From: Pseudomonadota bacterium | Lineage (GTDB): Bacteria > Pseudomonadota > Alphaproteobacteria > UBA828 | Length of the DNA stretch: 62,612 nucleotides | Assembly: GCA_027624955.1 (NCBI GenBank) | Contig: JAQBTG010000019.1 | Coordinates: forward strand, 1 to 62,612 | Direction: 5' to 3' | In this document: piece after piece, positions 1-62,612 of the stretch | How the letters are laid out: every line of letters begins with the position of its first letter | Numbering within the stretch: the stretch's first letter is position 1 | The notes under the pieces: generated by a model | Seen by the model: the letters and a program-made list of their open reading frames with translations, nothing else | Databases searched by the model: none | What the model was told of the DNA's origin: nothing | Translations under genes and position numbers: made by a program

Positions 1-34
1 CACCGGTCTGGCGTGTCTGCGATTTCTGTCTCAT
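1..34 (-). CDS. Start of a possible IS3-family OrfA transposase (partial)
   Basis: Only eleven codons lie in the window, read from the ATG at 34 towards base 1: MRQKSQTRQTG. The peptide is basic and polar, and resembles from memory the N-terminus of IS3-group OrfA proteins, which bind the IS ends through a helix-turn-helix further in. A purine-rich GAAGGGAACGAAG precedes the ATG. The rest of the gene is beyond the edge, so this depends on context: it sits immediately beyond a truncated gene. It could equally be the start of an unrelated gene. Confidence 0.35.
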   Translation of the reverse strand, partial: MRQKSQTRQTG

Positions 35-117
35 CTTCGTTCCCTTCGGTCACTACGATGAGCCAGAAACCCTCCCTTATGCAATCCGACTAGTTTGTTC
101 CATAGGCGCTGACGTCA
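1..117 (-). mobile_element. Probable end of an IS3-type insertion sequence running off the left edge
   Basis: On the minus strand the solute-binding gene stops at a TGA that begins a stretch unlike its usual C-terminus. This stretch starts TGACGTCAGCGCC, contains no gene for about 80 bases, and then has an SD-like purine run followed by an ATG at 34 and an open frame to the edge. A short untranslated leader followed by a basic transposase-like N-terminus is the layout of an IS3-family left end. The second terminal repeat lies outside the window, so the identification is inferred; the exact insertion boundary (about 115-117) is inferred from where the host gene loses sense. Confidence 0.4.
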
Positions 118-1176
118 AACAGGCATGTTATAGAATTTACTGGCGAGAAAACCCTTCCGCGACTGGCCTACAAGATCGACGAGGAATGTCTTCGCCCCAT
201 CGATGTTTTCGGCGAAGTTCCAGATGACGTAGGCGTTCATAAAATGCATCAGGCCTAAATCAGTGACCGGTCCCTTGGCCGGGCGCAGCAAATAAATCTG
301 GTCAGCCATCGGGATTTTCTGAGTCTCGCCGGTCCGAGTGATGGAAATAGCGTTGAGCGTCAGCGACCCCCGCCCGGCCAGCATGAATCGGTTATTCGAA
401 GATGCGTCCCATGTAAAGACGTCGTCGTCCATGGTCTCACGAAATAGCGCCTTGACGAATTTGATTGCCTCAAGGGTATGTTTTGATTTGAGCGCCAGGC
501 TGCTATCGGCATTCTGCACGGAAGCACCGAAGGCAGCCATGATGGAACGCAGGAACATATTGCTGTCCAACTCCGGAGAAAGGCCAAGACCCACGGGGAT
601 GCCGTGCTTTTTCTTGATTTTCCGGCCACCTTCCATGATGCGGTCCCAAGTGTCGGGCACCATCCCGATGTCGTCCCACAGGTCTTTCCGATAGTTGACG
701 GGGTCGGGCACGTAGCTGTTTGAAAAACCGAAATATTTTCCTGTCTTGGGATTGAGCGTGCTCTTGATGGCGAGGTCTAGCGGATTGCCGTACCGCCGCG
801 CGCATTCCTCATAAATCTCACGGTGATCAATGGCATTGTCTTCGTAAGCGGCAGGTGGGCTCAGGAACATACAGATGTCGTGACCGGAGCGTTTCGCGAT
901 TTCCGATGCCGCGCGGCCCTTGATACTGGTCATGCCGACATTGTCGACCACCACGCGGGTGTTATTCTGCTGACCCCATTCCTTAACGAAAGTTTCGTTG
1001 AACCATTCGTCAAACGCCGGCACAAAATGGTTCCATTGCAAAATCTTTAGGGTCTTTTGCTGCGCCCGAGCGGTGCCGATCAAACCAGGCGCAATTGACG
1101 ACGCAAGGATCAGGGATGAGGCGGAAGCAATCGCCTTCCGCCGAGTAATGGTGCTTATCTTCTTATGCGAGGTCAT
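115..1176 (-). pseudogene. Tat-exported ABC transporter substrate-binding protein, 3' end lost
   Basis: This is an extracellular solute-binding protein of the sugar/polyamine type (SBP family 1), which would deliver a ligand to an ABC importer in the periplasm. The start at 1176 (MTSHKK) is preferred because AGGTGGAAGG sits just upstream; an in-frame GTG lies at 1185. Residues 11-14 read TRRK, followed by a hydrophobic run and an Ala-x-Ala type site near TARA, which fits a twin-arginine signal. The body has the usual alternating lobes (LKILQWNHF near the N-terminus, later NMFLRSIMAAFGA). At 353 residues it is shorter than the 420-450 residues usual for the family and stops abruptly after FYNMPV, without the last helical segment. 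The base sequence beyond looks like an IS end. No permease or ATPase gene is adjacent. Probably non-functional. Confidence 0.7.
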
Positions 1177-1253
1177 GCCTTCCACCTAAATTAATTTTTG
1201 ATGTTGGGAAAAAGCGTGAGAATTGTATTAGCCGGAAACCCGTGGATACCTAT

Positions 1254-1550
1254 TCACAATTGAGGAAAATGGTGGGCGTAAAATGCGGAAAACCCGAGTG
1301 CGATGCCAAAAAATAGTGGCGTATTCATGCCTGCCAGGCCAAAGAGCATTGGCGACGGGATAATCACACAGATCGGCGACACAAAATGCGCGATAACGAA
1401 CATTTTCTCGCGCTGTCTTTCATCCAGATGGAATGATTCGTTCGGCGGCAGAAACTGGTCGGAGGACCACTCGATCCGCCGAATGAAGTTCAGTGTCATA
1501 CAAGCACTTTCAACGCTGTCGGTATGTAGACAATGAAAACATTTTATCAA
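1254..1550 (-). pseudogene. Membrane-protein fragment, unknown
   Basis: A 98-codon frame with a polar N-terminal half, a charged stretch DERQREKM and then two hydrophobic segments (roughly residues 52-70 and 75-92), ending at residue 98 (HHFPQL). The order, an acidic-basic linker followed by paired membrane helices, is like the N-terminal sensor region of membrane-bound PAS/GGDEF or cyclase proteins, but nothing follows the helices. I do not recognise a family. It lies upstream of the truncated solute-binding gene in an AT-rich stretch with weak coding signs. It is either a decayed sensor-gene fragment or a small two-helix membrane protein. Confidence 0.3.
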
Positions 1551-2462
1551 TAACTTAGTTAATTTTCTATGAATATCCTCAGCGGCTGAATATATCGCTG
1601 TAAAGACAGCGCGATTGGCCGAGTGCGTTCATAAGTCACGAAAAATCATGGATTTACTTGGTTAGTGGTCTGGAATACGCCAATACAAAAGTTGAAATAT
1701 GAATATATTATGCAACTTATGTGTTTAAATTTCTGTTCTTGGTTACTCACTTGATGAAATTGGCGGATCCAATCCGTTTACCTTTCGACTTCAGATGGTC
1801 GTAGCACTCGCTGTATTGCGGATGCCCGTTTTTGGCTGAAGCTGTTGAAGAGCTCGGTTGGGATAGGAATCCGCGAGTGATTCTAGGAATCCATCGTTTG
1901 GTTCGGAGGAACGGCGGTGATGGGTCATGCGGTCGGTCAACAGGACCCACTAATTTAAGAGCGCATTATTGATGAACGGGTACCGTCCGATCCTCTGTTG
2001 CGCCTGCCTGATTATGTGCGCGAGGAGGCGACCCTGGCGAGACCGCTGCCCGCGAGCGCGACATATTTGGTTTTTATGGCGGAAAAGCCGCACCCGTCAT
2101 ACTTGACGGCAATGTAATAGAACACGCCGCCGCCAGTTGAATTGCGAGAATGCTTGGGTGGTTCGCTGACATCTCCACTTTGCAATGAAATCTCTAACAA
2201 ATTTGGTCGGGCTGGTGCTGACTTGCTCCGCTGGTAGGGCAGGACCGGGACAATGTGAATCGCATGGCGGCTTTTGAGCACGTCCAAAGGCTCAGCCAAA
2301 ATCAAATTGGTAATTACGCCGTAACTTCGTGCGGGCGAGTCACCAACAGCTTCTGGAATAAACACTAGTGCCGTATGCTTCCGGGCAGAGGGATTGGTAC
2401 CAATTGCGCCTCGAACGCCTCGATCACCCGTAGCCAAACCCGCGAACACCTGGAAATCACAC
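1551..2462. other. Gene-poor, AT-richer stretch
   Basis: About 900 bases without a gene I can support. Bases 1551-1760 are clearly AT-rich compared with the rest. A minus-strand frame of 204 codons (2012-2626) overlaps slyX; its N-terminal third is the antisense of slyX, and the remainder has no recognisable motif. A short plus-strand frame around 1965-2129 reads as ordinary protein (DERVPSDPLLRLPDYV) but has no proper start. The mixture of short plausible frames without starts is typical of eroded genes beside an IS insertion. Confidence 0.4.
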
Positions 2463-2675
2463 ATGACCGACACAACTGATCGCATCAACGAACTCGAATC
2501 TCGGCTCGCCCACATTGAAAATATGCAGGAGGAACTTTCCGCCGTTGTTGCGGACCAAGGAGAGATAATCGACCAATTGCGCAAGCAGGCCCAACGGCAA
2601 AACGAGAAACTCAGAGAGCTTGCCAACGATAACTTGGGAAAACCATCTGAAAACGTGCCGCCACCGCACTACTGA
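2463..2675 (+). CDS. slyX: SlyX family protein
   Basis: A 70-residue soluble protein, almost entirely a coiled coil. It starts MTDTTDRINELESRLAH, continues with heptads through residue 55 and ends KPSENVPPPHY; the terminal PPHY is the family hallmark. SlyX proteins are small cytoplasmic coiled-coil proteins of unknown biochemical role. The start at 2463 is chosen over an upstream in-frame ATG at 2394 because the extra 23 residues are proline/arginine rich and not part of the family. It stands alone on the plus strand, upstream of a tRNA gene on the opposite strand. Confidence 0.88.
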   Translation: MTDTTDRINELESRLAHIENMQEELSAVVADQGEIIDQLRKQAQRQNEKLRELANDNLGKPSENVPPPHY

Positions 2676-2820
2676 AAAGCGCGAAGGTGCCAATCTACCG
2701 CGAAACCGTGAGATAGGAGTCAGTCGCTCTACATGGGCCTTTCAGGCGCCATTTCCGCAACGCTTATTGGGTAAAAGTTGGCTACGTTTGAGCGCTAGTT
2801 TCTAAACCCATTGAAAATTT

Positions 2821-2896
2821 TGGCGTCCCCAGGGGGAGTCGAACCCCCGTTTTCGGCGTGAGAGGCCGATGTCCTGGGCCACTAGACGATGGGGAC
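2821..2896 (-). tRNA. tRNA-Glu (anticodon CTC)
   Basis: Read on the minus strand, the 76-base segment folds as a complete cloverleaf. The acceptor arm is GTCCCCA paired with TGGGGAC, followed by the discriminator G and an encoded CCA end (2821-2823). The anticodon loop CTCTCAC gives anticodon CTC, decoding GAG as glutamate. The T arm is GGGGG TTCGACT CCCCC. A D arm starting TCTAGTGG is typical of tRNA-Glu. The gene is solitary. Confidence 0.95.
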
Positions 2897-3090
2897 GTTG
2901 GTGGCGCTGCGGCCCACACATAGCTTGCGGAGGCGGCAAAAGCAACAGAACAGGGCGGAGAAGCGCCGCGCGCTGCCGGTCGCGAATCCACACGGTGTTT
3001 TACTAATTATTAAGTGTGTTTGTGCTCGAATCCGATTACCGGGGCGGCGTTTTCACGGGCCGCCCGTAATGGGTTAATGGAGTTGAAGCG

Positions 3091-4344
3091 ATGGCCTATT
3101 TTGAGCGCGACAGCGAACCGCGGATTGCGGGTTGGCGCGACCTGATTATGAGCCTGGCAGTGGTCGGCGCCTTGGCGGCCGGCCTGCTGCTGAGTGCCTG
3201 CGGCTCAAACCTTCCCGAGATGGCGCAGATGTTTAAGGAGGCGACGCTCGGCAGGCCGGCGTCGAGCGATGAAAACCTGGTCAACAAGGGCTATCGGGAG
3301 ATTGAGACGGGCAACTATGCCTATGCAGAAATCTATCTTGATTCGGCGCTTTCCATAAACCCTAGCAATCCGTTCGCCCTGCTGAACATGGCGATAGTGT
3401 ACGAGAAGACCGGGCGCGAGAGTGAAGCACGCGCCCTCTATAGCACACTGATCCGGCGCAACCCGAGCGACGTTTCCGGCACCGTTCTGACGGAAGAAGA
3501 CTCCGACCGCAGCATTGCCGAAGTCGCGCGCGACAATCTTGCCGTGCTCGACCGCGCCGTGATCGCCCGTGCCGCGCGCAACACCGACAGCCCGATTGAG
3601 GCCGCTCTCGAGCCGATGCAGCAGAACCTCGAATCAGATTGGCGCGCGCGCATGGATGAAAGGATATCCGTTCTCCAGGATCTTTTCGCCGAAGGGTTCA
3701 TCAGTGAAGACGAACTCTTGGCACGCCTCGGCGGCGCTTGGTCGCGCAGCCATGGCGACGCGTCTCCCAACATCTCCGAAGTTAGCTATCGTGTGGAGAC
3801 CCTTGAATCCCTGCTGCAACGCGGCATGATCTCAACGCAAAGTTATGCCGTGGAGCGCGGCCATGTGCTGGATAAATTGGCACCGATCATGGCCATGCCC
3901 GAGGGCCAAATCCCGCAGGCTATCGCCATGGCCGAGCCACCCGCTGGGCCACCCACCGGGCCTCGCGCACGATCGACCGCTCAACAAGCCGCCGGCACAT
4001 CGGCCGATACACCAGGTGATGTGGAGGCGCCGGCGGTAGGCGAGAATGGCGATCCGCCGGCATCTGCGGCGACGCCGGAGATCGCCGACGCAGAGGGCGG
4101 AGCGCATGTCCACCTGGCGTCCTACCGTTCGCAAGAAGCCGCGCAGCGTGGCTGGGAGACGTTAAAGCAGCGCCATGCCGATTTGTTGGGGGAGCTTTCA
4201 CGGCGTGTGAACGAGGTCGATCTAGGCCCCGGCAAAGGAGTCTATTATCGTATCGAGGCAGGCCCGTTCAGCGATCAAAAAGGCGCGGTGGCGCTGTGTG
4301 AGAAACTCAAGACCAGAAACATGTTTTGCACCGTTACGGCATGA
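3091..4344 (+). CDS. TPR and SPOR domain lipoprotein
   Basis: A 417-residue envelope lipoprotein. Residues 15-37 form a lipoprotein signal with lipobox LSAC, which puts the lipidated Cys at 37. Residues about 65-135 contain two tetratricopeptide-like helical repeats (GYREIETGNYAYAEIYLDSA and the next, which holds YEKTGRESEARALY). A proline/alanine-rich linker (about 285-340) leads to a C-terminal SPOR domain (about 340-417, from VHLASYRSQEAA to CEKLKTRNMFCTV), which in known proteins binds septal peptidoglycan stripped of stem peptides. Likely role: a division- or envelope-associated scaffold on the periplasmic face. The pseudokinase and membrane protein genes follow closely on the same strand, suggesting one transcript. 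Confidence 0.8.
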   Translation: MAYFERDSEPRIAGWRDLIMSLAVVGALAAGLLLSACGSNLPEMAQMFKEATLGRPASSDENLVNKGYREIETGNYAYAEIYLDSALSINPSNPFALLNMAIVYEKTGRESEARALYSTLIRRNPSDVSGTVLTEEDSDRSIAEVARDNLAVLDRAVIARAARNTDSPIEAALEPMQQNLESDWRARMDERISVLQDLFAEGFISEDELLARLGGAWSRSHGDASPNISEVSYRVETLESLLQRGMISTQSYAVERGHVLDKLAPIMAMPEGQIPQAIAMAEPPAGPPTGPRARSTAQQAAGTSADTPGDVEAPAVGENGDPPASAATPEIADAEGGAHVHLASYRSQEAAQRGWETLKQRHADLLGELSRRVNEVDLGPGKGVYYRIEAGPFSDQKGAVALCEKLKTRNMFCTVTA

Positions 4345-4397
4345 ATCTGCTGTCGCAGTGACAAGAAATTTCTGACCAGCATGCAGCTCTAGCGCTC

Positions 4398-5728
4398 ATG
4401 GACCCGAAGCCCAGCGCCTTTGATCCAGAATGTGCGGGTCTGCCGCAAACGCTGCTGCTTAGTGGTGCGGGCGCCGCTATCGGTGGGCGGTATGAAGTTC
4501 AATTTGCAGAACGCTTGAACCATCTCGATTCACCGCAGGCCGACGCCTACGGCGTGCATGATTTGGAAGGCGGCCGCCGCCGGCACTTCGCGCTTATCCT
4601 GCAAAGCAACGGCTATGGCAGGTTTGCACAGTTCGAAAATTTTGCAGCGGTCGATTCCGACGGGATGTTGCGCGCGGTGGCGCAGGGTGCGGTGACGGTA
4701 ACCGGCGCGGCGCATCAACAGATGGTTTTAATTTTGGAGCGCCCGGCGGGCGGCAAGCTTATGGTACGCGATGGCGTACTGGCGGACAGGCTCGATGAGC
4801 GCGCGATTATCGATCGCATCCTCTCGCCCCTCGAAGACGGCTTGCGCGCGCTGCACCGCGCCGGTTTGGCCCATCGTGCTATTCGCCCCGACAATCTCTA
4901 TTTCCGAGCCCAGGCCGATGGACCGGCGGTGCTTGGAGAATGCCTTAGCGCGCCGCCGGGTTTGGATCAACCCGACGCCTTCGAGCCGATAGAAAGCGCC
5001 CTGGCCTCACCCGCCGGCCGCGGCGACGGCACAGCGGCAAGCGATATGTTTGCCCTCGGCGTGACGGTCGTGACTTTGTTGAGCGGCCGTTGGCCTGATC
5101 AAGACAATACGACCGAGCGTTTGTTGCAGCGGATTGAGCGCGGCTCCTATCGGGCGTTCGCCGGGCACCTACGCTGCTCGCAGGATATGGAGGATTTGTT
5201 GGCCGGGCTTCTCTATGACGGTCCGCCGGGGCGCTGGACCGTCGATCAATTGCGCGCTTGTATGAGCAGCAACGCGCGGACAATGACATTGCGGGCGCAG
5301 TTTTGGCGTCTCAAGACTGTATCCATGATCTGGCTTATTTCGCTCGCCTTCAGAAGTTCCACAGTCACGGCCCGCTGCGCAATTTGGCGCGTTGGATCGG
5401 CGCCGACTTGGAGCCCGCCATCACAGGATATTACAGCCGTACTCGTCGCGCGCGCGTTGCGGAGCAACTCTCCGCCGTCATAAATTCCGGAGATTTGAGT
5501 GCGTTGCTACGGTTGGTCGATGATCGGGACGAGCAAGCGGCCGACCGTGAGGAATACGCCCATGCCGTCGCCCGCCAAAACCACCATGCCCGCATGATGG
5601 CGCATTTCCAGGCGCTTTATGCGGCGCGCCACATTGTCGCGCGAGCGCATGGCCGGCGCGCCGCCTTTGCCATCAGCTGCATCGTCCTGGCGGTTTCTTG
5701 CCTCGCTGCGGTAGGCGGGGGGTTGTAA
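4398..5728 (+). pseudogene. Protein kinase-like (pseudokinase) gene, frameshifted
   Basis: The first frame (4398 to about 5290) encodes a serine/threonine-kinase fold: a degenerate N-lobe, the catalytic loop at about residue 159 reading HRAIRPDNLYF, and a helical C-lobe containing SDMFALGVTVVTLLSGRWP. The catalytic Asp of HRD is Ala, and LGE stands where DFG is expected, so even an intact product would be a pseudokinase. Past about 5260 this frame becomes nonsense and sense resumes in another frame (from about 5252: RLYEQQRADND, later ITGYYSRTRRARVAEQL), ending with one hydrophobic helix at 5728. From memory, related alphaproteobacterial proteins are longer between these two parts, so a deletion as well as a frameshift is possible. 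Its stop overlaps the next start (TAATG). Confidence 0.65.
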
Positions 5729-6258
5729 TGAACAGCGCCGGAATGGCGCGGCGCGCCCGTCGTGTCCAGCGCCAAGCCAAGCCCCAACCATCGACCCGGC
5801 GGCGCAACTACATATTTTTTGTGTTCGTCATTGCGTCGGGGCTGACGGTTGGCGGCATCGCCCTGGCGATAACCGCGCTACCGACCTTTATTATCCTCTA
5901 TGGCGGCATGTTGCCGACCCTGGTCGCGTTCCTCGTCGACAACCAGCCGGGTCGTTATCTTTTTCGGACGGTCGGCGTCAGTAACGCCGCCGGCGTCATC
6001 CCGTTCGTGCAGAGTAGCCTGCATTACAGCTTGAATGCCGGCATGATCGTATCGCCAGCCGGGCGAATAGAGACATGGCTGACGATCTATGGCGCCGCGC
6101 TCGGCGGTTGGCTATTGTCGATCGCCGTGCCGATGGTGTGGCAAGTGGCCTTCGAATTGGTGTTGGACGTGAGAAAGCGGCGCTATCAGGCGGCGCACGA
6201 CGCGCTCGCCCAGGAGTGGGATTTGGACGCGCCAGGGTCTGAACGCGATCCGACTTAG
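5728..6258 (+). CDS. Multi-pass membrane protein, unknown
   Basis: A 176-residue protein with a basic N-terminal 35 residues (MARRARRVQRQAKPQP and RRRN) followed by hydrophobic segments at about residues 32-55, 58-77, 85-105 and 115-138, and a polar, acidic tail. The ATG at 5728 shares bases with the TAA of the preceding gene, so translation is probably coupled. I recognise no family. Constant pairing with an upstream pseudokinase and SPOR lipoprotein would suggest an envelope complex, but that is inference. Its last four bases overlap the stop of the convergent amidohydrolase gene. Confidence 0.65.
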   Translation: MNSAGMARRARRVQRQAKPQPSTRRRNYIFFVFVIASGLTVGGIALAITALPTFIILYGGMLPTLVAFLVDNQPGRYLFRTVGVSNAAGVIPFVQSSLHYSLNAGMIVSPAGRIETWLTIYGAALGGWLLSIAVPMVWQVAFELVLDVRKRRYQAAHDALAQEWDLDAPGSERDPT

Positions 6259-7157
6259 TCGAGGCGATAGAATTTGACGGCGTTGTCGTGGAACAAAGCG
6301 CGCTGTTCGTCGACGCCGTAATCATCGACGATTTCCTTGAACGCATCATAGATATCGCGCGCCGAGCCATGCAGCGCCGCCACCGGAAAGTCGCTGGCAA
6401 ACATGCAACGCTCAACGCCGAACCACTCGATAGTGTTGCGCACGAAGGGGCGAAAACTGTCCACCGTCCAGTCGTGATCGTAAGCGCAGAGATCGGAAAT
6501 TTTTACCGCGACGTTCTCCGCTGCGGCAAGTGCCTGCATGCCGCTGTGCCAGCGCGCCAAGCCGGCTTCGTCGCGGTCCACCGGACTGCCGGTATGGTTG
6601 AGAATAATCTGGGTGTCGGGGAAGGCGCGCGCCAGCGCCAGCGCATCGGGCAATTGCGTCGGGAACAACATCAGGTCGAAAGACAGTCCATATCTGGCCA
6701 ACAGCCCGAAGCCGGCGCGCCACGCAGGGTCCGCCATAACGTCCGGCCGCGCGGTGAAGTTAAAGACCGGGTTCTCGTGCCAGCTCACAATTTGGCGAAC
6801 GCCACGCACATTGGCGAAAGCGGCCTGCTCTTCGAGATGTTGCTCGAGCCCCGCTTGCTCGAGCGCGGCGCTGACGACGATGCCATGCGGAAAACCGTGT
6901 TGGTCCGCCATCTGCTGTAGCCAGCGCGTCTCGGCGGTGGGATCGCCGGTGGTATGCGCCGCTGTGATGTGGACTGATTTGACAAGGCGAACCTCTGCCA
7001 TGTCGGCGAGATATTCCGGCAACAGATAATTTCGCGCCAACGGCGTTGGGTCACCGAACACCATTTCTTTGGGCCGGTCCGTGGTCAACCACGAATACCA
7101 ACCGGATTCTAGGTCCCACAAATGGTGGTGCGCATCAACAATATCGCCGTCATACAT
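6255..7157 (-). CDS. Amidohydrolase family 2 (TIM-barrel metal-dependent hydrolase)
   Basis: A 300-residue cytoplasmic hydrolase of the Amidohydro_2 type. It begins with the metal-binding motif DAHHHLWDL (residues 7-15), has a barrel-strand His at LNHTGSP (about 190) and the terminal Asp-containing strand MFASDFPV (about 255), the standard order for the family. Members include lactonases, decarboxylases and other hydrolases acting on small cyclic or aromatic acids; the substrate cannot be told from the sequence. The start at 7157 (MYDGDIVD) is preferred over the ATG at 7199 because family members begin a few residues before the HxH motif. It lies downstream of rpoH on the same strand, with an inverted repeat between them. 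Confidence 0.8.
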   Translation of the reverse strand: MYDGDIVDAHHHLWDLESGWYSWLTTDRPKEMVFGDPTPLARNYLLPEYLADMAEVRLVKSVHITAAHTTGDPTAETRWLQQMADQHGFPHGIVVSAALEQAGLEQHLEEQAAFANVRGVRQIVSWHENPVFNFTARPDVMADPAWRAGFGLLARYGLSFDLMLFPTQLPDALALARAFPDTQIILNHTGSPVDRDEAGLARWHSGMQALAAAENVAVKISDLCAYDHDWTVDSFRPFVRNTIEWFGVERCMFASDFPVAALHGSARDIYDAFKEIVDDYGVDEQRALFHDNAVKFYRLD

Positions 7158-7261
7158 CGCGTGAGTCTTTCGCCCTGCCTGGCAGTCCGGCCCGGCCATC
7201 CTGCCCAGCGTTTCGCCGTGAAGCCGCCATCATACGTGCTTAAAGCGTTTGGCCCAACAGC

Positions 7262-7295
7262 CGGATGCCTCCGGCGTTCTAGCCCGAGGCATCCG
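7262..7295 (-). terminator. Inverted repeat downstream of rpoH
   Basis: CGGATGCCTC (7262-7271) pairs perfectly with GAGGCATCCG (7286-7295), leaving a 14-base loop. It lies about 40 bases beyond the rpoH stop and upstream of the amidohydrolase gene. It could end rpoH transcription or protect its mRNA. There is no clear T-run after the stem on the minus strand, so it is not a textbook intrinsic terminator. Confidence 0.4.
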
Positions 7296-7337
7296 TATAT
7301 CTATGATGCGTTGGTAGTTTACGGAATGATTTAGCGC

Positions 7338-8240
7338 CTACGCCATCTCGGCGGCGGCGGTGCGTTCATTCTCGCGTTCCTGCTGAGCCGAGGCGTGCAT
7401 CGTCTTTTGCAGTTTCTCGAAGGCGCGCGCCTCAATCTGGCGCACCCGTTCGCGCGAGATGCCGTAAACCTTGCTCAATTCCTCTAGCGTCGCGGGCTCC
7501 TCCTTGAGCCGACGTTCGCTCAGAATATGCTTTTCGCGCTCATTTAGCACATCCATCGCGCGCACCAATTGGGTGCTGCGATGGGCCAATTCGTCGCTCT
7601 CCAGGACCAGGCTTTCTTGATCAGTTTCTGGGTCTTCAAGCCAATCCTGCCATTCGCCGCCGCCTTCTTCGCGCACCGGCGCATTGAGCGACTGATCCGG
7701 CCCCAGCATCCGCCCGTTCATCGAGATCACATCACGTTCCGGCACATTCAAGGCCGCGGCGATATATTCCACATTCTCCGGCGAGAGGTCGCCGTCATCG
7801 ATCGCTTCCAATTTGCCTTTGATTTTGCGCAAATTGAAAAACAGTTTCTTTTGCGCCGCCGTGGTGCCCATTTTTACCAGCGACCAGGAGTGCAAGACAT
7901 ACTCCTGGATCGAGGCGCGAATCCACCACATCGCGTAGGTTGCGAGGCGGAATCCACGGTCCGGGTCAAAGCGTTTTACCGCCTGCATCAGGCCGACATT
8001 GCCTTCGGATATCAATTCGCTGACGGGCAGGCCATAGCCGCGGTAGCCCATCGCGATTTTCGCGACCAGGCGGAGATGGCTCGTCACCAAACGATGGGCG
8101 GCTTCGGAATCTTCGTGCTCGCGCCAGCGTTTGGCGAGCATGAATTCTTCATTCGGCTCAAGCATCGGAAATTGGCGAATTTCGCGCAAATATTGCGAGA
8201 CGCCATTTTGGTCACGAATTGTCGGATAACTCGCCGCCAT
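7338..8240 (-). CDS. rpoH: RNA polymerase heat-shock sigma factor RpoH
   Basis: A 300-residue sigma-32 type factor that directs RNA polymerase to heat-shock promoters. Region 2 spans about residues 45-120 (HLRLVAKIAMGYRGYGLPV; the -10 recognition segment RLATYAMWWIRASIQEY). The RpoH box, which separates this family from RpoD, is present as QKKLFFNLRK at about 132. Region 4, with the helix-turn-helix TLEELSKVYGISRERVRQIE, lies at about 245-265. The start at 8240 (MAASYPT) follows a purine-rich GAAGAGGATAGGATT; an upstream in-frame ATG at 8306 would add 22 residues foreign to the family. Alphaproteobacteria often carry several RpoH paralogues, so this may not be the only copy. Confidence 0.95.
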   Translation of the reverse strand: MAASYPTIRDQNGVSQYLREIRQFPMLEPNEEFMLAKRWREHEDSEAAHRLVTSHLRLVAKIAMGYRGYGLPVSELISEGNVGLMQAVKRFDPDRGFRLATYAMWWIRASIQEYVLHSWSLVKMGTTAAQKKLFFNLRKIKGKLEAIDDGDLSPENVEYIAAALNVPERDVISMNGRMLGPDQSLNAPVREEGGGEWQDWLEDPETDQESLVLESDELAHRSTQLVRAMDVLNEREKHILSERRLKEEPATLEELSKVYGISRERVRQIEARAFEKLQKTMHASAQQERENERTAAAEMA

Positions 8241-8717
8241 AATCCTATCCTCTTCCCAATTGCCTTTTCGTTTTCGCCACCCTATCGAAGCGGCGGAAAT
8301 CGCCATATCGCTAGGGTCAGTTCATTCTACTATAACACTGGAATTGCGTCTTAAATGTGACGCCGATGACAAATTGGTCGCCAATCCCTGTTTAGCTTTA
8401 CTGCATATAGTAATTAGTTAATTTGTTATCAAGGGGTTGAGATCGTGGTAGCGGAGGGTTGATAGCGCGTGAACGCGTTGCCAACCGCCTATGTGCGGCA
8501 TGCGGGCCGGGAGTCAAAAATATGTGTGAAATCAGTGAATTAACCTCGGTAACAGGGGTGCGGACGACAGATGCGCGCGGAAGCAACGGGTGATTGATCG
8601 CATATCCGGGAATTTGGCGCGGCGCAGGGCGCTCCGCCCGAGGAGCTTCCCTATTCAGGCTAAAGTCGATGCGCCCGATTTTCGGGTTGCTATGCCACGC
8701 CTTTGATAAGATCAGAC
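8241..8717. promoter_or_regulatory. Divergent intergenic region between rpoH and the acyl-CoA ligase gene
   Basis: About 480 bases carry the promoters of rpoH (minus) and the ligase gene (plus). On the minus strand TATAGT (8334-8329) is a plausible -10 element about 90 bases upstream of the rpoH start, but the -35 match is poor. No sigma-32 type CTTGAA/CCCAT pair was seen. Bases 8398-8440 are AT-rich (TAGTAATTAGTTAATTTG). Short frames here have no coding signs. Confidence 0.25.
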
Positions 8718-10211
8718 ATGAACCTAGCCGAATTTATTGACCAGCACGCGCTTGAGCGGCCCGACCATCCCGCCATCGAAGACGGTGGGCTCATCGTCTC
8801 TTATTCTGAACTGCGCGAACGCGTAGCGACGGCGGCGGCTAATCTTCATTTGGCGGGCATCCGGCCGGGCGATGTCGTGGCGGTTATGCTGCCCGATTCC
8901 GTTAATCATATTGCTGTGCTTTATGCGCTAGCCAGACTGGGCGCGATAAATTTTGCCCTCGACCCTACGCTGCCGAAGCTGGAACGCGAACGATCAGCCC
9001 AGGGTTTGGCGCTCAAAGCCATGGTCTCGTATCCTGGCGCAATCCTTCCTGACGGCGTCAATTATCTGAACGTGCTTGAGATGTGCGGACGGAGCGCCGC
9101 CAATGCGCCGCTCGAGGCCCCGCCAAGAGCGGAATTTGACGAAAATTGGATAGCGATGATCGTCACTTCGACTGGCACCACAGGATCTCAAAAACGGATT
9201 CCCTTGAGGTATTCGCAAATCCTGTATTGGAATTCGTTGTACATAAAATACACAGGTTTGACGGTGTCTGACCGCTATCTATCTGTCGTTCACCTTGCCT
9301 TTGTCGCCGGCATTTGGCGATGCATCAAAATGCTTCATCTGGGAGCAACGGTTGTCATCAATCATGCTTCCACGATCGATACGTTATTCGATTACGCAGC
9401 CAAGAATAGAATCAACTGCACGTTTCTTACTCCCAGCCATTTGAGGTATTTGTTGGAATTCACCACAGGTGACAAGCCAATGATGCCGGCTTTGAAGCTA
9501 CTGGTCGCGACCTCTCGACTGTCTCCTGCGGAGCGAAGACTCGTTCGCCGGCGGCTGACGCCCAACCTCATTGAAACCTACGGCATCAACGAAGCAGGCC
9601 TTGTCGCGGTCGCCACGCCGGAAGATCAGGATGCCCATCCGGAATCCGTCGGCAGATTAATCGAAGAAGTAGAAGCGGAGGTCGTGGACGATTAAGGCCG
9701 ATCGCTGCAACATGGGCACGTCGGGAACATTCGCCTTAAAGGGCGAGGCGTCGTCGATTCTTACTATGACAACCCGCAGGCTACAGCGCTCGCGTATCGG
9801 GACGGGTGGTTTTACCCCGGCGATCTGGCAGCCATCAACGAAGATGGGTTTGTACTTCTCAAAGGCCGCTCAGATGACGTTATCAACAACGAGGGCGCAA
9901 AATTTTACCCGATCGAGCTTGAGAATGTGTTGCTCTCCCATTCTGATGTGATCGAGGCTGCCGTACTCGACTGGCCGCATAAAAGCCAAGGCGAAGTTGC
10001 GGTTGCGTTTGTCGTACGTCGTTCGGAATCACTTGATGACGAGGCGATAATCGATTTTTGCCGCGAGAAAATCGCCGCCCATAAGCTGCCGCGCATTATT
10101 GAATATTTGACTGAATTGCCTAAAAATCCGATGGGTAAGGTGGTTAAAATCCGCTTGCGGGAGCTGTTGAACGAGCGCCTGAGAAACGGCGAGGCGGTCA
10201 GAAAAACGTGA
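8718..10211 (+). pseudogene. AMP-dependent acyl-CoA synthetase, interrupted by an in-frame TAA
   Basis: A near-complete ANL-superfamily ligase (about 497 codons) that would activate a carboxylic acid to an acyl-adenylate and then a thioester. Motif A3 reads TSTGTTGSQKR (about residue 152), A8 YRDGWFYPGDLA, and the A10 lysine lies in PKNPMGKVVK near the end. The only lesion is TAA at 9693-9695. The frame continues unbroken on both sides, and alignment with the next gene puts the stop opposite Val in VDDVGTRL. The start MNLAEFIDQHAL matches MNLSDILDHHAL of the neighbour. It is therefore one arm of a tandem duplication, inactivated by a single codon or suffering a sequencing error. The block is more AT-rich than its surroundings. 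Confidence 0.85.
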
Positions 10212-10254
10212 TAATGCGTGCGCGAGCCAGGGCCGCTTGCAGGCCCAGTCGAAC

Positions 10255-11772
10255 ATGAATCTGTCCGATATTCTTGATCATCACGCCCTTGCGCGGCCCG
10301 ACCATCCTGCTATTGAGGACGGCGCCCGGCTCATTACATACGGCGAACTGGCGAGATTGGTGCGCGAAAGAGCGGCAAGCCTGCATGCGGTCGGAATTCG
10401 TCACGGCGATACCGTCGCTCTGATGTTGCCAGATTCCGCCGATCATTTGATTACGCTTTATGCGTTGGCGCGGGTGGGCGCGATCATCTTCTCTCTTTCC
10501 GATTCCGGTTCGCGGCGCGATGTCGAGGAAAGCCTGGCCGGTGTATCAGTGGATGCTGTGATTGCGCCACGAGCAAAAATATCCGCGACTGCGATCGGCG
10601 CGGAGAGTGGTGAGGGGCCGCGGCCTTTTGGCAAAGATCTGCTGAATATAGCAGCCGAAGACCTGCTCCGCACGGGAGCACCGCCGGTGGATGCGCCCGA
10701 CATCGGTGATGATGCGCCGATCCTCCTCGTACAATCGTCAGGCACGACCGGCACGCCTAAAACATTTTTGTGCAGTCATGCCGAGATGGCGGAATTGTTG
10801 AGGCGTTACGCAATCGTGCAAGAGTGGAGCGCAGAGGACCGCTGCCTATCGCTGAATCACCTGTCCTTCAATATCGGGCGGAACGTATGCATGGGCATGT
10901 TGCGGGTTGGCGCCACAGTTATTGCCGATCATGCAAACTCGGTCGAAGAACTCGCGCTTTTTATCCAGGAAAAGCACGTCAGCTATGTGAAGCTCACGCC
11001 GGCGCATACCAAAGTATTGTTAAATTTCAATAGCGATAGGGAACCGTTGTTTCCAGATGTGCGCGCAATGGTCGTCGGCAGCTCGCCACTCAAATGGGAA
11101 GACCGTCAATCGGCGCGGCGAAAGTTAACTGATAATTTTTACGAACAACTTGGCGCCAACGAGGCTGGCTTGTTGGTGATGGCAACGCCCGCCGATCAGG
11201 ATGCTCGCCCCGAGGCATTGGGCCGCGTCGTGCAGGGGGTGGAGGCAGAAATTGTCGATGACGTTGGAACGCGCTTAGCGCCCGGAGAAATCGGTCAGGT
11301 GCGCTACCGCGGCGCTGGAATTGCCAGTCGTTACATTGACAATCCGGAGGCCAGTGCTCGCGCATTTCGCGACGGCTGGTTTTATCCCGGTGACCTCGCG
11401 TCAATCGATGCGAAGGGGTATCTATACCACAAGGGCCGAGCCGACGACGTGATCAATAACCAGGGCGCAAAGTTTTATCCGATTGAGCTTGAGAATGTAC
11501 TTTTGTCCCATCCTGAAGTGGTCGAAGCCGCCGTGCTTGGCTGGCCGCACAAAGTTCTCGGCCAAGTGGCCGCGGCATTTGTCGTGCGCAATTCACAGTC
11601 AACCAATGACAAGGATTTGATTGCTTATTGCCAGGACCATATCGCGGTCCACAAACGGCCCGCGATGATTATTCATTTGTCCGAATTACCAAAGAATGCG
11701 ATGGGAAAAGTGATCAAGAATACCTTGCGAGATCAGTTGAAAACCAAACTTCAAAACCGCAAGCTGAATTAG
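10255..11772 (+). CDS. AMP-dependent acyl-CoA synthetase/ligase
   Basis: An intact 505-residue ANL adenylate-forming enzyme. It contains A3 SSGTTGTPKTF (about 165), the aromatic-acyl pocket region NHLSFNIGRN, A5 YEQLGANEAG, A7/A8 FRDGWFYPGDLA, the hinge KGRADDVIN and the C-terminal catalytic lysine in PKNAMGKVIK. Expected reaction: ATP-dependent activation of a carboxylate, then transfer to CoA or a carrier. Substrate is unknown; the family includes 4-coumarate, benzoate and medium-chain fatty acid ligases. An in-frame TTG at 10237 would add six residues, but the ATG at 10255 matches the paralogue immediately upstream, 43 bases away. No carrier protein, thioesterase or synthase is beside it. 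Confidence 0.88.
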   Translation: MNLSDILDHHALARPDHPAIEDGARLITYGELARLVRERAASLHAVGIRHGDTVALMLPDSADHLITLYALARVGAIIFSLSDSGSRRDVEESLAGVSVDAVIAPRAKISATAIGAESGEGPRPFGKDLLNIAAEDLLRTGAPPVDAPDIGDDAPILLVQSSGTTGTPKTFLCSHAEMAELLRRYAIVQEWSAEDRCLSLNHLSFNIGRNVCMGMLRVGATVIADHANSVEELALFIQEKHVSYVKLTPAHTKVLLNFNSDREPLFPDVRAMVVGSSPLKWEDRQSARRKLTDNFYEQLGANEAGLLVMATPADQDARPEALGRVVQGVEAEIVDDVGTRLAPGEIGQVRYRGAGIASRYIDNPEASARAFRDGWFYPGDLASIDAKGYLYHKGRADDVINNQGAKFYPIELENVLLSHPEVVEAAVLGWPHKVLGQVAAAFVVRNSQSTNDKDLIAYCQDHIAVHKRPAMIIHLSELPKNAMGKVIKNTLRDQLKTKLQNRKLN

Positions 11773-11876
11773 CGTAAGCAACGCCAAGAAAGCCGACGGC
11801 AATAATAAATGATCCGGCTCAGCCGAACAGTGCGAGTCCGGGTGCGGCGTCGCAGGCCCGCAAGAGCAACTTCAGT

Positions 11877-13244
11877 GTGCGTGGCGGAGACGTTCTTCCC
11901 AAGATTGCGGGAATGGCGTGGCCGGCATTTCCCGACCAACGGACGGCTTTTGTCCTTAGCCTATTGTATCAGATGGAACGCAGCGAGCATTGGCCGGCGG
12001 AGCGCATTCGGCGTTACCAGTTCCGCCAAATGACGCTGTTGTTGCGCCATGCCGGGCGTCACGTGCCGTTTTACCGCGAGCGCTTCAAACAAATCGGCCT
12101 CGATGTGGATGCGCCGCTCACGCCGGAAAATTGGCGGCAAATTCCGCTGCTCACGCGGGCCGACGTCCAAGAAAATTTCACCGCTTTGCAATCCGAAGCG
12201 GTGCCCAAAGCGCATGGTCGGGTGAGCGAGGTGTTTTCTTCCGGTTCCACTGGAACGCCGGTAAGGGTCCAAAAAACTAGGCTGGTGCAGCTCTTTTGGC
12301 TGGCCTTCGCCGCGCGCTTTCATCTGTGGAACGGCGACGATATGAGCGTCACATACGGCGCCATTAAAACGCAAAAGAACGCCGATACCGCGACGTATCC
12401 GGAAGGCGTTCGCGCGCGCGGATGGGGCGCTGGATTTCCTTTTGCCACCGGCCCGGCCGTAATCCTAAATCTCAATTCCAAAACGCATGAGCAGGCCGAA
12501 TGGCTCAGCCGCACCAAACCCGATTATCTGCTGAGCTATCCGTCGATTTTGGAAGCTCTGGCCAAGCATTGCCTGCATGAAGGGATCGAATTGCCGTCGA
12601 TCAAACGGGTGCACACGATGTCGGAGGTTCTCCGCCCCGAAGTGCGACGCGTCTGCCGCGAAGCCTGGGACGCACCCGTCTACGACACATACAGTACTGA
12701 GGAAACCGGCTATATCGCTCTTCAGTGTCCGAAGTCGGAGCAATTATTGGTTCAGCCAGAGGGTGCCTACGTCGAGTTTTTGGACACGGCGGGGCGGGAC
12801 TGCAGCGCCGGTGAGGTCGGCAATGTGATCGTCACGCCAATGCATAATTTTGCCATGCCTCTGATCCGCTATGAGGTTGGGGATTTCGCCGAAGTGGGCG
12901 GCAAGGCTGCCTGCGGACGGCAGTATCAAGTTATCAATCGGGTGCTCGGACGCACGCGCAATATGGTACGCCTGCCCAACGGACAAACCCATTACCCGGA
13001 TTATCAAGACATTCTCGATGGTTTCGATCACGTGGTGCAGTTTCAAATCGTGCGCCGCGCGGAGAAAAAGCTGGAGATGAAGATGGTGGTGCGCCGCGCG
13101 CTCACCAGCGACGAGGAGCAAAGGCTTGTGGTTTGGCTGCACGAGCGCTTCCAATATCCGTTTGAAATCACCTTTACCTATCACGACGAAATTCCGCGGG
13201 CGCCGAGCGGTAAGTTCCTCGACTATGTTTCAGAAGTGGATTGA
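11877..13244 (+). CDS. Phenylacetate-CoA ligase-like (PaaK/CapK family) adenylate-forming enzyme
   Basis: About 455 residues. The PaaK-type layout is visible: an N-terminal helical segment with LLRHAGRHVPFYRERF (about 55-70), the ATP motif SSGSTGTPVRVQKT (about 122), the YDTYSTEETG acid-binding segment (about 265) and a C-terminal PSGKFLD lysine motif. Members activate aryl acids or, in CapK-type relatives, act in polysaccharide biosynthesis. A GTG start at 11877 is taken; ATG 11913 (MAWPAFPDQ) is an alternative with a closer purine run. It is the third adenylate-forming gene in a row on this strand, so it may share a pathway with the two ligases upstream. Confidence 0.75.
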   Translation: MRGGDVLPKIAGMAWPAFPDQRTAFVLSLLYQMERSEHWPAERIRRYQFRQMTLLLRHAGRHVPFYRERFKQIGLDVDAPLTPENWRQIPLLTRADVQENFTALQSEAVPKAHGRVSEVFSSGSTGTPVRVQKTRLVQLFWLAFAARFHLWNGDDMSVTYGAIKTQKNADTATYPEGVRARGWGAGFPFATGPAVILNLNSKTHEQAEWLSRTKPDYLLSYPSILEALAKHCLHEGIELPSIKRVHTMSEVLRPEVRRVCREAWDAPVYDTYSTEETGYIALQCPKSEQLLVQPEGAYVEFLDTAGRDCSAGEVGNVIVTPMHNFAMPLIRYEVGDFAEVGGKAACGRQYQVINRVLGRTRNMVRLPNGQTHYPDYQDILDGFDHVVQFQIVRRAEKKLEMKMVVRRALTSDEEQRLVVWLHERFQYPFEITFTYHDEIPRAPSGKFLDYVSEVD

Positions 13245-13347
13245 ACGCGGGTCGCGAAACTCAATGTCTTGTGGTTGAGTCTCGTTAAGCGCCAGCTGTA
13301 AGCAACATCTCTGTAGAGGTGCCGCTTATTTGTTGCGCCAAGCGCGC

Positions 13348-14061
13348 TTACCGCACAAGCGCGATAAAGTTTTCGTAGATACGCTTGGCCGTCGCGTTAA
13401 ATAGCGGCAGGTTGGTCGCGATGTCGGCATCGAGGCGCGCCAAAGCGCCGACGCCGAGAGCGCTTTCGAGAGATTGTTCATAGGCCGGTACGCCGGCCCA
13501 TTCCGTTACCGTCTCGGCCGTCAATTCGACATGGAACTGCAAGCCATAGGCATGCCTGCCGACGCGGATCGCCTGGGCCGGACAAAGGTCCGAAGTTGCC
13601 AAGATCTCGCTGCCTGTTGGCGCTGTCCCAATCTCGCATCCATGCCATTGCAAACAGGCGAGGCGCTCATCCAAACCGGCAAACAGTGGATCAGACCGGC
13701 CGGCAGAGGTGAGCGACACCTCCATCAACCCGACCTCCGGCACAGCCATGCGCACGACTTCTCCGTCGAGCGCATCGGCCAACAATTGATGCCCGAGACA
13801 AACCCCTAGATATGGCATCGCGCGCTCGCGTACGGCTTCGTGGATAATCGTTTTTTCATCTCTGAGCCAAGGATGCTCGGCTTCGTCGAACACATCCATT
13901 GGGCCGCCCATTGAGATCAGCGCGTCATAGCCTTCAAGCGATGGCAGGCTTTCGCCAGTGTCCAGTTCCACCGCGTCCCACGCCACGCCGCCGGCACGCA
14001 TGTAATCGCGCCAGACACCCGGATGCTCCACCGCAATATGCTGCAAAACTAAAATTTTCAC
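13348..14061 (-). CDS. Class I glutamine amidotransferase (GMP synthase-like)
   Basis: 237 residues with the full class I GATase fold: SMGGPMDVFDE (oxyanion region), the nucleophile elbow YLGVCLGHQLLAD (Cys about residue 88) and the His of LQFHVELTAETV (about 175), with the Glu following. Such stand-alone proteins resemble the GuaA amidotransferase domain; characterised relatives include gamma-glutamyl hydrolases for polyamine or amino-acid conjugates. The substrate is not deducible. It is divergent from the PxpA-like gene across 107 bases, and convergent with the CapK-like gene. Confidence 0.82.
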   Translation of the reverse strand: MKILVLQHIAVEHPGVWRDYMRAGGVAWDAVELDTGESLPSLEGYDALISMGGPMDVFDEAEHPWLRDEKTIIHEAVRERAMPYLGVCLGHQLLADALDGEVVRMAVPEVGLMEVSLTSAGRSDPLFAGLDERLACLQWHGCEIGTAPTGSEILATSDLCPAQAIRVGRHAYGLQFHVELTAETVTEWAGVPAYEQSLESALGVGALARLDADIATNLPLFNATAKRIYENFIALVR

Positions 14062-14168
14062 CGTATTTTCCCTGTCCTGGTGCCGGTTGCCGGTGGGCCA
14101 GCTTGGCAGGCCTTGTGGTGACCCCTAGACTGTGGCCGAGGCCCCTGTATAGAGAGGAAATAGCGGCA

Positions 14169-14891
14169 ATGACCATCGATCTCAATTGCGATATGGGCGA
14201 AGCCTACGGAATCTATAAATGCGGCGATGACGCTGGCATCATGCCGCTGATTTCCGTCGCCAATGTTGCCTGCGGCTTTCACGCGTCCGACCCATCAGTG
14301 ATGCGCCAAACTGTGCGCTTGGCCAAGCAACACGGCGTGCGGGTCGGCGCCCATCCGTCCTATCCCGACCGTGACGGGTTTGGCCGTCGTCGGATGGAAA
14401 TGGAAGCGGAGGAACTTACCGCCTGCATCATTTATCAGGTCGGCGCGCTCAAGGGCTTTCTCGACGCAGAGGGCATGGCGCTCAACCATGTCAAACCGCA
14501 TGGCGCGCTCTATGGCGCGGCGTGGCGCGATGAAAAAGTCGCGCGCGCGATTGCCCGCGCCGCAAAAGCCTTCGCGGTGCCGCTTATGGCGATGTCGGGA
14601 ACCGGCATGGGCAACTGGTATCAAGATGAAGGAGTCGACGTGATTTGGGAGACCTATGTCGATCTCGACTACAACGACGACGGCGAGATCGTCATCACTC
14701 GCCAGCATAAGCCGGTCTCGGCAGAAGCGGCCGCGGCCCAGGCGCTACGCTCGGCACGCGACGGCCAAGTGCAAACGGTGAGCGGAAAATTGCTGGACGT
14801 GAAATGCGAAACGATTTGCGTCCATTCCGACACGCCGGGGGCGGTGGAAATCGCCCGGGCGGTCAAAGATGCGGTGGCGAGTATCGCGTAG
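14169..14891 (+). CDS. pxpA: LamB/YcsF family protein, 5-oxoprolinase subunit A
   Basis: A 240-residue cytoplasmic protein that starts MTIDLNCDMGEAYGIYKCGD. The family-specific motifs NVACGFHASDP (about 38) and NHVKPHGALYG (about 107) are present, and the length is normal. PxpA with PxpB and PxpC forms the ATP-dependent 5-oxoprolinase that opens pyroglutamate to glutamate. Neither PxpB nor PxpC is encoded nearby; the HyuB-like gene at 47.9 kb belongs to a different oxoprolinase family. The ATG at 14169 is preceded by AGAGAGGAAATAGCGGCA, a good ribosome site. Function as PxpA is inferred from family alone. Confidence 0.85.
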   Translation: MTIDLNCDMGEAYGIYKCGDDAGIMPLISVANVACGFHASDPSVMRQTVRLAKQHGVRVGAHPSYPDRDGFGRRRMEMEAEELTACIIYQVGALKGFLDAEGMALNHVKPHGALYGAAWRDEKVARAIARAAKAFAVPLMAMSGTGMGNWYQDEGVDVIWETYVDLDYNDDGEIVITRQHKPVSAEAAAAQALRSARDGQVQTVSGKLLDVKCETICVHSDTPGAVEIARAVKDAVASIA

Positions 14892-14929
14892 CGTATGATT
14901 GTGCCTGTTTGTGCGGATCGGCCTCTTCG

Positions 14930-17900
14930 ATGAGCTCTCTGAAACGGCCCGATGACGGCCGCGCCATCGCGCCTCAGAAGCGGATGAAGGACGATGTCTG
15001 CCTGCTTCAGCACAAGCCCGCTACGAGTGCTGCCCCGAGTGCCGAAAATGCCCCATTTGAGATCGGCGACAGCCACTTTCGCGCGGCGTTCGAGAGTGCC
15101 GGCGTGGGGATCGTGTTGGCCGATTTCGACGGCCGAATTCTGCAGGCCAATCGGGCGCTCTGCATGATGCTGGGATATGAACCTGGTGAACTCAACGGCA
15201 AAAATTTTGCTGAGTTAACCCGTTCCGAGGATGTCGCTTCGGGGCAAGAATACCGGCTCCCGGCGATCGCCCGAGAGGAGCCTTATCATCGGCTCGAGAA
15301 ACGCTATTTGACGAAGGACGGTGGAGCGATCTCGGCCGAAGTTACATCGACGCCAAACTTCGGCCTGGACGGCGAGTTTTTGTATATGACGGTGGTGATC
15401 GAGGACATTACCGCGCGCCGTGAGGCGGAGGCAGCGCTGCAAAGAAGCGAGGCCCGGCTGGCGGAGGCGCAACTCGTCACCAATACCGGCTCTTGGGAGC
15501 GCGATCTCGCGACGGATGAGGAATTTTGGTCGGCGCAGCAATATCGTATTTTTGGCTACGACAACCGCGCGTTAGAGGTCACGAACCGGAGATTTCTGGA
15601 ATTTGTTCATCCCGAAGACGTCGCACGTGTACAGGCGGAAAATGACCGCCTGGCGGCCGCCGGCGGCAACTATGATTTGATCTTCCGCATCATTAGGAAG
15701 GATGGCGTTGAACGCATCGTGCGCTCGCGCGGCGCGATGTTGAAAAATGCTGAGGGGCGACATGGGCGCACCGTCGGCACACTGACAGATATCACCGATT
15801 TTCACGTCGCTGAGCAGGCGTTGGCCGATAGCGAAGGGCGCTTCGGCGCAATCTTCGAGGAGGCGCCAAGCGGCATTATCATTTCGGGCCGTGATGGTGT
15901 GTTCCAACAATGCAATCCGGCGATTGGCCGGTTGCTTGGCTATAGCGTCGACGAACTTGTTGGCAAGCATTTCTCCGAAATCACCCACCCCGACGATCGC
16001 GCTGATAACATTCATTTGGCGGATCGACTGATAATCGGAGAAATCAGCAACTTCGACATGGAGAAGCGTTTTCTGCGCAAAGATGGCAGTGTTCTCTGGG
16101 CGCATCTTTCCGTCTCGATAACCCGCGATATTTCCGGCAGGCCGCATAGCCGCATCGCCATCGTTGAGGATATTTCCGCCCGCAAAGCGGCTCTGGCCGC
16201 ATTGGAAGAGAGCCAGGCCCGGCTGCTCGAATCTCAACATGTCGCGAATGTCGGCAATTGGGTAATTTACTATAGCGGAACCGAGCAAGCGCTGGTGCAT
16301 TGGTCAGCCAGCCAGTGCCAGATATACGGGCTCGTGGAAGGCGCCCATCCGATCAATTTTGAGGAATATCTCGGTTTTGTTCACCCGGAGTCGCGATGCC
16401 GTGAGTGCCGCCTGGGCGGCGGCTTCACGATCCGGCGGGACCTACGTAATGGATCACCGCATTGTCCGGTCCGACGGCATAATTCGTCACATTTCGACGC
16501 ATGCCCGGTTTACCGATGAAGATCAGGAAATGGGCAAGCGCTGTGTCGGCGCGTCCATAGACATCACGGCGGACAAGCAGGCCGAAGCGGCGCTGCGCGA
16601 TAGCGAGGCGCGCCTCGAGGAAGCGCAGCGCATCGCCCATATTGGTAATTGGGAAAATGACGAGATCGCCAAAACCCGCCATTGGTCAAACGAGTGCTAT
16701 CGGATATTCGGGCGGGATAAAGAGTCTTTTGACCCCAGCGCCGAAGGATTTTTAGATTGCATTCATCCAGATGACTTCGAGCGCTTTATGCGCAATATGG
16801 TGAATCATGCCGTGCCGCGCGAGCCTCACACCCATGAATATAGAATCGTCCGCTCCAACGGCGATGTACGCACACTTCGGGAGCATTCGGTTTTCGAATA
16901 TGAGGCGACGGGGAAGTTGATCCGCCGCGTTGGAACGGTGCAGGACATAACCGAACTGAAGCAGGCGGAAGAACAACTGCACCAAGCGCAAAAGATGGAG
17001 GCAGTGGGTCAGTTAACCGGCGGCATTGCGCATGATTTCAACAATCTTCTAGCGATCATGATGGGCAATCTGGAATTGGTGCGCGATACGGTTGCTGGCG
17101 ACGAGCGCGCGGAAGACCTCATTGAACGTGGTGTGCGCGCGGCCGAACGCGGCGCCGCCCTGACCCATCGATTGCTCGCCTTTTCCCGCCGGCAGAGGCT
17201 GCAACCCTCGCTGATAGACGTGAATGAATTGGTGGCAGACTTGATCGATATGCTGCGGCGAACTCTAAGTGAAACGATTGAGGTAAATATCGGGGCGGCC
17301 GAAAACCTGTGGCTGTGTGAGGTCGATCGGCCGCAATTAGAAAATTCTCTGCTTAATCTGGCGATCAACGCGCGCGACGCCATGGACGATGGCGGGGCCC
17401 TGTTTATCGAGACCGCCAATTGTGAGCTTGATGCAGAATTTGCTGCTGCGCGGTCGGAAGTCACGCCAGGGCAATACGTGCTGTTGTCAGTCAGCGATGA
17501 TGGCACCGGCATTCCGGGCGAAGCGCTGGAACATGTTTTCGAGCCTTTCTTCACGACCAAGGAAGTGGGCAAAGGCTCAGGGCTCGGTTTGAGCATGATC
17601 TATGGTTTTGTCAAACAGTCGGGCGGCCACGTGGAAATTGAAAGTACTCCCGGCGATGGCACAAGGATTAAGATTTTCTTGCCGCGCGCGATGGCGCTCG
17701 CTGAGAGCGGCGACGACCAGGCCGCCGCGGCGATCCGTACCGCGAAAGGCGAGCGCGTACTCCTCGTCGAAGATGATGCGGACGTCCGCGACCTGGCGAT
17801 CGAACTGCTCAAGGATATGGGATATCATGTGGCCGCGGCGAGAACGGCGGAAACGGCCTTGGCGCGGCTGGAGAAAGACAGTGAGTTCGACCTCTTGTTG

Positions 17901-18131
17901 ACTGATATCGTCCTGCCGGGCGGCATGAATGGTGTGGAAATGTCGCTGCTGATGCTCGATCGAGTTCCCCACTTGAAGGTCGTGTATATGACTGGCTATG
18001 CTGACGATGCGGTGCAACATCAAGCCTTGCCGGACGAAGGTTCGATCTATCTGGCCAAACCTTTTCGAAGAGCAGAACTTTCGGCGGCGCTTGAGAAAGC
18101 TCTGCGAGACGGCGTAGCGGAGTGGCCTTAG
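14930..18131 (+). pseudogene. Multi-PAS hybrid histidine kinase, frameshifted
   Basis: About 1,066 codons encoding four PAS/PAC units (about residues 45-165, 180-295, 305-425 and 430 onwards, continuing after the shift), a further PAS repeat, a HisKA domain with H-box GGIAHDFNNLLAIMM (intact His), an HATPase domain with N-box NLAINARDAMDD and G-boxes SDDGTGIP and KGSGLGLSMIYGF, and a C-terminal receiver domain (EDDADVRD, LLTDIVLPGGMNG, LAKPFR). Sense changes frame between about 16385 and 16400: HPESR in one frame continues as RDAVSAAW in the next. The total length is one base over a multiple of three, consistent with a single extra base. This is a soluble sensor kinase with a receiver. Whether it is broken in the cell or in the assembly cannot be told. 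The ATG at 14930 lacks a good ribosome site. Confidence 0.8.
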
Positions 18132-18204
18132 GCCTGGTTTGCCGACAGGCGGGGCCGCCCGGCGCTTGAGAGCGCCAACAAAGTATGCAAATACTCCGCT
18201 CACC

Positions 18205-19365
18205 ATGGATGACACCGCAAGCAAAGCCCTCCTGCCGGAGGGTCTCCAGGACCTGTTGCCGCCCGATGCCGCGCGCGAAGCGGCGCTCAGCGCGCACTTG
18301 CTCGCCTGTTTTCATAGCCACGGCTATGAGCGCGTAAAGCCGCCCTTTATCGAATTTGAAGATAGCTTGTTGAGCGGCACCGGCGCTGGCCTGTCCGAGA
18401 GCAGTTTCCGCCTGATGGACCCGGTGTCGCGCCGCATGATGGCGCTCCGCAGCGACATGACGCCGCAAGTCGCGCGCATCGCGGGGACGCGCCTCGCGCG
18501 CGCGCCGCGGCCGCTTCGGCTCAGCTATAGCGGAGATATTTTGCGCGTGCTCGGTAGCGAATTACGGCCTGAACGCCAATTCGCCCAGGTCGGCTTTGAA
18601 TTGATCGGTGCGTCCTCGCTGCACGCCGATGCAGAAGTGATATTGCTTGCTGTTGAAGGACTGGCGGCGTTGGGCCTAAAGAATTTGACGGTAGACCTTT
18701 GTGCACCGACTTTGGTGACGGCGATCCTCAATGGATTGGACTTGCCGGCCGAATCCTACACGGCGCTGCGCGGTGCTCTTGATCGCAAGGATGACGCCGA
18801 CATTGCCAGGTTGGCTGGCAGCGCGGAACAGGTGCTGAAGGGCCTGCTCACGGCGACTGGAACCGCCCGCCCGGCGCTCGCTGCCTTATCGCGGCTTGAT
18901 CTCCCCGAGGGTGCTGAGAGCGCGGCTGGCGCCTTGCGTCGGGTCGCCGACCTCGTGCTTGCGGCGGCGCCCGATCTCAGCGTGACGATTGATCCAGTCG
19001 AGCGCCGCGGATTTGAATATCAGACCGGGGTGAGCTTCACCCTATTCGTCCAGGGTGTACGCGGAGAACTCGGTCGTGGTGGGCGCTATCCGCTGGCCAC
19101 AAACGGCGCGCCCGGCGAAGACGCGGCGGGCTGCACGCTCTACATGGATTCTGTGTTGCGCGCAGTGCCTCGTGGCGAAGCGCCGAAGCGCATCTTTCTT
19201 CCGTTCGGAACGACGCCCTCAGCGGCCGCCGAATTGCGCGCCGGTGGGTGGATTGCGGTTGCGGCGCTTTCGCCGTCGAGCGATGATAGCGCCGAAGCGC
19301 GCCGTCTCGGTTGCAGCCATCTTTACGCCAAAGGCGGCATCGCCAGCGCTCAGCTCGAGGAATAG
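18205..19365 (+). CDS. hisZ: ATP phosphoribosyltransferase regulatory subunit HisZ
   Basis: A 386-residue protein with a class II histidyl-tRNA synthetase-like core but no anticodon-binding domain, as expected for HisZ, which partners short-form HisG in the first step of histidine synthesis. Landmarks are LLPEGLQDLLPPDAA at the N-terminus, FEDSLLSGTGAGLSES, MALRSDMTPQVARI (about 85) and ERRGFEYQTGVSFTLF (about 270). The ATG at 18205 is preferred to one at 18139 because the extra residues are not family-like. It is followed by purA after 6 bases, an order common in alphaproteobacteria. Confidence 0.88.
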   Translation: MDDTASKALLPEGLQDLLPPDAAREAALSAHLLACFHSHGYERVKPPFIEFEDSLLSGTGAGLSESSFRLMDPVSRRMMALRSDMTPQVARIAGTRLARAPRPLRLSYSGDILRVLGSELRPERQFAQVGFELIGASSLHADAEVILLAVEGLAALGLKNLTVDLCAPTLVTAILNGLDLPAESYTALRGALDRKDDADIARLAGSAEQVLKGLLTATGTARPALAALSRLDLPEGAESAAGALRRVADLVLAAAPDLSVTIDPVERRGFEYQTGVSFTLFVQGVRGELGRGGRYPLATNGAPGEDAAGCTLYMDSVLRAVPRGEAPKRIFLPFGTTPSAAAELRAGGWIAVAALSPSSDDSAEARRLGCSHLYAKGGIASAQLEE

Positions 19366-19371
19366 GATCTT

Positions 19372-20664
19372 ATGTCGAATGTTGCGGTCGTCGGCGCCCA
19401 GTGGGGCGACGAAGGCAAGGGCAAGATTGTCGATTGGTTGTCGGAGCGGGCCGATGTGGTGGTGCGATTCCAGGGCGGCCATAATGCCGGCCACACATTG
19501 GTCATCGACGGCAAGGTGTTCAAATTGAGCCTGCTACCGTCCGGCGTTGTGCGCGGCGGCAAACTTTCCGTGATCGGCAACGGTGTGGTGGTGGACCCCT
19601 GGGCGCTCAAGCGCGAGATCGAAGAAATTTCTAGCAAGGGCGTGGAGATTACCCCTGAAAACCTCCTGATCGCCGAGAATGCCTGCCTTATCTTGCCACT
19701 GCACCGCGAGTTGGATCAGGCGCGCGAAGCAGCACGTGGTGGCCAAACCATCGGCACCACAGGGCGCGGCATCGGCCCCGCCTATGAGGATAAAGTGGGG
19801 CGGCGCGCGATACGAATGTGCGACCTAAGCTCGTTGGCGGCGCTCGACGCGCGTATGGATGAGTTGCTGTTGCACCATAACGCTTTGCGCCGGGGGTTCG
19901 GCATCGCCGACGTCGATGAGGCAGCTCTGAGAGCCGAACTGGGCGCCGTGGCACCGCATGTTTTGCAATATTCCGGCGCGGTATGGCGCCGCCTCGACAG
20001 TGTGCGGCGATCCGGCAAGCGCATCCTGTTCGAGGGCGCGCAGGGCGCCATGCTTGATATCGATCACGGCACATACCCCTATGTCACATCTTCCAACACC
20101 GTTGCCGGGCAGGCGGCGGCGGGTAGCGGCATGGGGCCGGGCACGATCGGCTATGTGCTGGGTATCACCAAGGCCTATACCACGCGAGTTGGTTCGGGCC
20201 CGTTTCCGACCGAGCTGAAAGATGCGGTGGGGCAGGGCCTCGGCGAGCGCGGCCATGAGTTTGGCACGGTCACCGGCCGGCGGCGGCGCTGTGGCTGGTT
20301 CGACGCAGTGATGGTGCGCCAAGCGGTCAAGATCGGTGGCATCAAGGGCATCGCGCTGACCAAGCTGGATGTGCTGGACGGTATGGAAGAACTCAAAGTC
20401 TGCACTGCCTACAAGGTTAACGGCCAAGAGATCGATCATTTGCCGTCCCAGGCCGCACAACAGGCCGAGGCGGAGCCGGTTTATGAGAGCTTCGACGGCT
20501 GGCAACAGAGCACCCGAGGCGCGCGCTCCTGGGCGGAACTGCCGGCCAGCGCGGTAAAATATATTCGCCGCATCGAAGAACTGATCGAGGCGCCGGTGGC
20601 GCTCCTGTCCACCAGCCCCGAGCGCGACGATACGATCTTGGTTCAGGATCCCTTCGACGATTGA
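19372..20664 (+). CDS. purA: Adenylosuccinate synthetase
   Basis: 430 residues, normal length. It catalyses the GTP-dependent joining of IMP and aspartate to adenylosuccinate, the first step from IMP to AMP. The signature [16 protein letters not shown] (residues 8-23), the catalytic His in [10 protein letters not shown] (about 41), [14 protein letters not shown] (about 127), the IMP loop [15 protein letters not shown] and the GTP-binding TKLDVLDG are all present. It is probably cotranscribed with hisZ. Confidence 0.97.
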
Positions 20665-20729
20665 GCGCAGACGCGGCGCGGCGAATGTCCTTATACTGAC
20701 GCGTCATAATTTGCGTGGATTGAAAACCG

Positions 20730-21974
20730 ATGGTTGGAGAGAACAGCGTGGGTGTCGGCGCGGAAGCCGGCGGGCCATTGACCGGCTTTAGGATTGTCGA
20801 CCTGACCACCATGATCTCGGGTCCGTTCGCCACCATGATGCTGGGCGATCAGGGTGCCGATGTGATCAAAGTGGAGGCGTTCAGCGGCGACCATGTGCGC
20901 GCCGGCGGTCATCGGTCAGGCGGGCTCGCAGCGAGCTTCCTCAACAACAACCGTAACAAGCGCTCGATTGCCATCAATCTGAAGAACCCAGACGGGCGCG
21001 AGATTTTGTTGCGCCTTGCCGCCAGCGCCGATGTTTTTGTTCAAAATTTTCGCCCCGGTGTGGTTGAGCGCCTGGGCGTGGGTGAAGCCGATGTCCGCGC
21101 GGTAGGGCCCGATATTGTCTATGTTTCGCTCAACGGATTCGGCGAAAGCGGGCCTTATGCCGCCAAGCCGGTCTATGATCCGATTATCCAGGCGGTATCA
21201 GGCCTCGCCTCCGTCCAGGGCGGCTCGGACGACAACCCGCCGCGCCTGGTGCGCACGATCCTGCCCGATAAGCTGACCGCCGTCACCGCCTCCCAGGCGA
21301 TCACCGCGGCTCTGCTGGCGCGCGAGCGCAGCGGCCAAGGCCAGCATGTCCGCCTCTCCATGCTCGATGCCGTGATGGCTTTTCTATGGTCTTCCGATAT
21401 GGGCGGCCAAACTTTCGTTGATAATCCTGTGAGCGCCCAGCGCGCCGCCAGTTTCATTGACCTGATTTACAGCACCCTGGACGGCCATATCAGCGTCGCG
21501 GTGATGAGCGACCGCGAATGGCATGCTCTTATTCAGGCGCTCGAACGGCCCGAATGGTTGGAAGACCCGCGCTTCACCACACCGGCATTGCGCGATCAAA
21601 ATATCGACGCCCGCCTGTCGCTCATCCAGGAAGTGCTCAAAACCCGCACCAACGCCGACTGGCTGGAGCGCTTGGAGGCGGCAGGCGTGCCGTGCGCACC
21701 GGCGCTAACGCGGAACGAGCTGATCCAGCACGAACAGGTGGCGGCGAGCGGCATTCTCGTCGAGAGCGACCATCCTCATGCCGGGCGCTTGCGTCAGGCG
21801 CGCCCCGCCGCGCGCTTCGATATGATGCCGGCCGACATTCGCCGTGGTGCGCCACTGCTGGGCGAACACACGGATGAAATCCTCGGCGAAATCGGCGTCG
21901 GCCCGGATCGCATCGCCGCGCTTCGCGCCGCCGGTGTGATCGCCGGTGCGATCGGTGACGTGACCAATGGCTGA
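20730..21974 (+). CDS. CaiB/BaiF family CoA transferase (class III)
   Basis: 414 residues with the interlocked-fold signature of family III CoA transferases: FRIVDLTTMISGPFATMMLGDQGADVIKVE near the N-terminus can be split into the standard strand and loop; the catalytic Asp is in KPVYDPIIQAVSG (about 150); and GQGQHVRLSMLDAVM (about 205) follows. These enzymes move CoA between carboxylic acids (for example succinyl-CoA to another acid). The gene precedes a biotin-dependent carboxyltransferase subunit by 9 bases, so the two probably act on the same acyl-CoA. Substrate unknown. Confidence 0.88.
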   Translation: MVGENSVGVGAEAGGPLTGFRIVDLTTMISGPFATMMLGDQGADVIKVEAFSGDHVRAGGHRSGGLAASFLNNNRNKRSIAINLKNPDGREILLRLAASADVFVQNFRPGVVERLGVGEADVRAVGPDIVYVSLNGFGESGPYAAKPVYDPIIQAVSGLASVQGGSDDNPPRLVRTILPDKLTAVTASQAITAALLARERSGQGQHVRLSMLDAVMAFLWSSDMGGQTFVDNPVSAQRAASFIDLIYSTLDGHISVAVMSDREWHALIQALERPEWLEDPRFTTPALRDQNIDARLSLIQEVLKTRTNADWLERLEAAGVPCAPALTRNELIQHEQVAASGILVESDHPHAGRLRQARPAARFDMMPADIRRGAPLLGEHTDEILGEIGVGPDRIAALRAAGVIAGAIGDVTNG

Positions 21975-21983
21975 GCGCTTCGC

Positions 21984-23528
21984 ATGAGCTGGCAAGAAGA
22001 AATCGATGAGCTGGCGCGGAAACGGGCGATCGCTCAGGAGCAGGGCGGCGCGGACAGCGTGGCCCGCCAGCACGCCAAAGGCCGTCTTACGGTGCGCGAG
22101 CGCGTGGAAACCTTGCTCGATGAAGGAAGTTTCGAGGAAATGGGTGGCGCCGCAGGCGTTGCCGAGCGCGATGAAGACGGCGCGTTAACCGGCTTCACGC
22201 CGGCAAACTACGTGCTTGGCTTCGGCACGCTCGATGGCCGGCGCTGCATTGTCGGTGGTGAGGATTTTACGCTTAGGGGCGGCTCGCCCAACGAAGCGGG
22301 ATTGCGCAAGAGCGTCTATGCCGAAAGTCTCGCCTGCCAATACCGCGTGCCGCTCATCCGCCTGCATGAAGGTGGCGGCGGCAGTGTTGCCGGCGCCGGC
22401 TCCAAGACTGTTGGAGACCCACCTTACACGCCGCCGCGTTTCCGCTCGGTGGCACAGGCTTTGTCGATGGTGCCGGTGGCTTCAGCGGCGCTCGGCCCAG
22501 TGGCGGGCCTGCCGGCATCGCGCTTGGTCGCGTCGCATTTTTCGGTGATGACGGCGGAATCTCAGGTGCTGGTCGCCGGCCCCGCCGTCGTCGAGCGCGC
22601 GCTCAAGCAGAAAAATACCAAGGAGGAACTTGGCGGTGCCGCCGTCCATACGCGCAATGGCGTGGTCGATAATATCGCCGCGGACGAGGCCGATGCGCTG
22701 GCGCAGGTCCGCCGCTTTCTCAGCTATATGCCGCAGAATGTGTGGCAGGTCGCGGAACCGGCGCCGTGCGACGATCCGCCGTCCCGGCGCGAAGAGGATT
22801 TGCTTTCGATCGTGCCGCGCAACCGGCGCAAACTATTTGATATGCGCGCGCTCCTGGCGATGGTGGTGGACAGCGGCTCGTTGTTTGAGATGGGGCGCTT
22901 CTATGGCCGCGGCCAGATTACTGCGCTGGCACGCCTCGGCGGCCAGCCCATCGGCATCCTTTCAAATGACAGCTATCATTTGGCCGGCGCGATGACGGCG
23001 GAAGGGGCGCAGAAGGCGCGGCGCTTTATCGACCTTTGCGATAGTTTCCATTTGCCGGTCGTGAGCTTCGTCGATGAACCCGGGTTTATGATTGGCGCCG
23101 CCGCCGAAGCGGCAGGAACCATCCGTTACGGCACGGCGACGGTGCTTGCGGTAGCGAGCTGCCAAGTGCCATGGGCGTCGGTGATCGTACGCAAATCCTT
23201 CGGCGTCGCGGCGGCGGCGCATTACGCGACGGACGCCTATGTCGTCTCCTGGCCATCGGCAGAAACCGGCGCGGTGCCGGCGGAAGGTGGGGTCGCGGTG
23301 GCATTCGGCAGGGATATCGCCGCCTCCGAGAATCCCGAAGCACGGCGCCAGGAACTGGAAAAGCAAATGATGCGGCGCCAATCCACCGCGCCGCGCGCCG
23401 AATCCTTCTCGCTGCACGACATGATCGATCCGCGCGACACCAGGCCGCTCCTCTGCGCCTGGGTCGAGCGTGTGCGCCCGCTATTGCCCGGCCTGGCCGG
23501 GCCGAGAGGATTCATGTATCGCCCGTGA
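21984..23528 (+). CDS. Acyl-CoA carboxylase carboxyltransferase (beta) subunit
   Basis: 514 residues, the length of propionyl-, methylcrotonyl- or geranyl-CoA carboxylase beta chains. The two crotonase-like lobes are visible: the N-lobe with VRERVETLLDEGSFEEMGG, GGEDFTLRGGS and RLHEGGGGSVAG, and the C-lobe with LLAMVVDSGSLFEMGRFYG, FVDEPGFMIGAAAEAAGTIR and the late VIVRKSFGVAAAAH. It transfers carboxylate from biotin to an acyl-CoA. No biotin carboxylase or biotin carrier gene is adjacent, so the partner must be encoded elsewhere. Substrate specificity is not readable by eye. Confidence 0.85.
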   Translation: MSWQEEIDELARKRAIAQEQGGADSVARQHAKGRLTVRERVETLLDEGSFEEMGGAAGVAERDEDGALTGFTPANYVLGFGTLDGRRCIVGGEDFTLRGGSPNEAGLRKSVYAESLACQYRVPLIRLHEGGGGSVAGAGSKTVGDPPYTPPRFRSVAQALSMVPVASAALGPVAGLPASRLVASHFSVMTAESQVLVAGPAVVERALKQKNTKEELGGAAVHTRNGVVDNIAADEADALAQVRRFLSYMPQNVWQVAEPAPCDDPPSRREEDLLSIVPRNRRKLFDMRALLAMVVDSGSLFEMGRFYGRGQITALARLGGQPIGILSNDSYHLAGAMTAEGAQKARRFIDLCDSFHLPVVSFVDEPGFMIGAAAEAAGTIRYGTATVLAVASCQVPWASVIVRKSFGVAAAAHYATDAYVVSWPSAETGAVPAEGGVAVAFGRDIAASENPEARRQELEKQMMRRQSTAPRAESFSLHDMIDPRDTRPLLCAWVERVRPLLPGLAGPRGFMYRP

Positions 23529-23536
23529 CGCCGGCG

Positions 23537-24526
23537 TTATTCCCGTCCCGCCGCGAGAAGTGCCTGCATGTCGGCCGGCGGCTCGCTGGTAAATTTTACA
23601 TATTCGCCGCTCACCGGATGCTTGAAGGCCAGGCGAAAGGCATGCAGTGCTTGGCGTTGCCAACCTTCCAGAGCAGCGGCCGCATTTGGCGGCAGCGCAT
23701 TGGCCGAACCGCGCCGCCGGCCGCCATATAGCTGGTCACCCACCACGGTATGGCCATGCGCTGTCAAATGGACGCGGATCTGGTGGGTGCGGCCGGTCTC
23801 GAGCCGGCATTCCACCAAGCTCCAGCAGCTATTGGCCAAATGTTCGCGCACCTTGTAATGGGTGAGAGCCGTGCGCCCGCCGCGCGTCACGATTGCCATT
23901 TTCTTGCGGTTTTTCGGGCTACGGCCGATATTGCCCTCGATCTTGCCGGCGGCCGGGGAGGGTGAGCCCCATACCAGGGCGAGATAGGCGCGCTCCAAAT
24001 CATGCGCCGCGAATAATTTGCTGAGCCCGGCATGCGCGGCATCGTTTTTGGCCGCCACCAGAAGGCCGCTGGTGTCTTTGTCGAGTCGGTGCACAATGCC
24101 GGGCCGGCGCACGCCGCCGATGCCGGACAGGCTGGCGCCGCAATGGGCGACCAAGGCGTTCACCAATGTTCTGTCGGGATTGCCGGCCGCCGGATGCACA
24201 ACCAGCCCAGCCGGCTTGTCAACCACGATCAGGTCGTCATCTTCATAGTGAATGTCGAGCGCCATCGCCTGCGGCTCTGGGGCCAGTTCGCTGCTGGCTT
24301 CCGGCACCGTCAATTCGATTTCCGCCCCGGGTTTGACCCGGTATGCCGGCTCGGCTATCGTCTCGCCGCCGACGCGCACATGGCCGCTTTCGATCAATCC
24401 CTTGAGGCGCGTGCGTGAGATATCGGGCAGCGCGGCTGCCAGAAATTTGTCGAGACGTGCGCGCTCGTCTCCGGCGCGCAGGCGGTATAAGGTTTCTCCC
24501 ACATTCGGCATGGCCGATTTCACCAT
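23537..24526 (-). CDS. rluD: RluA/RluD family pseudouridine synthase
   Basis: 329 residues. It has an N-terminal S4 RNA-binding domain (about 15-80: RLDKFLAAALPDISRTRLKG) and a catalytic domain with the diagnostic HRLDKDTSGLLV (Asp at about 147), VDKPAGLVVHPAAG before it and ETGRTHQIRVHL (about 235) after. RluD modifies U1911, U1915 and U1917 in helix 69 of 23S rRNA; RluA and RluC relatives share these motifs, so the exact target is inferred. An internal ATG at 24511 (MPNVGETLYRL) may be the true start, since the first codon is only 20 bases from the divergent gene. Confidence 0.88.
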   Translation of the reverse strand: MVKSAMPNVGETLYRLRAGDERARLDKFLAAALPDISRTRLKGLIESGHVRVGGETIAEPAYRVKPGAEIELTVPEASSELAPEPQAMALDIHYEDDDLIVVDKPAGLVVHPAAGNPDRTLVNALVAHCGASLSGIGGVRRPGIVHRLDKDTSGLLVAAKNDAAHAGLSKLFAAHDLERAYLALVWGSPSPAAGKIEGNIGRSPKNRKKMAIVTRGGRTALTHYKVREHLANSCWSLVECRLETGRTHQIRVHLTAHGHTVVGDQLYGGRRRGSANALPPNAAAALEGWQRQALHAFRLAFKHPVSGEYVKFTSEPPADMQALLAAGRE

Positions 24527-24546
24527 AGCGAGCCGGTTGGACTCAA

Positions 24547-24927
24547 ATGATTCCCATTTCCATTCTCAGAATTGCCGTCATTGTCATGGGCGTTTTGATT
24601 GTTGCCGGCTTGGTGGTAATCGGCGTCAAGATTTTGCAAAAATCCAAGGAAGCGGCAGTATCCTTGAGCGGCGGAGCAGCTAAGGTATCTGCGGACGCGC
24701 CTGCGCCCTCGCCGGCACTCTCGCCGGCACTGAGGGCGACGCAGTTTCGCGTTAGCATCGAACAGCTCGGGCTTGGGTCGAATGCGCGCCTCCTGAGCAT
24801 GGATGTGGAAGGCGGCAGGCTGGTGCTCCATGTCCAGAGCGGCGGGGCAGGCGGGCGCGTGTTGATCGTCGATCTCAATAGCGGTGCCGTGCTCGGTGAG
24901 ATTGCCCTGCCGCCGCCGCTTCAATAA
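24547..24927 (+). CDS. DUF6476-like small membrane-anchored protein
   Basis: 126 residues: a single N-terminal membrane helix (about 6-28: RIAVIVMGVLIVAGLVVIGV), a short Ala/Pro-rich linker and a C-terminal beta-rich part ending SGAVLGEIALPPP. It sits head-to-head with rluD, an arrangement I recall for the DUF6476 family in alphaproteobacteria. Function unknown; the fold suggests a membrane-tethered periplasmic or cytoplasmic beta domain. A JAMM peptidase gene follows after 20 bases. Confidence 0.6.
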   Translation: MIPISILRIAVIVMGVLIVAGLVVIGVKILQKSKEAAVSLSGGAAKVSADAPAPSPALSPALRATQFRVSIEQLGLGSNARLLSMDVEGGRLVLHVQSGGAGGRVLIVDLNSGAVLGEIALPPPLQ

Positions 24928-24947
24928 CGCATCCTGTTCCGGGCACC

Positions 24948-25415
24948 ATGCTACTGCTCAAGCCTCTGGATTTGAAACAGATCGCCGATCACGCCGAGGC
25001 GGATTATCCGAGAGAGGCGTGCGGTCTGTTGCTGGGCTTTCAGCGTGCCGATGGGCATATCGAAGTGACCCAGGTGGCCGCGAGCAAAAATATGGCAGCG
25101 CCGGGGCTTAATGACCGTTTTGAGGTCGATCCCGAATTGCGCCTCCGGTTGATGCGCCAAGCGCGTGACTCGGTGCCGGTTGGCGCGGAGGGCGCGGGGC
25201 GCGGCATCATCGGCCATTATCATTCCCATCCGGACGGTAGCGCACGGCCTTCCGCTACCGATCTCGCGATGGCGTGGGAGCCGGGCCTGGTGTGGTTGGT
25301 AACTGCCGTGGTCGCCGGCCAGGCGGTGCAATCAACGGCGCATCTGCTGTCTGAAGGCGGCACCCGTTTCAACGATATCGGGCTCGACTGTTTGCCCGCC
25401 GGCAACGAGGCTTAA
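24948..25415 (+). CDS. M67 (JAMM/Mov34) metallopeptidase
   Basis: 155 residues forming one JAB1/MPN domain. The zinc site is complete: Glu in REACGLLLG (about 24) and HYHSHPDGSARPSATD (His-x-His and Asp at about 88-103). Bacterial proteins of this type cleave C-terminal extensions from ubiquitin-like sulphur carriers (as with QbsD or Mec+) or act alone with unknown targets. No ThiS/MoaD-like protein is nearby. It is closely followed by a threonine aldolase gene (11 bases), so the two are probably cotranscribed. Confidence 0.85.
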   Translation: MLLLKPLDLKQIADHAEADYPREACGLLLGFQRADGHIEVTQVAASKNMAAPGLNDRFEVDPELRLRLMRQARDSVPVGAEGAGRGIIGHYHSHPDGSARPSATDLAMAWEPGLVWLVTAVVAGQAVQSTAHLLSEGGTRFNDIGLDCLPAGNEA

Positions 25416-25426
25416 GGAACAGAGAT

Positions 25427-26494
25427 ATGGATTTTCGCAGCGATAATGTCGCCAGCGTGGCCGAGGAAATCATGGACGCCATCGCCGCTGCCAATGTTGG
25501 CACGGCGTCAGGCTATGGTGATGACGACATCAGTCAGGGCCTGCATCCAGCCTATTCGGAGTTGTTCGAAACCGAGGTACGGGTCTTTCCGGTGCTCACC
25601 GGCACTATAGCCAATGCGCTCTCGGCCTCGGTGTTGAGCCCGCCTTGGGGCGCGATTTATGCCGAAGCCGATTCGCATATCGCCCAAGACGAATGCGGCG
25701 CGCCAGAATTGTTCACCGGCGGTGCCAAATTGGTCGCGCTCCAAGGCCGGGATGGCAAAATTCCCGCGGAGGAGTTGCGCCGGCGTTTAGCAAATTCGGG
25801 CAAGGGCTTCGTCCATTCGGCCCAGCCGGCGGCGTTCAGCATTACCCAGACCAGCGAAGCTGGCGCGGTCTATTCCGCCCAGGAAATTTCTGAACTCAGC
25901 GCTATCGCCAAGGATGCCGGTCTCGGCGTGCATATGGACGGTGCGCGGTTCGCCAATGCGGTGGCGGCGTTGAACGCCGGCAACGAGACCGTTAGCCCTG
26001 CCGATCTGACCTGGCGCGCCGGCGTCGACGTGCTGTCTTTTGGCGCCACCAAGAACGGCGCGCTTGGCGCCGAGGCGATTATTCTGTTCCGCACCGATCT
26101 GGCCGAGGAAATGATGTTCCGCCACAAGCGGGCCGGGCAGTTGGCGTCCAAGATGCGCTATATCTCGGCCCAGCTGGCGGCCTATATCGAAGACGGGTTA
26201 TGGCTTCGTCTGGCGGATCACGCCAACCGCATGTGTGCCGACTTGGCCGCAGGGTTGGGTGCCCTCGACAGTGTTCGGCTGGACGTATTCGGCGGCGCCA
26301 ACGAACTGTTCGTGGAACTGCCTGGTGAGGCGGTGTTGGCACTCCGGCAAGAAGGTTTCAAATTCTACGATTGGCCTGAAACCCTTGCCGCCGGGGCGGA
26401 CCGGCGCAGCACCATCCGCCTCGTCACCCGCCATGACACCAGCCTGGCCGAAGTGGACGGTATGATTGCCGCGGTGAAGCGCCTGGCTGGTTAG
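25427..26494 (+). CDS. ltaE: Low-specificity L-threonine aldolase
   Basis: A 355-residue PLP enzyme of fold type I that splits L-threonine or L-allo-threonine into glycine and acetaldehyde. It starts MDFRSDNVASVAEEIMDA; PLP contacts include TGTIANALSAS (about 63) and HMDGARFANA (about 167), and the Schiff-base Lys is in SFGATKNGALGAE (about 205). Length is normal. The stop overlaps by 4 bases with the stop of the convergent deaminase gene. Confidence 0.88.
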   Translation: MDFRSDNVASVAEEIMDAIAAANVGTASGYGDDDISQGLHPAYSELFETEVRVFPVLTGTIANALSASVLSPPWGAIYAEADSHIAQDECGAPELFTGGAKLVALQGRDGKIPAEELRRRLANSGKGFVHSAQPAAFSITQTSEAGAVYSAQEISELSAIAKDAGLGVHMDGARFANAVAALNAGNETVSPADLTWRAGVDVLSFGATKNGALGAEAIILFRTDLAEEMMFRHKRAGQLASKMRYISAQLAAYIEDGLWLRLADHANRMCADLAAGLGALDSVRLDVFGGANELFVELPGEAVLALRQEGFKFYDWPETLAAGADRRSTIRLVTRHDTSLAEVDGMIAAVKRLAG

Positions 26495-26949
26495 TCGCCC
26501 GAAAAATCCTCAAGTTCAACAACGCCAACACCGGCTTCCGCGAACATGGTGCGGGCGAGTTTGATCTGCGCCGCCCAGCGCTCGGCGCGTTCAGCATCGG
26601 CGGCGGGCGCAATCACCTCAGCGACGCCGGCCTGAATCAATGTGGCGGCGCATTGCGCGCAGGGCAGCAGCGGCCAGACATAGACGCTGGCGCCATCCAC
26701 CGACGCATTGGCGAACAGCAGCGCATTGCGTTCGGCATGGATGATCATGTCATATTTGACCTCACGGTTTTCCAAACGCTCGGCCAGATCGCTCACCCCG
26801 CGAGCAAATCCGTTAAAGCCGAGTGACAGCACCCGATGCTTTTTGTCGGCAATCACCGCGCCGACCTGGGTTGACGGATCTTTCGACCATTGCGCCACAT
26901 GCTTGGCCAAGCCGAGCAACCGCAAATCCCATTTATCGGGCCGTGTCAT
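26491..26949 (-). CDS. dCMP deaminase-like zinc deaminase
   Basis: 152 residues with the cytidine/deoxycytidylate deaminase fold. Zinc and catalytic residues are in IIHAERNALLFA (His-Ala-Glu, about 70) and LPCAQCAATLI (PCxxC, about 95). The N-terminal KDPSTQVGAVIADKKHRV is typical of dCMP deaminases (ComEB/DCTD type), which convert dCMP to dUMP. The single-domain length fits. It could act on another nucleotide. It is separated by only 12 bases from the peroxidase gene on the same strand, an odd functional pairing. Confidence 0.82.
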   Translation of the reverse strand: MTRPDKWDLRLLGLAKHVAQWSKDPSTQVGAVIADKKHRVLSLGFNGFARGVSDLAERLENREVKYDMIIHAERNALLFANASVDGASVYVWPLLPCAQCAATLIQAGVAEVIAPAADAERAERWAAQIKLARTMFAEAGVGVVELEDFSGD

Positions 26950-26961
26950 AAACCAAACTCC

Positions 26962-28437
26962 TTATTCTCGATTGTATAGGGCGGCGACGGGAAGGCCGCT
27001 CGGGACGCGGGCGGGGACAATGTCGGGCATGCGGTCGGCGAGACCGTCTTCCAGAGTCTTTAGGAAGGCGATCAAGTCGTCGATCTCAGCCTCAGTCAAT
27101 TTAAGGCCGCTGGCAAGAATGTAGGAGACCGAGCTGCGCTTGCCCCGATTCCAGCTATGCGTGCCGTCGGCGTTTTCGGCGTCGGCGAGGTTTAAGGGAT
27201 CGTTATGGTGGCGGATGGCGGCGTGCAGAGTGGTGGCGACGCCATCATGGAAATAGGGCGCGCTGAGCGTGACGTTGCGCAACGGCGGCGTGCGGAATTT
27301 GTAGAGATCGCGTTTGTCTTCGGTGACGTGAAAGCGCCCAAGATCATCCGAGCTGATATTCTTACCGGGGCCGATTTGGCGCACGGCCAATGAATGAAAC
27401 TCGAAATCGCTGAACAGCGGGCCGGAATGGCAGGCGGCGCATTTGCCTTTGCCAAAAAACACCAGCGCGCCCGCTTTGGCACCGTTGGAAATTGCCAGGT
27501 CATCGCCGAGGAGATATTCGTCCCACGGCGTATGCCGCGTGGCGAAGGCGATTTTTTCAAAATGGCCGATGGCGTTGACCAGTTCGACGATGGAGAGCCC
27601 GTCAAGCGAGGTATCGGGGTAGGCGGCGCGCGCGAGGCGGCGGTATTCTTTCTGCCATTCCTTGAGTTCAAGCTCGCCGTCCTCGTCCCTGACGGTTTCA
27701 CTGAGCCGGGGGGCGATGAGCCGCGTGACAAGCGCCTCCTGCACGCGTTTTTGCTGCACCGGACCGCTTGCGCCCGCCCCTGCTTGGGCCAATTCGTTGG
27801 GCAGCTCCGCATGGTCATCGGGAAGGTCGCGGTCTGAGTGGTCGCCGGGCCGGCCCAGCATTTCATCGACACCGGCAATCGGAAACAGCGCCTGCGCGGC
27901 AAGAAGGTTTTCGACGCCGTCGGGGAAGCGGTCTCCCATGGGGGAAGCGAAATAGATCGTCGTATCGTCTTTGTCGTAGGAGCGCGCTTCGCGTATCGCG
28001 TCGTCATCGAATTCGACGCGGCCGTCCCAAAACATGTTGGTCACGGCGGGGTGCCCGCGGTTCCACACATCGGGTGAATTGCGCGGTGTTTCGTTGCCGC
28101 GTCCGCCAGCCAGACGATGTTCGCCGAGCCGCTCGCCATCGACGCCGACCGCAAGCGGTTGCGCGTTCGAGGTGCCGCGAATTGGCAGATGGCAGGTGGC
28201 GCAGGCGACTTCGCGCGCACCACTGAGGACGGGGTCGAAAAAAAGCGCCTGGCCCAAGATGTATTTGGCGTCGATGACGAAAGGCGGACTTTCGAGCGGC
28301 GTTTGCCCGTGCGACGCGATCACAGCGCGCAGCATTTTGTCGTCGACCGATTGCGACAGCGCAACACCCGGCGCGAGCAGCAGCATGAGCAAAGCGGCAA
28401 ATACCGCCGCGCGGGTTTTCGCGCCCCAATTTCTCAT
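26962..28437 (-). CDS. Di-haem cytochrome c peroxidase family protein (MauG-like)
   Basis: 491 residues from MRNWGAKTR, with an N-terminal signal peptide (hydrophobic run and cut near ALSQS). Two haem c motifs are visible: CATCH (about 80, in REVACATCHLPIRG) and CAACH (about 340, in GKGKCAACHSGPLF). These are the CcpA/MauG hallmarks of a periplasmic electron-transfer peroxidase, which reduces H2O2 or oxidises a protein substrate. It is longer than classical CcpA, with extra sequence between the two haems, including an acidic segment (DHSDRDLPDDHAELPN). The ATG at 28437 is chosen because it starts a proper signal peptide. It lies 64 bases downstream of the FecR-like gene, same strand. Confidence 0.85.
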   Translation of the reverse strand: MRNWGAKTRAAVFAALLMLLLAPGVALSQSVDDKMLRAVIASHGQTPLESPPFVIDAKYILGQALFFDPVLSGAREVACATCHLPIRGTSNAQPLAVGVDGERLGEHRLAGGRGNETPRNSPDVWNRGHPAVTNMFWDGRVEFDDDAIREARSYDKDDTTIYFASPMGDRFPDGVENLLAAQALFPIAGVDEMLGRPGDHSDRDLPDDHAELPNELAQAGAGASGPVQQKRVQEALVTRLIAPRLSETVRDEDGELELKEWQKEYRRLARAAYPDTSLDGLSIVELVNAIGHFEKIAFATRHTPWDEYLLGDDLAISNGAKAGALVFFGKGKCAACHSGPLFSDFEFHSLAVRQIGPGKNISSDDLGRFHVTEDKRDLYKFRTPPLRNVTLSAPYFHDGVATTLHAAIRHHNDPLNLADAENADGTHSWNRGKRSSVSYILASGLKLTEAEIDDLIAFLKTLEDGLADRMPDIVPARVPSGLPVAALYNRE

Positions 28438-28501
28438 GTCATATCCGCAGCAGTTTTCGCATGGCAATAAAATGCCATGGCGCGGCCTGCCAATCCAGGC
28501 G

Positions 28502-29161
28502 TTAACGATCAAGGAAGATGATGCGCCCGATCAGCGGGCCGCCCTCGGCCTCGGCCAAGGGGTCGACGGCGAAGGTAACCTGACTTTCACCAGCGGTAGC
28601 GCGGTAGTGTCCGCCCGGGGCAAGGCGGAGTGCCGTTTTGGCCATATCCGCGGCGCCGCCCTGTAGCGCCACTACGATCGGCGGTGTGGCGCTGTCGAGG
28701 CGCTGCACGGTCACTTCCGTCGCTGCGCCTGAATATCTAAAGGCCGGTGTCAGGCTGAACAGGATAACTTGGGGCGGCGCAGCGCTGTCGTCGCCGGGCG
28801 CTGCGCGGTAGGCCATGGCGCCGCTTTTGTCGGAGAGGGCGTCTGACAGGATCAGGCTGCCGCCGTCGCATTCGACCAGTTCGCGAAATACCCGGCCGCG
28901 CTGTACCGCGCTCTGCTCAATGCCGACGGTGACCACACCGCCGGCGATCGTCTCGCGCCAGCATGAGCGCAGATAGCCCAGCACCAGCCGCCCGCCCGAG
29001 CCGAGCGTAATCACCGTTCCGGCTTCCACCATGTCGAATAATTGCACGTCGCCGGTATCGCCTTCGCTCTCTTCGACGATGGCAACCAATTCGCCGGCGC
29101 GCGCCGACGTCAGGGCGGCGGCGAAAAGTGCCAGCAGGCAAAGGAAAAGAACGAGTTTCAT
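28502..29161 (-). CDS. Exported FecR-like domain protein
   Basis: 219 residues with a signal peptide (MKLVLFLCLLALFAAALTSA, cut after SARA). The mature protein is beta-rich, and its first 80 residues follow the FecR-like pattern: VEAGTVITLGSGGRLVLGYL, then SCWRETIAGG. FecR-like domains outside iron uptake are periplasmic and often sit beside caspase-like or surface proteins. Cys pairs (SCWRE, ELVECDGG) could form a disulphide. The start is 7 bases beyond the stop of the WD40-caspase gene, so cotranscription is very likely. Precise role unknown. Confidence 0.7.
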   Translation of the reverse strand: MKLVLFLCLLALFAAALTSARAGELVAIVEESEGDTGDVQLFDMVEAGTVITLGSGGRLVLGYLRSCWRETIAGGVVTVGIEQSAVQRGRVFRELVECDGGSLILSDALSDKSGAMAYRAAPGDDSAAPPQVILFSLTPAFRYSGAATEVTVQRLDSATPPIVVALQGGAADMAKTALRLAPGGHYRATAGESQVTFAVDPLAEAEGGPLIGRIIFLDR

Positions 29162-29168
29162 GTCAATT

Positions 29169-32159
29169 TCAATCCGCCGCGTCGGCACTGATCAACGCCA
29201 ACGGAAAATCAGCCTCCACGGGTTTGCCGACGGCTGGTGTCTGGCGGCCGGCCGTCAATTTCTTAATCCGCCGGGAAATATAGGCGTCGAGCGTTGATAC
29301 CGTTACTTCGCCGTCGCCGAAAAGATCGGCGCGACCTGACAAACCTTCCAATAAGGCTTCGGTAAAAGCGCCGTTCTCCCAATCGGCGTTCTCCAGTGAA
29401 AGTTGGGCGTGGGTCGACGAAGCGAAGACGATCACGCCGTTTTCCGGGCTCGACAGATCATTGACCACCCGCACCACGTCGCTCGACGGCTCGCCGGGCC
29501 TACCCCAAATGCCGCCGGCGCGGCAGGTGTCGACGAACAGCAAGCTGCGGGCAGCGAGTGACGTCAGCGCTTGCTTGATTTCGTCATAGGCCAAGGCAGT
29601 TTCCGCCAGGTGGGCTGGATCGCCGTCATGCGGCAGGAAGAAATAGCGCCCTGATGCGTCATCGACGCCGTGCCCGGCCAGAAACAATGCCGCGAAATCA
29701 CCCGCTCGGGCCTCGCGGGTGAGCCAAGCCAAGCCGTCACGCAGCGCTGCGCCGCTGGCCTCGGCGTCGGAGAGAATACGTACATGAACCTCGCCATAGG
29801 CTCGGCCGTCTTGCCCGCTCAGTATGGCGGCGAAGTCGCGGGCGTCCTTATGTGCGAAACTGAGGCGGAGTTCTTCGGCGGCGTAATTGCTGACGCCGGC
29901 AGCGAGCAAATAGAGATCGGGGCGCTTGTCCTCGGCGCCGCCGGACCAGCGCAGGTTAAGGCGCGCCGCTTCGCTCACCGTGCCGCGCGTGCCTTCCGCT
30001 ACCACGGTTATTTCGCTGTCATGGCGAGGCACAGTGAGCGCCATTTCAAACGTTGTGCCGCTTGCGAGATCGGCAAGATCGCCTTCCAGCATGGCGATCG
30101 GCCGGCCATCGGCGCGTACCTGAACGGCGCGCAGCGTATCGCCCACGGCGGCGCGCACGGATAGCTCCAGGGTGACCCGCGGTGCGGATATCTCAGCGCC
30201 ACCCGTGAGCGCAAGCGAAGCGATGACCGGCGGCAATAAATTTCCGATGTTACCATCCGCTGTCTGCGTCTCGGTGGCATCTGCGTCCTCATCGTCTAAT
30301 GCCCGTCTGACGATATCGGGCCGGTAGTAGACATTGCGGAAGCGGCTGACTGAGAAAAAATCAGCGGCTTGGTCGGGGCCGCGGTTAACGTGCCAGCCGG
30401 CTAGCGAATCGCCGCCCGGCGAAGCCAGGTAGTGACCGGCAGGTGTCCAGGCGACCCAGCGCGCGCTGTCTTTGTGCGGAAACATCGCCAGTAATTCGGT
30501 GCCGTCCGTCATGCGGTACCAGCGCAGCGAGCCATCGCCGAATGCGCCGACGGCGAGGCGGCTATCGGGTGTGATGTTGAGCGCCCAGGCCTCGCCCGGC
30601 GCCTGGAAGCTCCATATTTCCTGTGCGTCTGTGCCGTAGCGGATTATCCGCTAGCGGGTGCCAAGCAGGATGCCGCTGGCGTCCGGGGTCACGGCGTAGC
30701 TTTCCGCACGTTCATAGGGCAGCAGAGCAAGCGCCGCACCATTCAAAGTCGGTGCATAGCTGCCTTGCCAATCGGCGACCGCCAGGGCTGTTGATTGCAG
30801 AATCGGTGGGGTGAAATTCTCGGCCGGCGGCGGCGGATCGAGCAGGAGTGTCCGCGCCTGGAGCGTGAACAGTGCCGCTTCGCTGCGTTCAGAAGAAAAT
30901 TTAAAATAGACTTCGGATCCGTCGGCGGAGAGCTTGAAATCGCTGCCCATGTCGCGAAAATCGGCGGCGTGCGAGCGCCATTCGAACAGCTTGACATGAT
31001 TTTCGTCGATGGCGCCAAGCGCCGGCTCCGAACTGGCGAAATAGACGCCGCCCTCGGCGCGCGGCGCGAGATAGGTAACGCCTTTGGCGGAAGCCGCGGC
31101 GACGTCTTGCGCTTGACCCCGCCCGCCATCCTCCCAGCGCCGCACGGGATGCGCACCAGCGCGTTTGAATTCGCCGCCGGCATAAAGATACTTGCCGTCA
31201 GACGACCAAGCGGTGCGCCACATATCGCCGTTATCGACATCATTCATTCGCGGGCAAAATTGTAGCGCCAAATTCTCCACCAACAGCACATCGACACGCT
31301 GGCGCTCGGAATAGCCGACGGCCAAATATTTTCCGTCGGGCGAGAAGCTGGCCGATGTCGGCCAATCACCACCCGGCGCGCGGCGTGCGCGGATCAAATT
31401 GAATTCGCTATCGAACAGGCGGATAGACCCGTCTAGCGAAACCGTCACCAGCCGGCCGAGGCCGTCGAACTCCACCCAACCTGAACTCGGCGCCGCCACG
31501 CCCTCGAAATTGTCGGCGTCGAGATAGGGCAGGTCGGAGGCGCTGCAGTTTGGGTCGTCGACATCGTTCTCGTCGCCGCGCGGCAGGCCACCCGGATGGT
31601 GCACCGGGTGATCGGCGGCGACGGTGAAATCGCCCACCCGGTAAACCCGAAATCCGAAACCGCCCTTGAACGTGACCGCGAGATGACGGCCGTCGGGCGA
31701 ATACGCCAGATGTTGACCGCGGTGCGGCAAATCAGCGACGCGGCGGATCATTTCCCCGCTGGCAACATCGAAGAGATAAAGGCTCCAATTGAGGCCGCCT
31801 GATTCGCCGGTCCATCCCGTTGTCGCGATGGTGCCGCCATCGGGCGAGATGGCGACGCCGTAAAGTGCGCCCTCGCGCGCTGCGCCGATCGGCACGCGCA
31901 GCGTGCGGATCAACCTGCCATCAAGCAGCGACCACAGCCGCAACGTCTTGTCATAGGATGCCGAGGCCAGGAGATTGGTGCCGGGATGAATGGCGATGCG
32001 GCCAATTTTGGCAGTGTGCATGCCGGTTTCAATGCGCAGCACCGGCACTTCCGAAAGCCCGGCCGGCGTGTCGGCCCGCGTGGCGCTTGCGGTGCAAAAC
32101 ATAGCGATGCCCAAGGCAAGGCGCGTCAATAGGGCGACCGCACGCGACGTTGTGATCAT
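29169..32159 (-). pseudogene. Exported WD40-repeat caspase-like peptidase, interrupted by an in-frame TAG
   Basis: A 996-codon frame with a signal peptide (residues 1-30, ending TRADTP), a WD40-like beta-propeller over about residues 38-640 (blades such as LLASASYDKTLRLWSLLDG and SPDGRHLAV), a beta-sandwich linker, and a C-terminal peptidase C14 domain (about 744-980). The catalytic dyad is intact: His about 830 in LFLAGHGVDD and Cys about 879 in LFVDTCRAGG. The single fault is TAG at 30651-30653 (GTR stop RIIRYGTD); the propeller continues in frame on both sides. A Trp codon TGG changed to TAG would explain it. As written, only the propeller would be made; a second start at 30512 could give a separate signal-less caspase part. 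FecR-like and peroxidase genes follow. Confidence 0.8.
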
Positions 32160-32233
32160 GATTACGCTATTGTTAATCCGGACATTGTATAGTCAATTTG
32201 TATTCTAGGGACTTTACCTGAGGAGACACCGAT
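32160..32233. promoter_or_regulatory. Divergent promoter region of the caspase operon and a small exported peptide
   Basis: Seventy-four bases, AT-rich (TTGTTAATCCGGACATTGTATAGTC), separate the two starts. On the plus strand TTGTTA (32170-32175) and TATAGT or TATTCT lie at reasonable spacing for a sigma-70 type promoter of the small gene; the minus-strand promoter must overlap it. AGGAGA at 32221 is the ribosome site of the small gene. Confidence 0.35.
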
Positions 32234-32383
32234 ATGCTGCACTGGCGTTTATTGATGGCGGCACTCGTTTTGACCTTCGTCATGGGTCTGGCGCTGCCGC
32301 TCACCGGCCTGAGCACGAGCGTGGCGTGGGCCGGCGATCCTGACGATCCCTACGTCCCGCCGGAAGATCCCGACGATCCCTGA
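32234..32383 (+). CDS. Small exported acidic peptide, unknown
   Basis: A 49-residue product: a signal-like hydrophobic stretch (residues 5-33, MAALVLTFVMGLALPLTG) with an Ala-rich cut site (VAWAG), then a tiny mature tail of about 15 residues made of DPDDP units (GDPDDPYVPPEDPDDP). A strong AGGAGA ribosome site lies 7 bases ahead of the ATG, supporting a real gene. The acidic proline repeats might bind calcium or stay flexible. I know no characterised family. It is divergent from the WD40-caspase gene. Confidence 0.65.
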   Translation: MLHWRLLMAALVLTFVMGLALPLTGLSTSVAWAGDPDDPYVPPEDPDDP

Positions 32384-32570
32384 GCGGCATAATTCGACCG
32401 TGGCGTAAACCCGCTTAGTCGGCGAATTTTCATGCTCGGCAGTGCCGAGCGCGATCGGCGTCTCTGTCCGACCCACGGCAAATATGTGACTGTCGCGTAT
32501 CTTTCGCGCGAGCGCGTTGGCGCGGTCATCGCGGGCAAAGAATGCGCGCTGGCGCGCCTTAACTCCGTTG

Positions 32571-33401
32571 CTAAAACGACAGATTCTTGAACTTCCGCGT
32601 TTGCTCGGTCAGGGCGATCTCGGTCGGCAGGCGTTCCATGCTGCTGGCGCCATAGAAGCCGTTGACGTGCCTGCAGTTGCGCAGAATGTATTCGGCGTCA
32701 CTGGGCTCAGCGATCGGACCACCATGGCAAAGGATGATGGCGTCCTTGCGCACCGCCAGCGCGGCGGCGGCCCAGTCATCGATCAAGCCAACACAATCAG
32801 CGAGAGATTTAGAGGTTTGCGCGCCGATGGCGCCACTCGTGGTCAAGCCCATATGGCAGACGATGAGATCGGCGCCGGCCGCGGCCATGGCTTCGGCGTC
32901 CTCGGCGCTGAACACATAGGGCGTGGTCAGCATGTCGAGCGCATGGGCGGTCGCAATCATGTCAACCTCCAGGCTATAGCTCATGCCGGTTTCTTCCAGA
33001 TTGGCGCGGAACACCCCGTCGATCAGACCGACGGTGGGGAAATTCTGTACCCCGGCGAAGCCCATAGCCTTTAACTCGGTGAGGAAAACTTCCATCATCA
33101 CGAAAGGATCGGTGCCGTTCACGCCGGCGATCACCGGCGTGTGCGTGACCACGGGCAAGACTTCCGCCGCCATCTCCTTGACGATGTCATTGGCGTTGCC
33201 ATAGGCGAGTAGCCCGGCGAGTGAGCCGCGTCCGGCCATGCGATAGCGCCCGGAATTATAGATAGCGATGATATCGATGCCGCCGGCCTCTTCGCATTTG
33301 GCCGATAACCCAGTGCCGGCGCCGCCGCCGACAATTGGCTCACGCGCCTTGACCATGGCGTGAAATTTATCCAACAGCGCCGCGCGCTCGAATTTGGCCA
33401 T
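32571..33401 (-). CDS. Phosphoenolpyruvate hydrolase-like TIM-barrel protein
   Basis: 276 residues of the PEP_hydrolase family: [20 protein letters not shown] near the N-terminus, [15 protein letters not shown] (about 87), the barrel strand [13 protein letters not shown] (about 180) and [16 protein letters not shown] (about 225). A TIM-barrel enzyme of this family is found paired or fused with UPF0261/Tm-1-like proteins, and that partner is directly upstream here (21 bases). The reaction is not established; despite the name, PEP hydrolysis is only a label. A phosphate-binding barrel acting on a small phosphorylated acid is plausible. Confidence 0.8.
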
Positions 33402-33422
33402 GCGATTGTTCTCCCGTCGTTA

Positions 33423-34622
33423 TTATTCTGCGATGTCGCGCCAAGCGGCGACTAGCGCCGCAGCGAATTCCGGATCGTTGACATGGAACGGGCAGCGCAC
33501 AAGCTGGTGCGCCTCGGTGGTGATCACCGTTGCCTCCAGCGCTTCAAACAGGGCTGCGTCCGCCGCCGGATCGTGGAACGGCATGTCGGGGGCATCGATC
33601 AGCGAGACGCCTTTCTCTGGGATGAGAAATCGTACCGGTCCGGTGAACGTATTGAGCTTTTTACCGATCCATTCGCCGATGGCGCGGTTTTCTTCGGCGT
33701 TGGTACGCATCAGGCTGACTTGCGGATTGTGAATATAGATATTTCTTTCGCGGTACTTCTCGGGAATCGTTTCGCGCGCGCCGAAATTGACCATATCAAG
33801 CGCGCCGCACGAGCCGACATATGGCAGACCCGCCGCCGCCAGGGCATCGAGGCGCGTTTCTCCGGCGCTGAACACGCCGCCCATCAGCAGGTCGCACACT
33901 TCCGTCGTGGTGACATCGATACAGCCGCGCACGAAGCCGTTCTCGGCGAGCTTTTCCATCGATTGTCCGCCGGTGCCGGTGGCATGAAAGACGAGGCAGT
34001 CATACTCCGCCTCGAGCAGCGCTCTCACCTGGTCGACGCAAACCGTGGTGACGCCGAACATGGTGAGGCCAATGGCTGGTTTTTCCGCCGGCACATGCGG
34101 AACTTGGTGCTGCATCATACCGGCCAAGGCGTGCGCTGCGTTGCCGAGTACGGAGCGGGTGATGCTGTTTAATCCGGCGACATCGGCCACCGAGTAAACC
34201 ATGGCAATATCGTTGGGGCCGACATAGGGCGCGACATCGCCTGAGGCCACGGTCGACACCAGAATTTTGGGCACGCCCAAGGGGAGGGCGCGCATCCCCG
34301 TGGCGACGAGGGCGGTATTGCCGCTGCCGCCGGCGCCGATCATGCCGCCGATATCGTCGCGGGTACGAACGAAATTCGCGAAGGCGTCGGCCATGGCGGT
34401 CACCGCGCGGCCGCGGTCATCGCCGAGCAACACAGCTCGGGCGCCTTCTGGATGGTGGTCCGCTACTTCCGCTGCGGGCACATCCACCAGGCCTCCATCG
34501 CCTTTGCCGGTACCGAGATCAACCAGGCAGGTCTCGAGCCCGGCGGCCTCGATCAGATCCTTGATGTAGCGCAATTCTGCGCCTTTTGTGTCAAAAGTCC
34601 CGGCCACATATGCTTTCACCAT
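33423..34622 (-). CDS. Tm-1-like (UPF0261) ATP-binding protein
   Basis: 399 residues starting MVKAYVAGTFDTKGAEL. Family signatures are GGMIGAGGSGNTALVATGM (about 90) for nucleotide binding, VSTVASGDVAPYVGPNDI and FHATGTGGQSMEKLAENG (about 215). This is the N-terminal part of the architecture known in tomato Tm-1, which blocks tobamovirus replicase; bacterial homologues have unknown metabolic roles. It is followed on the same strand by its usual partner, the PEP-hydrolase-like TIM barrel, which plants carry fused. The start at 34622 is chosen to match the family; an upstream ATG at 34709 would overlap the divergent aldo/keto reductase gene. Confidence 0.85.
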   Translation of the reverse strand: MVKAYVAGTFDTKGAELRYIKDLIEAAGLETCLVDLGTGKGDGGLVDVPAAEVADHHPEGARAVLLGDDRGRAVTAMADAFANFVRTRDDIGGMIGAGGSGNTALVATGMRALPLGVPKILVSTVASGDVAPYVGPNDIAMVYSVADVAGLNSITRSVLGNAAHALAGMMQHQVPHVPAEKPAIGLTMFGVTTVCVDQVRALLEAEYDCLVFHATGTGGQSMEKLAENGFVRGCIDVTTTEVCDLLMGGVFSAGETRLDALAAAGLPYVGSCGALDMVNFGARETIPEKYRERNIYIHNPQVSLMRTNAEENRAIGEWIGKKLNTFTGPVRFLIPEKGVSLIDAPDMPFHDPAADAALFEALEATVITTEAHQLVRCPFHVNDPEFAAALVAAWRDIAE

Positions 34623-34694
34623 AATCCGCTTCTCCGATGCATTCTGTGAGATATTGTTTAGCATGTTTGGCTGGAGCTTCGCGAGGGGAGCGCT

Positions 34695-35540
34695 ATGACG
34701 GAAAGACAACGTATGGTGAGCGCGCGTGGTGGGGTAAGCCTACCGGCGCTTGGCCTGGGCACCTGGAAGATGGGTGAAAAGCGCGGGCAAAGAAAAGCCG
34801 AAGTGGCGGCCCTGCAATACGGTCTCGATCTCGGCCTCGGGTTGGTCGACACGGCGGAGATGTATGCCTCCGGCGGCGCCGAGCAAGTGGTGAGCGAGGC
34901 CATCCGGGGGCGCCGGGACGAGGTCTATTTGGTGTCCAAGGTGTTGCCCAGCAACGCCTCGCGGAAAGGCACAATCAAGGCGGCCGAGCGCAGCCTTAAG
35001 CACCTAAATTGCGATCATATCGATCTTTATCTGCTGCATTGGCCGAGCCCGTACCCGTTGGAAGAAACCATAGAGGCCTTCGAGCGTTTGACCGACGATG
35101 GCAAGATCGGCCGCTACGGCGTCAGTAATTTCGATGCCGGCGAATTGGAAGACGCCATGGCTGCGAGCGGCGGTGATGCAATTTGCGTCAATCAAATCCT
35201 CTACAATCCCGCTCAACGCGCGATCGAAGCCGAATTGTTGCCGTGGTGCACGGCGCGCGATATCGCGCTGATGGCGTACTCGCCGCTCGACCAAGGGAGC
35301 ATCTTGCAGGACGCCATCTTGGAACAAATTGCAGACGGCCACGGCGTCACCACCGCTACGGTAGCGGTCGCCTGGACGCTGCGCTTTCCCAACATGGTCT
35401 CGATCCCCAAGGCCACCGCGGCGGCGCATGTCGACGCTGTCGCCGCCGCGCGCGATATGCAGCTGACGGATGAGGACCTCGCCGCTATCGACCGCGCGTT
35501 CCCGCCGCCAGAGCCAGGCGCTCGTCTGGCTATTTATTGA
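34695..35540 (+). CDS. Aldo/keto reductase
   Basis: 281 residues in a TIM barrel that would reduce aldehydes or ketones with NADPH. The tetrad is readable: Asp in LVDTAEMYAS (about 54), Tyr in the same motif, Lys in YLVSKVLPSN (about 80) and His in DLYLLHWPSP (about 113). C-terminal cofactor residues are in SIPKATAAAH. AGGGGAG lies ahead of the ATG at 34695. Physiological substrate unknown. Its end overlaps the convergent SDR gene by 7 bases. Confidence 0.9.
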   Translation: MTERQRMVSARGGVSLPALGLGTWKMGEKRGQRKAEVAALQYGLDLGLGLVDTAEMYASGGAEQVVSEAIRGRRDEVYLVSKVLPSNASRKGTIKAAERSLKHLNCDHIDLYLLHWPSPYPLEETIEAFERLTDDGKIGRYGVSNFDAGELEDAMAASGGDAICVNQILYNPAQRAIEAELLPWCTARDIALMAYSPLDQGSILQDAILEQIADGHGVTTATVAVAWTLRFPNMVSIPKATAAAHVDAVAAARDMQLTDEDLAAIDRAFPPPEPGARLAIY

Positions 35541-36337
35541 TATCCGTGAGTTGCAGCGATGAGGCCGCCATCGACGACGAGGTCGTGGGCGGTCACATAT
35601 TTGGCTTCATCCGAGGCCAGGAATAGGGCCGCGTAGGCGACGTCCCAGCCCTCACCCATATGGCCCATGGGAACCTGCCTATCACGCTTTTCAATCAGCG
35701 CCGCCGTGTCTCCGGCGCCATATTGTGCGGCCAGGCGCACCTCGACCAACGGTGTGTGCATCAGGCCGGGAGAGATCGAATTGCAGCGGATGCCGAGCGG
35801 TGCATATTTGACCGCCAGCGCGCGACCGAACTGCACCAGGCCGGCCTTGGAAGCAGAATAACCAACATGGTCGTTGCCGATGTGGCGCAGGCCAGCGATA
35901 GAGGAAATATTGACGATCGCGCCGCTGCCTTGGCTTTCCATATAAGGCAGCGCGTATTTGCAGGCGAGAAAGGCCGAAGTCAGGTTGAAATCGAGCTGGC
36001 CTTGCCAATCCTCCAGGCTGAGCTCCCGTGGACCGCCCGGCACCGAGCCGCCGACATTGTTAATTAGAATATCGATACGCCCGAATTTGGCGACGCAAGC
36101 GTCGATCATGGCTTTGACCTGGTCAGCGTCGGTGACGTCGCAATTATGGGTTTCGCAGACGCCACCTTCGGAGGTGATAATGCCCTGCGTTTCCGCCGCC
36201 GCTTCCGCCACCAGATCGACGGCAAAGATGCGTGCACCCTCGCGCGCGAAGGCCACCGCTGTGCTTTTGCCATTGCCCCAACCCGGGCCGACCGATCCGG
36301 CGCCGCTTATCAGCGCCACTTTATTTTCCAAACGCAT
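35534..36337 (-). CDS. Short-chain dehydrogenase/reductase
   Basis: 267 residues, classical SDR. The NAD(P)-binding glycine motif is unusual, with an insert: LISGAGSVGPGWGNGKSTA (about 9-27) instead of the compact TGxxxGxG. The NNVGG structural motif (about 95), the catalytic Ser in NISSIAG (about 145) and YSASK (about 163) are in place, and SPG follows. FabG-like relatives with this SVGPGWGNG insert act on sugar acids or hydroxy acids. Substrate unknown. Confidence 0.87.
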   Translation of the reverse strand: MRLENKVALISGAGSVGPGWGNGKSTAVAFAREGARIFAVDLVAEAAAETQGIITSEGGVCETHNCDVTDADQVKAMIDACVAKFGRIDILINNVGGSVPGGPRELSLEDWQGQLDFNLTSAFLACKYALPYMESQGSGAIVNISSIAGLRHIGNDHVGYSASKAGLVQFGRALAVKYAPLGIRCNSISPGLMHTPLVEVRLAAQYGAGDTAALIEKRDRQVPMGHMGEGWDVAYAALFLASDEAKYVTAHDLVVDGGLIAATHGYQ

Positions 36338-36434
36338 GTGTCTGTCCGCCTCTTTCTTTTATCGATATAAGTTAGTCGGTCGGGATGGTTGTGCGACCGC
36401 ATGGGAATGACGTGCAGCGAATTTAACTTTCCCC

Positions 36435-37814
36435 TTGGCCCGGCGCCACTATCCTTTGGTTATATTTGATGCGAAGGCGCAGCGATTGCGAAAACTCCTA
36501 ATCCCCGCGAGAGGCGGCCTCATCCAGCTTATGGCGTTGAGCGCCCTGTTGTTTGCCATCGCTGGCGCGCTCCAGGCGCAAGAGAAGGCCCCGCCAAATT
36601 TCCATACTGCCTACGCCGCTTACGTTCGGGGCGACTATGAGGTGGCGCTCAATATCTGGCTTGTCCTCGCCAAGGGCGGCGATGCCGATGCCCAGTTCAA
36701 TGTCGCGGCGCTCTATGACAATGGCTGGGGTGTCGAGCGCGACGTGGAAAAAGCGGCGTTTTGGTATGAACGCGCGGCGGCACGCAACATTGCGCCGGCG
36801 GAATTGGTTCTGGCGCATATGTTGCGACGCGGAGAAATCGGTGCGCCGGACGGTGAGCTGGCGTTGCGCCGCCTGCGTTCGGCGGCGCATCGGGGTTCCG
36901 CCAGTGCTCAGTTCGAACTTGGCGTCGCCTATGACCGGGGCGTGGGCGTCACGCAAAATTACGCCACGGCCGCGATCTGGTATGAAAAGGCCGCGGCCCA
37001 GGGCTTGACGGAAGCAATCTACAATCTTGCCACGTTATTCGACGAAGGGCTCGGCCCGCCGAAAGATCATCTCGTCGCGTTGGCCTGGTACCGTCAAGCC
37101 GCGCGAGCGGGCAATGCTTTGGCCGAGAATAATATCGGAAATTTGTATGAAAAAGGCCTCGGCGTGCCGCAGGATTATGTGCGCGCGGTTGAATGGTATG
37201 GCAAGGCGGCGGCGCGCGGCTTGGCCATCGCGCAGAATAACCTCGCCACCATGTATCATCTCGGCCACGGCGTCGCGCGCGACTTCAAGGCCGCGGCGCG
37301 CTGGTACAGTTTGGCAGCCGAGCAGGGTGAACAATCGGCGCAAAACAATCTCGGACTATTGCTGGCCAACGGCCTGGGCGTCACGCGCGACCTGGTCGCG
37401 GCAACCAAATGGTTTCTCGTCGCCTCTGGCGGCCCCGACAAGGAATTAGCCATTCGCGCCAGCACCCATAGCCAAATGCTTGCGGCAAAACTCGTCGGCG
37501 ATGAATTGGCGGCGGTGCAAGACGCGGTTGATCAAACCAGCGCGGCGGCAGCCATCAACGTTGAGATTGAATCCGCGCGGCTTGTGCCCGTCCCCGTTAC
37601 AACCGCGGCCCTCGGCCACCGGACCGTGACGGTCCAGCGTTTGCTTTCAGCGCTCGGCTATTACCAGGGCGCGGTGGACGGGTTGATTGGCCCGGTCACA
37701 TTGGAGGCGTTGCAATATGCCCGGAGGGAAGAGGGCATCGGCGCTTCAGTGGGAATTTCCGCCGAGATGATCGACGCGCTCGCTGAAAGTCTCCGTCGCC
37801 GTTCAACGCAATAG
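36435..37814 (+). CDS. Sel1-repeat protein with C-terminal peptidoglycan-binding domain
   Basis: About 440 to 459 residues depending on start (TTG at 36435, TTG at 36486 or ATG at 36531). A hydrophobic N-terminal segment ending ALQAQE indicates export, so the 36486 or 36531 start is more likely. Seven or so Sel1/TPR-like repeats follow (for example AQFNVAALYDNGWGVERDV, AIYNLATLFDEGLGPPKDH, AENNIGNLYEKGLGVPQDY). A C-terminal peptidoglycan-binding fold carries VQRLLSALGYYQGAVDGLIG (about 395-415). Expected role: a periplasmic scaffold linked to cell wall, as in ExoR/PodJ-type proteins. Stands alone. Confidence 0.8.
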   Translation: MARRHYPLVIFDAKAQRLRKLLIPARGGLIQLMALSALLFAIAGALQAQEKAPPNFHTAYAAYVRGDYEVALNIWLVLAKGGDADAQFNVAALYDNGWGVERDVEKAAFWYERAAARNIAPAELVLAHMLRRGEIGAPDGELALRRLRSAAHRGSASAQFELGVAYDRGVGVTQNYATAAIWYEKAAAQGLTEAIYNLATLFDEGLGPPKDHLVALAWYRQAARAGNALAENNIGNLYEKGLGVPQDYVRAVEWYGKAAARGLAIAQNNLATMYHLGHGVARDFKAAARWYSLAAEQGEQSAQNNLGLLLANGLGVTRDLVAATKWFLVASGGPDKELAIRASTHSQMLAAKLVGDELAAVQDAVDQTSAAAAINVEIESARLVPVPVTTAALGHRTVTVQRLLSALGYYQGAVDGLIGPVTLEALQYARREEGIGASVGISAEMIDALAESLRRRSTQ

Positions 37815-37855
37815 CACACGGCAACTTTGCAGATGTGCGGAATTTCCCAGGCGGG

Positions 37856-38620
37856 CTACGTCAGCTCGAGCGGCGCCTGGGGAACGCCCTGCCAAAATTC
37901 GGGATCGTGGCCGTAAAAAATCCGCGCGCCAGCCGTTTGCAAGCTGCGCAGCATTTTTAAGGATTCCATCATTTGCTCTTTGTCGTGAACAAGATTGGGC
38001 AGATGCAGATTTTCAAGAGATTTGCGGAAATAGCAGGCGTCGGCAGCCAGAATGATATCGCCCGACGCCAGCCTGACCTTGAGCGATTGATGCCCCGGCG
38101 TATGGCCGTAAGTGGGAACAGTCACCACCGTGCCGTCGCCAAACAGGTCATATTCGCCTTCGATCGTTTGGATTTGATGGCCGTGGTCATAATCGACCGG
38201 AAAATAAGTGTTGGATTCGATCAATTCCGGAATGTGCCCGGCTTCCCATTCCTTTTTCTGAATAATGACCTTGGCGTTGGGGATAAGTTCATTGCCGCCC
38301 GTATGATCCAAATGGAGATGGGAGTTGATAATATAATCGATGGAATCGGCGGCGATATCGAGCGCTTCCAGGCGCGCGTCGATCTCTTCTCCGGGTCGAA
38401 ATTCAGCTTGAAACAAACCGGCCATTTCCGCGCCGATACGGCCCGGCGCGTCGGTTTGCAAATCTGGATGCAGGCCGCTATCGAATAGAACCCGGCCTTT
38501 GGGGTGATCGATCAGATAGGCTGGCACCGGAAAGTGGATTCTGCCCGGCGCATCGGCCAACATCAAATCAAGGTCGGCGGTCAACCACCCGCAAGTCATC
38601 GCATAAACTTTAACTGTCAT
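37856..38620 (-). CDS. Metallo-beta-lactamase-fold lactonase (AHL/gamma-butyrolactonase type)
   Basis: 254 residues. The dinuclear metal site is clear: SHLHLDHTGG (about 101), the His in GHTPGHQS (about 172), Asp in ILAADACYF (about 193) and the terminal YGHDPEFW (about 238). The layout matches AiiA/AttM-type N-acyl-homoserine lactonases and the gamma-butyrolactone lactonase BlcC. It is immediately downstream (26 bases) of an iron-containing alcohol dehydrogenase, the neighbour expected for BlcC-like butyrolactone use, so a catabolic lactonase is favoured over quorum quenching. Specificity is inferred. Confidence 0.83.
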   Translation of the reverse strand: MTVKVYAMTCGWLTADLDLMLADAPGRIHFPVPAYLIDHPKGRVLFDSGLHPDLQTDAPGRIGAEMAGLFQAEFRPGEEIDARLEALDIAADSIDYIINSHLHLDHTGGNELIPNAKVIIQKKEWEAGHIPELIESNTYFPVDYDHGHQIQTIEGEYDLFGDGTVVTVPTYGHTPGHQSLKVRLASGDIILAADACYFRKSLENLHLPNLVHDKEQMMESLKMLRSLQTAGARIFYGHDPEFWQGVPQAPLELT

Positions 38621-38646
38621 ATCGCTGCCCCTCCGGCGTTCTGCGC

Positions 38647-39954
38647 TTACCAGTACGTCATCGAATCTTTGAACAATTGACTGAGATCGGCGCGTGAAAT
38701 TTTACGCGGCGCGATATCGAGCAGGCGCTTTTGCGGCAGCGTGCGGTCGGTCAGGGCTTCGATATCAGCCTCGCCATAGCCAAGTCCGGAGAGGCCGTTG
38801 GGTAGTCCGGTCGCGCGCATCAGCCGGATCACTTGCTCGGCCAGGACCTCCCCCGCCCGTTCGTCGGGGATATTGCGGATATCGGCGCCCATCGCCCCGG
38901 CCGCGCGCAAATGGCGCCCGGCTGCGGACGGGCCCATCAGGCGGAACACCGCCGGCGCGTTGACGATCACCGAGATGCCGTGCGGCACCATCGCGTGGTC
39001 GTCCGGCCAACCCTCGGGATGATAGTCACGCACCAGCCCGGCGACGGCATAGGACATGGCGTGCGGCACATGACAGCCGGAATTGCCGAAGCCGATGCCG
39101 GCCAACATGCCGGCAAACATTAGCGGCTCACGCGCCGATACATCGTCGGGCTCTTTCATGGCGCGCTCGATATTGGCGCCGATTAGCCGGATTGCCTCAC
39201 TGCAAGCGATATCGCTATAGGGGTTGGAACCTTGGTACATCGGGCGAAGGTTCGACGTCTTGGGCGCTGCGCGTTCCGTATAGGGTATCGCAGTCAGGCT
39301 TTCGATAGCGTGGCTGAATACATCGAAGGCATTGGCCGCGACCACGAGCGGTGGCATGGAGGTCAACGCAGCGGGATCGAGAATGCCGAGCGTCGGGCGC
39401 AATTCGCGGTGTGCGATGCCCGTTTTCATCTCCATCTCCAACATGTCGAAGATCGCCATGCCGGTGCATTCACTGGCGGTGCCGAACGTGGTCGGGCAGG
39501 CAATGTGCGGCTTTAGTGGACCGGGAACGGGTTGGGCTTGTCCCACTGGCAGATTTACATAGGTGAGCAGATCTGCGGGATAGGTGGAATAAAGATTACT
39601 CGCTTTGGCGGTATCCATAACCGAACCGCCGCCAATAGATACAAAACCGTCGAACCCGCCTTCGCTCGCGAACTGGGTCCCGGCGCGGAAGGAGCGGTCG
39701 GTCGGCTCTACAGCCACTTGGTCGTAGATCTCGACGTCCAATCCGGCGGTGCGAAGCGCGCGCGCGGCAGTATCGACATGTTCGAGTTTTGCAACGCGCG
39801 GATCGGTATAAAGCGCCACGCGCGTCATGCCGAGCGCCTTGGCGTCCTGACCCACTTCGCCGATCGCGCCGACGCCGAATTTTAGTTTCGTCGCTTCGAT
39901 GGTATAGGCGTATTCACCGCCGTCGCGGCGGGTGAAATAATTTTCGGCTGTCAT
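38647..39954 (-). CDS. Iron-containing alcohol dehydrogenase (hydroxyacid-oxoacid transhydrogenase type)
   Basis: 435 residues of the group III Fe-dependent dehydrogenases. NAD loop GGGSVMDTAKASNLYSTYP (about 109) and TFGTASECTGMA are present; the metal His/Asp residues are in DVFSHAIESL (about 222), CHVPHAMSYAVAG (about 300) and HGISVIVNAP. It resembles human ADHFE1, which oxidises 4-hydroxybutyrate using 2-oxoglutarate, and also BlcB of Agrobacterium. With the lactonase gene next on the strand, gamma-butyrolactone to 4-hydroxybutyrate to succinic semialdehyde is the likely route. No succinate-semialdehyde dehydrogenase is seen nearby. Confidence 0.85.
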   Translation of the reverse strand: MTAENYFTRRDGGEYAYTIEATKLKFGVGAIGEVGQDAKALGMTRVALYTDPRVAKLEHVDTAARALRTAGLDVEIYDQVAVEPTDRSFRAGTQFASEGGFDGFVSIGGGSVMDTAKASNLYSTYPADLLTYVNLPVGQAQPVPGPLKPHIACPTTFGTASECTGMAIFDMLEMEMKTGIAHRELRPTLGILDPAALTSMPPLVVAANAFDVFSHAIESLTAIPYTERAAPKTSNLRPMYQGSNPYSDIACSEAIRLIGANIERAMKEPDDVSAREPLMFAGMLAGIGFGNSGCHVPHAMSYAVAGLVRDYHPEGWPDDHAMVPHGISVIVNAPAVFRLMGPSAAGRHLRAAGAMGADIRNIPDERAGEVLAEQVIRLMRATGLPNGLSGLGYGEADIEALTDRTLPQKRLLDIAPRKISRADLSQLFKDSMTYW

Positions 39955-40040
39955 GTCTGTCTTTCGCTGTTCTTTGAATTCAGAATAATGTCTGTCGCGG
40001 CTTGGAGTGCGTCAAGAACGGCAATTCCCGGTGCGCTTTA

Positions 40041-40706
40041 TTACGGGCGTTTGCGGCATAAGGTCAGCCCGTCTCCGATCGGCACCATGGAGACGCTCAC
40101 CCGCTGGTCGGCTTTGATCTTGGCATTGAGGGCGTCGATCACCGGCGTATCGTCGGTCCATTTATCGCGCGATTCGAGCCGGCCGTGATGGAACATATTG
40201 TCGAGCGCCAACAGGCCGCCGGGGCGCACCAAATCGAGGCAAGCCTCGTAATAGCTGTCATAGCCCGATTTATCGGCATCGATGAAAGCAAAGTCGTAAC
40301 TACCCGCCTGGCCTTCCGCCAGCAGATCCGCCAGCGATTTGCGCGCGTCTCCGAGACGCAGCTCGATATTCTCCGCCAGCCCTGCTTCCTGCCAATATCG
40401 CTTTGCCGTCGCAGTATAAGTTTCGTTGCTGTCGAGCGCGGTGACATGCCCGCCCGGGCCCATGGCGAGCGCCACGCTGAGCGAGCTGTAGCCGGTAAAG
40501 ACGCCGATTTCGAGATAGCGTTTGGCGCCGATCAGTTCCGCCAAGATCGCCATGAATGCGCCTTGCTCCGGCGTGATCTGCATGATCGCCCATTCATGGC
40601 TTTGCGTTTCCTCGCGCAAACGCTTGAGGACATCGTCCTCGCGAAATCCGTGCGCCAGCACATAATCATGCAGTGCCGGCGTCAGTTCTGTTGGTCTATT
40701 CGCCAT
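40041..40706 (-). CDS. Class I SAM-dependent O-methyltransferase
   Basis: 221 residues of the Methyltransf_3 (caffeoyl-CoA/catechol O-methyltransferase) type. SAM motif I reads LEIGVFTGYSSLSVALAMG (about 63), followed by ALDSNE, FIDADKSGYDSYYE (about 138, metal and substrate) and LDNMFHHGR. Such bacterial enzymes methylate catechols or related vicinal diols using a divalent metal. The actual target is not deducible. It probably shares a transcript with the small exported protein 16 bases upstream. Confidence 0.88.
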   Translation of the reverse strand: MANRPTELTPALHDYVLAHGFREDDVLKRLREETQSHEWAIMQITPEQGAFMAILAELIGAKRYLEIGVFTGYSSLSVALAMGPGGHVTALDSNETYTATAKRYWQEAGLAENIELRLGDARKSLADLLAEGQAGSYDFAFIDADKSGYDSYYEACLDLVRPGGLLALDNMFHHGRLESRDKWTDDTPVIDALNAKIKADQRVSVSMVPIGDGLTLCRKRP

Positions 40707-40722
40707 TTACTATCTCCCAGCT

Positions 40723-40884
40723 CTAATCGCCGCCCGTGATCGTGCCGTAGAGCGTGGTCCGGGTTTTCTCGACGCTCCCGGTTTCGACGTTCTCAGCTCG
40801 CGCGTGAAAGCCTGCGAATAAGCCTAAACTTAAAACAAACGCGACCGTCAATGCGCACAAAATGGCTATGTCTTGAGCCCTCAT
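40723..40884 (-). CDS. Small exported protein, unknown
   Basis: A 53-residue frame: a signal-like segment (AILCALTVAFVLSLGLFAGF, with basic residues before it), HARA as a plausible cut site, then a short polar tail ENVETGSVEKTRTTLYGTITGGD. It is in line with the O-methyltransferase gene and an unknown gene upstream on the same strand, gaps 16 and 56 bases. It has no family I recognise. Support is from position and the clean signal-peptide pattern; the ribosome site is weak. Confidence 0.45.
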   Translation of the reverse strand: MRAQDIAILCALTVAFVLSLGLFAGFHARAENVETGSVEKTRTTLYGTITGGD

Positions 40885-40940
40885 CCGTCAGAATATCGAG
40901 GAAATATTTGAATGGAAATAGTGCCCAACCCGGCATTTTA

Positions 40941-41330
40941 CTAATCGTCGGACTCGGGCAGCGTCTTCGATTCCGGGTCGTTCACTATCAGTTTTAGCGC
41001 TCGGTTTCTTTCCTCCGGCGGATTGGCCAAAGATTCGATGGCGTCCGATAATTGGATGAGTTTCTGTTTTTCCCGGTCGATGCGGTGGTTCAACGTATCG
41101 CATTTACGCGCGATTTTTTGGTCCGCGTCGCGCAAGGGTTCAATCCGTTGAAGGGCGCGTTCGAGGCTAACCAGATTCGCGTGGTGCCGACGCAAGGCAT
41201 TGGCCGGTTCCTTGTCATTGCCCAAAGAGACGATGACGCGGTATCCGGTGCCCGTCGAACGCTCAACTTCCTCGACGATTTCGTAGCAAGCTTGCCCGGC
41301 TATCCGCTTTTCTCGCACATGCATGGTCAT
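40941..41330 (-). CDS. Hypothetical protein with IS1634-like N-terminal segment
   Basis: 129 residues from MTMHVREKRI. The first 35 residues (HVREKRIAGQACYEIVEE, then GYRVIVSLGND) are like the strand-rich N-terminus of IS1634-family transposases, where a substrate-reading domain precedes the catalytic core. Here no DDE core follows; instead there is a coiled-coil-like helical tail (LERALQRIEPLRDADQ onward). It may be a domesticated or truncated relative, or chance likeness. The upstream in-frame ATG at 41402 adds residues not in keeping with the rest. Confidence in the gene is moderate, in the family low. Confidence 0.45.
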   Translation of the reverse strand: MTMHVREKRIAGQACYEIVEEVERSTGTGYRVIVSLGNDKEPANALRRHHANLVSLERALQRIEPLRDADQKIARKCDTLNHRIDREKQKLIQLSDAIESLANPPEERNRALKLIVNDPESKTLPESDD

Positions 41331-41490
41331 ATCTAACCAGAATACGGCGCGGGCGACAAAGCATTCGAGGCCAAGCTGTCCGCCCGAGTTGAGGCCATCC
41401 AAAGTTCGCGCCAGCTAATTATCGCGGCGGCGCCAGCTGAACTTGGCAACTACCCCCGCCGGGGAAGTGGCAAAACGCGCATAAGCTGCC

Positions 41491-41526
41491 GGGGCACTGT
41501 GGAGAATAGATATTCCGCAGTGCCCC
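41491..41526 (-). terminator. Hairpin downstream of the unknown 150-residue gene
   Basis: GGGGCACTGTGGA (41491-41503) pairs with TCCGCAGTGCCCC (41514-41526), a 13-base stem with one G-T wobble and a 10-base loop. It begins 7 bases after the stop of the gene on the minus strand, the position of a transcription terminator or an mRNA 3' stabiliser. No T-run follows on the minus strand. Confidence 0.5.
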
Positions 41527-41532
41527 ACGAAT

Positions 41533-41985
41533 TTATTTCTTGTTGAAATTGCCGATTTGGTGGTCGGTCAAACGGCCTTTGCCGTCAACGGCAAAGTTTG
41601 AGGTGATGTAGCCCTTGGCGCCTTTGAACTGACCAAAGGCGCGTGTGATGCGCCAGGTGACGGCGCCGTGCATACCGCCCTTGGCCGGGCCCGCGCCATA
41701 GGAGCCGGCGCCGACGGTGGCGAAGCTAAAGCCGTGCTTGCCGCTTTTACCAAAGGTGATCTTGCCCTTTTCGTCGAACGTGTCCTTGCCGGTAACCACG
41801 ACCACGGATTCAAATGTTGCGCTGCCGCCCGTGCCCGGACTGACTTTGCCCTTCACGCCGCCCGATCCAATGGTGCAGGAAATGTCGTTGCTGTCGGCGC
41901 CGCCGAGGGCTTGAAACGTGCCTGGCTTGCCTTCGACGGGCGAAACCAGCCCGCTGAATTTGAGGTTGTAATAGATGTTGGCCAT
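41533..41985 (-). CDS. Hypothetical beta-rich protein
   Basis: 150 residues, no signal peptide, rich in Gly, Lys, Phe and Thr, with alternating beta pattern (YYNLKFSGLVSPVEGKPG, GSATFESVVVVTGKDTF, GAVTWRITRAFGQFKGAKG, YITSNFAVDGKGRLTD). The closing strand pattern resembles eight-stranded barrels of the allene-oxide-cyclase or DUF3224 kind, but I cannot assign a family. A distinctive feature is its compact, nearly Cys-poor sequence (one Cys) with a clear start (MANIYYNLKF) after an AGGGAGTTCGAAAG ribosome site. It has its own strong hairpin after the stop and a palindrome upstream, so it looks like a separately regulated single gene. Confidence 0.6.
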   Translation of the reverse strand: MANIYYNLKFSGLVSPVEGKPGTFQALGGADSNDISCTIGSGGVKGKVSPGTGGSATFESVVVVTGKDTFDEKGKITFGKSGKHGFSFATVGAGSYGAGPAKGGMHGAVTWRITRAFGQFKGAKGYITSNFAVDGKGRLTDHQIGNFNKK

Positions 41986-42277
41986 CTTTCGAACTCCCTG
42001 GTTTCCCGATTTCTATCTTGATGGCCGGCAGTCAAACATATTTTGCGCAGCAATACACGGCTCTTTCATGTGCTTTACCGCGGTAAATATATGGCGGTAG
42101 GCAAGGCGCTGGTGCAAGCGAATGGCGGGAAATATATTGTCGGCGATATGGCACCTCGTCATCTCGAAGGGGGTAGCACGGTGCCAACGGTGAAGGTCGT
42201 GATGGGTTTTTTACTACAAGCCCCATATCAAAATACGCCAAGCCAGCGCGACCGGCGGTTCGTTGTCCAGGCTGGTT
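41986..42277. other. Intergenic region upstream of the 150-residue unknown gene
   Basis: Nearly 300 bases between the unknown gene and the oxygenase, both on the minus strand. It contains the palindrome annotated below and a run TTTTTTAC near 42209. A plus-strand frame of 118 codons starting at 42043 runs into the antisense of the oxygenase gene and has no coding signs of its own. Confidence 0.4.
42074..42087. promoter_or_regulatory. 14-base perfect palindrome TTTACCGCGGTAAA
   Basis: TTTACCGCGGTAAA is its own reverse complement. It lies about 90 bases upstream of the start of the unknown 150-residue gene, in a stretch with AT-rich flanks (AAATATAT). A perfect dyad of this length is a plausible operator for a homodimeric repressor; no cognate regulator is encoded in the window. 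Confidence 0.35.
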
Positions 42278-43273
42278 TCAGCTGGCGGCTGACGCGGCGA
42301 GGTCTTCCAGGCCCTCGTAACGCGCGAAGCGCTCGAGCAAATGCCCACCGTAAGTTAACCCAGCCGTGCCCGGTGCTTGGACCGCCGGCGTCACAATGAG
42401 CGGTGACAGTTCGGCATCGAGATTGGGTTCATGAAAATATCCGATCGCGCCGCGCGCCGCGCCGCTGTCGAGAACCCGGTGCGGCGTGGCGCGCCACCGC
42501 CCGGCGGTGAGAAATTCCATCACCGATCCGACATGCACAGAAACGCAATCGGGTTGATGCGGTATGTCCAACCAGCGGCCGCCTGGCGTTTCCGCTTGCA
42601 AGCCGGCTTGTCCTTGCCACAGAAGTGAAAAGGCGCAGGCATCGATATGGCGTCCTGTCACCAGGCGCGTGCCGTCTTCTAGCGGCATTTCCTCTTTGAT
42701 GGCGGCACCGTCCGGTTTGCGCGGATAGTTGAGCAGCCGCAGCGTCGATCCGGCATTGGCAAAAAGCGCTGCGATTTTGCCTTGCGGCAAGCCGAGATAT
42801 TCGCCCGCCGCCGATAAGATCGAAGTGCCAGTTTTTTCCATCGCGCCGTGATAAGCCAGTATCTCGGCACGCCAGTTCGGAAACGGCGGCCATGCCGGCC
42901 ACACATTGGTCTCGGTAAAAATTTGTGCTGCCTGAAGGGCGGGTTTGGCGAGCACCCGCTCGGGGCCGATATCAAAAAATTCGTTGTACGCCCAGCCATC
43001 CTTCAGGGTCGACACATAGCCGCGGTAACTACGCGGACTATCAGCCCGGACGCGGCGTGTCGCGAGGCACAACTTATCTGCATCCGAAAGGCCGAAAAAG
43101 GCGAGTAGGGCGGCAGCGCGCCGCTCGCGATGCCAGCCGTCGGGCAGCCCCGCCGCGACGAATACACCATCTTTCTCGATGGCGTTGCCGAGACCCTGAA
43201 TTGCGGTCTTGCGGGACGCCGCGCTACCGCTAAACAATGGTTTTATATCAACGATGTGCGCGAAATTCGTCAT
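42278..43273 (-). CDS. 2-oxoglutarate/Fe(II)-dependent oxygenase (isopenicillin-N-synthase-like)
   Basis: 331 residues. The double-stranded beta-helix core carries HID (in GRHIDACAFS, about 212), the distal His in RATPHRVLDSG (about 266) and the Arg binding 2-oxoglutarate in ARGAIGYF (about 276). The N-terminal region has the PF14226-type layout (FFGLSDADKLCLA). These enzymes hydroxylate or desaturate small molecules, or make ethylene from 2-oxoglutarate in some cases. Product unknown. Its gene is single in its direction. Confidence 0.85.
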   Translation of the reverse strand: MTNFAHIVDIKPLFSGSAASRKTAIQGLGNAIEKDGVFVAAGLPDGWHRERRAAALLAFFGLSDADKLCLATRRVRADSPRSYRGYVSTLKDGWAYNEFFDIGPERVLAKPALQAAQIFTETNVWPAWPPFPNWRAEILAYHGAMEKTGTSILSAAGEYLGLPQGKIAALFANAGSTLRLLNYPRKPDGAAIKEEMPLEDGTRLVTGRHIDACAFSLLWQGQAGLQAETPGGRWLDIPHQPDCVSVHVGSVMEFLTAGRWRATPHRVLDSGAARGAIGYFHEPNLDAELSPLIVTPAVQAPGTAGLTYGGHLLERFARYEGLEDLAASAAS

Positions 43274-43815
43274 CTATGTGAAGGCCCTGCTGTCGCAACT
43301 GCGTAGCGATGCTACCCTAATCTGCATTCAGATTCCGCAAGAATGGTTTGCCCGCTGCAACGGTTACTCGATCTCGAGCTCTATCCCGTTCATGCCCCGA
43401 CAAGCGCTGCCGGATGGGCGCTCGTCGCTTCCTGCCGCGCGGCGCTAGTGGCAGATGGAATGTTCAGTTTGGCTGGCTCTGTAAGGCCGGCCGCATTGAG
43501 CCCGCACGGAGGGCGTAGCGTCAGACCGAGGCCGCTGAATGCTTCGGCGCGTTTTGCGAGAGCGGAGCCCGGTCCCGGTCGACAGGTATGTTGGAAAGCA
43601 TCTGCGGGAGCGCTACGGCAGCTGAAGCGGAACGCGTGCGGGTCAAACGCATTGACCGGGCCGCGGTCGTGATTTTCCATGAACGGCATTTTCCAATTGC
43701 GCTTGGCGGCGAATGCAATCAACCTGAGTGTGGTTAATCTTTCGATTCGGAACTGGCGTAACCGTAACGCACTCGGTTGATCCGGGCGCACGGCATAGCA
43801 TAGAGGAGACTCATC
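43274..43815. other. 540-base gap before the HU gene
   Basis: No gene can be supported. Opposing frames (43343-43672 plus and 43390-43791 minus) both have biased composition typical of shadows. A third, shorter plus-strand frame, stop at about 43736, has a natural-looking composition (AAEAERVRVKRIDRAAVVIF) but only an internal ATG and no ribosome site. It might be the end of an eroded gene. The promoter of the HU gene must lie in the last 100 bases. Confidence 0.35.
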
Positions 43816-44091
43816 GTGAATCAGGGCGAACTCATCGAAGCCGTTGTCAAAAGCAGCGGCATGACAAAGAGCGATGCTTCAAAGGCCGTTAAGACGGCTT
43901 TGGATGAAATGGGCAAGGCCCTGAAGAAGGGCACATCCGTGCGCACCACTCTCGGCACGTTTTCGGTTTACAAGCGCGGCGCGCGCAAAGGCCGTAACCC
44001 AGCAACTGGCGAGGCGATCAAGATCAGTGCCAGCAAGGGCGTGCGTTTCAAAGCGTCTAAGACACTCAAAGACAGGGTCAACAAACGCTGA
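43816..44091 (+). CDS. HU-family DNA-binding protein
   Basis: 91 residues, normal HU/IHF length. It has the N-terminal helical dimer (NQGELIEAVVKSSGMTKSDA), the beta-arm with the DNA-intercalating proline motif KGRNPATGEAIKI (about 60-72), and ends FKASKTLKDRVNKR. HU bends and compacts DNA in the nucleoid. The start is GTG, 7 bases after GAGGAGAC. Whether it is HU-alpha-like, HU-beta-like or an additional paralogue cannot be read from the sequence. Confidence 0.92.
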   Translation: MNQGELIEAVVKSSGMTKSDASKAVKTALDEMGKALKKGTSVRTTLGTFSVYKRGARKGRNPATGEAIKISASKGVRFKASKTLKDRVNKR

Positions 44092-44099
44092 CCTGATTG

Positions 44100-44115
44100 C
44101 GGGCAGGCTTGCCCG
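44100..44115 (+). terminator. Hairpin after the HU gene
   Basis: CGGGCA and TGCCCG form a 6-base stem around a GGCT loop, 8 bases after the HU stop. No T-run follows. A plausible but weak terminator; the next gene (GST) converges from the other strand. Confidence 0.35.
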
Positions 44116-44271
44116 GTATCGAGGCATACTGACCGGCACTGGCCGGGCTATCTAACTGTTCGGCCAGTGGCTGTGCATGGCGAGATTCGTTTCGCTGAAT
44201 TGGCAACGCGGAAAGTCGCGTGCGCCAAAGCGACGCCAGTAACGTCAAAGTTTCATGAGCTAAACGGTTCG

Positions 44272-44907
44272 CTATACCGCAGCAGCGCTGGGGCGCGATT
44301 CCACTTCTTTGAGCCAGCGCGAGATGCTGGCGCAATCTGCGGGCGGCTTGACCTCGACCCGCGCGGCGAAGCGGATGGTGACGAAGGTCGTGATATCGGC
44401 CACCGAGAAGGCATCGCCGGCGACGTACTTGGCCGCACCCAGGCGGTCATCGAACAGCGCGAAAAAGCGCCCCATGGAATTGCGCCCGCGCTCGACCAAT
44501 TCAGCGATTTGCGGCACGCCGCTCGGTACGCCAGGTAAGCCACGGTCCTCAAAAATCGGCGATGAATTGCGCAGCATGTCGGCGGCGGAGAGATAGCCCA
44601 TGAACTCGGCACGCCGGCTCCACATTTCAACCATCGCTTTTTCTTTGGCGTCGCGCCCGAACAGCACCGGCTCGGGATGGAGTTCCTCGAGATAGCGGCA
44701 TATCGCCATAGTTTCCGAGATGTAGGTGCCGTCGTCGAGTTCCAGCACCGGCACCTGGCTGATCGGATTGACCGCCTTGAAGGAATCGGCAAATTGCGCG
44801 CGATCGCGCGTGTTGATTTCAATTGTCGGAATCTCGATGCCCTTTTCGGCGAGGAACATGTTCACCCGTTGGGGGTTCGGCGCCATCTTGAAATCGTATA
44901 GTTTCAT
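44272..44907 (-). CDS. Glutathione S-transferase
   Basis: 211 residues: N-terminal thioredoxin-fold domain (MKLYDFKMAPNPQRVNMFL, GSH-site QVPVLELDDGTYISETMAI with the cis-Pro and Glu-Thr/Ser pair at about 50-70) and an all-helical C-terminal domain. It conjugates glutathione to electrophiles, or serves as a reductase. The active-site Ser/Cys typical of some classes is replaced by Pro-Asn in MAPNPQR, as in several bacterial theta-like proteins. It is in line with the GFA gene. Confidence 0.87.
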   Translation of the reverse strand: MKLYDFKMAPNPQRVNMFLAEKGIEIPTIEINTRDRAQFADSFKAVNPISQVPVLELDDGTYISETMAICRYLEELHPEPVLFGRDAKEKAMVEMWSRRAEFMGYLSAADMLRNSSPIFEDRGLPGVPSGVPQIAELVERGRNSMGRFFALFDDRLGAAKYVAGDAFSVADITTFVTIRFAARVEVKPPADCASISRWLKEVESRPSAAAV

Positions 44908-44971
44908 AATGTTTCAGTGCTCCAGAAGCGTGTGGAAGAGAGGCGGAAGTGTGCTCTCTCGTTCTGCCGAG

Positions 44972-45403
44972 TCAAGCGTCGGTGGTGTCCATTTTACCTT
45001 CCGCCGAGCCCGCGAATTGTTGGAGATCATCGACGATGTCGTAGAAATCACCTTTTTCCCCGGTAAAGATATGGCCGATGGTTGTCAGTCCGCTCGGCGG
45101 ATCAAGAGTTCCGGCGGCAATCGAGGTGGTTTGTGCTCCGCTCGGCTGCCAGAAGAGACTGGCGCCGCACACCCGGCAAAATCCGCGCCGTGCCTTATCC
45201 GAAGAAGCGTACCAAGTCAGCCCACTTTCCTCGACCAAAGAAAGCGCGGCATTTTCAACTTTGGTATAGGCACCAAAGGCGCCGTGCAGACGCCGGCACA
45301 TATCACAATGACAATTCACCACGCCGCGCAACTCACCGCGAACCGCATAGCGTACGGCACCGCATTGGCAGCCGCCTTCAAGCGCTGTTTGATCGCCGTT
45401 CAT
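44972..45403 (-). CDS. GFA family zinc protein
   Basis: 143 residues with the zinc-binding cysteines of the glutathione-dependent formaldehyde-activating (GFA/CENP-V) family: GGCQCGAVRYAV (about 11), NCHCDMCRRLHGAF (about 31) and FCRVCGASLFW (about 75). The reference enzyme Gfa was proposed to speed glutathione-formaldehyde adduct formation, but most members have unknown substrates. Placed next to a GST gene on the same strand, gap 64 bases. Confidence 0.87.
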   Translation of the reverse strand: MNGDQTALEGGCQCGAVRYAVRGELRGVVNCHCDMCRRLHGAFGAYTKVENAALSLVEESGLTWYASSDKARRGFCRVCGASLFWQPSGAQTTSIAAGTLDPPSGLTTIGHIFTGEKGDFYDIVDDLQQFAGSAEGKMDTTDA

Positions 45404-45484
45404 TTCTCTCTCCTATTTCAACAGGCCCACCGCGCGGCCGATCTTGCGGTCGACAAAACGCTTCGGCAGGAGGCTGGGCAGGAT

Positions 45485-46267
45485 CTAGTTCACGAATTTT
45501 CCTTTCACCGGGGCGTAGCGCGTCTTTGGCGACGCTGTGGTGAGCGCCTCATGGATAACGCGCGCGATGCGCTCCGGCGGATAGCCCTTGGGGCCGATAT
45601 CCGCCGCGTACTCCTTAAACCGCGCAAGGGCGGGCCCATATTCGGTCTCTTGGTACGATGTGGTGTCGAGTTTTCCGCCTTTGTTCCAGATCGGCGTCGC
45701 CACGGGCCCCGGGGCAACGATGATCACATCGATGCCGAACAACAGGAGCTCGCGCCGAAGGCTTTCCGAAACCGCTTCCAGTGCATGCTTGGAAGCGGAA
45801 TAGACCGCCGTGAACGGCAGCGCCTGTTTGCCCGCGACCGAACTCACATTGACGATGCGTCCGGGCCGGCCAGTCCGCGCACGCTCGCAGCCCAACAGCG
45901 GCAGGAAGGCCTGGGTCACCGCGACGGCGCCGAACAAATTGACGTGCATCAAATCTCGAAACGTCTTGAGCGGCAGATGCGCCAGCGGTCCGCTGGTCGC
46001 AATGCCGGCATTGTTGACCAGGCCCGCAAGCGTGGCGCCGCCGAGCGCCTGTTCTACTTGTGACGCGGCGCGCTTGATCGCGTCCTCATCCGTCACGTCG
46101 AAATTGAGCGGAATAAATGCGTCGCCCAGTTGGCCGCGCAGGCGTTCGCCGTCATTTTCGCGCCGCACGCTGCCAAACACATGAAATCCCTGTTGGATGA
46201 GATGCGCCGCCGTGCTCTCGCCGATACCGGTTGAGGTTCCGGTAACAACCACCGCTCGTTTTTTCAT
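45485..46267 (-). CDS. Short-chain dehydrogenase (retinol-dehydrogenase-like)
   Basis: 260 residues, classical SDR: VTGTSTGIGESTAAHL (about 8-23), NNAGIA (about 87), Ser in VSSVAGKQ (about 140) and YSASKHALE (about 155), with PGPVATPIW after. The SVRREND segment after the second strand suggests NADP(H). Such orphan SDRs oxidise or reduce lipophilic alcohols, ketones or sterol-like substrates. Substrate unknown. Confidence 0.85.
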   Translation of the reverse strand: MKKRAVVVTGTSTGIGESTAAHLIQQGFHVFGSVRRENDGERLRGQLGDAFIPLNFDVTDEDAIKRAASQVEQALGGATLAGLVNNAGIATSGPLAHLPLKTFRDLMHVNLFGAVAVTQAFLPLLGCERARTGRPGRIVNVSSVAGKQALPFTAVYSASKHALEAVSESLRRELLLFGIDVIIVAPGPVATPIWNKGGKLDTTSYQETEYGPALARFKEYAADIGPKGYPPERIARVIHEALTTASPKTRYAPVKGKFVN

Positions 46268-46376
46268 ATGCCCCCTCCATTGTCCCGTGAGAACACAGTA
46301 TAGCCGTGCGCGGTGGCTATGAAAAAACGCTGCCGTGGCGCATCATTGGAATTGGTTAGCGCGACGGGAAAACGAT

Positions 46377-47852
46377 ATGAGCCAGATGCCGCCCCAACAT
46401 GTGATGGACGAAGCCGAGGCGTTTAGCGACGCCGAGGCAGCGGTGGTGCGGCTCGCGGCGATTTACGCCAAAGGCCACGATCTATTGGGCGAACATTTCG
46501 AGCGTTTCGCCGGCGACGCCGAGAATTTAGAGAAAGCCAATGCGCGCTACCCGGCGGTTTGGATCGAGGTAGCGCCGGGCCGCGACCGCGCACGCAGCGG
46601 CCTGGCCTATGGCGCGGTGGCGGAAGCCGGCCCCTATAGTGCCGTTCTTACCAATCCGGAGCTGTTCCGCAGCTATTACCTCGAACAGCTGCAATTGTTG
46701 CTCGACAATCATGGCGGGCCGCTTTGGGTCGGCATTTCACGGCGCCAGATACCCTTGACCTTTGCGTTGGAGACATTGACCGCCGATTTGCGTCAAGATC
46801 AGGTGGCCGATCTGTCGCGCTGCTTTCACATGCCCGATCTGGCCGAAATCGACGACAATATTGCCAATGGCACCTACCGCCACAAGGCCGGCACAGCCAA
46901 ACCCTTGTCGCTTTTCAGCGCCGAGCGTGTGGATTATTCACTGTCTCGTCTGCGCCACTATAGCGGCACTTCGCCCGGGCATTTTCAGCGCTTCGTTCTG
47001 TTCACCAACTATCAACGGTACGTCGACGAATTCGTTGAGTTTGGTATGCGTGAAATCGAGAGCGGCACGACGTTTCGCGCCTTTGTCGAGCCCGGCAACA
47101 CAGTGCATGTCAATCCGCGCCTGAGCGATATGCCATCTTCCGGCGAGCGCGCAGAGAAGCCGCCACAAATGCCAGCCCATCATCTGGTGAAGGACGATCA
47201 CATGGGGGTGACGCTGGTCAATATCGGCGTCGGCCCGTCAAATGCCAAGACCATCACCGACCATGTCGCGGTGCTGCGCCCGCATTGCTGGTTGATGGTC
47301 GGCCATTGCGGCGGCTTGCGCCGCACTCAGCGCCTCGGCGATTACGTTCTCGCCCATGCCTATGCCCGCCTTGACCATGTGCTCGATCATGATCTGCCGC
47401 TCGAAGTGCCGATTCCGGCGATTGCCGAAGTGCAGTTGGCGTTGACCGCCGCGGTCAGCAAAGTCACCCAACAGGACGGCCAGGAATTGAAGCAACATTT
47501 GAGAACCGGCACCGTGGTCTCGACCGATGATCGCGACTGGGAGCTTCGATATGATGCGCTTTCCACCTTCTTCAATCAATCGCGCGCCATCGCGGTGGAC
47601 ATGGAATCAGCAACCATCTCGGCCAACGGCTTTCGCCTGCGCGTGCCTTACGGCACCTTGCTCTGCGTCTCGGACAAGCCGCTGCACGGCGAGATCAAGC
47701 TGCCCGGCATGGCCAATGCCTTTTATGCCGAACGCGTTAGTCAGCATCTTCGCATTTGCCTGGAGGCGGTCGACATGATGCGCGAGGGTGTTGGCCATCA
47801 GGCGCTGCATTCGCGGAAACTTCGTAGCTTCGACGAACCTCCCTTCCGCTGA
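46377..47852 (+). CDS. amn: AMP nucleosidase
   Basis: 491 residues with both expected domains: the N-terminal Amn-specific domain (about 20-180) and a C-terminal nucleoside-phosphorylase-like domain with NIGVGPSNAKTITDHV (about 275), WLMVGHCGGLR (about 308) and the purine-site Glu in AVDMESATISANGFRL (about 405). It splits AMP into adenine and ribose 5-phosphate, controlling adenylate levels. The start at 46377 is preferred because upstream in-frame residues from 46335 are not family-like. It is followed after 17 bases by the HyuB-like gene. Confidence 0.9.
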   Translation: MSQMPPQHVMDEAEAFSDAEAAVVRLAAIYAKGHDLLGEHFERFAGDAENLEKANARYPAVWIEVAPGRDRARSGLAYGAVAEAGPYSAVLTNPELFRSYYLEQLQLLLDNHGGPLWVGISRRQIPLTFALETLTADLRQDQVADLSRCFHMPDLAEIDDNIANGTYRHKAGTAKPLSLFSAERVDYSLSRLRHYSGTSPGHFQRFVLFTNYQRYVDEFVEFGMREIESGTTFRAFVEPGNTVHVNPRLSDMPSSGERAEKPPQMPAHHLVKDDHMGVTLVNIGVGPSNAKTITDHVAVLRPHCWLMVGHCGGLRRTQRLGDYVLAHAYARLDHVLDHDLPLEVPIPAIAEVQLALTAAVSKVTQQDGQELKQHLRTGTVVSTDDRDWELRYDALSTFFNQSRAIAVDMESATISANGFRLRVPYGTLLCVSDKPLHGEIKLPGMANAFYAERVSQHLRICLEAVDMMREGVGHQALHSRKLRSFDEPPFR

Positions 47853-47869
47853 ACGAAACGGAACCCGCT

Positions 47870-49570
47870 ATGGACATGGTCACCATGAACATCATCGATT
47901 CTACGCTGGTCTCGATTTGCCGCGAGATGGGCCTGACGATGATGAAGACCGCCTATTCGACGATCTTCAACGAGGGCATGGATTTCACCTGCGGCCTCGG
48001 CAACACCCAGGGCGAGATGATCGGCGTCGCCGAATTCAACCCTTCGCAAATAGGCGGCATGCCGCTGGTGCTCAAAACAACGGCGGAGGAGATCCCGCAT
48101 GAGAGCATTCAGGAAGGCGATGTGATCGTCACCAACGATCCTTACCGGGGCGGCATGCACACCCCCGAGCACAGCTTCATCAAGCCGGTTTTCGTGGATG
48201 GCGTGCTGTACGGCTACGCCGTGGCGATCGGCCATGTTGCTGAGGTCGGCGGTATGGTGCCGGGCGGCTTCGCCGGTGAGGCGACGGAAATCTTTCATGA
48301 GGGTTTGCGTGTGCCACCGGTGAAGATCAAGAAAGCCGGCAAGGATGTCGACGAGGTGTGGAAGCTGATGCTCGCCAATGTGCGCACGCCGCGCAACAAT
48401 TACGGCGATTACCGCGCCATGATTAGCGCCGTCGATGTCGGCGCGGCGCGCCTTCAGGCGGTGATCGAGAAATATGGGGCGGAAATTTTTACCGGCACCG
48501 TCAACGATCTGATGGATTATTCCGAGACCCGCATGCGGGCCGAGATCGGTGAAATTCGCGACGGCAAATACAGCTTCGAAGACTATATGGAAGATGACGG
48601 CATCGAGGCCAAGCCCTACAAGATTCATGTCGATGTGCATGTGCAGGGCGAGGAAGTGGTGGTCGATTACAGCGGCTCCGATCACCAAGCGAAAGGCCCG
48701 ATCAATGCCGTGCTTTCGGTCGCCTGGTCGTCGGCCTACAACGCCATCCTGCATCTCACCGACGCGTCGATTCCGAAAAATTCCGGATGCTTTCGGCCGA
48801 TCAAGATCGTGGCGCCGGGCGGCTCTTTGCTGAATTGCGATTATCCCGCAACCTGCGTCGGCGGCAATACCGAAACCCATATCCGTATCGCCTACACCAT
48901 CATTGGCGCGATGGCCCAATGCGTGCCCGAGCGCGCCTTTGCCACCGACGCCGGAACGCACAGCAATTTTCTCTTTGGTGCGCATGATGCACGGAGCGAT
49001 GAATATGTCGTGTGCTACGACTTCACCTGCGCCGCCTGGGGCGGGCGGCCGTTCGCCGATGGCAACGAGGCGGTCAATTGCATCAACGGCAATTCACGCA
49101 TGGTGCCAATTGAGGTTTTTGAGGTGCGCTATCCCTGGCTGATCGAGGAGTTCAGACTGGAGCCGGATAGCGCCGGGCCAGGGCGCTTCCGGGGCGCCCA
49201 CTCGGTGTCAAAAACATTTCGCGCCGTCGGTACGGAGATTACGGTGAGCTCGGTTTCTGACCGCCACACCATCCAACCCTGGGGCCTGTTGGGCGGCGGG
49301 CCGGGGGCGACAGGCGGGCTGGCTTACCAGGATGCCGACGGCGGCGAATGGCAAACCTTCACCGAAGCCTTCGGCAAGATATCGCCGAGCAAATTTTCCA
49401 ACGCGAAGATCGCGCCGGGCGCGCGCGTGCGTCTCACGGCGCCCGGCGCCGGCGGTTATGGTCCGCCAAAAGAACGCGCACCTGAAATGATCGCGGAGGA
49501 TTTGCGCGAAGGCTGGATCACGCCCGAATGTGCGCTGCGCGATTATGGCTATGTCGATGACAAACCGTGA
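47870..49570 (+). CDS. hyuB: Hydantoinase B/oxoprolinase (HyuB) family protein
   Basis: 566 residues, full-length HyuB/N-methylhydantoinase beta: MKTAYSTIFNEGMDFTCGL near the N-terminus, NDPYRGGMHTPEHSF (about 86), GHVAEVGGMVPGG and a C-terminal region PGAGGYGPPKERAPE. With HyuA it makes ATP-dependent hydantoinases, oxoprolinases or acetone/acetophenone carboxylases. No HyuA gene is beside it; the AMP nucleosidase and an HpaI-type aldolase are its neighbours, the latter overlapping its stop. Function without HyuA is unclear. Confidence 0.87.
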   Translation: MDMVTMNIIDSTLVSICREMGLTMMKTAYSTIFNEGMDFTCGLGNTQGEMIGVAEFNPSQIGGMPLVLKTTAEEIPHESIQEGDVIVTNDPYRGGMHTPEHSFIKPVFVDGVLYGYAVAIGHVAEVGGMVPGGFAGEATEIFHEGLRVPPVKIKKAGKDVDEVWKLMLANVRTPRNNYGDYRAMISAVDVGAARLQAVIEKYGAEIFTGTVNDLMDYSETRMRAEIGEIRDGKYSFEDYMEDDGIEAKPYKIHVDVHVQGEEVVVDYSGSDHQAKGPINAVLSVAWSSAYNAILHLTDASIPKNSGCFRPIKIVAPGGSLLNCDYPATCVGGNTETHIRIAYTIIGAMAQCVPERAFATDAGTHSNFLFGAHDARSDEYVVCYDFTCAAWGGRPFADGNEAVNCINGNSRMVPIEVFEVRYPWLIEEFRLEPDSAGPGRFRGAHSVSKTFRAVGTEITVSSVSDRHTIQPWGLLGGGPGATGGLAYQDADGGEWQTFTEAFGKISPSKFSNAKIAPGARVRLTAPGAGGYGPPKERAPEMIAEDLREGWITPECALRDYGYVDDKP

Positions 49571-50358
49571 CAGCGACAATGCGCAACATGGTGGCAACGC
49601 AGCGCTTGAAGCTCGGCACCTTCGTGGTCGAATTCAACAGCCCCGGCATGGGCCATATTCTCAAGGCGGCGGGCTGTGAATTCGCCATCATCGACATGGA
49701 GCATAGCGGCTTCGACTATGACAGCCTGAAGCGCATGCTGCGCTATTACCAGGCCGCCGGCGTGCCGGCTATCGTCAGCACGGCGGTCGGCGATTATGAC
49801 GTGATCGCGCGCGCCTGCGATATGGGCGCCGACGCGATCCAGCCGGCCAAGGTGGGCTCGGCGGAGGAAGCGCGCGAGATGTTGAGCCATATGCGCTATC
49901 CGCCACAGGGCCATCGGGGGGTGGCGCTCGGCATCGCGCATGACCGCTATCAACCTGGCGATACGGCGAAGAAACTCCAGCGCGCCAACCGCGAGACGGT
50001 GTTTTTCCCCAAGATCGAAACGCGCCAGGGCATCGAGAACATCGACGCCATCGCGGCGCTTGGCGGTGTTGCCGGCATCTGGATTGGGCATTTTGATTTG
50101 AGCGTCGATATGGGCATCCCGGCGCAATTCGATCATCCAGAATTTACTGCCGCGATGAGGCGCGCGGCGCGCGCCTGCCGCAAGCATGATATCTCGCTCG
50201 GGCGGATCGCCGAAAATGTGGAAACCGGTGTTGCCCTCAATCGGATGGGTTTCGACTTCCTGTGCTATTCAGGCGATATCTGGCTGTTGCGTGATGCCCT
50301 CAAAGCCGGCCTGGATGCGCTCCGCGCCGAATGCCGCAAAGTGAAGAGGCGCGATTAA
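49567..50358 (+). CDS. HpcH/HpaI aldolase family protein
   Basis: 263 residues in a TIM barrel of class II (metal-dependent) pyruvate aldolases. Motifs are FAIIDMEHSGFDYDSLK (about 38), VFFPKIETRQGIENI (metal Glu, about 150) and IWIGHFDLSVDMG (metal Asp, about 178). The family splits 4-hydroxy-2-oxo acids to pyruvate or glyoxylate plus an aldehyde. The GTG start at 49567 overlaps the TGA of hyuB (GTGA), so translation is probably coupled; ATG 49579 is an alternative. The link to HyuB suggests catabolism of an amide or lactam into a hydroxy-oxo acid. Confidence 0.85.
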   Translation: MTATMRNMVATQRLKLGTFVVEFNSPGMGHILKAAGCEFAIIDMEHSGFDYDSLKRMLRYYQAAGVPAIVSTAVGDYDVIARACDMGADAIQPAKVGSAEEAREMLSHMRYPPQGHRGVALGIAHDRYQPGDTAKKLQRANRETVFFPKIETRQGIENIDAIAALGGVAGIWIGHFDLSVDMGIPAQFDHPEFTAAMRRAARACRKHDISLGRIAENVETGVALNRMGFDFLCYSGDIWLLRDALKAGLDALRAECRKVKRRD

Positions 50359-50448
50359 GCCATTAACGCGCCAAACCAGGCTGCATGTTACGTTCTGGCA
50401 AGCGGGACTGCGCGCCAGAGCTAATACGGGGTAGCCCCGAGCCAAGGA

Positions 50449-50511
50449 CGCGGAGGCGTCCGCCCGGCGCTTGCGGGTGCGATAATAATGTCGCGGAGGC
50501 GTCCGCCCGGC
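50449..50511. repeat. Pair of direct 20-base repeats
   Basis: The sequence CGCGGAGGCGTCCGCCCGGC is found at 50449-50468 and again at 50492-50511, 43 bases apart, in the gap between two convergent genes. The first copy extends to a perfect 6-base hairpin (GGACGC, loop GGAG, GCGTCC). It may be a REP-like dispersed element or a bidirectional transcription stop. A genome-wide search would tell which. Confidence 0.6.
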
Positions 50512-50527
50512 ATCTGAGGGCGCTTCT

Positions 50528-51538
50528 TCAAACAAGCCTGATCAGCAGCTTGCCATTGTTTTCGCCGGCATAGAGGCGGGCGATGGCGCCGGGCGCTTCG
50601 TGCAGCCCGTCGAGAATATGTTCGCGGTAGGTGAGCTTGCCCGCGGCCAGCCAATCGCTGAGTTGGGCGCGCGCTTCGTCGTAACGCGCGGCGTAATCGA
50701 ATAAAATGAACCCCTCGATGCGTGCCCGCTTGACCAGCAGATGGCGTTCGATGCGTGGGCCGTCCGGCCATGGCTCCCAACTAGCCTGAGACGCGGTGCC
50801 GCAGACGACGCAGCGCGCGCGAATATTGAGATGGCGGTAAACCGCATCCGAGATGGCCCCGGCAGTATTGTCGAAATAAACATCGACGCCATCCGGGCAG
50901 GCCGCGGCCAGCGCTTGGTCAAGATCGCCGGCGCGGTAGTCGATGGCGGCGTCGTAACCGAATTCGCCCAAACATTGCTGAACCTTCTCGCCGCTACCAG
51001 TAAGGCCGACGGTGCGGCAGCCCTTGATCTTGGCGATCTGGCCGACTGCACTGCCGACCGAGCCTGCCGCCGTGGAGACGACAACCGTCTCTCCTGCCTG
51101 GGGCGCGCCAATATCGAGAAGGGCGAAATAGGCGGTGATGCCGTTCACGCCAAGAATACCGAGGCTGGCGGACAGTGGGCCTTGCGCCATGTCGTGGCGG
51201 AACACAACATTGCTGCCATCCGAGACCGCATAGTCGCGCCAGCCAAACATGCCGCAGACCAGATCTCCCGGTGCGTACGCCGGGTGGTTGGAACTGATCA
51301 CTTCACCGGCAGCGAAAGAGCGCATGACGTCGCCAATGGCGACCGGCTCGGAATAGTTTGCTGCCGCATTGACCCAGCCGCGCATCGCCGGGTCGACTGA
51401 CAAGAAACGGTTGCGGATGAGAATTTCGCCGTCGCCGGCCTCTGGCATGGCCGTCTCGCGCAGCTCAAAATGCTGTGCCTCGGGAATTCCTTCTGGCCGT
51501 TCGACCAGAACCACCGCTCTATTGCGCATTTCGGGCAT
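50528..51538 (-). CDS. NADP-dependent oxidoreductase (MDR superfamily, curcumin-reductase-like)
   Basis: 336 residues of the quinone-oxidoreductase/leukotriene B4 dehydrogenase type. N-terminal GroES-like part has FELRETAMPEAGDGEIL; the Rossmann fold carries VVSTAAGSVGSAVGQIAKIK (about 150). FDNTAGAIS and the C-terminal HILDGLHEAPGAI (about 310) match the NADPH-dependent double-bond reductases such as E. coli CurA. No zinc ligands. It starts MPEMRNRAVVL, 13 bases after the upstream methyltransferase stop. Confidence 0.88.
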   Translation of the reverse strand: MPEMRNRAVVLVERPEGIPEAQHFELRETAMPEAGDGEILIRNRFLSVDPAMRGWVNAAANYSEPVAIGDVMRSFAAGEVISSNHPAYAPGDLVCGMFGWRDYAVSDGSNVVFRHDMAQGPLSASLGILGVNGITAYFALLDIGAPQAGETVVVSTAAGSVGSAVGQIAKIKGCRTVGLTGSGEKVQQCLGEFGYDAAIDYRAGDLDQALAAACPDGVDVYFDNTAGAISDAVYRHLNIRARCVVCGTASQASWEPWPDGPRIERHLLVKRARIEGFILFDYAARYDEARAQLSDWLAAGKLTYREHILDGLHEAPGAIARLYAGENNGKLLIRLV

Positions 51539-51551
51539 CGCGTCTTTGCGT

Positions 51552-52250
51552 CTAGTTGCGGCCGCGCACGCCACGGTGAAAATTGATCAGCATCGGCTGC
51601 TCGAACACATAACCATCAGCGGTTTTGCCGGCCTCGAAGTTATTCCGCACGTCGTCCTGCTCGATCAACTCGCGCGCGATCGGGTTGTAGGAGAGCGAGG
51701 AGAATTTGGTCACCATGGCGTCGAAACTCTCATGCCGGGGGCGCTGCATATAAACATAGCGCGCGGTTTCTTCGAAATTTGGGCGGGCGCTCCTGCCCAG
51801 GGCTTGCTGGGCCAGGGTGCGCACCTCGAATTCGTCGTTAAAGGGCCGCATCATGGTGAAATGGCTGCCCTCCATACCGGGCTCGGCGACATAGAGAAAG
51901 CCGTCCGGCTTGAGGACGCGCGTCGCCTCAATCAGGGCGGCGCCCATCAAATCGCGCGGCACGTGATGCAGCGAGCGGAAAAACAACACGCCATCCATGC
52001 TGGCGTCCTCGGCGGGCAACGCCTCGGCGCCGGCTTCGACGAAGGTGACGCCCGGCACGGCCGGCGCGGCGCGGTTTTTCTCGGCCTGCAACTTGTCCGG
52101 TTCGACTGCCAGCACTCGTGCGCCGAGTTCGGCCAAGCGGCGCGCTGTATCGCCGGCGGCGCAGCCGGCTTCGATCAGGCTCAATCCGGAGATATTTACA
52201 ACCCGTTGCAGGGCTTCTAAATCGCTTAGGTCGCCAAGTTCCGTTCGCAT
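51552..52250 (-). CDS. Class I SAM-dependent methyltransferase
   Basis: 232 residues with the SAM fold: motif I LIEAGCAAGDTARRLAELG (about 26), VLAVEPDKLQ acidic turn, GVTFVEAGAEALPAEDAS (motif II/III, about 75) and FFRSLHHVP (about 93). UbiE/COQ5-like small-molecule methyltransferase of unknown target. It is upstream of the oxidoreductase gene on the same strand with a 13-base gap, so the two may be one operon. Confidence 0.83.
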   Translation of the reverse strand: MRTELGDLSDLEALQRVVNISGLSLIEAGCAAGDTARRLAELGARVLAVEPDKLQAEKNRAAPAVPGVTFVEAGAEALPAEDASMDGVLFFRSLHHVPRDLMGAALIEATRVLKPDGFLYVAEPGMEGSHFTMMRPFNDEFEVRTLAQQALGRSARPNFEETARYVYMQRPRHESFDAMVTKFSSLSYNPIARELIEQDDVRNNFEAGKTADGYVFEQPMLINFHRGVRGRN

Positions 52251-52379
52251 GTCGGTCCCGCAAATAATGTTAAGGGCGAGCGGGCAGGATTAGTGCTAGG
52301 CGGCGTAACGTCAACCGGCTTTTTCGCGACACATGGCGGCTTGAATGGTGCACAATGCCGGCCGGGCGGACAGGGCGAA

Positions 52380-53459
52380 ATGGCAGATCAAAGTTCTAAT
52401 CAGCGATCCTTCGGGGATCTATTAAACCGCTATCGATATTTCGGAGTGGCCGTCGCCTTGATCGGCGGCATCGCGCTGGTGTTCGTCATTCTCAAGGACG
52501 TGATATTCCAGGGCGGCGGCGAGACCACGCTTGGCCTCAATTCATTCATTGTCATCAGCGGCGTCGGACTTTTGATCGTGTTCGCCATCGTGGCTGATGC
52601 CCGGGCTAAAAACCGCGCCTTGGAGCAACGCGCAGATAAGCTTGGCGACATGGCGAAGCGCCTGCACATCACCGTTGAGGAACTTAACTCTGCCAACGAG
52701 GAACTCGCGCGCGCCCGCTTACAGGCCGATTTCAGCAGCCAGCAAAAATCACTATTTTTGTCGGATTTGAGCAACGAACTTGATGCGCCGATCAACGCCC
52801 TTTTGAACGGCGTGCTCAACCTGCGCGGAGAGTCGAATTTAAGCGAAACGCAGCGTCAATCCATCGACGATCTTGCGCAGAACTGTAAAAACCTTTCCGC
52901 CATCGTCGGCGACGTGGTGGAGATTGCGCGCATGGACGCGGCGGGTGGCGAATTCGCACCGGCCGATTTCGACTTTGGCGATTTTATCAACAAGCTCCGC
53001 ACTGAAACGGTACGTAAATCCTCTGAACGCGGCATTGGCCTGGAAGTGCAAATTTCGGCGGAGGGATATTGCGTCGTCAATGGCGACGCCGGATTGCTGC
53101 GCGACGTTCTCGAGTTTCTGCTGGCCAATGCGATGAACACGAACGAGAAGGGCTCCGTGCGATTTGCCGTCTCTCGGGCGGATGATGATGTGTATGTTTT
53201 CGAAGTTCGCGACCGTGGCGCGGTCTATTCCGACGTTGAATTGGCCCATATTTTCGAGCCTTTTCACAAGAACGAAGGGGAGCGTATCAAGGGCGCGACT
53301 GGGTTGGGCCTCGCCATTGCCAGCAAGAGGATCGCTGCCATGGGCGGCGATTTGAAAATTACCTCTGAAGTCGGCGAAGGGTGCATATTCAGCTTCGAGA
53401 TTCAGTTTCCCACCAGCGGCGCGGCCAATGTAGCCGCAAATATTTCAGCCAATTCCTAG
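52380..53459 (+). CDS. Membrane sensor histidine kinase-like protein lacking the H-box histidine
   Basis: 359 residues: two N-terminal membrane helices (about 19-39 and 55-74), a coiled coil, a HisKA-like dimerisation domain (about 120-190) and an HATPase domain (about 225-345). The H-box reads LFLSDLSNELDAPINALL: Asn132 (codon AAC at 52773-52775) takes the place of the phosphorylated His of the usual MSHELRTPLN. The N-box LLANAMNTNEKG and G2-box GATGLGLAIA are intact, while the G1-box reads VRDRGAVYSD instead of DTGIGI. It probably binds ATP but cannot autophosphorylate in the normal way. MADQSS is chosen as start; a longer N-terminus from 52293 is not membrane-like. Followed after 9 bases by the hydroxypyruvate-isomerase-like gene. 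Confidence 0.8.
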   Translation: MADQSSNQRSFGDLLNRYRYFGVAVALIGGIALVFVILKDVIFQGGGETTLGLNSFIVISGVGLLIVFAIVADARAKNRALEQRADKLGDMAKRLHITVEELNSANEELARARLQADFSSQQKSLFLSDLSNELDAPINALLNGVLNLRGESNLSETQRQSIDDLAQNCKNLSAIVGDVVEIARMDAAGGEFAPADFDFGDFINKLRTETVRKSSERGIGLEVQISAEGYCVVNGDAGLLRDVLEFLLANAMNTNEKGSVRFAVSRADDDVYVFEVRDRGAVYSDVELAHIFEPFHKNEGERIKGATGLGLAIASKRIAAMGGDLKITSEVGEGCIFSFEIQFPTSGAANVAANISANS

Positions 53460-53468
53460 GGTCGAATC

Positions 53469-54260
53469 ATGCCAAAATTTGCCGCCAATCTAAGTTTTCT
53501 GTTTCAGGACATCGATTTTTTTGAGCGCTTTGCTGCCGCTGCCGAATGCGGCTTTCAGGCGGTGGAATATCTCTTTCCTTACGAATACTCGACCGATCAA
53601 CTGAAACAGACGTTGGCGAAGCATGGTCTGGTTCAGGCGCTATTTAATTTGCCGCCCGGTGATTGGGACGCCGGCGAGCGTGGTTTGGCCGCGCTGCCGG
53701 GGCGCGAGGCAGAATTCCGCGCGGCGGTCGAATTGGCCGGCGAATATGCCGAAGCGCTGGCCTGCAACCAGGTCCATGTGATGGCGGGTCTCGTGCCAGA
53801 GGGCGCCGAGCGGGCACCCTATGAAGAATGCTATATAGCCAATCTTAGTCATGCGGCGGATTATTTCGCCGCGCGCGGCGTGCGCGCTCTGATCGAGCCG
53901 CTCAACAGTATCGACATGCCGGGCTATTTGTTGAACGGCTCAAAACAGGCGCGGCGCGTGATCGAGGCGGTTGGCAGCGACAACCTCTATCTGCAATATG
54001 ACGTCTATCATTTGCAGATCATGGAAGGGAACCTCGCCCACAGCTTTGAGCGCGACCTCGATATCACCAGCCATGTTCAGATCGCCGGCGTGCCGGGACG
54101 CCATGAGCCGGTGGTTGGCGAAATAAACTATCCCTATCTGTTCGCGCTCTTCGACCGGCTCGGCTATGACGGTTGGGTCGGATGCGAGTACCGGCCCGAG
54201 GGCGAAACCCGCGCCGGTCTCGGCTGGGCCAAGGACTACGGCATCGGCAAGAGCCGCTAG
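53469..54260 (+). CDS. hyi: Hydroxypyruvate isomerase-like (Hyi/OtnI) TIM-barrel enzyme
   Basis: 263 residues of the xylose-isomerase-like TIM-barrel family. The N-terminus PKFAANLSFLFQDIDFFERF is diagnostic of Hyi; metal Glu residues are in LIEPLNSIDMPGYLL (about 143) and VGCEYRPEGET (about 238), with QYDVYHLQIMEGN (about 180) between. Family members interconvert hydroxypyruvate and tartronate semialdehyde, or 2-oxo-tetronates (OtnI). The nearby DenD-like gene makes the tetronate reaction a good candidate. Confidence 0.86.
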   Translation: MPKFAANLSFLFQDIDFFERFAAAAECGFQAVEYLFPYEYSTDQLKQTLAKHGLVQALFNLPPGDWDAGERGLAALPGREAEFRAAVELAGEYAEALACNQVHVMAGLVPEGAERAPYEECYIANLSHAADYFAARGVRALIEPLNSIDMPGYLLNGSKQARRVIEAVGSDNLYLQYDVYHLQIMEGNLAHSFERDLDITSHVQIAGVPGRHEPVVGEINYPYLFALFDRLGYDGWVGCEYRPEGETRAGLGWAKDYGIGKSR

Positions 54261-54336
54261 GCGAGTTTCCTTCGTTTGGAGCAAGTTATTTTTACTCAAA
54301 TCGGACGGTTTCGAAGGCACATATCTGGACCCGATT

Positions 54337-54353
54337 CTCCGCTTTGTGCGGAG
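54337..54353 (+). terminator. Short hairpin after the hyi gene
   Basis: CTCCGC and GCGGAG pair across a TTTGT loop, about 75 bases beyond the stop. Six-base stem without a strong T-run. Weak terminator candidate; it separates hyi from the S33 peptidase gene. Confidence 0.25.
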
Positions 54354-54409
54354 CTGATTGGCGCTGACGCATTGGTCTTTCTGTCGCAGCCATTTCGAGA
54401 ACTAAAAAA

Positions 54410-55288
54410 ATGATCGATGAGCGCAAAGCCGACGAAATCAGCAGTGTAGAGGTCGATGGCTACAAGTTGGTCACCTACAGCTTCGGCACTGGCGATGAAG
54501 TTTTATTTTGCCTCAATGGCGGCCCCGGTATGGCGTGCGATTATATTCGGGATTCGCACTCCTGGCTGGCCGATAAGGGTTATCGGGTCGTCTGCTACGA
54601 TCAACTCGGTTGCGGTGAATCGGACAAGCCGGACGATCCAGCGCTATGGACGCTGGAACGCTATGTGCGCGAGGCCGAAACCGTGCGCGCGGCGATGGGT
54701 CTTGGCACCGTTCATCTCTACGGCCATTCCTGGGGCACTTGGTTCGGCATTGAATATGCTCTGACTTATCCGGACAGGTTTAAGTCTCTCATCATCGCCA
54801 ACGGATCGGCCGATATCGCCCACTCGGTCAGCGAACAGATGCGCCTGCGGCGCGTACTCGGCAGCGAGACCGAAGCGATGATGCAGCGCTACGAGGCACG
54901 CGGCATGTTCAACCATCCTGAATATGAGGCGGCGGTGACGCTTCTGAATTACCGTTATGTGTGCTGCCTGGAAATTTGGCCCGACGCGCTCAACCGATCC
55001 ATTCTCGGCTTTAATCCGGCGCCATTCGTTGCGCTCCAGGGCGCCAACGAATTCTGCTACACCGGCGCCATGAAGGATTGGAACCGGATTGCCGATTTGC
55101 ACCGGATCGCGCAGCCGGCACTGATTATGACCGGACGTTACGATGCCGGTGTCGGCCAGCGCATGGCTGACGCGCTGCCACCCGCCGAAGTCCACACCTT
55201 CAAGAACAGCACCCATGTGATCATGTGGGAAGAGCCCGAGGCCTATTTCGCGGCGCTGTTGGAATTTCTCGACGCCAACCGAAACTGA
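54410..55288 (+). CDS. Proline iminopeptidase-like alpha/beta hydrolase (S33)
   Basis: 292 residues, cytoplasmic. HGGPG-like oxyanion motif NGGPGMACDY (about 36), DQLGCGESDKP, nucleophile GHSWGTWFGIEYA (Ser about 105), Asp in MTGRYDAGVGQ (about 245) and His in NSTHVIMWEEP (about 270) form the S33 catalytic set. It would release N-terminal proline or act on an amide/ester. The ATG at 54410 follows AGAACTAAAAAA, an A-rich spacer with a poor SD. Confidence 0.86.
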   Translation: MIDERKADEISSVEVDGYKLVTYSFGTGDEVLFCLNGGPGMACDYIRDSHSWLADKGYRVVCYDQLGCGESDKPDDPALWTLERYVREAETVRAAMGLGTVHLYGHSWGTWFGIEYALTYPDRFKSLIIANGSADIAHSVSEQMRLRRVLGSETEAMMQRYEARGMFNHPEYEAAVTLLNYRYVCCLEIWPDALNRSILGFNPAPFVALQGANEFCYTGAMKDWNRIADLHRIAQPALIMTGRYDAGVGQRMADALPPAEVHTFKNSTHVIMWEEPEAYFAALLEFLDANRN

Positions 55289-55321
55289 CGCAATCGGCGA
55301 AGAACATGCCGCCGCGTGTCT

Positions 55322-56200
55322 CTATCGCTCCTCGTCCCGGTTGCCGGCCTCAGGAATGATCGAACGCCGCTGCCGTGGCGGCGGCGGCGTCTCGGTTGAG
55401 GGCGGCGCTTTCCGCACCCAGGGTCCCTTGATTTCTGGCCCCCATGGCCCCGGCTCATCGCTTTCAGGGACCGCCGAGACGGTCGACGCCATGGTGCCGG
55501 GGCGCGCGGTTTGGCTCAGATGGCCGGTGCCGAGAATCTTGACGTGGCGGTATTTGAACAACAACACCAGCACCATGCCCACGGCAAAACCACCGATATG
55601 TGCCCACCAGGCGATGTTGCTTTGGCCGCCGCCGCCGAGATTGGCTACTTGCATAAAAATCCATATGCCGAGCACTACGAAAGCCGGCAGCGGCAGCAAC
55701 ATATAAAAGGCGAAGACCATGACTCTGGCGCGCGGATAGAGCAGGAGGTAGGCACCAAGCACACCCGAAACGGCGCCGCTCGCGCCAATGGTCGGAATCA
55801 CCGAACCCGCTTCGATGCCGGCATTGATCAGCCCAGCGCCGGTACCGCACAGCAGATAGAAGACGAGGAATCGCCAATGGCCCATGGCATCCTCGATATT
55901 GTTGCCGAAGACCCAGAGGTAAAGCATGTTGCCAATCAGGTGCCACCAGCCAGCATGGAGAAATTGCGAGCTTAGGATGCTGAGGAAATCGACGCTGGAT
56001 GGCAGAATGGCGTCACTGGCGGAAATCTCCTTGATCTGGAAGATAACCGCTGGAATAGCGCCGAGCGCAAATTTAGCACGCCCTTCGAGATCGTCGGGCA
56101 ACATCAACATAATCACGAACACCAGGACGTTGGCGGCGACCAGCCCATAGGTCACATAAGGCGTAATGTGGGTCTGGTTATTGTCCTTGAGGGGCAGCAT
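55322..56200 (-). CDS. Rhomboid family intramembrane serine protease
   Basis: 292 residues with six membrane segments. The active-site Ser is in TIGASGAVSGVLGAYL (about 140) and His in WWAHIGGFAVGMVL (about 193); the supporting Asn is in GNMLYLWVFGNNIEDAMG (about 90). It cleaves membrane-spanning substrates. After the last helix there is a long soluble proline-rich tail (about 240-292, STVSAVPESDEPGPWGPE onward), unusual for the smallest rhomboids. Next to the RDD protein gene, gap 12 bases. Confidence 0.9.
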   Translation of the reverse strand: MLPLKDNNQTHITPYVTYGLVAANVLVFVIMLMLPDDLEGRAKFALGAIPAVIFQIKEISASDAILPSSVDFLSILSSQFLHAGWWHLIGNMLYLWVFGNNIEDAMGHWRFLVFYLLCGTGAGLINAGIEAGSVIPTIGASGAVSGVLGAYLLLYPRARVMVFAFYMLLPLPAFVVLGIWIFMQVANLGGGGQSNIAWWAHIGGFAVGMVLVLLFKYRHVKILGTGHLSQTARPGTMASTVSAVPESDEPGPWGPEIKGPWVRKAPPSTETPPPPRQRRSIIPEAGNRDEER

Positions 56201-56212
56201 GCGCCAGCGCGC

Positions 56213-56761
56213 TTAAGTTTGATGTCCGGGCGCGTCGGAGAAAACTGCACGGCGCTTGACCACCAGGCAGCGCGACATGATGTCGTGCAGGCCTTGTTTG
56301 CGCTTGGTAAAGGCGACCGCCAAACAGGCCAATAGCGAGGCGATGCCGACGACAAGGTCGAGAATCGCCACCGTGTTGATGAGGCCGGGCAGCCATAGCG
56401 GCCATGCGCGGTAGCCGGCGGTCAGCAAGCTGATCCGGTCGCCGTTGAAATTGCACACCTTGATTCCCAGTGCTCGCTTGCCGAGAGTTGCTTGCGCCCG
56501 GCTGCTCTCAAGCAATGCGAAATAGGCCATGGTGGCGACCCCGACCAAAAGCAGTCCCAAGAGCGAGGGGATGTAAGAATAAAATACGTCTCCGCCGGCG
56601 TCCTCCATCGCTGTTTCGATCAGCAAATCGTCCCAGACGTAAAAGGCGAGGAGAAGGTAAACGGAATAAATCAGCAGCGCGTCGATAAACCACGCTGCGG
56701 CGCGGCGCCAAAAGCCGGCGAACGGATCGCCTCCTGAGACGGAGATATTGTTACTGCTCAT
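56213..56761 (-). CDS. RDD family membrane protein
   Basis: 182 residues with an RDD domain: the first helix carries FWRRAAAWFIDALLIYSVYL (Arg and Asp of the name), a second helix LLGLLLVGVATMAYFALLES, the short linker AQATLGKRALGIKV typical of RDD proteins, and two further helices. RDD proteins are small membrane proteins, some linked to transport or regulation. Together with the rhomboid gene it forms a likely two-gene unit; the start at 56761 (MSSNNISVSGGD) is taken. Confidence 0.85.
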   Translation of the reverse strand: MSSNNISVSGGDPFAGFWRRAAAWFIDALLIYSVYLLLAFYVWDDLLIETAMEDAGGDVFYSYIPSLLGLLLVGVATMAYFALLESSRAQATLGKRALGIKVCNFNGDRISLLTAGYRAWPLWLPGLINTVAILDLVVGIASLLACLAVAFTKRKQGLHDIMSRCLVVKRRAVFSDAPGHQT

Positions 56762-56793
56762 GATCCTAACTCCCGGCGGCCCGCCCCAGGCCG

Positions 56794-57780
56794 CTATGCA
56801 TCCGCATAATCTTCAATATAGGCACGAATAATGGAATCCAAATCTTTGTCCGCCGGTAGGCCAAGAGCGCTGGCGCGCGGCGCCAATTCGCGGCCGGGCC
56901 AGCCGTTGCAAATCTCCTGGATCGCTGGATCGGGCTTGGCGATGATCTGGCCGAGCGGACGGTTTCCCGCGACTCGGCGGAGACCCTCGATCATCTCCGT
57001 CACTGTCAGCGAGACGCTCGGCAGGTTGATCGAGCGGTCGTCGCCGACCGCGTCGCTGTCGGCCTCGTGCAAGGCGAGAATGCCTTCGACAATGGTGCGA
57101 TAGCCGCTCACCGCCATGCGTGTCTCGTTGCTGACTGGCAGTTCATAATCGGTGCCCGAAAGCGGCTCGCGGAAGACGCCGCTGGCAAACCCGGAAGCCG
57201 CCTTGTTGGGCTTGCCCGGGCGGATGATGACTGTCGGTAGGCGCGCACCGCGGCCGTCTAGAAAACCTTTCCGGGTATAATCATTGAGCAGTAATTCATT
57301 TATTGCCTTGGTCATGCCGTAAGTCGTCATCGGCGTAATTTTGGTATCGTCCGAGACGGTGTCGGGCAGGGCTGAGCCGCCGAACACGGCGAGACTGCTG
57401 GTAAAAACCACGCGCGGCAGGCCGGGCGCTGCGCGCGCCGCCTCCAGCACATTGAGGCCACCGTCGAGATTGACCTTGAGCGCCAGGTCGAAATCCTGCT
57501 CCGCGCCGGCGCTGACCACCGAGGCAAAATGGAAAATAGAAAGCGAATTGCCGGCGATCAACCGCATCACCAGGTCGCGGTCGGAAATATCGCCGCTGAC
57601 GATCTTAACTCGCGCGTCGAGACCTTCCGGGCGCTCGGCCGGGGTGACGGCGTCAAACAGGATCATTTCGTCCACCGGTTCGGGCGCGCCCGACGCGCCA
57701 CGGAGTGTGCCGCGTTCAAGGATAGCGCGTGCCAACCTCAATCCAAGGAATCCGGTCCCACCGGTGATAACCACTTTCAT
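56794..57780 (-). CDS. denD: NAD-dependent epimerase/dehydratase, D-erythronate dehydrogenase-like
   Basis: 328 residues, extended SDR. Rossmann motif TGGTGFLGLRLARAILE (about 7), SLAVFGGSALPDTV (about 128) and YGMTKAINELLL (catalytic Tyr-x-x-x-Lys, about 153). The overall pattern, with LPTVIIRPGKPNKAASGFASG (about 185), matches DenD, which oxidises D-erythronate to 2-oxo-D-erythronate. The start at 57780 (MKVVITGGTG) is taken over 57822. A 2-oxo-tetronate isomerase-like gene (hyi) is 3.5 kb away. Confidence 0.82.
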   Translation of the reverse strand: MKVVITGGTGFLGLRLARAILERGTLRGASGAPEPVDEMILFDAVTPAERPEGLDARVKIVSGDISDRDLVMRLIAGNSLSIFHFASVVSAGAEQDFDLALKVNLDGGLNVLEAARAAPGLPRVVFTSSLAVFGGSALPDTVSDDTKITPMTTYGMTKAINELLLNDYTRKGFLDGRGARLPTVIIRPGKPNKAASGFASGVFREPLSGTDYELPVSNETRMAVSGYRTIVEGILALHEADSDAVGDDRSINLPSVSLTVTEMIEGLRRVAGNRPLGQIIAKPDPAIQEICNGWPGRELAPRASALGLPADKDLDSIIRAYIEDYADA

Positions 57781-57920
57781 TTTTTGCGTCCTCTCAATTC
57801 GTCCGTGAATGCTGCCGACCATATATCAGCCGGTGCTTTCGGGACAACGCGTTCGCCGCCTTGATTCTATCCACTCCTGCGCCCTAATGTTGGCGTCTCA
57901 CCAGCACGGAGGATAAAAGC

Positions 57921-59069
57921 GTGGCCAACGCCAAGGAACTCGGGCCCAATACATCGCTTATCGGTCAATCTGGATCGCGCGCGCGCTTGATGACGCCGGC
58001 GCTGGTGCTCGATCTCGACGCCTTGGAACGCAATATTGCGCGTATGAAGGGCTTCGCCGAAGCGCATAATATTTCCCTCAGACCGCATTGCAAAACCCAT
58101 AAAAGCATCGCCATTGCGCGCCTGCAGTTAGATGCCGGCGCGCTCGGCATCTGCGCCGCCACCTTGGGCGAGGCCGAAGTGATAGGCGGCGCCGGCATTC
58201 CCGGCGTGTTGGTCACCTCTCCGGTGATCGCCGATGTCAAGATCGACGCCCTAATGGCGCTCAACGGCCGGGCCGATGGGCTGATGCAATCGGTCGACAA
58301 TATCCAGAATTTGAGGGCTTTGGACGCCGCTGCCGGGCAGGCAGGGGCGGCACTAAACGTGGTCATCGATGTCGATGTTGGCTTGCACCGTACCGGCGCG
58401 TCGAGCGTCGCAGATGCGGTGGCCCTGGTTGAGGCAGCCGCAGCGGCCGAAAATTTGAACTATTCCGGCGTGCAAGCCTATGCTGGCCATATCATGCATA
58501 TCGAGGACGATAAGGAACGCCGCGAAACCAATATTGCCGATACAAAACCGCTTCGCGATGTCTGCGCCGCCTTGGCCGAAAAAAATCTGACTCCGCCCAT
58601 TGTCACCGGCGCCGGAACCGGGACCTACGATATCGACGCCACGCTCGGCGTGATGAGCGAGATGCAAGTGGGCTCCTATGCGGTGATGGATGTCGAATAT
58701 CGCGATGTGCACCCGGTGGGCGGCGGTGACTGGCTGTTTGAGCCGGCGCTGTTCGTCCGCGCCACCGTGGTGAGCGCTAATCATGACGGCCATGCCACCA
58801 TCGATGCCGGATTGAAATGCTTCGCCACCGATGGGCCGTTCCCGGATTTCGCATCCGGTGCGCCGGTCGGTTCGAGCTATAGCTTCTTTGGCGATGAGCA
58901 TGGCCGGATCGCGTTCGCTCAAGCCAATGAGCGCCTTGCGCTGGGCGATGCGGTCGAATGCATCGTGCCGCATTGCGACCCGACCATCAATTTGCACGAT
59001 GTGTATCATTGCGTGCGCGGCGATACGTTGGTGGATATCTGGCCGGTCGACGCGCGCGGCCGGCACTGA
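57921..59069 (+). CDS. D-threonine aldolase-like PLP enzyme (alanine-racemase fold)
   Basis: 382 residues. PLP Lys is in SLRPHCKTHKSIAIARLQ (about 57); DVDVGLHRTGA (about 152), VTGAGTGTYDID (about 232), and the C-terminal metal site VPHCDPTINLHDVYHC (about 353) are hallmarks of D-threonine aldolase/D-serine dehydratase-like proteins. It would split D-threonine or D-3-hydroxyaspartate-type substrates. GTG start at 57921 follows GGAGGATAAAAGC. Transcribed divergently from denD. Confidence 0.87.
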   Translation: MANAKELGPNTSLIGQSGSRARLMTPALVLDLDALERNIARMKGFAEAHNISLRPHCKTHKSIAIARLQLDAGALGICAATLGEAEVIGGAGIPGVLVTSPVIADVKIDALMALNGRADGLMQSVDNIQNLRALDAAAGQAGAALNVVIDVDVGLHRTGASSVADAVALVEAAAAAENLNYSGVQAYAGHIMHIEDDKERRETNIADTKPLRDVCAALAEKNLTPPIVTGAGTGTYDIDATLGVMSEMQVGSYAVMDVEYRDVHPVGGGDWLFEPALFVRATVVSANHDGHATIDAGLKCFATDGPFPDFASGAPVGSSYSFFGDEHGRIAFAQANERLALGDAVECIVPHCDPTINLHDVYHCVRGDTLVDIWPVDARGRH

Positions 59070-59090
59070 TATTTAGGTTCTCGCGCCGGC

Positions 59091-60137
59091 ATGAAGGTTG
59101 AAAAATTCCGCTTCAAAGCCGAGCGTTTGCCGCGTCCGGCGGCGTGGGCGTGGCGCACCGCGCCGGGCTTGCTGGTCTGTATCGTCATCGCCTGGGCGGC
59201 GGTTTTCGTGTCCGAGCATTATGGCGGACCGACGCTGCTCTACGCTCTTCTGCTCGGCATGGCTTTTTTCTTCCTGTCAAAAAAGCCGCGGACTTCGCCG
59301 GGCATTCAATTCGGCTCGCGGACCGTTCTGCGCCTTGGCGTAGCGCTTCTCGGCGCGCGCATTACGCTGGCGCAAATAATCGATCTCGGGCCGGCACCGA
59401 TATTGATCGTTATCGGCGCGATCGCTCTTACGATCCTGTTTGGTCGCTACCTCGGCACGGCGCTTAAACTCGACCGCACGATGGGGCTGTTGACCGCCGG
59501 CGCGACGGCGATCTGCGGCGCCTCCGCTGCATTGGCGATTTCCGCCGTCATGCCTAAACATAAAAATTTGGAGCGCGATACGATCTTCACGGTTATTGCT
59601 GTGACGGCGCTCAGCACCTTGGCGATGATCGTTTATCCGCTAATCGTCGAGGCGGTCGGCTATGACAATGTTCAAAAGGGCGTTTTCATCGGTGCGACGA
59701 TCCATGATGTGGCGCAAGTGGTCGGCGCCGGATACATGATCTCGGATGAGACCGGCGGCGTGGCCACCTTCACCAAGCTGTTGCGGGTCGCCATGCTGGC
59801 CCCGGTGGTGTTGATTTTCGCGGTTGTCGTAGCGCGCTGGGGGCCCGGCGAGGCCGGGTCAACACGCGGCGCGCGCGCCGGCCTGCCATGGTTTTTGGTC
59901 GCCTTCGTGATTATCGTCGCGATTAACAGCGCCGGAGTCATACCGGCCGTGGTGCTGGACGGCATGGTGACGATTTCGCGCTGGTGCTTGGTGATCGCCA
60001 TTGCCGGGCTGGGCATGAAGTCGTCGTTTCAGGAAATGGCTGTGCTCGGTTGGCGCCCCGTTGCGTTGGTGGTCGGCGAGACGCTCTTTCTCGCCGGCCT
60101 GGTGCTGATCGCCCTGACCATAGAGTCTGGTATGTGA
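59091..60137 (+). CDS. YeiH/UPF0324 family membrane protein (putative sulfate exporter)
   Basis: 348 residues, about ten membrane segments. Family features: LLYALLLGMAFFFLSKKPR (about 45), RTVLRLGVALLGARITLAQI (about 78), TAGATAICGASAALAISAVMPK (about 138), FIGATIHDVAQVVGAGYM (about 200) and GLGMKSSFQEMAVLGWRP (about 310). Members such as TauZ are proposed to export sulfate or sulfite released from sulphonates. No sulphonate genes are near. It follows the D-threonine-aldolase-like gene after 21 bases. Confidence 0.85.
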   Translation: MKVEKFRFKAERLPRPAAWAWRTAPGLLVCIVIAWAAVFVSEHYGGPTLLYALLLGMAFFFLSKKPRTSPGIQFGSRTVLRLGVALLGARITLAQIIDLGPAPILIVIGAIALTILFGRYLGTALKLDRTMGLLTAGATAICGASAALAISAVMPKHKNLERDTIFTVIAVTALSTLAMIVYPLIVEAVGYDNVQKGVFIGATIHDVAQVVGAGYMISDETGGVATFTKLLRVAMLAPVVLIFAVVVARWGPGEAGSTRGARAGLPWFLVAFVIIVAINSAGVIPAVVLDGMVTISRWCLVIAIAGLGMKSSFQEMAVLGWRPVALVVGETLFLAGLVLIALTIESGM

Positions 60138-60229
60138 AGGTTCTTCGTCGGTTGGTTGCGCCAAATGACGGTCAGTGAAAGGATGAATGGGCGCGGAATT
60201 TCGGCGCTTCGCAGGAAAAGGAATTGGCA

Positions 60230-60790
60230 ATGTTGGGAATGAGAATTTTTGTCGCCGCGCTGGCCGGTACGTGCATCGCGTTTGGCGCTGGTGCTGCGGT
60301 CGCGGCGGATGCGCCGATGCCGGACGCTGACATGGAGGCGGGCCTTAAGATCGATTATTATTACGGCGATTTCGGCCATGTCGACGAAGTCGTCGAATAC
60401 GCTTCGCGCAAAAGCTCCGCACCCGGCGACCCCCTGCCAAACCTCGACTTTCGCGGTGGCGCCGGCAAGCCGGTATTAAATCAGAAGCACAAAGATTACG
60501 TCGCCGCGATCATTACCGGCTTCATCAATTTTCCCAGCACCGGCACGCATATGCTTAAGGTTCGTTCGAACGACGGCGTACGCATCGCGATTGGCGGGCT
60601 GACCGTCTTTGAGGATCCCGAGCCACATCCCGACCGCACTTCGGATGCCGTGCCGGTCGCGGTCAGCGAGGCTGGATGGTTGCCGATCGAAGTCATCTAT
60701 TTTGAGCGCAAGGGCGGCTGGTCAATCGAGCTCACATGGCAGGAAAACGGTGAATTTAGTGCAATTCCGGCCTCTCATTTCGCCCATTAG
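60230..60790 (+). CDS. Exported PA14-like beta-domain protein
   Basis: 186 residues with a signal peptide (MLGMRIFVAALAGTCIAFG, cut near AVAADAP). The mature part resembles a PA14 domain: GLKIDYYYGDFGHVDEVVEY, GFINFPSTGTHMLKVRSNDG (the signature light-strand pattern) and WLPIEVIYFERKGGWSIELTW. PA14 domains bind carbohydrate and occur in glycosidases, adhesins and toxins. Here the domain stands alone in the periplasm. ATG at 60230 follows AGGAAAAGGAA. Confidence 0.72.
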   Translation: MLGMRIFVAALAGTCIAFGAGAAVAADAPMPDADMEAGLKIDYYYGDFGHVDEVVEYASRKSSAPGDPLPNLDFRGGAGKPVLNQKHKDYVAAIITGFINFPSTGTHMLKVRSNDGVRIAIGGLTVFEDPEPHPDRTSDAVPVAVSEAGWLPIEVIYFERKGGWSIELTWQENGEFSAIPASHFAH

Positions 60791-60960
60791 CGACCCAGCC
60801 CGAATATAAATTTGCGGACCAGTTGGTAACTCGCGAATAGCCATATCATTGCTAATGGTTTAGGCTCCTGGCAATCCGCGAGACGAAGATTTCGCTCGAC
60901 CGGAGAAGAATTATTGCCCGCCGAATAGAGGCCGGCAGTGCAGGCAACAGGAGAGGTACT

Positions 60961-62589
60961 ATGTCAAATATTACCACACCACAAAAAGGCGTGACGCGCA
61001 GGCAGGCCCTCAAGGCAAGTGCGACAGGTGTTGCGTTCACCGCAGCCGTCGGCATTGGCCCGCGTTGGCTGAAACCTACTGAGGCTTGGGCGGCCGATTT
61101 GGCCCCGGGCATGACCGGCGGCCCAACTGGCTTCGCCGGTGCTGAGCGTTATCAATATGACGATTCCATGTCGGAAGGCCGGGCGGTCGCGGCAGCGCGC
61201 AAGCTCAAAGCCGAAGGTAAAGCGCCCGATGTCCTCAGGATCCTGATGACAGACGGCGCGATCGGCCATTTCACCAACCCGTGGCCGGCTGACGGCCCGA
61301 CGCTACAGTCGATCTGGGAGCGCGAGACCGGCATCAAACTCGAATTCTTCAGCGTTTCGCCTGAAGAGCAGTTCAACAAGGTGATCCAGGACGTAACCAC
61401 CGGTTCGGCCGCTTATGATGTCTAGACCTTCGGCTATGCGGCGATGGGCGATCTTTCTGAAGCCAACGGCATCGTGCCGCTCGGCGAATGGATCGACAAA
61501 CATGGCGCCGATTTTGCCGATCCGGCCCGCGGCACGCCGACGGCGCAATCTTACGACATGCTTTATAAATACGGCGGCGAGCCAATGTCGGTATGTTACG
61601 ACGGCGATGCGCAAGTGTGGGTCTATCGCAAGGATCTGACCGAAGATCCCACCCACAAGGCAGCATTTTCCGACAAATATGGCTGGGAGCCGGGTCCGCC
61701 CCGTACCTGGGCCGAAGCTGACCAGCTGGCCGAATATTATACCGGCAAAGGCAGCCCGGAAATGCTCGGTAACGGCAACATGATGAGCGCCTTCTGGGGC
61801 ATCAGCACCTGGTACAACCGCTACGTCAGCAAGGACAATCCCAATCAGTTTTTGTTTGATGATGAGGGTAACCCGCTGATCAATACGGATGCCGGCATTG
61901 CCGCGACGCAAGAGCATATGGACAGCATGGCGTGGTCCGATAAAGGTGGTTTGGCTTGGGGCTGGAGCGAATATTACGGCTCCATGGCGGGCGGCAACTC
62001 GTTCATGCTCGGGACTTTCTCGAACTGCCCGAAATTCCTCGATACTGTCAACGCCGACGGGACTCCGGGATCCGCCGTCACCGGCAAGATGGGCTCCTTC
62101 CTGCCGCCGGGCAATCAGTTCGGCGACGATCTGGTGCGTCGTTCAACGATTTATCTCGGCAACAATGGCGGCGTGTCGAGCCAAAGTGCCTATCAGGAGT
62201 TGGCTTATCTGTGGCTGCAATGGTCGGGTTCGACCCGTATCTTCAGCCTGTTGACGGGCAATCCGGGCGGCTTCTTCGATCCGTTCCAGAAAGCCAATTT
62301 CCAGGATCCGTTGGTCATCCAGTCGTACCATGATTATCACGTGCCGATTATCGAAGGCACGGTGGCGCGCGCTGTACCGACCCTCGCCATTCCCGGCCAG
62401 TTCGCCATGCACAACACGCTTAGCGAAAATCTGGTGGCGGCGCTGACCGGCGGCATGACCGCCAAGGAAGCGATGGACGACACTGCCAAATCCTGGAGGA
62501 AGCATCTAAAGAAGAAGGGTGAGGACAAAATGATCGACCTCATCAATGCAGCCAAATCCGGCTGGTCGACGGTTATCGACAAAGCCTAG
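60961..62589 (+). pseudogene. Tat-exported ABC transporter substrate-binding protein, interrupted by an in-frame TAG
   Basis: A 542-codon reading frame of an extracellular solute-binding protein. Tat motif TRRQALKASATG (about 14-25), hydrophobic segment and Ala-rich cut site (TEAWAADL). Landmarks after it: LRILMTDGAIGHFTNPW, YDDSMSEGRAV and later KAAFSDKYGWEPGPPRTWAE. TAG at 61423-61425 interrupts it (AAYDV stop TFGYAAMGDL), with perfect frame on either side. Q or W codons would fit. A good AGGAGAGG lies ahead of the start. The gene runs to the natural TAG at 62587-62589, where the window ends before any permease gene can be seen. Confidence 0.82.
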
Positions 62590-62612
62590 AAAAAGGCTGC
62601 GCGACAGCACTA

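Follow-up and report, generated by a model that had tools for sequence, protein, structure and literature searches.

Exported caspase and FecR-like genes in a marine alphaproteobacterial cassette: a possible variant of a recurrent peptidase–CHASE2 cyclase arrangement

The four-gene cassette described here, which encodes a WD40-caspase, a small FecR-like protein, a di-haem protein and a divergent micropeptide, may be the form that an extracytoplasmic peptidase–adaptor–cyclase module of Alphaproteobacteria takes in one genus, a reading whose chances we consider even. The cassette lies in the window, by which we mean the whole 62,612-nucleotide stretch of DNA that was analysed (Table 1). Partnership of the caspase with the FecR-like protein and an ancestry linked to cyclases appear fairly well supported by comparison of sequences and gene orders; cleavage and the parts played by the di-haem protein and the micropeptide are what we infer beyond them. 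The cassette points to a connection between extracytoplasmic proteolysis and signalling by cyclic AMP/GMP inside the cell. Little is known of what bacterial caspases and CHAT proteins do apart from defence and cell death, the input of the CHASE2 domain has been described as unknown (PMC5192318), and the recurrent gene order gives both CHASE2 sensing and clan CD peptidase roles a concrete partner and a specific residue.

Table 1 Features of the cassette and of its surroundings in the window
Feature	Position	Strand	Length	Description
Di-haem protein gene	26962..28437	-	491 aa	MauG/CCP superfamily; apparent signal peptide; CXXCH at 79-83 and 333-337
FecR-like protein gene	28502..29161	-	219 aa	Small, exported, two-domain; unnamed alphaproteobacterial family; invariant Cys67, Cys98 and Arg119
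WD40-caspase gene	29169..32159	-	996 codons	Exported WD40 beta-propeller and Peptidase_C14
C14 domain	29229..29897	-		Part of the WD40-caspase
Catalytic Cys879	29523-29525	-		C14 domain
Catalytic His830	29670-29672	-		C14 domain
In-frame TAG	30651-30653	-		Codon 503 of the WD40-caspase gene
Divergent intergenic region	32160..32233		74 bases	Common to caspase and micropeptide genes; partly conserved in three species
Micropeptide gene	32234..32383	+	49 aa	Apparent signal peptide, then GDPDDPYVPPEDPDDP at the end
JAB-domain protein	24948-25412		155 aa	Prokaryotic JAB domain
Sel1-repeat protein	36435-37814		459 aa	About 4 kb from the cassette

Composition of the cassette and its distribution within the genus

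Pfam domains above cut-off were detected in the caspase (WD40, 66.6 bits; Peptidase_C14, 53.8 bits against a cut-off of 21.4) and in the di-haem protein, and in neither the FecR-like protein nor the micropeptide. His830 and Cys879 of the caspase were invariant among seven aligned proteins, and its N terminus carries an apparent signal peptide, as judged by eye. An earlier note on this DNA had described a periplasmic caspase-like peptidase with a propeller; domains, catalytic residues and apparent export bear this out, but the gene is not a single open frame, being interrupted by an in-frame TAG. Trp occupies the same place in the related species G001, G003 and G004. The gene is open in G003 and free of stops in the two contig pieces over which it is split in G004, and dN/dS of the caspase domain between the window and G003 was 0.076, indicating strong purifying selection. 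With a frame that is uninterrupted elsewhere and a caspase domain under such selection, the TAG is either a very recent change or an error of the assembly. The part after the TAG lacks a separate signal peptide, and, barring read-through of the TAG or an error in the assembly, the caspase encoded in the window genome is probably non-functional. Recoding of the TAG was also considered, but nothing favours it above a point mutation or an error of assembly. The match to the NCBIfam model of EACC1-associated caspases (NF047832) reached 84.7 bits, below its cut-off of 140, and an AlphaFold model of the full WD40-caspase, built with seven sequences, was set aside at a pLDDT of 43.

The gaps between caspase and FecR-like genes and between FecR-like and di-haem genes are 7 and 64 bases, respectively. 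For the FecR-like protein, the position and export given in the earlier note hold and the family name does not: none of 13 family members tested matched Pfam FecR (PF04773), at E values up to 1. The di-haem protein belongs to the CCP/MauG superfamily (CCP_MauG, PF03150, 97.8 bits against a cut-off of 25.6) and has two haem motifs, CATCH and CAACH. It missed the NCBIfam cut-offs for MauG (TIGR03791, 117 of 444 bits), MbnH (TIGR04039, 132 of 363) and the His-Xaa-Ser-associated MauG-like proteins (TIGR03981, 293 of 340), the last being its closest model; superfamily and haem sites agree with the di-haem peroxidase proposed earlier, whose peroxidase activity is putative. It shares the CCP_MauG domain, two CXXCH haem sites and export with the MauG, MbnH and His-Xaa-Ser-associated enzymes; it differs from them in falling below the equivalog cut-offs, in the residue at position 411 and in lying in a cassette without Hxs genes. 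His411, invariant in seven aligned di-haem proteins, lies close to the point at which the C-terminal haem would be expected to have its second axial ligand, where we take Met to be the residue of bacterial cytochrome c peroxidases and Tyr that of MauG.

The micropeptide is the divergent, apparently exported 49-residue peptide with DPDDP units that had been noted before. Its mature motif, DPDDPY...DPDDP, is kept; the gene is open in G003 and G004, with relics in G001 and G002. The Tyr between the acidic units is conserved in G000, G003 and G004 and in the G001 relic, and dN/dS values of 0.26-0.42 over 43-49 codons indicate modest constraint. A whole-genome search with the DPDDP pattern found two places besides the micropeptide. 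Weak matches to the micropeptide in other genomes were judged to be chance; those inspected lay in or over unrelated frames.

The four-gene cassette occurs in one marine alphaproteobacterial genus only, where five of the six species have it in recognisable form. G003 and G004 carry the full set of four; in G001 the caspase is frameshifted and a micropeptide relic is fused to it; in G002 the caspase is deleted and the micropeptide relic is frameshifted. The FecR-like and MauG-like genes are open in all five carriers. The sixth species, G005, cleanly lacks the cassette: its deaminase gene begins 46 bases after the PEP_hydrolase gene, with no cassette gene between them. Given the same flanking genes across the genus and this clean absence, the four genes behave as a unit of gain and loss, in line with the neighbourhood conservation that the earlier note had proposed to check. 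Either G005 lost the cassette or it never had it, the tree of the flanking genes being weak. The genus genomes are draft assemblies, so part of the gene damage may be assembly error. As previously noted, the caspase, FecR-like and di-haem genes share one transcription direction; they are, however, part of a more extended series of genes read the same way (UPF0261, PEP_hydrolase, cassette, deaminase), so that they need not form a single operon. Elsewhere in the window, the gene of the JAB-domain protein directly precedes a beta-eliminating lyase gene, an arrangement conserved in G003, G004 and G005.

Gene order around the FecR-like family

The set of four had seemed an unfamiliar combination, and as a set it is; its core of caspase and FecR-like protein, by contrast, belongs to a wider recurrent arrangement. 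A scan of 84,980 species genomes yielded 62 FecR-like loci, nearly all in Alphaproteobacteria, picked by a motif in the FecR-like family and phylogenetically non-independent. Among the loci with enough downstream sequence, a CHASE2 adenylate/guanylate cyclase was the next downstream gene in 50 of 55 outside the genus and in none of four within it. In a class-wide draw, whose genomes overlap with those of the scan, 28 of 289 genomes contained the family, and at 20 of the 27 loci that lay outside the genus a CHASE2 cyclase followed the FecR-like gene.

Peptidases of clan CD, either TPR-CHAT or C14 proteins, were encoded directly upstream on the same strand in 13 of 54 loci outside the genus; such a gene also directly precedes the FecR-like gene in the window and three relatives. 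Upstream-adjacent frames were of clan CD in 11 of 23 cases, compared with 15 of 398 other neighbouring frames (odds ratio 23, p = 4e-9, the p value being only indicative because the loci are related). On well-supported branches of the FecR-like tree, at least three changes were required for CHAT and at least four for C14, which argues that the association recurs and was not inherited as a single linkage. By a crude pattern test, several of the CHAT proteins have lipoboxes and several of the C14 proteins signal peptides; many of the full-length peptidases are apparently exported, and most retain intact His/Cys motifs. In three loci (L072, L074 and L098), a CHAT-TPR lipoprotein and an exported C14 caspase are encoded in tandem directly upstream of the FecR-like and CHASE2 cyclase genes. 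Many loci pair the FecR-like protein and the cyclase without an adjacent peptidase, and on plasmids with a CHAT-TPR protein, CHAT genes were found with no annotated cyclase in the two regions inspected.

The window genome encodes five CHASE2 proteins, none of them in the cassette, and it has a second FecR-like gene (39% identity; locus L024, C15 7991-11760) with a Sel1-repeat protein upstream and a CHASE2-guanylate cyclase downstream. Similar Sel1, FecR-like and CHASE2 cyclase arrangements occur in G001 and G003; in G004, an assembly that is 84% complete, no CHASE2 protein was seen. A Sel1-repeat protein is likewise encoded near the cassette itself (Table 1).

Two Azospirillum plasmids (L152, 6887-11476; L153, 6881-11503) carry a FecR-like gene annotated as hypothetical, followed by a cyclase and a ShlB/FhaC-type secretion protein, an order that suggests a link to two-partner secretion. 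In six other loci (L090, L094, L101, L108, L109 and L126), a PPK2 polyphosphate kinase cluster, identified by Pfam on one representative, lies upstream of the FecR-like gene and divergent from it.

A candidate mechanism and competing readings

AlphaFold predicted the FecR-like protein, from 47 sequences, with a pLDDT of 86 as a signal peptide followed by an N-terminal beta domain, which a loop joins to a C-terminal beta sandwich. Confidence drops below 50 in the inter-domain loop (residues ~106-122). Cys67 and Cys98 are invariant in the family, and Arg119, usually preceded by a hydrophobic pair, is the sole invariant residue within positions 99-130 (47 of 47 sequences); it is equally invariant in FecR-like proteins without an adjacent peptidase. 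Foldseek returned no match to the model under 1e-3, and VIA-align gave middling rows only, too weak to place the protein in a fold family and led by a cell-surface anchoring domain (5ix9; Z 8.5, r.m.s.d. 2.6 over 65 residues). In this structural comparison the C-terminal half resembled generic Ig/FN3 sandwiches. Characterised non-caspase C14 peptidases prefer Arg or Lys at P1 (PMC5756287). This preference, together with the invariance of Arg119, leads us to propose the linker as a candidate cleavage or docking site.

In the mechanism that we favour, the propeller of the exported WD40-caspase would recognise a periplasmic or surface feature, and the protein would act on, or be held by, the FecR-like protein, whose flexible linker it might cut at Arg119. 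The FecR-like protein, once changed, would in most relatives go on to affect both the CHASE2 sensor domain and cyclic nucleotide synthesis. In the genus of the window, whose gene order has the MauG-like di-haem protein instead of the cyclase, the output would be either a redox or peptide-modifying step or a CHASE2 cyclase encoded elsewhere in the genome. Families, gene orders, purifying selection, gain and loss as a unit and the TAG are established from the sequences; physical partnership, cut, signal and output are the steps that we infer. Cleavage at Arg119 is, in our estimate, unlikely. We regard as distinctly unlikely the general scheme in which CHAT lipoproteins and exported caspases, as extracytoplasmic peptidases of clan CD, gate CHASE2 cyclases by cutting a secreted adaptor after the linker Arg, the genus representing a cyclase-free, di-haem variant.

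The many FecR-like and cyclase pairs without a neighbouring peptidase speak against the proposed module, as does the state of the caspase: interrupted in the window, frameshifted in one species and lost in another, it is evidently dispensable to the FecR-like and MauG-like pair, which is kept where the caspase is gone. The same damage, with the micropeptide lesions and the absence of the whole cassette from G005, could mean that this is a decaying, non-essential cassette, whose caspase is a pseudogene here and is vanishing across the genus while the other genes persist for unrelated reasons, with no joint mechanism. We find this rather unlikely, given the strong purifying selection on the caspase domain, its open or stop-free frames in G003 and G004, the intact FecR-like and MauG-like genes in every carrier, and the draft state of the assemblies.

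The di-haem protein lends itself to two other readings. MauG and MbnH modify Trp residues of proteins; by analogy, the enzyme of the cassette might oxidise the conserved Tyr of the micropeptide, or a residue of the FecR-like protein. Its best NCBIfam match and the retention of the Tyr between the acidic units would fit such a role, but it falls below every MauG and MbnH cut-off, has an invariant His where Met or Tyr would be expected, and is kept in G002, where the micropeptide is frameshifted. We consider this modification improbable. Very improbable, in our judgement, is oxidant-triggered proteolysis, in which the di-haem protein would sense peroxide and activate or protect the periplasmic caspase. 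The earlier note had imagined such a link between oxidant sensing and proteolysis from adjacency, and the same-direction adjacency is indeed conserved in the genus, with the FecR-like and MauG-like genes both retained where the caspase is lost. Co-retention without the caspase, however, argues against the caspase as the target of the di-haem protein. Moreover, among the loci examined, a MauG-like gene accompanies the FecR-like gene in this genus only; in other genera it is CHASE2 cyclases and clan CD peptidases, and no redox proteins, that are conserved as partners. Relatives of the di-haem protein at 49-51% identity occur in another genus of the same family, with no caspase or FecR-like match in the neighbouring stretches checked. 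The link to oxidant sensing thus finds no support.

Related systems

Fusion of WD40 repeats to a caspase is an architecture already known in metacaspases (PMC3501461). Bacterial WD40 metacaspases and orthocaspases likewise join the repeats to a C14 domain with a His/Cys dyad (PMC3501461, PMC5756287); the window caspase differs from them in being exported and interrupted, in having its caspase domain at the C terminus and in its fixed FecR-like and MauG-like neighbours. A metacaspase–CHASE2 fusion has been reported in Trichodesmium (PMC3501461). The recurrent peptidase–adaptor–cyclase module itself appears to be undescribed: in the literature searched, which was thin in subscription journals, we came across no account that pairs exported peptidases of clan CD with this FecR-like family and CHASE2 cyclases. 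Within that literature, the CHAT domain never occurred together with CHASE2, no paper on a caspase and CHASE2 was titled on this arrangement, and none dealt with FecR in combination with a caspase or WD40 protein.

The FecR-type gene of the Burkholderia contaminans BiofilmReg operon (PMC5192318) similarly encodes a secreted protein directly before a CHASE2 sensor; the operon differs in having a histidine kinase for the cyclase, a LysM domain, no peptidase and a FecR-type protein of another family. A further likeness is found in Sinorhizobium meliloti, where a FecR-domain protein (SMc02177), an outer-membrane barrel (NsrA) and a TPR protein (SMb20495), along with the periplasmic SMc02178, act with the CHASE2 cyclases CyaD1, CyaD2 and CyaK in the control of infection (PMC5498481, PMC13001267). 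That system shares with the module a CHASE2 cyclase, an exported FecR-type gene nearby, an outer-membrane barrel, an extracytoplasmic input to cAMP and, in the same regulon, a TPR protein. A Pfam FecR match is reported for SMc02177, unlike the family studied here, the two being compared by description only; no peptidase is reported in S. meliloti, and the window cassette has no cyclase. Perception of the plant signal did not require SMc02177 (PMC5498481), a result that counts against the module and against a role as a simple sensor. A WD40-C14 gene other than that of the cassette, adjacent to an outer-membrane beta-barrel gene (PF03797/PF13505) reminiscent of NsrA, is divergent from the FecR-like and CHASE2 cyclase genes in loci L117, L118 and L119.
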